This document shows, piece after piece, positions 1 through 21,134 of a stretch of DNA of 21,134 bases (position 1 is its first letter; every line of letters starts with the position of its first letter). The DNA is from a virus, in the IMG/VR virus record IMGVR_UViG_3300027971_002207, positions 1 through 21,134 of that record. One strand, given 5' to 3'. Position numbers and translations under genes: made by a program. Below the pieces are notes generated by a model. It made no database searches. It saw only the letters and a list, made by a program, of their open reading frames with translations, and was not told where the DNA came from.

Positions 1-14
1 GCCTTTTCTTTCAT
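1..14 (-). CDS. Possible 5' end of a further gene, cut by the window edge
   Basis: An ATG at 14..12 on the minus strand opens a frame reading M-K-E-K before the window ends. It follows the thioesterase gene after about 40 bases, the spacing expected for the next gene of this tightly packed minus-strand run. Only four complete codons are visible, so nothing can be said about the product and the call rests on position alone. Confidence 0.3.
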
Positions 15-55
15 ACTTAAAGATAATATATTTATTTCAATTAAACAACCGTTTT

Positions 56-505
56 TTATTTATTTTTCTCGATCTTTCGTTCTGACTTTGTAAGTAATCC
101 TTTTCCGAATTGATTTACGCGTTCATTATATCTTTGTTTTACTCTTTCAGATATTCTTAAAGGAACTCCTTCGTCATCTATTCTAACGAAAGTAATATTA
201 GTATGGGTTACGATTTCTTGATCTCCTGTATGTACATTATGCTTCCTGGCTTCTATATATAAAGTTACCGATGTATTGCCAAACTTAACTACACTACCGT
301 AAAACTTAATAATATTTCCAACTCGTACGGGCTTCTTAAAGATAAGCTCTTCGATCTTAATAGTAACTATTCTTGAGGTATCACATATTTGAGCTGCGTA
401 TATTGCACCGCACTCATCTATTAAGCCCATCATTAATCCTCCAAACAAATTTCCATGTATCCCTATTTCAGATGCTTTACATATATATGAACTAATTAAC
501 TCCAT
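56..505 (-). CDS. Hotdog-fold acyl-CoA thioesterase-like protein (YciA/ACOT type)
   Basis: Probable acyl-CoA thioester hydrolase of the hotdog superfamily, 149 aa, close to the length of YciA-type single-domain enzymes. Residues 17-23 read HGNLFGG, followed by LMMGLIDECGA with Asp30. This fits the family signature N-x-FGG-x-x-LM-x-x-x-D, in which the Asp and the helix N-terminus form the active site. Residues 45-100 continue with the expected pattern: VTIKIEELIFKKPVRVGN, then G-V-x-x-x-G-x-TSV. The C-terminus is lysine-rich. It lies 1 base from the membrane-protein gene upstream, as the last full gene of the run. The substrate cannot be read from sequence. A metabolic thioesterase is an unusual phage cargo; it may alter host lipid or CoA metabolism, but that is inference. 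Confidence 0.8.
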   Translation of the reverse strand: MELISSYICKASEIGIHGNLFGGLMMGLIDECGAIYAAQICDTSRIVTIKIEELIFKKPVRVGNIIKFYGSVVKFGNTSVTLYIEARKHNVHTGDQEIVTHTNITFVRIDDEGVPLRISERVKQRYNERVNQFGKGLLTKSERKIEKNK

Positions 506-506
506 G

Positions 507-716
507 TTATTTATGTTTATGGTTGAAGAATCTTCTTATAATATAAGATCTTAATATTGATATTATGGTAAAGATTATTGTTACACTACCTAATTGAGTC
601 CAAGTATATGTCATACCACATAACGAATATATGAATGGACTGAAAATTAAAGTAGTTAAGAATCCTACTGTTACGTTAGATATACTTTCAAGTATGCTGT
701 GTTTTTTTGATTGCAT
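507..716 (-). CDS. Small two-helix membrane protein, conserved phage type
   Basis: A 69-aa protein with a short polar N-terminus (MQSKKHSILESISNVTVGF), hydrophobic segments at about residues 14-34 and 42-60, and a basic tail (RSYIIRRFFNHKHK). The pattern SxxES-x-x-N-V-x-x-G at the start and the terminal I-x-RSYxxRRxF match a small membrane-protein family that I recall as common in phage genomes and lacking a known function. The basic C-terminus is likely cytoplasmic by the positive-inside rule. It sits between another small membrane protein (4-base gap) and the thioesterase, so these two may act at the host inner membrane. The role is unknown. Confidence 0.7.
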   Translation of the reverse strand: MQSKKHSILESISNVTVGFLTTLIFSPFIYSLCGMTYTWTQLGSVTIIFTIISILRSYIIRRFFNHKHK

Positions 717-720
717 TGTA

Positions 721-957
721 TTAATCTTTCTTTTTAGATGCTGATACGTATGTACCTATAAATCCGCCCAATACTGCAGGAATTAGTAAGGTATGGTCTT
801 CTATATACCCAATTGCGGTAAAAGCCCCTGCTAGCATAATTAAAGCCCCTGCAACCGAGGCTTTTAATGCTTCGTGATTTGCCATAGCTTTAATATAGAT
901 GCCCCATACATAATCAACGAATATCATTGATAAAAATACTAATATATATTGGATCAT
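721..957 (-). CDS. Small membrane protein with three predicted hydrophobic segments
   Basis: A 78-aa integral membrane protein. Hydrophobic stretches lie at about residues 3-22, 30-50 and 55-73, with a conserved-looking FVDYVWGIYI motif near the end of the first and an alanine/glycine-rich second and third segment (SVAGALIMLAGAF; PAVLGGFIGTYVS). The tail is basic (SASKKKD). Proteins of this shape recur in phage and prophage genomes without an assigned function. The start lies one base after the stop of the clamp-loader small-subunit gene, so it is probably cotranscribed with replication genes. I would call it a conserved phage membrane protein and assign no activity. Confidence 0.7.
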   Translation of the reverse strand: MIQYILVFLSMIFVDYVWGIYIKAMANHEALKASVAGALIMLAGAFTAIGYIEDHTLLIPAVLGGFIGTYVSASKKKD

Positions 958-958
958 G

Positions 959-1474
959 TTATTTTTTCTTTTTAGTTGCTACCTTCTTAGGCGCTTTTGG
1001 TTTTGGTAATGATTTATTTAAAAGAATAGCTTCTATCTCTGATTCGGTATAACCATATTTACTTACTATCTTAATGATAGCATCTATATTATTAATGCCC
1101 GTTAATAAATCTAAATACTCGTAAGCTTGAGACTTTGAACATTCATATTCAGCACTTATAACATCTATTAATACACTGCTATAAGCATTTTCATTCTTAC
1201 CTTTAACCCAAGGACTATAATAAGACCGCTTTGGTAAAATATCATTAAAAAATGAATAAACTTCTTTAGGCTTTAGATCAGACGATATAGCATATCTTTG
1301 AAATTCATTTACTATCTCTAATAAATCAGGATGCATTGACAGAATCATGATTATCATAAATGGCTCTGTTGCTTTCTTTTCCGCATCGTTAAGATCAGAC
1401 CATTTCCTTTCGGTTGAGGTCATGATCTTAACTAAGTCGAAAACAGATACTGGTTTAATTACTTCTTCTGACAT
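959..1474 (-). CDS. Probable clamp-loader small subunit (T4 gp62-like)
   Basis: A 171-aa protein that I assign to the gp62-like small subunit, which joins four large AAA+ subunits to load the sliding clamp in T4-type phages. Visible support is the helix around residues 38-60 (PFMIIMILSMHPDLLEIVNEF), similar to gp62's FMxxxxLSxxP-x-x-x-x-x-x-N, followed by a short linker and the PKRSYYSPWVKG segment at 81-92, matching the conserved P-x-x-KRYxKW stretch of gp62 (187 aa in T4). The C-terminus is a lysine-rich tail (residues 156-171) not known to me in gp62. The start codon overlaps the stop of the zinc-ribbon gene (TAATG), so translation is probably coupled. It lies in the same run as the large subunit and clamp. 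The match is weak and should be tested by profile search. Confidence 0.6.
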   Translation of the reverse strand: MSEEVIKPVSVFDLVKIMTSTERKWSDLNDAEKKATEPFMIIMILSMHPDLLEIVNEFQRYAISSDLKPKEVYSFFNDILPKRSYYSPWVKGKNENAYSSVLIDVISAEYECSKSQAYEYLDLLTGINNIDAIIKIVSKYGYTESEIEAILLNKSLPKPKAPKKVATKKKK

Positions 1475-1740
1475 TATTGAGGGAATATTTTAGGTATTGA
1501 CCCACAAGCCGAACATCTATATGATTCCATTGGTATAAGTTCTTCTTTACCGGTAGGCGCAAGAACTGCAGATATTTTTTTAAAGATATATACAGGTAAG
1601 AAGGTATGATTGCCACACACTTCTCCATCTTCATATACTTCTTCACATTCTAAAGCAGGTTGTTTCAAGTAATCAATTTCAACTCCTCCTACGTTTGCTG
1701 TTGCTCCACTTTTGCCGAGCTGCGATAAATCCATTGCCAT
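1474..1740 (-). CDS. Small zinc-ribbon protein, function unknown
   Basis: An 88-aa protein with four cysteines arranged as two pairs, C32-x9-C42 and C76-x2-C79, separated by a beta-rich stretch (TFLPVYIFKKISAVLAPTGKEELIPM). This is the layout of a zinc ribbon. A similar core, an Ile/Val-rich strand with K-K-x-S-A-x-L-x-PTGKE before a CxxC, occurs in small proteins of T4-like marine phages as I recall them, with no assigned role. It sits between the 199-aa protein (11-base gap) and the gp62-like subunit, with which it shares a TAATG stop/start. Met3 is an alternative start. A replisome- or transcription-linked role would fit the context but is not shown. Confidence 0.65.
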   Translation of the reverse strand: MAMDLSQLGKSGATANVGGVEIDYLKQPALECEEVYEDGEVCGNHTFLPVYIFKKISAVLAPTGKEELIPMESYRCSACGSIPKIFPQ

Positions 1741-1751
1741 ATAATTTTATT

Positions 1752-2351
1752 TTAATTAGTTTTGTCGTAATATTCAAAAACATCTGTAAGTTGATTCTCA
1801 TCTTTAATTGAATGAGTCCACCAATCTCCGTTTATATCAAGTATTGTTTCTTCTTTATCTTTCCATCTATAATCAATTACATCAATATAAAATGTTTTTG
1901 GATAAAACGGAAAAGATTTTATGTTTTGGCAGCTTCTAATATTATTTCCATTTATATCAGTTACGCTTCCATTTCCGGTAAATCTACCACTAATGCTACC
2001 ATCAAAGACAATTGCGTCAATAAAGTATGCTTGACCATTTTTACCATCTTTAAATACTCTGCTATCTCTGTTATTTTGATACATTGATTCACCGCCATTC
2101 ATTACCGAAACATCATTCCATTCTTGATCTTCACCCGTTAAAGGGGCGATCGTCTCAAACATCATTAATTTTTTTACGGCTTGACTAATAGCAGATGATA
2201 CAAATGGAGCAGATCCGCCGCTTTGGCCTGATTTTCCAAATGCTTCACATAAAGCAATTATTTCATTAGAAAATTCTATTATAACAGCACCGGGAGTTGT
2301 TTCTGCGAGTATCTCTAACTCTCTTTTTGCGTGACTTTGTAAATTTGCCAT
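1752..2351 (-). CDS. Conserved phage protein of unknown function, 199 aa
   Basis: A soluble 199-aa protein. The N-terminal half is helical (MANLQSHAKRELEI, a small G-x-x-GGSA-rich turn at 40-47, then ISQAVKKLMMFETIAPLTGEDQEWNDV). The C-terminal half is beta-rich with an aromatic end (FPFYPKTFYIDVIDYRW). The signature pieces N-L-x-x-HA-x-REL, PLTGEDxEWN, YQNxRxSxVFK and FP-x-x-P-x-x-x-Y-x-DV match a family seen in very many unrelated phages and long annotated as hypothetical. It lies 6 bases after the clamp-loader gene. The highly conserved PLTGEDxEW block suggests a defined structural or binding role, but none is established. Confidence 0.7.
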   Translation of the reverse strand: MANLQSHAKRELEILAETTPGAVIIEFSNEIIALCEAFGKSGQSGGSAPFVSSAISQAVKKLMMFETIAPLTGEDQEWNDVSVMNGGESMYQNNRDSRVFKDGKNGQAYFIDAIVFDGSISGRFTGNGSVTDINGNNIRSCQNIKSFPFYPKTFYIDVIDYRWKDKEETILDINGDWWTHSIKDENQLTDVFEYYDKTN

Positions 2352-2357
2352 ATAATT

Positions 2358-3296
2358 TTATTTTTTAATAGTTCCTATAAGAGCTGCGAACATCGCCGCA
2401 GCATTGATATCTTTATTAACTGAGAAAGTGTCTTTGTACTGATATTCTGCTATTATCATAATAACAGGGCCAATATGACCCGTCCCATAAACATCTATCT
2501 CATCATATAATATTCTAAATAAATCAGCAAAGTCTCTTATCTTAGAATCTGCGATTAATTGTCTTATTTTAGTAAAGCATTCTTTTGGACTGGTTTCATT
2601 CTTTAATATATCAATACATTGTAAAGTATATGCTTTTCTAGATGATATAGATTTATCAGGTGTTAGTTCTCCGTTTACTGAATGCTGTTGACATAAGTTA
2701 ATTACCTTTCTGATATCTGGATATCCTTCATTAACAAAGTTTGCAACATCCTTAATATCAAAAGTAATATTTTCATTGTTCAATATCTTTACTACCCTTT
2801 CTGCCACTTCCTTTTTATTAGGAGGTATGATTTGAAAGGATTGACATCTACTTTGAATAGCAGGAATAATTCTGTCTAGGTAATTACAGGTTAAAATAAA
2901 CCTAGCATGGCTACTAAATGTCTCCATTAAGTTACGCAATGCTGCTTGAGCTTGAATAGTAACATAATCTGCCTCGTCTAATATAACTACTTTAAACTTA
3001 TTGAAACTAATCGTACTTACAAATGATTTTATTTTATCTCTAATAACATCAACTGAATTCTCATCAGATGCATTTATATAAAGCATTTCAAAATCAAAAG
3101 TGTTTGTAATTAATTTAGCGCAACTAGTTTTACCTGTACCTGGAGGTCCGCTTAAAAGAAGATGGGGCATATCCTCATTTTGAAGAAATACCCGAATCTT
3201 CTCTTTTATGTGTTCATTACCAATATAATCCTCCAAGGTAACTGGGCGATATTTCTCTACCCAGATATCATGTTCTTTATATACGTTAATTGCCAT
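2358..3296 (-). CDS. 44: Sliding-clamp loader large subunit (T4 gp44-like AAA+ ATPase)
   Basis: A 312-aa AAA+ ATPase of the replication factor C/gp44 family, which opens the sliding clamp and places it on primed DNA. The N-terminal WVEKYRP motif at 12-18 is the family hallmark. The Walker A motif GPPGTGKT is at 50-57 and the DEAD-box Walker B (VVILDEAD) ends at 110. Sensor 1 (ILTCNYLDRIIPAIQ) is followed by the SRC motif at 149-151, which supplies the arginine finger acting in trans. A helical collar domain follows from about residue 215. The length matches T4 gp44 (319 aa). The gene starts inside the upstream 100-aa gene (11-base overlap) and belongs to a clamp - small unknown - loader - gp62-like run. 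Confidence 0.95.
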   Translation of the reverse strand: MAINVYKEHDIWVEKYRPVTLEDYIGNEHIKEKIRVFLQNEDMPHLLLSGPPGTGKTSCAKLITNTFDFEMLYINASDENSVDVIRDKIKSFVSTISFNKFKVVILDEADYVTIQAQAALRNLMETFSSHARFILTCNYLDRIIPAIQSRCQSFQIIPPNKKEVAERVVKILNNENITFDIKDVANFVNEGYPDIRKVINLCQQHSVNGELTPDKSISSRKAYTLQCIDILKNETSPKECFTKIRQLIADSKIRDFADLFRILYDEIDVYGTGHIGPVIMIIAEYQYKDTFSVNKDINAAAMFAALIGTIKK

Positions 3297-3588
3297 TCTT
3301 CTCAGAAATATCTGTTGTAAACATATAACGATACTTTTTGAACATTCTTTGCATCTTTAAACGATTCTTGTATTGAGCAAAGGTTTCGATTTCACTTCTT
3401 TCACTACTTAAAGCAGTAATATCAGTTACTAAACGATAATTAGAATCTAATGATTCATCTATAACCCAAGTCACGAACTTATAATGGTTTTTAGAACCTT
3501 GAATATATGTCGGGACGATTTGAGTCATACTCTTTGTAAAAGACTCTTGAAGTCTTTGAGTTTCTGAGATTGTTAATGTATTTATCAT
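3286..3588 (-). CDS. Hypothetical 100-aa protein between clamp and clamp loader
   Basis: A 100-aa basic, apparently soluble protein without a domain I recognise. It has a polar N-terminal helix (ETQRLQESFTKSM), a middle stretch rich in aromatic residues (HYKFVTWVIDES) and a strongly basic segment near the end (YKNRLKMQRMFKKYRYMF), compatible with nucleic-acid or protein binding. It starts 1 base after the clamp gene ends and overlaps the clamp-loader start by 11 bases, so it is almost certainly translated with them. Position alone makes a replisome accessory role plausible. It is too short and too different to be a standard gp62; the better gp62 candidate is the 171-aa protein at 959-1474. 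Confidence 0.7.
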   Translation of the reverse strand: MINTLTISETQRLQESFTKSMTQIVPTYIQGSKNHYKFVTWVIDESLDSNYRLVTDITALSSERSEIETFAQYKNRLKMQRMFKKYRYMFTTDISEKNGN

Positions 3589-3589
3589 A

Positions 3590-4306
3590 TTATTGGATGC
3601 TTAATTGTACTAAGTAATAAGTTGATTTAAAGTCTTTACCAGTAAAAGTAGCTCTTGCTAATCCTTGACCTGATACTTCAAAGATTCCTGCATCTGCTCC
3701 TTTATTCGAATTTAAAATTTCTTTAAAGATATTAGCAGAGAAACAAGTAGGAGTTAATTTTCCTTCTGATTCAGCATTTACGCTAAACTTGATTCTATTA
3801 GTATTTACTGTCGAATAATTAAGTAATACCTCTGAATTAGTCCCGTCTGACGTAACTGCGAAGTTTTCAGCTTCTGGCATACCATTCTTAGCTTTTAAGA
3901 ATTTATCAGAGAATTCCTTTGTGATATCAATCTTAACATCAAAAGATGGAAGAGCTTTTATTTTAGGAACTGCTTTAATTACTGATAGATCTGATAACAT
4001 ATAAGTAATTGAAGTATTGCTATCACTAATGATTAAAGAAAATACCTTTTGATCTACTTTAACTAATTTGATTTCAATTTCGCTATCTAATACAGATAAC
4101 ATTTTTAATAATTGACTTGTAGTATATACTGCCAACTCTGCATCCTCAATATCTACAGAATCCAATACTACCTCTCCAATCACGTTTTGATTAGATGAAA
4201 TAAAAGAACAAATCAATTGATTATCCTTTATAATTAACTTTACGCTGTCTGTATTACCAGCTAAGTGATATCTGTTGATAAGACTCACGATTCTTTCTTT
4301 TTGCAT
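3590..4306 (-). CDS. 45: Sliding clamp (T4 gp45-like)
   Basis: A 238-aa DNA polymerase processivity clamp, close to T4 gp45 (228 aa). This family forms a trimeric ring; in T4 it also activates late transcription. Recognisable parts are the N-terminal strand-helix region with VSLINRYHLAGNTDS, the repeated beta pattern of the first half (LIICSFIS-like, VIGEVVLDSVDIEDAELAVY), the LLKMLSVLD helix, and a second similar half with TCFSANIFKEIL followed by ISGxGLAxAxF-like text near the end. It is the second gene after the candidate promoter at 5571-5602, following dpdA by about 37 bases, and precedes the loader genes. Its start is preceded by AATAAGTT, shared with two other genes here. Identification rests on pattern plus the neighbouring loader. 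Confidence 0.85.
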   Translation of the reverse strand: MQKERIVSLINRYHLAGNTDSVKLIIKDNQLICSFISSNQNVIGEVVLDSVDIEDAELAVYTTSQLLKMLSVLDSEIEIKLVKVDQKVFSLIISDSNTSITYMLSDLSVIKAVPKIKALPSFDVKIDITKEFSDKFLKAKNGMPEAENFAVTSDGTNSEVLLNYSTVNTNRIKFSVNAESEGKLTPTCFSANIFKEILNSNKGADAGIFEVSGQGLARATFTGKDFKSTYYLVQLSIQ

Positions 4307-4343
4307 AACTTATTGTTTTTATTTTTATTAGAATGATTTAATT

Positions 4344-5549
4344 TTATAGTTCGAAGAAGTTATTCATAACCTCTTTGTGCTGGCTAGCAATCCACTGGCC
4401 ACCGTAATTGATATAGATATTTCTATATTTTTCATAGATATGCATTGGATCATCTGACTCAAACATTTCATGAATGGATTGAAGTATTGAATATAAATCT
4501 TTAGGAATAACTTCTCCTAATAATTCAATATCCTTAGTACAGAAACTACTAATATCTAATAATCCTTTGTTAAATACTAACAGATTTTGTAATGTACCTC
4601 TATCATAATATTCCTGCTTGTAATCATTAATAATCTTCATATTCCAATTCTTTGTTATAGGAGTATGAAATAAAGTAGGCATTAAATCTTCTTCTCTATA
4701 CTTAATATCTCTTGATACATGTATTTGATCCCATTTCTGAGCTGAGAAGTTAGGTCCTATAATCAAATCGCCAAACACCGGAAATTGTCCTGGTGAAGAG
4801 CTATCCGTCATTAATTGGATTCTACCGCCATAATGCTTATTTAAAAGAGCTTGATAAGTTCCTAGGATAAAGAAGTCTGATACCTTAGAAATACCCAACA
4901 TATGAATAAATTCTACATTAGCTTTTTCAAACTCTCTATTTTTTAAGAATAATGCTATAGTATACATAAAATCGACTAATCTTCTGCTACCTCCAACACA
5001 CCAACCATTAAAATCAAAGTCCTTTACGGTATCATACCATAAATTAAATTGACTTGGATTATTTCCTTGAAGAACATTTAAGAATCTTGTTTTACCGCTT
5101 TGTTTCTGAGCAAAGTATTTAAAATTATCATAACTGAAATCTAATGATTCTTGAAACTTACCTTCATAGCTCATACGAGGAGGTATATCTAAGTTAGCTG
5201 CTACATCTGAATTAGCTTCTAAGAATTGTAATATTTGATCACGAATATTAACGTCCCATTTAATAGCGCCTGATGCTATCTGGAATCCTCCCGAATCACC
5301 AAAGGTAAATGTTTCTTCTAATCCAAATCTTTGTCTAGCATCCATCTTTTTATAAAAATGACCTGCAGTTATTAAGAAGTAAGGATGTCTAAATTCTTCT
5401 GGGAAATCTTTCGAATAGAATCTAGATGTTAGTCCAGGTTCAATATCTCTATTTTTCTGAAGCGACGATGCCGTACCTCCTGCTGATAGCGAAGGAATAA
5501 ATAGCGGCTTTCGATTTGGGTTGGGTGCAACCAAGTGTGATAAATCCAT
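4344..5549 (-). CDS. dpdA: DpdA-like 7-deazaguanine DNA transglycosylase (TGT superfamily)
   Basis: A 401-aa member of the tRNA-guanine transglycosylase superfamily, most like the DpdA enzymes that exchange guanine in DNA for a 7-deazaguanine. It shows the TIM-barrel landmarks FGDSGGFQ (Asp85, the base-binding/general-acid Asp), LDIPPR at 120-125, NVLQG at 158-162 and the glycine-rich WCVGG at 183-187. Asp249 in LMTDSSS is my candidate for the nucleophile. The zinc-binding CxCxxC cluster of bacterial tRNA-directed TGT is absent, which favours the DNA enzyme. The same window encodes FolE, QueD and QueE, which would make its substrate, and this context is the strongest functional support. The gene follows a terminator and a candidate promoter shared with queD and is followed by the clamp gene, so modification may be timed with replication. 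Confidence 0.85.
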   Translation of the reverse strand: MDLSHLVAPNPNRKPLFIPSLSAGGTASSLQKNRDIEPGLTSRFYSKDFPEEFRHPYFLITAGHFYKKMDARQRFGLEETFTFGDSGGFQIASGAIKWDVNIRDQILQFLEANSDVAANLDIPPRMSYEGKFQESLDFSYDNFKYFAQKQSGKTRFLNVLQGNNPSQFNLWYDTVKDFDFNGWCVGGSRRLVDFMYTIALFLKNREFEKANVEFIHMLGISKVSDFFILGTYQALLNKHYGGRIQLMTDSSSPGQFPVFGDLIIGPNFSAQKWDQIHVSRDIKYREEDLMPTLFHTPITKNWNMKIINDYKQEYYDRGTLQNLLVFNKGLLDISSFCTKDIELLGEVIPKDLYSILQSIHEMFESDDPMHIYEKYRNIYINYGGQWIASQHKEVMNNFFEL

Positions 5550-5570
5550 TTATTATTATTTAATTTTATC

Positions 5571-5602
5571 TAATATAATGATAAAGATTCATAAAACCTA
5601 AT
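5571..5602 (-). promoter_or_regulatory. Candidate promoter for the dpdA-clamp-loader run
   Basis: On the minus strand, ATTAGG (5602-5597) and ATTATATTA (5579-5571) are separated by exactly 17 bases, with ATGAA four bases after the first box. The same three elements with the same spacing lie upstream of queD at 18560-18591. Both copies follow directly after an intrinsic terminator and end about 20 bases before a start codon. No transcription start is known; the claim rests on this repeated arrangement. Confidence 0.45.
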
Positions 5603-5611
5603 TTTTAACAT

Positions 5612-5631
5612 AAAAAAAGCCCTTTCGGGCT
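5612..5631 (-). terminator. Intrinsic terminator after the leader-gene run
   Basis: Read on the minus strand, AGCCC-GAAA-GGGCT forms a five-pair GC-rich stem with a GAAA tetraloop, followed at once by seven T. It starts 4 bases after the stop of the 57-aa gene at 5635 and lies just before the candidate dpdA promoter, so it separates the two transcription units. Confidence 0.85.
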
Positions 5632-5634
5632 AAT

Positions 5635-5808
5635 TCATTTCTTTAATCCATTATCTATCAAATAGAAAAAACTAGACTTAGTTTCATTATTTTTTATCTC
5701 TGGATATTGTTGGGAAAGTATATCATATATCTTAAATGCCAAATTTGGCTCGATACTAAAGGAATCCATTTCCTCTTTGATTAATTTTATTAGTTCTGTC
5801 TTTTTCAT
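5635..5808 (-). CDS. Small 57-aa protein with a shortened shared leader
   Basis: A short frame translating to 57 aa and filling the gap between the 436-aa gene and the terminator. It starts MKKTELIKLIKEEMDSFSIE, so its first 13 residues carry the leader seen on its three upstream neighbours (MKKSELNQLIKEE in the next gene), after which the sequence diverges (PNLAFKIYDILSQQYPEI). The full KKVLKE end of the leader is missing. The start lies 6 bases after the stop of the 436-aa gene and the stop 3 bases before the terminator hairpin, placing it as the last gene of the unit. It may be a very small tagged protein or a decayed copy of a leader gene. No function can be assigned. Confidence 0.7.
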   Translation of the reverse strand: MKKTELIKLIKEEMDSFSIEPNLAFKIYDILSQQYPEIKNNETKSSFFYLIDNGLKK

Positions 5809-5814
5809 ATTATC

Positions 5815-7125
5815 TTACCATTTAAAATCACTTAATCCATTAACTCTTGTAGCATGTCCAGCACCCCAAGAACTAATTTTTAATTGTTTGCCACCATCAA
5901 TAAAATCTATATCTAATGGTCTATTTGCGCCACTATCTACTTCGGGTGATGAAATAACTACAGTAAGTCTACCGCCAAAAGCTTCAGATGGGTCAGCATT
6001 TTTATAATTAGGCTGCCAATTCCAATATTTAACGGAATATTTAGATATTATATATCTTTTACCGTCAGCAAGCACTTTATATACAGCTGATGAATATGTG
6101 TTATCATTATCTGGTAATTGATATCCTATATATATGCTACTTGCCCAAGGATCATCTCCCGACTGCGCCCATATCATAACTTGTTGATTATCAGTTCTGC
6201 ATTTATCTGTAAATTTCCAATACCCAACCCAAGGTGCATCATTCCTAGCTACTGCTGAATCAGCTAATTGCATTTTAACATTAGGTTTAAGAACCATTTG
6301 TTTGTATTGTGTCGTGTCGCTTTTTGAAGTTTTGGGTTTAGGTGTATATTTACCTAATCCTGCTAATACACTATTTACAGTAACTGTTTTACCAGATGTA
6401 TTTAAAAAGTCTACAGGGGCAACGTTTTCTTCTTCTCCTGATGGCATTTCTGTTTGAGCATTGTTAGGTCTAATATCTGAATTATCTGGCTTTGTGCAAG
6501 AAACTAATCCAGATGCTAATACTAAGCAAGTCGCTGCAATGACTAATTTATCTTTTATGCCTTCATCCATAGTTACTTTTCCGTCAGGATTAACTGTTAC
6601 AATTTTAGTTTTACCTGTTGGTCCTTTTAATTCAACATTCATATCATCAGTTACTTCAATACCAGCCTTTTTTAATGCTTTCATTAATGTATTTTCTGGT
6701 ATAGAAGTTTCTTTTAAAGAAGATTGTTTATTTGATTTAGTATTAGTAAATACTTCTGGAGAATTTACATTATGATCTGTAACTATTAATAAATCTATAT
6801 CATTACTGCTAGCTTCCATTTTTGTAATTTTCGTAGCCTTTTGCATAAAGTATGCTTGGATATTTAAAATTATTGAATCATCTACTAGCCCTTTTAATTT
6901 ACTTAATTCTCGTAAATTAATAACGTCTGATGGTTTTAGATCTGATCGACCTCCGCTATTATAGCAAACAATTGCATATTTTTTACCAGCAACATTTCCA
7001 ATAAATCCATATCCATTTGTAAATTTATCATTATTGACTCTTTGTATTTTATCATAGATCGTAGATTCCTTTAATACTTTCTTGATCTCTTCTTTGATCA
7101 ATTGATTAAGTTCTGATTTTTTCAT
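5815..7125 (-). CDS. Leader-tagged protein with an internal lipoprotein-type signal, 436 aa
   Basis: A 436-aa protein of unknown function with an odd layout. Residues 1-20 are the shared leader (MKKSELNQLIKEEIKKVLKE), followed by Ser, as expected for a prohead-protease site. Residues 22-130 form a soluble mixed domain. A second L-K-E site lies at 137-139, before a linker. Residues 194-210 are a hydrophobic run ending LVSC with Cys210, a good lipobox, and then a polar TKPDNSD stretch like a mature lipoprotein start. The C-terminal part (about 300-436) is aromatic-rich and beta-like (WVGYWKF, YWNWQPNY). An in-frame ATG at 6570 (Met186) could start a separate lipoprotein, though its n-region DEGIKDK is not basic. 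So this may be a fusion or two overlapping products. It lies between two other leader genes. Confidence 0.75.
   Translation of the reverse strand: MKKSELNQLIKEEIKKVLKESTIYDKIQRVNNDKFTNGYGFIGNVAGKKYAIVCYNSGGRSDLKPSDVINLRELSKLKGLVDDSIILNIQAYFMQKATKITKMEASSNDIDLLIVTDHNVNSPEVFTNTKSNKQSSLKETSIPENTLMKALKKAGIEVTDDMNVELKGPTGKTKIVTVNPDGKVTMDEGIKDKLVIAATCLVLASGLVSCTKPDNSDIRPNNAQTEMPSGEEENVAPVDFLNTSGKTVTVNSVLAGLGKYTPKPKTSKSDTTQYKQMVLKPNVKMQLADSAVARNDAPWVGYWKFTDKCRTDNQQVMIWAQSGDDPWASSIYIGYQLPDNDNTYSSAVYKVLADGKRYIISKYSVKYWNWQPNYKNADPSEAFGGRLTVVISSPEVDSGANRPLDIDFIDGGKQLKISSWGAGHATRVNGLSDFKW
7070..7102 (-). repeat. 33-bp leader repeat, copy A
   Basis: A 33-base stretch encoding the core LIKEEIKKVLK of the leader of the 436-aa protein. 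It is identical at base level to 7465-7497 and 7867-7899, including synonymous positions, so the copies spread recently or are kept uniform by recombination. Confidence 0.95.
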
Positions 7126-7166
7126 AGTTAAATGTTTATTTTTGTTTTTATTTACATATCCAACAA

Positions 7167-7553
7167 TTAATCAAGCAATTGATCAACGGTAAACCCTAAT
7201 TTTTTAGCACACTTTTTTAGGGTAATTTGGATTTCTGCGGAATCTTCAGGACCGGCATACTCGGAGTCGTACGTATTTTGACTAGCAAAGAGGTCTAACA
7301 TGTCAAAGTAGTTTTTGCCTTTTAATTTGATAACCTCTGCTTTTATTTTTTTCTTATCGTTTTCAGCTTTTTCTACTACTCCGTCACCATAACCTTGGTC
7401 CGCAGTGTAATCAGCAGTTATATAATCTTGAAGCATTGATAGTAAATCCTCATTACTAACTTCTTTTAATACTTTCTTGATCTCTTCTTTGATCAATATT
7501 CCTGCAAGTTTTTGCATTCTGTAGAATTCTTCGTTTAAGATTTGTTTTGACAT
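7167..7553 (-). CDS. Leader-tagged hypothetical protein with a double N-terminal tag, 128 aa
   Basis: A 128-aa acidic, mostly helical protein with no recognised domain. Its N-terminus appears to carry two tags in tandem: residues 1-20 read MSKQILNEEFYRMQKLAGIL, a sequence type (NEEF-x-RMQKLAGI) that I recall on many proteins of marine and Bacteroidetes phages, and residues 21-31 are the shared IKEEIKKVLKE core, followed by Val. The remainder (SNEDLLSMLQDY... to KKCAKKLGFTVDQLLD) is acidic in the middle and ends in a possible helix-turn-helix-sized segment. It lies 6 bases after another leader gene and 41 bases before the next. I infer a small protein packaged in or attached to the virion; the activity is unknown. 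Confidence 0.75.
   Translation of the reverse strand: MSKQILNEEFYRMQKLAGILIKEEIKKVLKEVSNEDLLSMLQDYITADYTADQGYGDGVVEKAENDKKKIKAEVIKLKGKNYFDMLDLFASQNTYDSEYAGPEDSAEIQITLKKCAKKLGFTVDQLLD
7465..7497 (-). repeat. 33-bp leader repeat, copy B
   Basis: Encodes residues of the second tag of the 128-aa protein. It is base-identical to copies A and C, and the match to copy C continues a few bases further (into the AAAGAA coding for K-E). It sits inside the reading frame and not at the start codon, unlike the other two copies. Confidence 0.95.
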
Positions 7554-7559
7554 TTTATA

Positions 7560-7922
7560 TTATTTTATAGTTATCATAGCTAAGTTTCCGTGATGAAAAA
7601 AATCATATTTTTTGCCAACTCCATTTTTATTTAAAAAATTAACAAAGTCTTCAGCGGCGATGTTAGAATTAGGCGTTGATCTAAACACAAGATATTCTTT
7701 ATTACTAATACCAAATTCAGCTTCATATCCACGACCGGCTTTTATTTCAACCTCACCATTAGTACCTTTTTTATTTGTAAAATCATATGTTCCTTCAATG
7801 TTTAAAGTGTTTAAAAATTTAAAGAAATCTTCAATTGTTTTACTGTCCCAAAATTTAGGTGATTCTTTTAATACTTTCTTGATCTCTTCTTTGATCAATA
7901 GTTTTAGTTCTGTGTATTTCAT
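7560..7922 (-). CDS. Leader-tagged hypothetical protein, 120 aa
   Basis: A 120-aa protein beginning MKYTELKLLIKEEIKKVLKE and then Ser, the shared leader with a candidate protease site. The remaining hundred residues form a small alpha/beta domain I do not recognise: a helix (TIEDFFKFLNTLN), beta strands (GTYDFTNKK, EVEIKAGRGYEAEFGI, EYLVFRST), a helix (AAEDFVNFLNKNG) and a final strand (NLAMITIK). It lies 19 bases after the glycosyltransferase-like gene and 6 bases before the next leader gene. Nothing in it suggests an enzyme. If the leader is a packaging tag, the mature product would be about 100 residues and could act early in infection, but that is inference. Confidence 0.75.
   Translation of the reverse strand: MKYTELKLLIKEEIKKVLKESPKFWDSKTIEDFFKFLNTLNIEGTYDFTNKKGTNGEVEIKAGRGYEAEFGISNKEYLVFRSTPNSNIAAEDFVNFLNKNGVGKKYDFFHHGNLAMITIK
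7867..7899 (-). repeat. 33-bp leader repeat, copy C
   Basis: Third base-identical copy, coding the leader core of the 120-aa protein. Codons on the N-terminal side of the repeat differ from those of copy A (MKYTELKL against MKKSELNQ) although the protein pattern is kept, so the block of strict identity is bounded to the leader core. Confidence 0.95.
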
Positions 7923-7941
7923 TTATTGTTATTTAATATAA

Positions 7942-9054
7942 TTATACGATAGCCAGCTTTTTCAGGTATTTAAATATCATATCCTTAAATGCTGAAATAT
8001 TATAATACTTATTAGTTAATTCTTTCCCTATACCTTCAATACCTTCTGAATACTTATCATAATTCTCCATTCTATCTTTTATATATTCTATTAAATCATT
8101 ATAATGTAGAGTGTATGTCGAATAATCTTTAGTCCATTCACTTGGATATCTCCATTTATCAGGTACTATATGAGTAAAATTTAATCTATCAGGTACTATT
8201 GGTATACATTTATTTATTATTGCTTCATAGGCCGAAGTTGTTGATGAATCTATTTGATCTGCCGAAAATATATATTTTGCAGCAGCCAAGGTTCCGTAAT
8301 ATTGTTCTTCATTTAAAGCTCGTTCATGAACTACAACCCATTCATATTGGGGCAATGCTCTTTGAAGTTCTTTAAATATAATAAGTTGGTTTGACTCCTT
8401 TGCTCTATCCGGAAATACAATCATATTTCTTTTAGGGACATCCTTAAATTCATTAGCATATTCTACAGCTCGCTCCATAGGAGGGCCTGCAAAAGAAATT
8501 TTATCTTGGGCATTAATCATATTCTTCATTCCAAGTGTTTTGAAATGACTTGATTTTATCATATTAAAATGATATTCATTATCAAAATAATTGTTATCGA
8601 TTGCAGATACTAATGCTCGCTCAATATTCTTTAACCATGTACGTTTTTGAGACCAATAAAGATAATGAGTTTTATTAAAACTACCATTTTGCCAAAATCC
8701 ATGAATATATATTTGCTTTTGATATGCGACAGATAAATATTTAAGTTGAAATATAGCAGGATTCCAAGCATCCATAAATACAAAGATATCATTATCTCGG
8801 ACTTTACCAGTACTAAATAACTCAGTAAATTGATTAGTACAGAATGCTTGATGATCTATAATCGATTTAAACGTTAAAGGGCTATCATCAATAAGAGATA
8901 GCCCATTTAATTCTATTCCGTATATAGTAGATACTTTACAATTTAATCCATTCTGAAGTATATAATCTGATATAGCATCTTCTAATTCGCGTTGCCAAAT
9001 TTTTAGATATTTAAAGTCGATTGTATTAGAGTCGATGATAAAAATCGTTTTCAT
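7942..9054 (-). CDS. Glycosyltransferase-like protein (GT-B type), 370 aa
   Basis: A 370-aa protein that I place in the GT-B glycosyltransferase group. The C-terminal half has the typical Rossmann pattern: NMIVFPDRAKESNQLIIFKEL, then YEWVVVHERALNEEQYYGTLAAAKYIFSAD-like text, then SSTTSAYEAIINKCIPIVPD, which corresponds to the donor-binding E-x7-E region. The N-terminal half has D-x-W-x-P-x-I and a W-rich stretch that line up with the 409-aa glycosyltransferase at 13074-14303 (D-x-W-x-P-x-I-x-x-L), suggesting distant paralogues. Its start overlaps the stop of the T-fold gene by one base, so the two are coupled. The acceptor is unknown: modified DNA bases or cell-surface glycan are both possible. 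Confidence 0.65.
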   Translation of the reverse strand: MKTIFIIDSNTIDFKYLKIWQRELEDAISDYILQNGLNCKVSTIYGIELNGLSLIDDSPLTFKSIIDHQAFCTNQFTELFSTGKVRDNDIFVFMDAWNPAIFQLKYLSVAYQKQIYIHGFWQNGSFNKTHYLYWSQKRTWLKNIERALVSAIDNNYFDNEYHFNMIKSSHFKTLGMKNMINAQDKISFAGPPMERAVEYANEFKDVPKRNMIVFPDRAKESNQLIIFKELQRALPQYEWVVVHERALNEEQYYGTLAAAKYIFSADQIDSSTTSAYEAIINKCIPIVPDRLNFTHIVPDKWRYPSEWTKDYSTYTLHYNDLIEYIKDRMENYDKYSEGIEGIGKELTNKYYNISAFKDMIFKYLKKLAIV

Positions 9055-9413
9055 TATATTATTTCTACGCGCGCTCCATTTTCGTTATCTTCCCAACATT
9101 CAACCCATTCACACTCAAATTCATTCAAAAGCTCTTTAGCTAACATTTCACAAGATTTAGCACCGAACTCATGTGTTCTAGTACCATAATCATAATATGT
9201 TTCTAAAAGGTATTCTAATACATCTCTTTTGAACATCAAAAATTCTATATCCCGATCATCATGAAATACTTCTTTTGATAGGGTAAAATGAAACATGTGT
9301 CTGTGTCTATCTGCTAGGAAATCTACTTCAGGAAATAAATCTGCTGCTAAAGGAAAGTTATGGCAAGCATCTATTGATAACTTGACCATAACTGTTGTTT
9401 TTAATTCTTTCAT
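9054..9413 (-). CDS. Second T-fold (6-pyruvoyl-tetrahydropterin synthase-like) protein
   Basis: A 119-aa protein with the outline of the PTPS/QueD family. His18 (DACHNFP), His37 and His39 (DRHRH) form a likely zinc triad corresponding to the family's first His and HGH motif. The GAKSCEMLAKEL helix and the final ECWEDNENGARVEI strand match the family's C-terminal half. The Cys normally found four residues before HGH is absent (Leu33), so the usual catalytic route cannot operate unchanged. I recall small proteins with the same H-R-H and ENGA pattern in other phages. Together with FolE, QueD and QueE this gives a fourth pterin/deazapurine-type gene. It could act on a deazaguanine intermediate or be a non-catalytic partner. 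It lies 22 bases downstream of the polymerase gene. Confidence 0.65.
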   Translation of the reverse strand: MKELKTTVMVKLSIDACHNFPLAADLFPEVDFLADRHRHMFHFTLSKEVFHDDRDIEFLMFKRDVLEYLLETYYDYGTRTHEFGAKSCEMLAKELLNEFECEWVECWEDNENGARVEII

Positions 9414-9435
9414 ACTTTAATATAATAAATACTCT

Positions 9436-11982
9436 TTAGAATTCAAAGAATTTTTTTGTGTTATTATTATTTGGTACCGAACCCCAACCCAATGCTGAGA
9501 AAAAGTCATCCAATTTATTTTTCAAAGAAGACTCAAAGATACCATTATAATCAACGTTCTCTTTAACTATAGATAATATCTCCAAAGGATCATTATAGCC
9601 CGTTAAAGCACAGGTTTCAATGCCTAATTGGTTGGGTTTTAGGTATGTCCATTTAATTTTATCGCCATCTTTAATAGGAGCCATATAATTAACTTTAAAA
9701 TGCTCTAATAAATCGTTAAAGTTTGCTGCGGATTTAGCATGGGCTGTCATTCCTTTTGGTCTAGTTTTAAATATCGATCCAGTTTTCTTACAAGGATATT
9801 TACTTAATTCTTTAATGCCGGAAGTAACCATAATATCATATATTTCCAAATCAGGCATCGATTCCTTCAATTCAAATATCTTATCTACAATTTCTTGCTT
9901 CTCTGCTTTATTAAGAATGTCAACTAATATACCAGACATAAATCCTCTAAATGCTTTTGGGAAAGATGATCTTACTACATCTAATCCTTTTACATCTAAT
10001 TTATATTCTTTCTTACCATTGGTTATTTGAGATATAGAAGTTCCTTTTTCAGATATAATTTTTTGAGCATATCTTTTCTTAGCAATCCACATAGCTGTTT
10101 CAGATACATATTCCTGTTTCGTTAAAAAATGATGTTCTTTACAATTAAATGCTAATAACGAAAATTCATCAAACGTAGAATTAATAAATGATTCACATGC
10201 TACCGCTAACTTAAATGTCATACCCGCACATTCTTCTTTCGTAAATATTTTACCTTGGGCTTTCTGTAATTTTCTTATTAAAGGCATTGCAGATAAGAAA
10301 CAAGAATCTGTATCAACATATAATACATAATCAATACCTGATGTACCCATCTTATCATTAAGCCATTTATTTACTACATTTGTTTTATGCATAATAACTG
10401 CCTTACCTCCTAAGGTTGTACCCTCTGCATTATCAATATCAAAGAATCTAAATCCTGCATTACCTAAAACACCATATAATGAGTTTGAGATAATTTTCAT
10501 AGTTAATTGTCTTGCATCAAAGAATCTATACATCTTCTCATCTCCACTTTCACCATATTTTTTTGCAAGCTGACGATATTCTGTTCTTTCTGAATCCCAT
10601 TTCTCTAAAATAGAAGGAACTAATCCTTTTGCTTTAAGATCATATACAACTCCAACTGCTGAGATAGAAAAATTATTAGATATTAAGAATTCTCTAAGCT
10701 CACCGCCTTTCCATGATTTATTTTTATATTTATAAACTTGGTCAGGATCATTTGACATAAACTTGTTATGATCCCAATTCTCAATCTTACATACTTTAGT
10801 TTCTGGAGAAATATTTATTGTTCTTTGACAACTAGGATATAGTGCCTTTAAATCCAAATCAAATACCCATTCGTATAATCCTGGTTTAGGATCTTTTACA
10901 AATGCTCCTTCAAAAGCATTATCTCCTGTAGGTTCATCATCATCATCCTTTTCTTCCCTTACAGGTTTATTAGTTGCGATAATTCCCAAACGAGATAAGT
11001 AAGTTAAACAGGCTCCGTCAAGATATCTAGTTGCTGCAAATACATCTTCATATGGAACATGTCCTTTATGAGCAATGTTTCTTGCAAGAGTAATAAAATC
11101 TAACTTATCATTAAGATCAACAATAAGCTGAACGTCATTAATGTTATACTCAATAAACTTATCTAGATCTTCTTTATATAAATCATCTAAATTACCTTCG
11201 TATTGAATCTTACCTCTTCCCAATTCTTTTTGAGAGATAAATTCCAACGCATATGAAGGTTCTTCATTATAAGTAAATGCTCTATACAAATACATATAAT
11301 CTAATGAAGTTACTCCTGCAATATCAATCTTATCTTTCTTGTATGCTTTACTAACTACTCCAACTGGACTTAATTGTTTAGCAACACTTCCACCTAATAG
11401 TTTTTTAGCTCTGTTATAAACATAAGGAATATCAAATCCATCTATATTCCATCCAGTTAAGATATCGGGTTGAATCTTTAAATATAATTCATAGAATCTT
11501 TGTAATAATCCTGATTCTGATGAAAATACCTCTAAAGTATATTTTGAATTATGTCTGTCGGCTACCGTATTGGTTCTGTCAACTAATAATACATTCCATT
11601 CTTTAGATTTATCATCATACAATGCAATTGAAGTAATTTCGTTTGAAGCCTCCCAAGGAGTAGAATAACCATCTCCTTTTGCAACCTCGATATCAAAATA
11701 TAAAGTAGTTACATTTTCTGCAATATCATCTGTATCACCATAGTTATCGATTAAGGTTCTTACCTCTGCTTTAACATCTGATTCATAAATAATACCTCTT
11801 TGTTCGTCTGCAGCATCCCAAGTAAATACTTTCTCTACACGATTACCATCTAAAGCAGTAAACTTTCCATTAGGGGCTTTGATATAAGCATATTTCTTAT
11901 ACTTAAAATTAAGACGACCTTTTTTATCATCCCAAACAATTACTTCATTTTGTTCTCTGTTATAATATACGTTCTTATACAT
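9436..11982 (-). CDS. 43: Family B DNA polymerase with 3'-5' exonuclease (T4 gp43-like)
   Basis: The replicative polymerase, 848 aa against 898 in T4. Exonuclease motifs are intact: Exo I D97-x-E99, Exo II N179-IDG-F183-D184, Exo III Y279-x3-D283. Polymerase motif A reads D377-LKALYPS, with Ala in the usual Ser position; motif B is K496-IISN-SLYG; motif C is YVDTDS at 555-560 with Asp557 and Asp559; KKRY is at 635-638. The C-terminus ends TKKFFEF after an asparagine run, resembling the short clamp-binding peptide at the end of T4/RB69 polymerases. An acidic patch (EEKDDDDE) lies near 344-350. The gene follows folE with no gap (stop at 11983, start at 11982) and precedes the second T-fold gene. 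Confidence 0.97.
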   Translation of the reverse strand: MYKNVYYNREQNEVIVWDDKKGRLNFKYKKYAYIKAPNGKFTALDGNRVEKVFTWDAADEQRGIIYESDVKAEVRTLIDNYGDTDDIAENVTTLYFDIEVAKGDGYSTPWEASNEITSIALYDDKSKEWNVLLVDRTNTVADRHNSKYTLEVFSSESGLLQRFYELYLKIQPDILTGWNIDGFDIPYVYNRAKKLLGGSVAKQLSPVGVVSKAYKKDKIDIAGVTSLDYMYLYRAFTYNEEPSYALEFISQKELGRGKIQYEGNLDDLYKEDLDKFIEYNINDVQLIVDLNDKLDFITLARNIAHKGHVPYEDVFAATRYLDGACLTYLSRLGIIATNKPVREEKDDDDEPTGDNAFEGAFVKDPKPGLYEWVFDLDLKALYPSCQRTINISPETKVCKIENWDHNKFMSNDPDQVYKYKNKSWKGGELREFLISNNFSISAVGVVYDLKAKGLVPSILEKWDSERTEYRQLAKKYGESGDEKMYRFFDARQLTMKIISNSLYGVLGNAGFRFFDIDNAEGTTLGGKAVIMHKTNVVNKWLNDKMGTSGIDYVLYVDTDSCFLSAMPLIRKLQKAQGKIFTKEECAGMTFKLAVACESFINSTFDEFSLLAFNCKEHHFLTKQEYVSETAMWIAKKRYAQKIISEKGTSISQITNGKKEYKLDVKGLDVVRSSFPKAFRGFMSGILVDILNKAEKQEIVDKIFELKESMPDLEIYDIMVTSGIKELSKYPCKKTGSIFKTRPKGMTAHAKSAANFNDLLEHFKVNYMAPIKDGDKIKWTYLKPNQLGIETCALTGYNDPLEILSIVKENVDYNGIFESSLKNKLDDFFSALGWGSVPNNNNTKKFFEF

Positions 11983-12594
11983 TTATTTTAGATTCTTAAC
12001 AAAGTTATAAAATTCATCTCTTACTGCAGGTTCTTCTTTAAATGCTCCTGTTAGTTTTGATGTTATCATTGTCGAATCATGCTGTATACCTCTTAAACAA
12101 GCACATTGATGATTTGCTTGAATCATAACTGCAACACCTAAATTACCTTCGCAAGTTTTATCCAAATAATCAACTATTTGCATATTTAAATTTTCTTGGA
12201 CTTGAGGCATTCTGCAAAAATAATCAACTACTCTATTTAATTTACTTAATCCAATTACTTTACCATCTGGCGCAGGTAAATAAGCAACAAATGCTTTACC
12301 TGTAAAAGGAAGATGATGATGACTGCAAATTGATTTTACATCTATATTGCCTTGAAACACCATTCCATCATACTTATCTGTATTTGAAAATGCTGTAATA
12401 GAAGGGGGAGTATTGAATCTAGATTTAATTAAATCATTAACAAAGCTCTTAGATACCCTTCTAGGAGTATCCATTTCATGTGGGTTATTATCAGGATCTA
12501 GTCCTAATGTCTTCATAAAATTATAGTAATGCTTACTAGCCTCATCTATAATTACTTCTTTTTCTTCTGTTGTATATTGTTTGAAATCTTTCAT
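11983..12594 (-). CDS. folE: GTP cyclohydrolase I
   Basis: FolE converts GTP to 7,8-dihydroneopterin triphosphate, the first step towards 7-deazaguanines (and folate). I start it at the ATG at 12594, giving 203 aa (MKDFKQYTTEEKEV). The longer frame from 12714 would run over the SSB-like gene for 40 codons without any family similarity. In 203-aa numbering the zinc ligands are Cys90 and His93 (SICSHHHLPFTG) and Cys164 (NHQCACLRG). Other family blocks are TPRRV at 43-47, VIGLSKLNRVVDYF and RMPQVQENL. E. coli FolE has 222 aa. It lies 13 bases after the SSB-like gene and directly precedes polymerase. In this phage it most likely feeds QueD, QueE and DpdA. Confidence 0.95.
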   Translation of the reverse strand: MKDFKQYTTEEKEVIIDEASKHYYNFMKTLGLDPDNNPHEMDTPRRVSKSFVNDLIKSRFNTPPSITAFSNTDKYDGMVFQGNIDVKSICSHHHLPFTGKAFVAYLPAPDGKVIGLSKLNRVVDYFCRMPQVQENLNMQIVDYLDKTCEGNLGVAVMIQANHQCACLRGIQHDSTMITSKLTGAFKEEPAVRDEFYNFVKNLK

Positions 12595-12607
12595 GTTATT
12601 TAATTGT

Positions 12608-13072
12608 TTAAAATGGTAAATCATCGTCATCATATTTAGATGTAGTATATGAAGGTTCTTCTTCGATTTTGACATCTGCTGTTTCTTGCCAATTAGTTTC
12701 AATATGTATTGCATCTAAATCTAACGGTCTTCCTGAATCAATTGAAAGAAAATTAAGATATGCTGTAGTATATATTCCAGATACCTTTGAATATTCTTTA
12801 AGCTGAGAATTATATTTTATATAATATCCGGGAGTAATTACTGCATTGAACTTAAGATTTAAAATATCGTTTCTATTAAAATCTTTCGTCAATAAATACT
12901 TTTCTATAGTGCTTTCAAATACACTTGCCGGAAGATAAAACGTTTGAGCAAGATCTTCAAACTTAATCATATATGATATATCTAAATTAGCATAAGTATT
13001 ATTAGCTTTTGTTATCTTTCTAATATCTGAAATAACAAGATTCTTATGTGTGAATGGTATTTTAGTTTTCAT
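12608..13072 (-). CDS. Probable single-stranded DNA-binding protein with SSB-type acidic tail
   Basis: A 154-aa protein with no obvious strong family match, but its last nine residues, KYDDDDLPF, copy the acidic tip (D-D-D-I/L-P-F) with which bacterial SSBs recruit partner proteins. The tail is preceded by a low-complexity acidic linker (TADVKIEEEPSYTTS). The first 110 residues are beta-rich with alternating hydrophobic positions (LDISYMIKF, AQTFYLPASVF, LNLKFNAVITPGYYIKY), compatible with an OB fold. The length is near that of bacterial SSB (about 150-180 aa). It lies between the 409-aa glycosyltransferase (1-base gap) and folE-polymerase. A T4 gp32-type protein with its CCHC zinc motif is not seen in this window, so this may be the replicative SSB. 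The tail is what I see; the fold is inferred. Confidence 0.6.
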   Translation of the reverse strand: MKTKIPFTHKNLVISDIRKITKANNTYANLDISYMIKFEDLAQTFYLPASVFESTIEKYLLTKDFNRNDILNLKFNAVITPGYYIKYNSQLKEYSKVSGIYTTAYLNFLSIDSGRPLDLDAIHIETNWQETADVKIEEEPSYTTSKYDDDDLPF

Positions 13073-13073
13073 A

Positions 13074-14303
13074 TTATTTAGATGTCGTTAATAAGTGTTT
13101 ACATAATTCGGACTCGTGCCAAATATTTAATTCAAATTCAGGATTATTAGCTACTATCCAAGCTTCTGTTCTTCTTCCTAAATCACTCTTCTCAACAATA
13201 CCATAATTAGTGCTACCACTATAATACATATCTTTAATTGTATTATCTAATACTTCAACTGCTGAATCTACATCAAAAGGAACATACATTCTATTTGCTG
13301 GGACTTGTTCTGGAAATCCTCTAAAATTAGGATATACTACATCAATACCAAATGCTGTACCTTCTACTATTGTAAATGATACCCAATCTTGTAAAGATGA
13401 ATTAAATAAAATCATATTAGATGCCAATTCTTCATAATACTCTTCTTTAGAAAGACCTTCCATTAATTTAAATCTAGGTTCTTCTGCAGCATATAATCTA
13501 AAAGCATCCATTACTCCAGGAAGTGAACTTCTTAATACTTTTCCTGATGTAGTTATGTGCCATTCAAAATCCGGATTATTTTTTAAGAATACCTTTGCTA
13601 CCTCAAGCATAAAGAATGGATTTTTTTCTTTATCCAATCTAGATGAAAACATAACCACGTTCTTTTTAGATTCGCTTGCTTTTTCTTTCCAATTAGGAAC
13701 TTTGCTTCTTATTTCTTCTTCCGAAACAGGCATTGATACAACATGTATTGGACAAGTATAACCATCTTGACGCAAAAGATCTCTATGTAAAGTACTTCCT
13801 ACAAACATACCACTTAAACGTGCATCTAGCCCCAATTCGTAATGTCTCATCCACTTTCTCATATCAAAGGTAAAATCATATTCATCAGAAGATTGAGCCC
13901 AATTACGAGCATAAAACTTAATATTTTTATAACCGTATAAATCTAAGGCGTAAAATAAGCTTTCAATACCAGGAGTCCAAAAGTCTTGCAAAAATACAAT
14001 ATCACCATCTTTTACGATATCTTTATTAAGCATATCTAAAAAGTTAGCACATTGACTCATTGCATACTTACCTCTACCTACAGCATCTAATACTGCTCCA
14101 ACTTTAATTTCCTGATCTTCATTAAATTCGCCAGGAACATCGATAAAATTAATTTTATCACTTTGTAATGCGAATGCATCTGGCATCCATTTTGTTGACA
14201 ACTGATATGTATATCTAGCTTTGTATGGCTCTAAGCCAAAGTAGAATACGTTGCATTTTTCATTCATTTCTTTCATAACATTAATATAAGTATTAATTTT
14301 CAA
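13074..14303 (-). CDS. GT-B glycosyltransferase, 409 aa
   Basis: A 409-aa protein with GT-B architecture. The N-terminal half includes DIVFLQDFWTPGIESLFYAL and a KFYARNWAQSSDEYDF stretch. The C-terminal half starts near residue 215 with KKNVVMFSSRLDKEKNPFFM, the classic first strand and phosphate-binding loop of GT4-like enzymes. It continues with FEWHITTSGK, the EEYYEELASNMILFNSSLQDW segment and TIVEGTAFGIDVVYPN, the donor-sugar E-x7-E-like region. It likely transfers a sugar from a nucleotide sugar; the acceptor is unknown. The neighbours are GroES (10-base gap) and the SSB-like gene. In T4, glucosyltransferases modify hydroxymethyl-cytosine in DNA, so a role in hypermodifying DNA is possible, but surface glycan or protein targets are equally open. 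A related gene lies at 7942-9054. Confidence 0.8.
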   Translation of the reverse strand: MKINTYINVMKEMNEKCNVFYFGLEPYKARYTYQLSTKWMPDAFALQSDKINFIDVPGEFNEDQEIKVGAVLDAVGRGKYAMSQCANFLDMLNKDIVKDGDIVFLQDFWTPGIESLFYALDLYGYKNIKFYARNWAQSSDEYDFTFDMRKWMRHYELGLDARLSGMFVGSTLHRDLLRQDGYTCPIHVVSMPVSEEEIRSKVPNWKEKASESKKNVVMFSSRLDKEKNPFFMLEVAKVFLKNNPDFEWHITTSGKVLRSSLPGVMDAFRLYAAEEPRFKLMEGLSKEEYYEELASNMILFNSSLQDWVSFTIVEGTAFGIDVVYPNFRGFPEQVPANRMYVPFDVDSAVEVLDNTIKDMYYSGSTNYGIVEKSDLGRRTEAWIVANNPEFELNIWHESELCKHLLTTSK

Positions 14304-14313
14304 ATTACCAAAT

Positions 14314-14637
14314 TTATCTTATCACCATTAATAATTCTGACTCTCTTAATATAAGATAAGATTTGCCATTCATTTTAATATCTTGTCCTTGATGATAAGG
14401 AGGGACTACTACTTTATCTCCTACTTTTACTGTCATAGGAATTGCTATACCACTTTGGGTATAAAGACCATCTCCTACTGCAACTACGGTAGTGTATTTA
14501 ACATCTTCTGTTGCGGCTGTTTCTGGAATAAAGATTCCTGATTCCGTTTTCTTTTCTTCATGTTTCGGTGCAGCTTCTACTAACACTCTGTCGCCTAACG
14601 GCTTCGCTAATTGCGCATTTTCTTCGTTGTTTGTCAT
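14314..14637 (-). CDS. groES: GroES-like co-chaperonin
   Basis: A 107-aa co-chaperonin of the GroES/Cpn10 family. The start of the domain reads KPLGDRVLVE (12-21), followed by the mobile-loop region EEKKTESGIFIPETA (about 27-41), with the SGIFI stretch in the position of the GroEL-contacting G-G-I-x-L. It ends with VVVPPYHQGQDIKMNGKSYLILRESELLMVI. It has an extra polar ten-residue N-terminus. It resembles bacterial GroES more than T4 gp31, which shares only the fold. Such phage proteins work with host GroEL, in T4 to fold the major capsid protein. The GroEL used here is presumably the host's, as none is in the window. It follows the nucleotidyltransferase gene with a 4-base gap. Confidence 0.95.
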   Translation of the reverse strand: MTNNEENAQLAKPLGDRVLVEAAPKHEEKKTESGIFIPETAATEDVKYTTVVAVGDGLYTQSGIAIPMTVKVGDKVVVPPYHQGQDIKMNGKSYLILRESELLMVIR

Positions 14638-14641
14638 TTTA

Positions 14642-15109
14642 TTATTGATTGTTAAAATTGTTATTTTTTAAATAAATAAAATCGCCTAAATCCTTTAGTC
14701 GGTTATATTTTCTTTTTGCATCTATTGTTTCTTCAATTGGCGCAATTGGGTAGTAATAGTCTTTATATTTATAAAATAAATCATTGCCATGAATATTAGT
14801 ATTATATGATATAAGGATATTTAAAAACATTCCATCTTTTTTAAATTTAAAGTTATATCGATTATCATCATACATACCAAGGTTTGTATTATAATTAAAT
14901 GGTTCTAGTAATTGCAAATATTCTTCTTGTTCTAATGAAGGGAAAGATATAATAATATCTAAATCATCCGGCGTCCTGGGAATCTTTAATCCATGTAATT
15001 CTAATGCCATTGAACCTCCAATTCGGCAATTATTTCCTGTAGTAGCCAATTGATTTAGTTTAGTTATGATTGGCTCAAATGTGTCTAAGTGTTTATTTAA
15101 TAATTTCAT
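14642..15109 (-). CDS. Nucleotidyltransferase-fold protein (AbiEii/MNT-like)
   Basis: A 155-aa protein with the compact polymerase-beta-type nucleotidyltransferase signature. GGSMALELHG spans 31-40, followed by R45-TPDDLDIII, where Asp49 and Asp51 fit the metal-binding D-x-D pair. A later strand (MFLNILISYN) could hold a third position but shows no clear Asp. The helix ETIDAKRKYNRLKDLGDFIYL near the end matches the K-x-x-R-x-KDLxDI helix of AbiEii/DUF1814-like proteins, many of which are toxins of toxin-antitoxin or abortive-infection systems. No antitoxin-like partner is evident, and the protein is shorter than AbiEii. It lies one base from the 173-aa unknown gene and four from groES. It could nucleotidylate a host protein or tRNA; the target is unknown. 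Confidence 0.7.
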   Translation of the reverse strand: MKLLNKHLDTFEPIITKLNQLATTGNNCRIGGSMALELHGLKIPRTPDDLDIIISFPSLEQEEYLQLLEPFNYNTNLGMYDDNRYNFKFKKDGMFLNILISYNTNIHGNDLFYKYKDYYYPIAPIEETIDAKRKYNRLKDLGDFIYLKNNNFNNQ

Positions 15110-15110
15110 T

Positions 15111-15632
15111 TTATTTAATTTTAGCTATATATAGTCCTGATTTACCCATAAATTTACTAGTATCCCAATAGTATCCAATACTATTTAATAAAGATTCATT
15201 ACCATGTAATATAGAGGCATAAATACTTAATTTCTTTTTAGATTCAATATCATTCTTACCAGAAGGTATTATAGTAACTACATCTGGATTATTTTGCTTA
15301 ATCCATTCTAAGGTTGATTTAACTACTATTCCTAGTATATTGGCCAATGTATTATAATCCGTTTTATATTTTTGGATTGTAGAATCTTCAATATCAAATC
15401 CAATATTATAATATGTATTAGGATTGAATTTATTATATAGAATGGATCCTCGCTGAAACATTATTTTGCTGACATGACTAAATCGCTCTACTTTTACTCC
15501 AACATCTAAATCTTTAACTTTAAATCTAACATCTTGATCTAATTTTAAAGTAATGGGTGTCGAATTTTCAAAATCAATAGACTCTGCTAATTGATTATAG
15601 AGAGTGTTATATTTTATTTTATTAATACTCAT
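15111..15632 (-). CDS. Hypothetical 173-aa phage protein
   Basis: A 173-aa soluble protein that I do not recognise. The first half is beta-rich (TPITLKLDQDVRFKVKDLDVGVKVERFSHVSKIMFQRGSILY), followed by YYNIGFDIEDS. The second half has a helix (LANILGIVVKSTLEWIKQ) leading into NNPDVVTIIPSGK, then a charged helix and a YASILHGNESLLNSIGYYW segment. The order helix - D-V-V-x-x-x-P-S - Y-x-x-I - x-x-G-Y is seen in small phage proteins of uncertain, possibly acetyltransferase-like, fold; I would not assign an activity. It lies between the probable ADP-ribosyltransferase (15-base gap) and the nucleotidyltransferase-like gene (1-base gap), so it belongs to what looks like a host-takeover gene group. 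Confidence 0.65.
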   Translation of the reverse strand: MSINKIKYNTLYNQLAESIDFENSTPITLKLDQDVRFKVKDLDVGVKVERFSHVSKIMFQRGSILYNKFNPNTYYNIGFDIEDSTIQKYKTDYNTLANILGIVVKSTLEWIKQNNPDVVTIIPSGKNDIESKKKLSIYASILHGNESLLNSIGYYWDTSKFMGKSGLYIAKIK

Positions 15633-15647
15633 AACTTATTTGTTTAT

Positions 15648-16373
15648 TTATTTACTTAAATTTAATTTAGATTGTAACTCGTAAAATTTAGGAGCCGTCT
15701 TTTTTATATTTTTAATCTTACTAAATATATCATTAGGGTTTGCTATGAATATATTACTAGGAGTAAATTTATTATCTACTAATATAAATTCTTCTTCATC
15801 AAATTCAGATACAGCTCTCGTGAATTCGGTATTAAATAATAAGTTTGGATTGATTAAATCTATTTCTGATATAATAGGAAATGTGTTAGTACTAATTAAT
15901 TTATTAATATCTTTAGAATTTACCTTACTAAAAAGTTCAGCTTGTTGATATGAATTACTAAAACTAAGATACCCGGTAGATCCTTTTGATTGTATAGTTA
16001 TGTCTGGTGATTCAATAATATATACATTAAAGTTATAAAATTTAATATCACTTTCAAGTAATATGTCTATATCAATAGTTGTACCTCTATATGCTGACGA
16101 ATATCTAGACATAGTTGGATCTAAAATATTTGGAAATTTTGATTTGAGCTGTAATAGTTTATTTAATACATCAACATCAATAGTCTTTTCAACATTATCT
16201 GAAAAATATTTATTTAATGCTTTTAAAAAAATCTTCTCATCATTTGAATTTGGTTCTTTCTTTGAAATAAGTGATTTGATATGCTGTTTATTAACTATAC
16301 TTTTATCATTAGGATCGCTAAACAAATAAGTACCATACTCAAATTCTTTTAATAAATCAATTAATTTAATCAT
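15648..16373 (-). CDS. Probable mono-ADP-ribosyltransferase (R-S-E type), T4 Alt/Mod-like role
   Basis: A 241-aa protein carrying the three spaced motifs of R-S-E ADP-ribosyltransferases, which move ADP-ribose from NAD to arginine or other residues. They are Arg96 in SAYRGTTI, the Ser-x-Ser element YLSFSNS (Ser137, Ser139) followed by a helix with AELFS, and E193-E-E195-FIL as the ARTT-loop E-x-E with Glu195 as candidate catalytic Glu. The separation (41 and 56 residues) fits the fold. The N-terminus MIKLIDLLKEFEYG is a short amphipathic stretch with L-K-E, reminiscent of both the leader found on other proteins here and the start of T4 Alt, which is packaged and injected. T4 Alt and Mod enzymes modify host RNA polymerase. 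Overall similarity is low and the call rests on motif order. Confidence 0.65.
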   Translation of the reverse strand: MIKLIDLLKEFEYGTYLFSDPNDKSIVNKQHIKSLISKKEPNSNDEKIFLKALNKYFSDNVEKTIDVDVLNKLLQLKSKFPNILDPTMSRYSSAYRGTTIDIDILLESDIKFYNFNVYIIESPDITIQSKGSTGYLSFSNSYQQAELFSKVNSKDINKLISTNTFPIISEIDLINPNLLFNTEFTRAVSEFDEEEFILVDNKFTPSNIFIANPNDIFSKIKNIKKTAPKFYELQSKLNLSK

Positions 16374-16402
16374 AATTATATTTTATTATAAATATTATTT
16401 TA

Positions 16403-16425
16403 TATTCATAACTTATACATTTAAT
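16403..16425 (-). repeat. 23-bp direct repeat, distal copy
   Basis: Covers the last codons and stop of the 78-aa gene and a following vestigial ATG that opens only M-N-I-K-stop. It is base-identical to 16643-16665 and exactly 240 bases from it. At the other copy the same ATG is the real start of the 78-aa gene. Confidence 0.95.
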
Positions 16426-16649
16426 AGTTCATTTTTTAATTGAAGGCAATATTCATAATCTTCAATACTAGTTGCCTCTTGTAATTCTTGACCTAACCAT
16501 TCTTTTTTAGTAAGAGGGGCGCCTAATCTAATAAATAAATCAGCAATATAGTTATCTAACACCGCATTTGAAGTTATTTTCATCTCATATACACTCTTCC
16601 AATAGTTAAACACGAATTTATTATATTTTTCTTCTAAAGAAGTATTCAT
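16413..16649 (-). CDS. Small 78-aa protein flanked by direct repeats
   Basis: A 78-aa helical protein without a firm family. The last third, LQEATSIEDYEYCLQLKNELLN, resembles a UVR motif (the short helical hairpin of UvrB/UvrC, ExA-x-x-x-x-x-YExAxxLKxEL), which mediates protein contacts; this is a weak likeness. The N-terminal part is rich in aromatic residues (YNKFVFNYWKSVYEM). The gene is bracketed by two identical 23-bp repeats that include the stop region of queE and its own start at one end and its own stop at the other. This suggests that the gene was inserted, or can be lost, by recombination between them. It begins 3 bases after the queE stop. Confidence 0.65.
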   Translation of the reverse strand: MNTSLEEKYNKFVFNYWKSVYEMKITSNAVLDNYIADLFIRLGAPLTKKEWLGQELQEATSIEDYEYCLQLKNELLNV

Positions 16650-16665
16650 AACTTATACATTTAAT
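16643..16665 (-). repeat. 23-bp direct repeat, proximal copy
   Basis: Spans the final codons of queE, its stop, the ATAAGTT initiation region and the first codons of the 78-aa gene. It is identical to 16403-16425. Recombination between the copies would delete the 78-aa gene exactly, leaving queE intact with the same final L-N-V and stop. Confidence 0.95.
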
Positions 16666-17483
16666 GTTTTGTCCCATGCCGAAATGTGCATTCTAGATAA
16701 TCCTCTTACTTTATATTTCTTGGCCATTTCCATAATGAAATTGGTTCTTTCATGAAACTGAGTTTGTGAATCCATTCCTGGCATTACAACTACATTCTTA
16801 AGAGGTATGCTAAATGGTATGATAAAATCACTGAATATTTCTTGGATATCTTCTTCATTACTTATTACAAATTTAAATTGATAATTATTATGTGACATTA
16901 TTCGTTTAATTGCTTCTGGATTAATACGTTGTTTCTCAGTCATACCTGAGTTAGATAGCTTTGGTGAGCAATTGATTTGATCTAGTATTTTAAACAAATC
17001 ATCTTCAATTACTATTGTACCATTAGTTTCTATTTCATAATAAGGAGATCTAAGATCATCTATATGTTTTGATAACCAAGCATTAGTAAAAGTAACAATA
17101 GCTTCTTGATGTGATTTAATTGTAGGTTCACCACCTGTCCAAATAACATGAATAGTACCACTTAAAATATCATCATATATTTCTTGTTCTTTCCATTGAT
17201 TGATTAGATATTGAAAGTCTTGCTCAACACCTCTCCATAACCATTGTGAAGTAGAATCACAGGTCCAAGTAGCTTTACCTTCTAATTCTAAATCACCTTT
17301 AAAGATCTCTCCATCATCTAGTAATTTTTCTTTTAGGATTTTATTTGCAAATGCCCTCGACATTCCGCAGGTTAAATTGCAATTTGCTAATCTTACAAAG
17401 TATGATGGAATACCAGTTGATATTCCTTCTCCTTGTACGCTCATAAAGTCTGATGAAATTAGCAGCTTATTTATTTTATTCAT
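16653..17483 (-). CDS. queE: 7-carboxy-7-deazaguanine synthase (radical SAM QueE) with cluster-loop insertion
   Basis: QueE turns 6-carboxy-tetrahydropterin into 7-carboxy-7-deazaguanine using S-adenosylmethionine and a 4Fe-4S cluster. The 276-aa protein shows SVQGEGISTGIPSYFVRL at the start, the GGEP SAM-binding motif at 117-120, IETNGT at 151-156 and SPKLS at 173-177. The cluster motif is unusual: Cys35-x3-Cys39 is followed by 35 inserted residues before Cys75, in the CDSTSQW context that normally follows two residues after the second Cys. All three ligands are therefore kept, with a long loop between the second and third. I recall a similar insertion in QueE of marine T4-like phages. It lies 5 bases after the 119-aa gene and precedes the 78-aa gene. 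Confidence 0.92.
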   Translation of the reverse strand: MNKINKLLISSDFMSVQGEGISTGIPSYFVRLANCNLTCGMSRAFANKILKEKLLDDGEIFKGDLELEGKATWTCDSTSQWLWRGVEQDFQYLINQWKEQEIYDDILSGTIHVIWTGGEPTIKSHQEAIVTFTNAWLSKHIDDLRSPYYEIETNGTIVIEDDLFKILDQINCSPKLSNSGMTEKQRINPEAIKRIMSHNNYQFKFVISNEEDIQEIFSDFIIPFSIPLKNVVVMPGMDSQTQFHERTNFIMEMAKKYKVRGLSRMHISAWDKTLNV

Positions 17484-17488
17484 ATTCT

Positions 17489-17848
17489 TTAATCTTCAGG
17501 GCCGTTATTAATGTCATCAATTACATCTTGAACTGTTACTATATGTTTTTCTTGGACTCCTGATATTCCGGGAATGTTTGGAGTTACTTTATAAACTGAA
17601 TTAAGGGTATATAATAAATCATATCCTTCACATTCTTCTTGTCTTTCAACTGTCGATGTATGAAACCATCTATCTGGTCCATCATGAACAAATAATGCTT
17701 GATATTTTATAGATGATTCTAAATTAATGGTAGCTCCTTTAATCTTATATCCTGGATTATATCCGTTAGGATGTTCACCATCAAATTTTAAATCCTCCAT
17801 CTTTTCTAAATCGAAAGATGTCAAGGCATATTTATGAAACTTTATCAT
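17489..17848 (-). CDS. Hypothetical 119-aa protein between queD and queE
   Basis: A 119-aa acidic soluble protein with no family that I recognise. It is mostly beta-strand in character: INLESSIKYQALFVHDGPDRWFHTSTVERQ, then YDLLYTLNSVYKVTPNI, ending in KHIVTVQDVIDDINNGPED. The G-x-x-x-P-G-Y-K-I stretch near residues 28-38 and the H-D-G-P-D-R-W-F-H sequence look conserved-type but are not diagnostic. Its start overlaps the end of the 57-aa gene by 17 bases, and it precedes queE by 5 bases. It is therefore cotranscribed with queD and queE and could belong to the deazaguanine pathway by position; no residue pattern supports an enzymatic step. Confidence 0.65.
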   Translation of the reverse strand: MIKFHKYALTSFDLEKMEDLKFDGEHPNGYNPGYKIKGATINLESSIKYQALFVHDGPDRWFHTSTVERQEECEGYDLLYTLNSVYKVTPNIPGISGVQEKHIVTVQDVIDDINNGPED

Positions 17849-18005
17849 GCTTTTTAGTTTTAGTTACGAATTTTAATTCAGGTTCTTTAACTGTCTTAGC
17901 AGTTGCTTTAGGAACATATTTCCAATTCTGGAAAATCATCTTCTCAGCTACTACGTCTGATACTCTTCTCACTTCAAAAGTGTTTCTGTTTTGTATTGTT
18001 TTCAT
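17832..18005 (-). CDS. Small basic 57-aa protein, hypothetical
   Basis: A 57-aa frame filling the gap between queD and the 119-aa gene, from the ATG at 18005 to a TAA at 17832, overlapping the next gene by 17 bases. It begins MKTIQNRNTFEVRRVSDVVA and continues with an aromatic centre (QNWKYVPKATA) and a lysine-rich tail (KFVTKTKKHDK). The pattern R-R-V-x-D-x-x-A-x-x-x-x-x-x-x-x-WKYxPK recalls short phage proteins of unknown role. The strongly basic nature would suit nucleic-acid binding. Support comes from tight packing, a start 15 bases downstream of queD, and sensible composition; the function is unknown. Confidence 0.7.
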   Translation of the reverse strand: MKTIQNRNTFEVRRVSDVVAEKMIFQNWKYVPKATAKTVKEPELKFVTKTKKHDKVS

Positions 18006-18020
18006 AATTATTCTGTTGTT

Positions 18021-18542
18021 TTAACAAGCTTCTTCTCTAATACTATCTATTGCTTTTGATATTGGTGTTAATGTATTATCTTCATAATAGCACGAACTAT
18101 TTTTGTTATTCTCAAAGCATTCTACTTTAACAACTTTAACTCTACCACCTTCGGTTTTTGAAAATGTATCATTAAACTTATCAAATACTAATTTAGCTGA
18201 ACTTTCTGCACCGATTCTATCTAAGAATACAGGCTTTGCTAAACCCATTTGACCCATTTGTTCAAATATATCATAGAACGGATCATCTTTTTCAATTAAC
18301 ATAGTATGATCAAACATATCATTCATCCAATCTTTTAATCCATTACGGCTGAATATGCCATAATCAACTATCCAATTCATTTCATCTAATTGTTCTTCTT
18401 CTACTCCGTCTTTTGATTCAAACCATACCTTAAATTCTAAGGCATAACCATGTAATAATTGACAATGAGAATGTTTAGCTTTCCATTGTCTAATCGCAAC
18501 ACTATAATTGTCAAAGCGCTTTGTTGATTGATATTTTCTCAT
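18021..18542 (-). CDS. queD: QueD/6-pyruvoyl-tetrahydropterin synthase-like enzyme, HGY variant
   Basis: QueD makes 6-carboxy-tetrahydropterin from dihydroneopterin triphosphate, between FolE and QueE in deazaguanine synthesis. The 173-aa protein keeps Cys27-x3-His31-Gly, Asp78-His79 (MFDHT) and Glu141 (VVKVECFENNKNSSCY), the catalytic parts of the fold. It differs from standard enzymes: the HGH zinc motif reads HGY (Tyr33), and the first zinc-ligand region is RQWKAKHSHC, with His24 and His26 near the Cys, instead of F-x-A-x-H. I recall the same R-Q-W-x-A-x-x-x-H-C-x-x-x-HGY form in other T4-like phages, so it is a clade feature, not decay. It is the first gene after the terminator and candidate promoter at 18560-18591. 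Confidence 0.82.
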   Translation of the reverse strand: MRKYQSTKRFDNYSVAIRQWKAKHSHCQLLHGYALEFKVWFESKDGVEEEQLDEMNWIVDYGIFSRNGLKDWMNDMFDHTMLIEKDDPFYDIFEQMGQMGLAKPVFLDRIGAESSAKLVFDKFNDTFSKTEGGRVKVVKVECFENNKNSSCYYEDNTLTPISKAIDSIREEAC

Positions 18543-18559
18543 ATATTTTTATTTTTTAT

Positions 18560-18591
18560 TAATATAATATCTTTATTTCATATTTCCTAAT
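18560..18591 (-). promoter_or_regulatory. Candidate promoter for the queD-queE run
   Basis: ATTAGG (18591-18586), ATGAA four bases later, and ATTATATTA (18568-18560), with 17 bases between the outer boxes. This is the same arrangement as before dpdA. It lies just after the terminator at 18612-18645 and 17 bases before the queD start, and was found by comparing the two post-terminator regions. Confidence 0.45.
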
Positions 18592-18611
18592 CTTATCTAA
18601 AATAAGAGTAA

Positions 18612-18645
18612 AAGAGCCTGCAGTTGGTATATTTTGCAGGCTCTT
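18612..18645 (-). terminator. Intrinsic terminator between the leader-protein gene and queD
   Basis: An 11-base perfect inverted repeat (arms 18612-18622 and 18635-18645, 12-base loop) followed on the minus strand by a T-rich stretch TTTTACTCTTATTTT. It lies 25 bases after the stop of the 250-aa gene. The other strand lacks a T-tract directly after the stem, so it acts on minus-strand transcripts. Confidence 0.8.
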
Positions 18646-18669
18646 ATTAATATGTATGTTGTAAATGGA

Positions 18670-19422
18670 TTAACGTTCCATTTCTCTATTACTACGTGCT
18701 ATATTATCAAGTCTATCTTGTTCTTTATTTGGACGTCTATAAGGCGATACATAATTTGGATGACCCGTGGTATGTTTATCTAATAAACCACCGGTTGAAA
18801 CAAACTCTTCTGCTGGCATAATTTTCCATCCCGAATTTAATGCATGACTTCCGTATTTTGTTCCGCGATTTTTAAATGCCATTTCTGCTTCTTGCTTCGA
18901 AGGATACATACTTATAGCATAATTCTTGTCTTTCATCACCCAATAACCAGCTAATTTAGGGTCTAATGGACCATTTTCTTTTAAAGACATTTTACGTTTT
19001 TCTTGCATAGCTGGTGCATTAAAGTTATTTATGGCAACTGCTAATTTTTTGAATTTTTCACCTATAAGGTTGAAATTCATTTTATATATTATACGAGATA
19101 ATTCTCGTAAAGCAATATCAATGCCTTTCCATTTAGCTTGCTGTTCCGGATTTAAATTTGCAAGACCTGACAACTCATACGTGTCAACTTGTGATTCTTC
19201 CATTGTTTCAAATATAGACTCATCATTAGTTTTTACTGCATTTTCTAATGCTTTTATATCTTCTATTGTTTCATCAACCATATAAGGTTCATATAACTTA
19301 AGTTTACCGGCTAAAGTATATATTGTCTTTAGTTTTTTATAATCGATAGTATTAATTTCATTTTCTTTTAATACTTCTTTGATGCTCTCTTTTATAAGAG
19401 ATTTTAATTGTGATATTTTCAT
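18670..19422 (-). CDS. Leader-tagged hypothetical protein, 250 aa
   Basis: A 250-aa protein beginning MKISQLKSLIKESIKEVLKE and then Asn, the shared leader in a more divergent form (SIKEVLKE against EIKKVLKE), with synonymous and non-synonymous differences at base level from the three identical copies. The middle (about 25-150) is helical. A second L-K-E-N site lies near residue 148 (MSLKENGPLD), before a compact C-terminal segment: LAGYWVMKDKNYAISMYPSKQEAEMAFKNRG. This looks like a small beta-alpha module, followed by a basic tail (RRPNKEQDRLDNIARSNREMER). No enzyme signature was seen. It is the last gene before a strong terminator. I infer a virion-packaged protein that may be cut at one or both L-K-E sites; the activity is unknown. 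Confidence 0.75.
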   Translation of the reverse strand: MKISQLKSLIKESIKEVLKENEINTIDYKKLKTIYTLAGKLKLYEPYMVDETIEDIKALENAVKTNDESIFETMEESQVDTYELSGLANLNPEQQAKWKGIDIALRELSRIIYKMNFNLIGEKFKKLAVAINNFNAPAMQEKRKMSLKENGPLDPKLAGYWVMKDKNYAISMYPSKQEAEMAFKNRGTKYGSHALNSGWKIMPAEEFVSTGGLLDKHTTGHPNYVSPYRRPNKEQDRLDNIARSNREMER

Positions 19423-19451
19423 GTTGTTATCGTTTATTTTATATATATATA

Positions 19452-20474
19452 TTATGCTTTATCTTTTCTTCCTGAAACTTTTGATCCTAATTGTGAACCT
19501 GCTACAAACATATGATCTCCTTTAAATGTTGATATTGCATCAGATAATCTGTGGTCTGGAGTACATTTTAAAGAATTATATACAGAACTAGCTTCTTCTA
19601 AATATAGCTTCCTGCTTTTTATTATAATCATACCCCACCATGAAGCGCCTTTAATTTTTGCTTCTAATAATCTGTCAATTTCATTACAAAATTTAACTAC
19701 TAAATTATGTATTGCTTTATCTCCATTAGTAGTATTTAATAAAGATGTTATTTTTGCGCTAAGATTCTTTATAATAGGCATTTTTGAAGTTTTACTTAAC
19801 TCAAGTAAATCTTTTATTTGAGCTTCCATTTCAGGGGTTTCTAACTCATTTAAAATAGCATTTATACTTTCTCTAGTTTTAGATTTGTTTAATTTAGCGG
19901 ATGTAAATAATTGAGCTAAATTTAAAAACGAATTTAAATGTTCTGATGTTAAATCGTCTAAAGTCCCGAAGTCAAATGTTGTTTCTGTATAATCTTTTAA
20001 AGATACTGTTTGAGATCCAACTTCCACATCAGGCGTTAATCCTTTTGCCCCTACTACCAAACCTTTAAATACTATAGCAAACCATAATTCTGTTTCATGC
20101 CCGTTTTTGATTTTAATCGTACGCTTTAAAATATCATATAATTCGCCTTCAATACCTGATATTGAATATTCTCCAGATTTTAAAGGTTTATTGGTTTTAG
20201 AAGTAATTAATCCTTCTAAATCATTTGACATATCACTTAATATAATTTCGTTATATAAAGCATCTAATCCAAATATACTTTGATTTTCTGATAAATATCT
20301 TTGTCTAATATATGCATCAAATGCTTGGGACGAGCTAAATATCTCTTCTGAAATTGTATCTTGAACAGGCTCTTCTGGTTCAGTCACTCTTTCTTTCTTT
20401 GCATCACGAATCATACCAGAAATATCTTCTTTAGTAAGTGTAATGCGGTCTAATATGTTAGTTAATGATTTCAT
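19452..20474 (-). CDS. Hypothetical 340-aa protein with a possible PD-(D/E)XK-like core
   Basis: A 340-aa protein of uncertain role. The stretch E127-x-E-LWFAIVFKGLVVGAKGLTPDVEVGSQTVSLKDY (to about 162) has a Glu-bearing helix, then P148-D149-V-E151 on a strand and S-L-K160 on the next. This is the order of a restriction-endonuclease-like core and resembles phage proteins with G-E-x-L-x-A-x-x-x-x-G-x-x-x-x-G-D-x-x-x-x-G-x-x-x-E-x-K. The usual E-x-K is here S-L-K, so activity is doubtful. The rest is helical (NLAQLFTSAKLNKSKTRESINAIL; WWGMIIIKSRKLYLEE). The N-terminus (MKSLTNILDRITLTKEDISG) is short and amphipathic but not the shared leader. It lies about 30 bases after the dUTPase gene. It could be a nuclease, a scaffold or a virion protein. 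Confidence 0.6.
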   Translation of the reverse strand: MKSLTNILDRITLTKEDISGMIRDAKKERVTEPEEPVQDTISEEIFSSSQAFDAYIRQRYLSENQSIFGLDALYNEIILSDMSNDLEGLITSKTNKPLKSGEYSISGIEGELYDILKRTIKIKNGHETELWFAIVFKGLVVGAKGLTPDVEVGSQTVSLKDYTETTFDFGTLDDLTSEHLNSFLNLAQLFTSAKLNKSKTRESINAILNELETPEMEAQIKDLLELSKTSKMPIIKNLSAKITSLLNTTNGDKAIHNLVVKFCNEIDRLLEAKIKGASWWGMIIIKSRKLYLEEASSVYNSLKCTPDHRLSDAISTFKGDHMFVAGSQLGSKVSGRKDKA

Positions 20475-20504
20475 ATCTTATATAATATATATATCTAGTT
20501 AATT

Positions 20505-20930
20505 TTATTTACCGGTACTTCCAAATCCTTTATGACCTCTTTCTGAATCATTTAATTCATTTACTTCTACAAGTTCGATTTCTGGATAAGGTAATATTAA
20601 TAATTGCCCTATACGATCTCCGACTTTATATTTTAAAGAATCTAATCCATTAGTTTTATTAAATACAAATCGTATTGTTCCACGATAACCACTATCCACT
20701 ACTCCTACACTATTAGATAGATCTAATTCATAATTGCAAATCGATGATCTTGGAAATATTAACCCTACATGCTCTTCAGGTATTTCGATAGCCAATCCGG
20801 TATCATATATAACTTGAAATGTAGTATTTGATACAATACTTACTGCCGTTAAATCTAATCCAGCATCGCCTGGTTTTGAATACTTTGGTATAACGGCATT
20901 TTCATTAATCTTTTTTACTTTTATCTTCAT
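20505..20930 (-). CDS. dut: dUTP pyrophosphatase (trimeric dUTPase)
   Basis: Splits dUTP to dUMP and pyrophosphate, keeping uracil out of phage DNA and feeding dTMP synthesis. The 141-aa protein shows all five motifs of the homotrimeric family: AGLDL (23-27), PRSS (60-63), GVVDSGYRG (76-84, with the catalytic Asp79 and the uracil-stacking Tyr82), GDRIGQ (104-109) and the glycine-rich arm RGHKGFGSTG (131-140). The length is typical (E. coli 151 aa). Its start lies inside the end of the PnuC-like gene, with a 26-base overlap, which points to coupled translation. Nothing is missing, so it should be active. Confidence 0.96.
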   Translation of the reverse strand: MKIKVKKINENAVIPKYSKPGDAGLDLTAVSIVSNTTFQVIYDTGLAIEIPEEHVGLIFPRSSICNYELDLSNSVGVVDSGYRGTIRFVFNKTNGLDSLKYKVGDRIGQLLILPYPEIELVEVNELNDSERGHKGFGSTGK

Positions 20931-21134
20931 TTTCTTTTAATTTATAAAGCCCATACACATTAATTATAATGATAATAATGCTTAGGGCAAGGTGACTATA
21001 ATTACGTATGGATATATCATATAATATCCACCCGATATCGCCGATTATCCATACGTATATAGCATATTTTAAGTTTCCAATACTATTTAATATAAATCCT
21101 ATAATGATCATTATAGTGCATATCCATCCAAATA
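20905..21134 (-). CDS. PnuC-like small membrane protein, 5' end cut by the window
   Basis: A small integral membrane protein with hydrophobic segments at the visible N-terminus (ATG at 21111), at about residues 17-31 (YAIYVWIIGDIGWILYD) and 42-57 (LALSIIIIIINVYGLY), then a lysine-rich tail. The W-I-x-x-x-x-WIxYD and Y-x-x-x-x-L-x-x-x-x-x-x-N-x-x-G-x-x-K-x-K pattern resembles short phage proteins related to PnuC (nicotinamide riboside/mononucleotide transport). The reading frame remains open upstream of 21111 to the window edge, giving F-G-W-I-C-T-I before the Met; this fits the family's first helix. The true start therefore probably lies outside the window. A role in NAD precursor uptake is possible but unproven for proteins this small. 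Confidence 0.6.
   Translation of the reverse strand, partial: FGWICTIMIIIGFILNSIGNLKYAIYVWIIGDIGWILYDISIRNYSHLALSIIIIIINVYGLYKLKENEDKSKKD

What the first reader, a model, noticed from the sequence alone, without database searches (positions are those of the whole stretch)
5635..7922. One N-terminal leader shared by a cluster of unrelated proteins: candidate capsid-targeting tag
Four adjacent genes (starts 7922, 7553, 7125, 5808) and a fifth at 19422 begin with, or carry within the first 31 residues, variants of LIKEEIKKVLKE, yet their remaining sequences are unrelated. In T4, internal proteins and Alt carry a short N-terminal capsid-targeting sequence that the prohead protease gp21 removes after a motif of the form L/I-x-E before a small residue. 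Here L-K-E is followed by S, S, V and N. I infer that these are cargo proteins packed in the head and injected with the DNA, a possible set of early effectors. The leader would let one pick out the cargo across the whole genome.
Basis: partly seen in the sequence, partly recalled or inferred. Interest (0 to 1): 0.78.

Follow-up and report, generated by a model that had tools for sequence, protein, structure and literature searches.

The report
Removable head-packaging tags in T4-like phages
Many unrelated small proteins of uncultured T4-like phages begin with the same roughly 20-residue tag, which very probably loads them into the forming virus head and is then cut off, so the tag gives a sequence-only way to list the proteins such phages probably carry into their hosts.

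Summary
The repeated leader is real. In the window it is complete on three genes (starts 7922, 7125, 19422), internal on one (7553) and half-length on one (5808). Consensus MKxSELxxIIKEEIxxVLxE; sequence conservation ends at E20. It occurs on 173 clusters of unrelated bodies, is almost confined to N-termini (74 against 2.3 expected), and hits at least 120 IMG/VR stretches but only 2 in 257 Gb of prokaryote genomes.

The prohead-targeting reading is well supported. Contigs found by the leader encode a gp21-like S77 protease far more often than random contigs (19/30 vs 2/24). The phages' own major capsid proteins have [IVL]xE at T4's cleavage site. The same bodies carry interchangeable leaders (20 aa; ~10 aa MIKLxxLLxE) ending in phi-x-E just before the body. 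One tagged body is predicted to have an ADP-ribosyltransferase fold, like T4 Alt.

New here: a second tag, NEEFxRMQKLAGI, in front of the leader in gene 7553, matches the C-terminal tail of the phages' own scaffold protein and is flanked by [LIV]xE on its body side. I infer cargo docks by copying the scaffold tail.

Not shown: presence in virions, cleavage, injection, effector function. Verdict: new variant of the T4 capsid-targeting-sequence kind.

The parts
7863..7922 (-). long leader MKYTELKLLIKEEIKKVLKE of the 120-aa gene 7560-7922; predicted cut after E20, before S
7560..7922 (-). 120-aa leader-bearing gene, body of unknown function
7497..7553 (-). scaffold-tail-like tag MSKQILNEEFYRMQKLAGI at the start of the 128-aa gene
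7461..7496 (-). LIKEEIKKVLKE (residues 20-31) of the same gene, in tandem behind the scaffold-tail-like tag; predicted cut before V
7167..7553 (-). 128-aa gene with two tags in tandem
7066..7125 (-). long leader MKKSELNQLIKEEIKKVLKE of the 436-aa gene; predicted cut before S
5815..7125 (-). 436-aa two-part cargo: L008 carries leader plus part A alone, L007 carries leader plus part B alone, and the window joins A and B with an internal LKE/TS near residues 137-139
5767..5808 (-). half leader MKKTELIKLIKEEM of the 57-aa gene 5635-5808
5635..5808 (-). 57-aa gene; body matches the C-terminal domain of the 259-aa leader protein at the same locus of sister phage G006
19363..19422 (-). long leader MKISQLKSLIKESIKEVLKE of the 250-aa gene 18670-19422; predicted cut before N
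18670..19422 (-). 250-aa leader-bearing gene; relatives in G005 and G006 keep the leader
16344..16373 (-). short (10-aa) leader MIKLIDLLKE
15648..16373 (-). 241-aa gene with short leader; conserved RGT...S[FW]S...E-x-E pattern suggests an R-S-E ADP-ribosyltransferase (motif only; the model failed)

Best explanation
The leader is a prohead- (capsid-) targeting propeptide of the T4 type. Late in infection the tagged proteins are made, and the N-terminal amphipathic helix docks them to the prohead core as it assembles. The gp21-like (S77) protease then cuts after a [L/I/V]-x-E motif (mainly E20 of the long leader, E10 of the short one), which frees the body inside the head before DNA packaging. 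The bodies stay in the head and most likely leave with the DNA at infection. They are a fast-changing set, at least some probably enzymatic (ADP-ribosyltransferase fold). A second tag, (N)E-x-F-x-R-M-Q-K-L-A-G-I, copies the C-terminal tail of the scaffold protein and probably uses the scaffold's own docking site; it too is bounded by a protease site. Shown by sequence: leaders, modularity, boundary, swapping, association with the protease, matching MCP site, predicted ART fold of one cargo. Inferred: timing, packaging, cleavage, injection, effector role.
For: (1) N-terminal confinement: 74 vs 2.3 expected; MIKLxxLLxE class 29/2891 N-termini vs 0/10841 internal Met. (2) Sequence boundary: in 57 leaders not used for recruitment, [LIV]xE ends exactly at residue 20 in 34 vs 0.8 expected, and conservation falls from 2.18 to 0.58 bits at residue 21; codon third positions vary where residues do not, so the peptide is what is conserved. 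(3) Protease: S77/gp21 family in 19/30 leader contigs >=28 kb vs 2/24 random contigs, p 5e-5; at 28-100 kb 15/25 vs 0/19, p 1.5e-5. (4) At T4's gp23 E65/A66 site all 15 MCPs of these phages have [IVL]xE. (5) Swapping of long, short and scaffold-tail-like leaders on homologous bodies with the junction after phi-x-E. (6) Head-cassette location in G013, G024, G022, G007 and directly behind the protease in G065, a contig recruited at random. (7) Short and long leader genes are neighbours (10/25 within 3 genes vs 2.7 expected, p 0.0004). (8) The tagged YHFT body folds like DarT/Tpt1 ADP-ribosyltransferases from residue ~20 on, with the leader as a separate helix; T4 Alt is a head-packaged ADP-ribosyltransferase (PMC9026906). 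(9) T4 IP propeptides are 10-19 residues and gp21 cuts after L/I-x-E (PMC9026906).
Against: No virion proteomics was found for any of these phages, and no cut has been observed. In most genomes leader genes lie far from the protease: 22/68 within 12 genes, p 0.001 by gene shuffle but only 0.057 when genomic clustering is kept. About 40% of unselected leaders lack [LIV]xE exactly at 20, though 46/57 have one ending within 17-26. The S77 association is partly phylogenetic, since leader and protease mark the same broad phage group. The window fragment itself holds no S77 gene, so the protease is inferred from sister phage G006.
Confidence: 0.86

Rival explanations
1. The leader marks structural or core proteins of the head (gp67/gp68-like assembly parts), not cargo to be injected; after cleavage they are debris or scaffolding.
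For: In G024, G013, G022 and G065 leader genes sit inside the head cassette between portal, protease and scaffold, and a conserved head gene (TGDVAG family) bears the leader in G024.
Against: The many variable, accessory, clustered bodies and their turnover between sister phages at the same locus, plus the ART-fold body, do not suit essential assembly parts. Both may be true for different genes.
Confidence: 0.2
2. A localisation or partner-binding helix unrelated to the head (for example, directing proteins to a replication compartment or the membrane).
For: The leader is predicted as a separate helix, and many leader genes lie near replication genes, as in this window.
Against: It does not explain the phi-x-E end point, the S77 association, the matching MCP site, the swap with short T4-like leaders, or the scaffold-tail tag.
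Confidence: 0.07
3. A selfish or recombinogenic DNA repeat: the 5' ends are copied between genes by recombination, with no role for the peptide.
For: Three window copies share ~36/37 nt.
Against: Across phages the codons differ while the residues are kept (I10 uses all three Ile codons), and unrelated leader sequences replace each other on the same body while keeping phi-x-E.
Confidence: 0.03
4. An N-terminal helix of small antitoxin- or RelB-like DNA-binding proteins.
For: Weak Pfam matches to PF25734 (E 0.038; 0.002).
Against: In the window protein where the match was placed it covers only the leader (residues 4-21), and the bodies are unrelated to each other; 24736 Pfam models give almost nothing on 124 leader proteins.
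Confidence: 0.02

Closest known systems
T4 capsid targeting sequence (CTS) of internal proteins IPI, IPII, IPIII, and Alt
   Same: Short N-terminal propeptide (10 aa in IPII/IPIII, 19 in IPI; ends IAE/A or ITE/A) shared by proteins with unrelated bodies; phi-x-E end; gp21-family protease; ADP-ribosyltransferase cargo; internal-protein genes away from the head operon (PMC9026906, PMC12373910).
   Different: Different sequence (MKxSELxxIIKEEIxxVLxE), as long as the longest T4 case and with two phi-x-E motifs, far larger and more diverse set, in uncultured phages only distantly related to T4; exchangeable with a 10-aa class and with a scaffold-tail-like tag.
Scaffold C-terminal tail of the same phages (gene in the gp22 position)
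   Same: phi-x-R-[MW]-[QK]-x-L-A-G motif with a phi-x-E site on the body side.
   Different: In cargo it lies at the N-terminus (14 distinct cases) or at the C-terminus of other proteins; no such motif is evident in T4 gp22.
Propeptides of phiKZ and SPN3US head and ejection proteins
   Same: Head proteins trimmed by a gp21-related protease after x-x-E, some of them ejected (PMC9026906).
   Different: Cleavage motif S/A-x-E in phiKZ; L/I/V-x-E here.

Membership tests
T4-type capsid targeting sequence | short N-terminal peptide shared by proteins with unrelated bodies | tested here: met
   74 vs 2.3 expected; 276 leader proteins in 173 body clusters
T4-type capsid targeting sequence | ends in L/I-x-E, with conservation ending there | tested here: met
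   34/57 unselected leaders with E at exactly 20 vs 0.8 expected
T4-type capsid targeting sequence | genome encodes a gp21-family (S77) prohead protease | tested here: met
   19/30 leader contigs vs 2/24 random; sister phage G006 E 2e-32. The window fragment itself has none
T4-type capsid targeting sequence | protease of these phages recognises the same motif | tested here: inconclusive
   MCP of 15 genomes has [IVL]xE at the position of T4 gp23 E65/A66; specificity itself not measured
T4-type capsid targeting sequence | sequence similarity to the T4 CTS itself | tested here: inconclusive
   T4 MKTYQEFIAE and MIKLxxLLxE / MKxSELxxIIKE share only length, the start and phi-x-E
T4-type capsid targeting sequence | protein found in the virion, cut after E | not testable with these tools
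   needs virion mass spectrometry
T4-type capsid targeting sequence | leader alone carries a foreign protein into the head | not testable with these tools
   needs a fusion experiment
ADP-ribosyltransferase cargo (as T4 Alt) | ART fold directly behind a leader | tested here: met
   L153 model pLDDT 74; residues ~20-165 match DarT (E 4e-4) and Tpt1 (Z 8-10); Pfam Tox-ART-HYD1 E 6e-4, below its curated cut-off
ADP-ribosyltransferase cargo (as T4 Alt) | window gene 15648-16373 is an ART | tested here: inconclusive
   R-S-E-like conserved residues; model failed, pLDDT 36; no Pfam hit

The most novel reading that the evidence does not exclude
Besides T4-like leaders, these phages load cargo by molecular mimicry of their own scaffold: a copy of the scaffold's C-terminal docking peptide (E-x-F-x-R-M-Q-K-L-A-G-I) is attached to either end of cargo proteins, with a prohead-protease site placed so that maturation cuts the tag from the body. 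Cargo bodies move freely between three or more removable docking tags, making a modular packaging system for delivered proteins in a large, uncultured phage group.
Probability: 0.5. Interest if true: 0.82.

Novelty: new variant of a known kind. Interest (0 to 1): 0.7.

Why it matters
If right, the leaders let one read from sequence alone which proteins many uncultured T4-like phages carry in their heads and probably deliver at the start of infection, where T4 precedents include anti-restriction proteins and an RNA-polymerase-modifying enzyme. Nearly all these bodies lack any known family, so this is a large, testable catalogue of candidate first-strike proteins, and the tags could be used to load chosen cargo into phage heads.

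Tried and rejected
tblastn with the 21-aa leader alone gave nothing: too short, and its failure does not show absence. Cultured phages with virion proteomics carrying the long leader: not found. Mel-JY01 (complete relative) has a head protease and the scaffold tail but no long leader and only two short ones. Cargo families searched in annotated phages gave few hits. Pfam and PHROGs on 124 leader proteins named almost nothing; the terminase match is a false leader call, because the terminase N-terminus resembles the leader. One conserved gene family (MDSNKFFKQLRQIIREEVE... and, apparently the same, MKTQGFVKLLRKVIREEV...) also scores as a leader; the latter accounts for 6 of 7 hits in control contigs. 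Its status is open. The structure model of window 15648-16373 failed, and only close relatives were found. T4 gp22's C-terminus shows no clear LAG motif. No paper describing this leader was found, but the library lacks most subscription journals. Body homology between window gene 7553 and the proteins with only the scaffold-tail-like tag is weak and is not relied on.

Full report
WHAT IS IN THE WINDOW. The window is a 21-kb IMG/VR fragment of a T4-like phage (T4-type clamp loader, PHROG 225; family-B polymerase whose best annotated relative is Microcystis phage Mel-JY01 at 41% identity). Nearly all genes run on the minus strand. The finding's genes and leaders are as described, with two corrections: 5808 has only the first ~14 residues of the leader, and in 7553 the leader is internal, behind MSKQILNEEFYRMQKLAGI. 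Three of the copies share ~36 of 37 nt.

IT IS NOT CHANCE AND NOT LOCAL. In 17 phage sequences (2891 genes) the motif is at 74 N-termini against 2.3 expected from internal windows. 276 leader proteins fall into 173 body clusters, and an alignment of 124 of them gives the consensus MKxSELxxIIKEEIxxVLxE and then nothing. Codon third positions vary at invariant residues, so selection acts on the peptide.

THE LEADER ENDS AT A PROTEASE-LIKE SITE. The recruiting pattern required E20, so I used 57 leaders that did not recruit their own contig: [LIV]xE ends at exactly residue 20 in 34 (0.8 expected), and information falls from 2.18 to 0.58 bits at residue 21. In the larger set the following residue is enriched in N, A, E, G, D and depleted in K, L, I, F. 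T4 gp21 cuts after L/I-x-E, and T4 internal proteins have 10-19-residue propeptides called capsid targeting sequences (PMC9026906).

THE PHAGES HAVE THE RIGHT PROTEASE AND THE RIGHT SITE. The gp21 family (PF03420, S77) occurs in 19 of 30 leader contigs of 28 kb or more and in 2 of 24 contigs recruited by an unrelated 15-mer (p 5e-5). The sister phage of the window, G006 (polymerase 81% identical), has it. Fifteen major capsid proteins of these phages align with T4 gp23, and at T4's E65/A66 cut all have [IVL]xE followed by A, S, V, N or T. In G013, G024, G022 and G007 leader genes lie among the head genes around the protease. G065, a contig recruited at random, has a single match in 186 kb (two mismatches allowed), and it is in the gene directly downstream of its protease. 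Over all genomes the closeness is significant by gene shuffle (22 of 68 within 12 genes, p 0.001) but only marginal (p 0.057) when clustering is kept, so many leader genes lie elsewhere, as in this window. T4's own internal-protein genes also lie away from its head operon.

LEADERS ARE EXCHANGEABLE. Homologous bodies carry different leaders, with the junction just after phi-x-E in the clear cases. Examples: '/GKQ[VI]GTLYHFT' follows the 20-aa leader in L149 and L153 (and '/SRQVGNLYHFT' in L207), MIKLLDILKEITE in L144, and '/RKQLGTVYHFT' follows MIISE in G016; '/R[FY][LV]' follows the long leader in L127 and MKLKRLYNELLLE in G006 (48% identity, E 1e-50), and starts ending in phi-x-E before the same body occur in pT24 and a Schizotequatrovirus phage. 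The 10-aa class MIKLxxLLxE is at 29 of 2891 N-termini, 0 of 10841 internal methionines and 0 of 1551 control genes, and lies next to long-leader genes more often than chance (10 of 25 within 3 genes, 2.7 expected). The window has one: gene 15648-16373, MIKLIDLLKE, whose conserved R...S-x-S...E-x-E residues suggest an R-S-E ADP-ribosyltransferase, although its model failed.

A SECOND TAG COPIES THE SCAFFOLD TAIL. The motif phi-x-R-[MW]-[QK]-x-L-A-G occurs 15 times in the first 30 residues, 23 times in the last 15, and 4 times elsewhere in 1.34 million residues (p 1e-22). The C-terminal cases are mostly the scaffold protein between protease and major capsid protein; the N-terminal cases are mostly small proteins such as window gene 7553. 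All 14 distinct N-terminal cases have [LIV]xE within 9 residues downstream, and 18 of 21 C-terminal cases have it within 10 residues upstream. The body of L222 (long leader) recurs in L181 behind the scaffold-tail-like leader. I infer that this is a docking peptide shared by scaffold and cargo and removed by the protease. In the window gene both tags stand in tandem.

WHAT THE CARGO IS. Almost none of the bodies match Pfam or PHROGs. One family is informative: the leader-tagged YHFT protein L153 is predicted (pLDDT 74) as a separate leader helix (residues 3-20) followed by an ADP-ribosyltransferase fold from residue ~20 on (DarT E 4e-4; Tpt1 Z 8-10; Pfam Tox-ART-HYD1 E 6e-4). T4's Alt is a head-packaged ADP-ribosyltransferase (PMC9026906), and T4 Ip1-3 share only their leader and are injected inhibitors of restriction enzymes (PMC12373910). 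In the window, cargo turns over by module: the 436-aa protein joins two parts that occur singly behind the same leader in L008 and L007, and the 57-aa gene is the free-standing counterpart of the C-terminal domain of the sister phage's leader protein at the same locus.

WHAT REMAINS INFERENCE. No virion or cut peptide has been seen. Packaging and cleavage are strong inferences; ejection with the DNA is a reasonable extension; effector roles are a guess beyond the ADP-ribosyltransferase-like cases. Part of the S77 association is shared ancestry. The long leader may also be cut at I-K-E12.

Noticed in passing
window 11983-12714, 18021-18542, 16653-17483, 4344-5549 (all -): GTP cyclohydrolase I (Pfam E 6e-47) and a 6-pyruvoyl-tetrahydropterin synthase/QueD-like gene (E 2e-12), plus by eye a QueE-like radical-SAM gene and a Tgt/DpdA-like gene (DSGGFQ motif; no Pfam hit for either): looks like a 7-deazaguanine DNA-modification set.
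   Followed up: partly
window 19452-20474: MKSLTNILDRITLTKEDISGMIR start shared with a 459-aa G005 protein that has an insert of about 114 residues behind it, and with related G006 and G002 proteins: a possible further leader.
   Followed up: partly
window 5815-7125, roughly residues 185-205: Internal hydrophobic stretch KLVIAATCLVLASGLVSC resembling a lipoprotein signal inside a supposed head cargo.
   Followed up: no
G013 genes 421, 422, 432, 437 (254230-265545): Another repeated N-terminal start (MDKKxWxKLL...) on different small proteins beside the protease of a 293-kb phage.
   Followed up: no
L262:17236-18234 and L256:2448-3443: YHFT ADP-ribosyltransferase-like protein with a C-terminal HExxH metallopeptidase-like domain behind a minimal leader MIISE or MFISE.
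   Followed up: partly
L431 (LR756502.1, 642-kb uncultured phage): Relative of a leader cargo (YMFFQNL family) behind an unrelated N-terminus MENIKSFDSFNE; the next gene starts MKYLKRFNE: possible further leader type in huge phages.
   Followed up: no
window 14314-14637, 56-505, 13074-14303, 7942-9054: Phage GroES-like cochaperonin, hotdog thioesterase and glycosyltransferase-like genes (7942-9054 by eye only).
   Followed up: no
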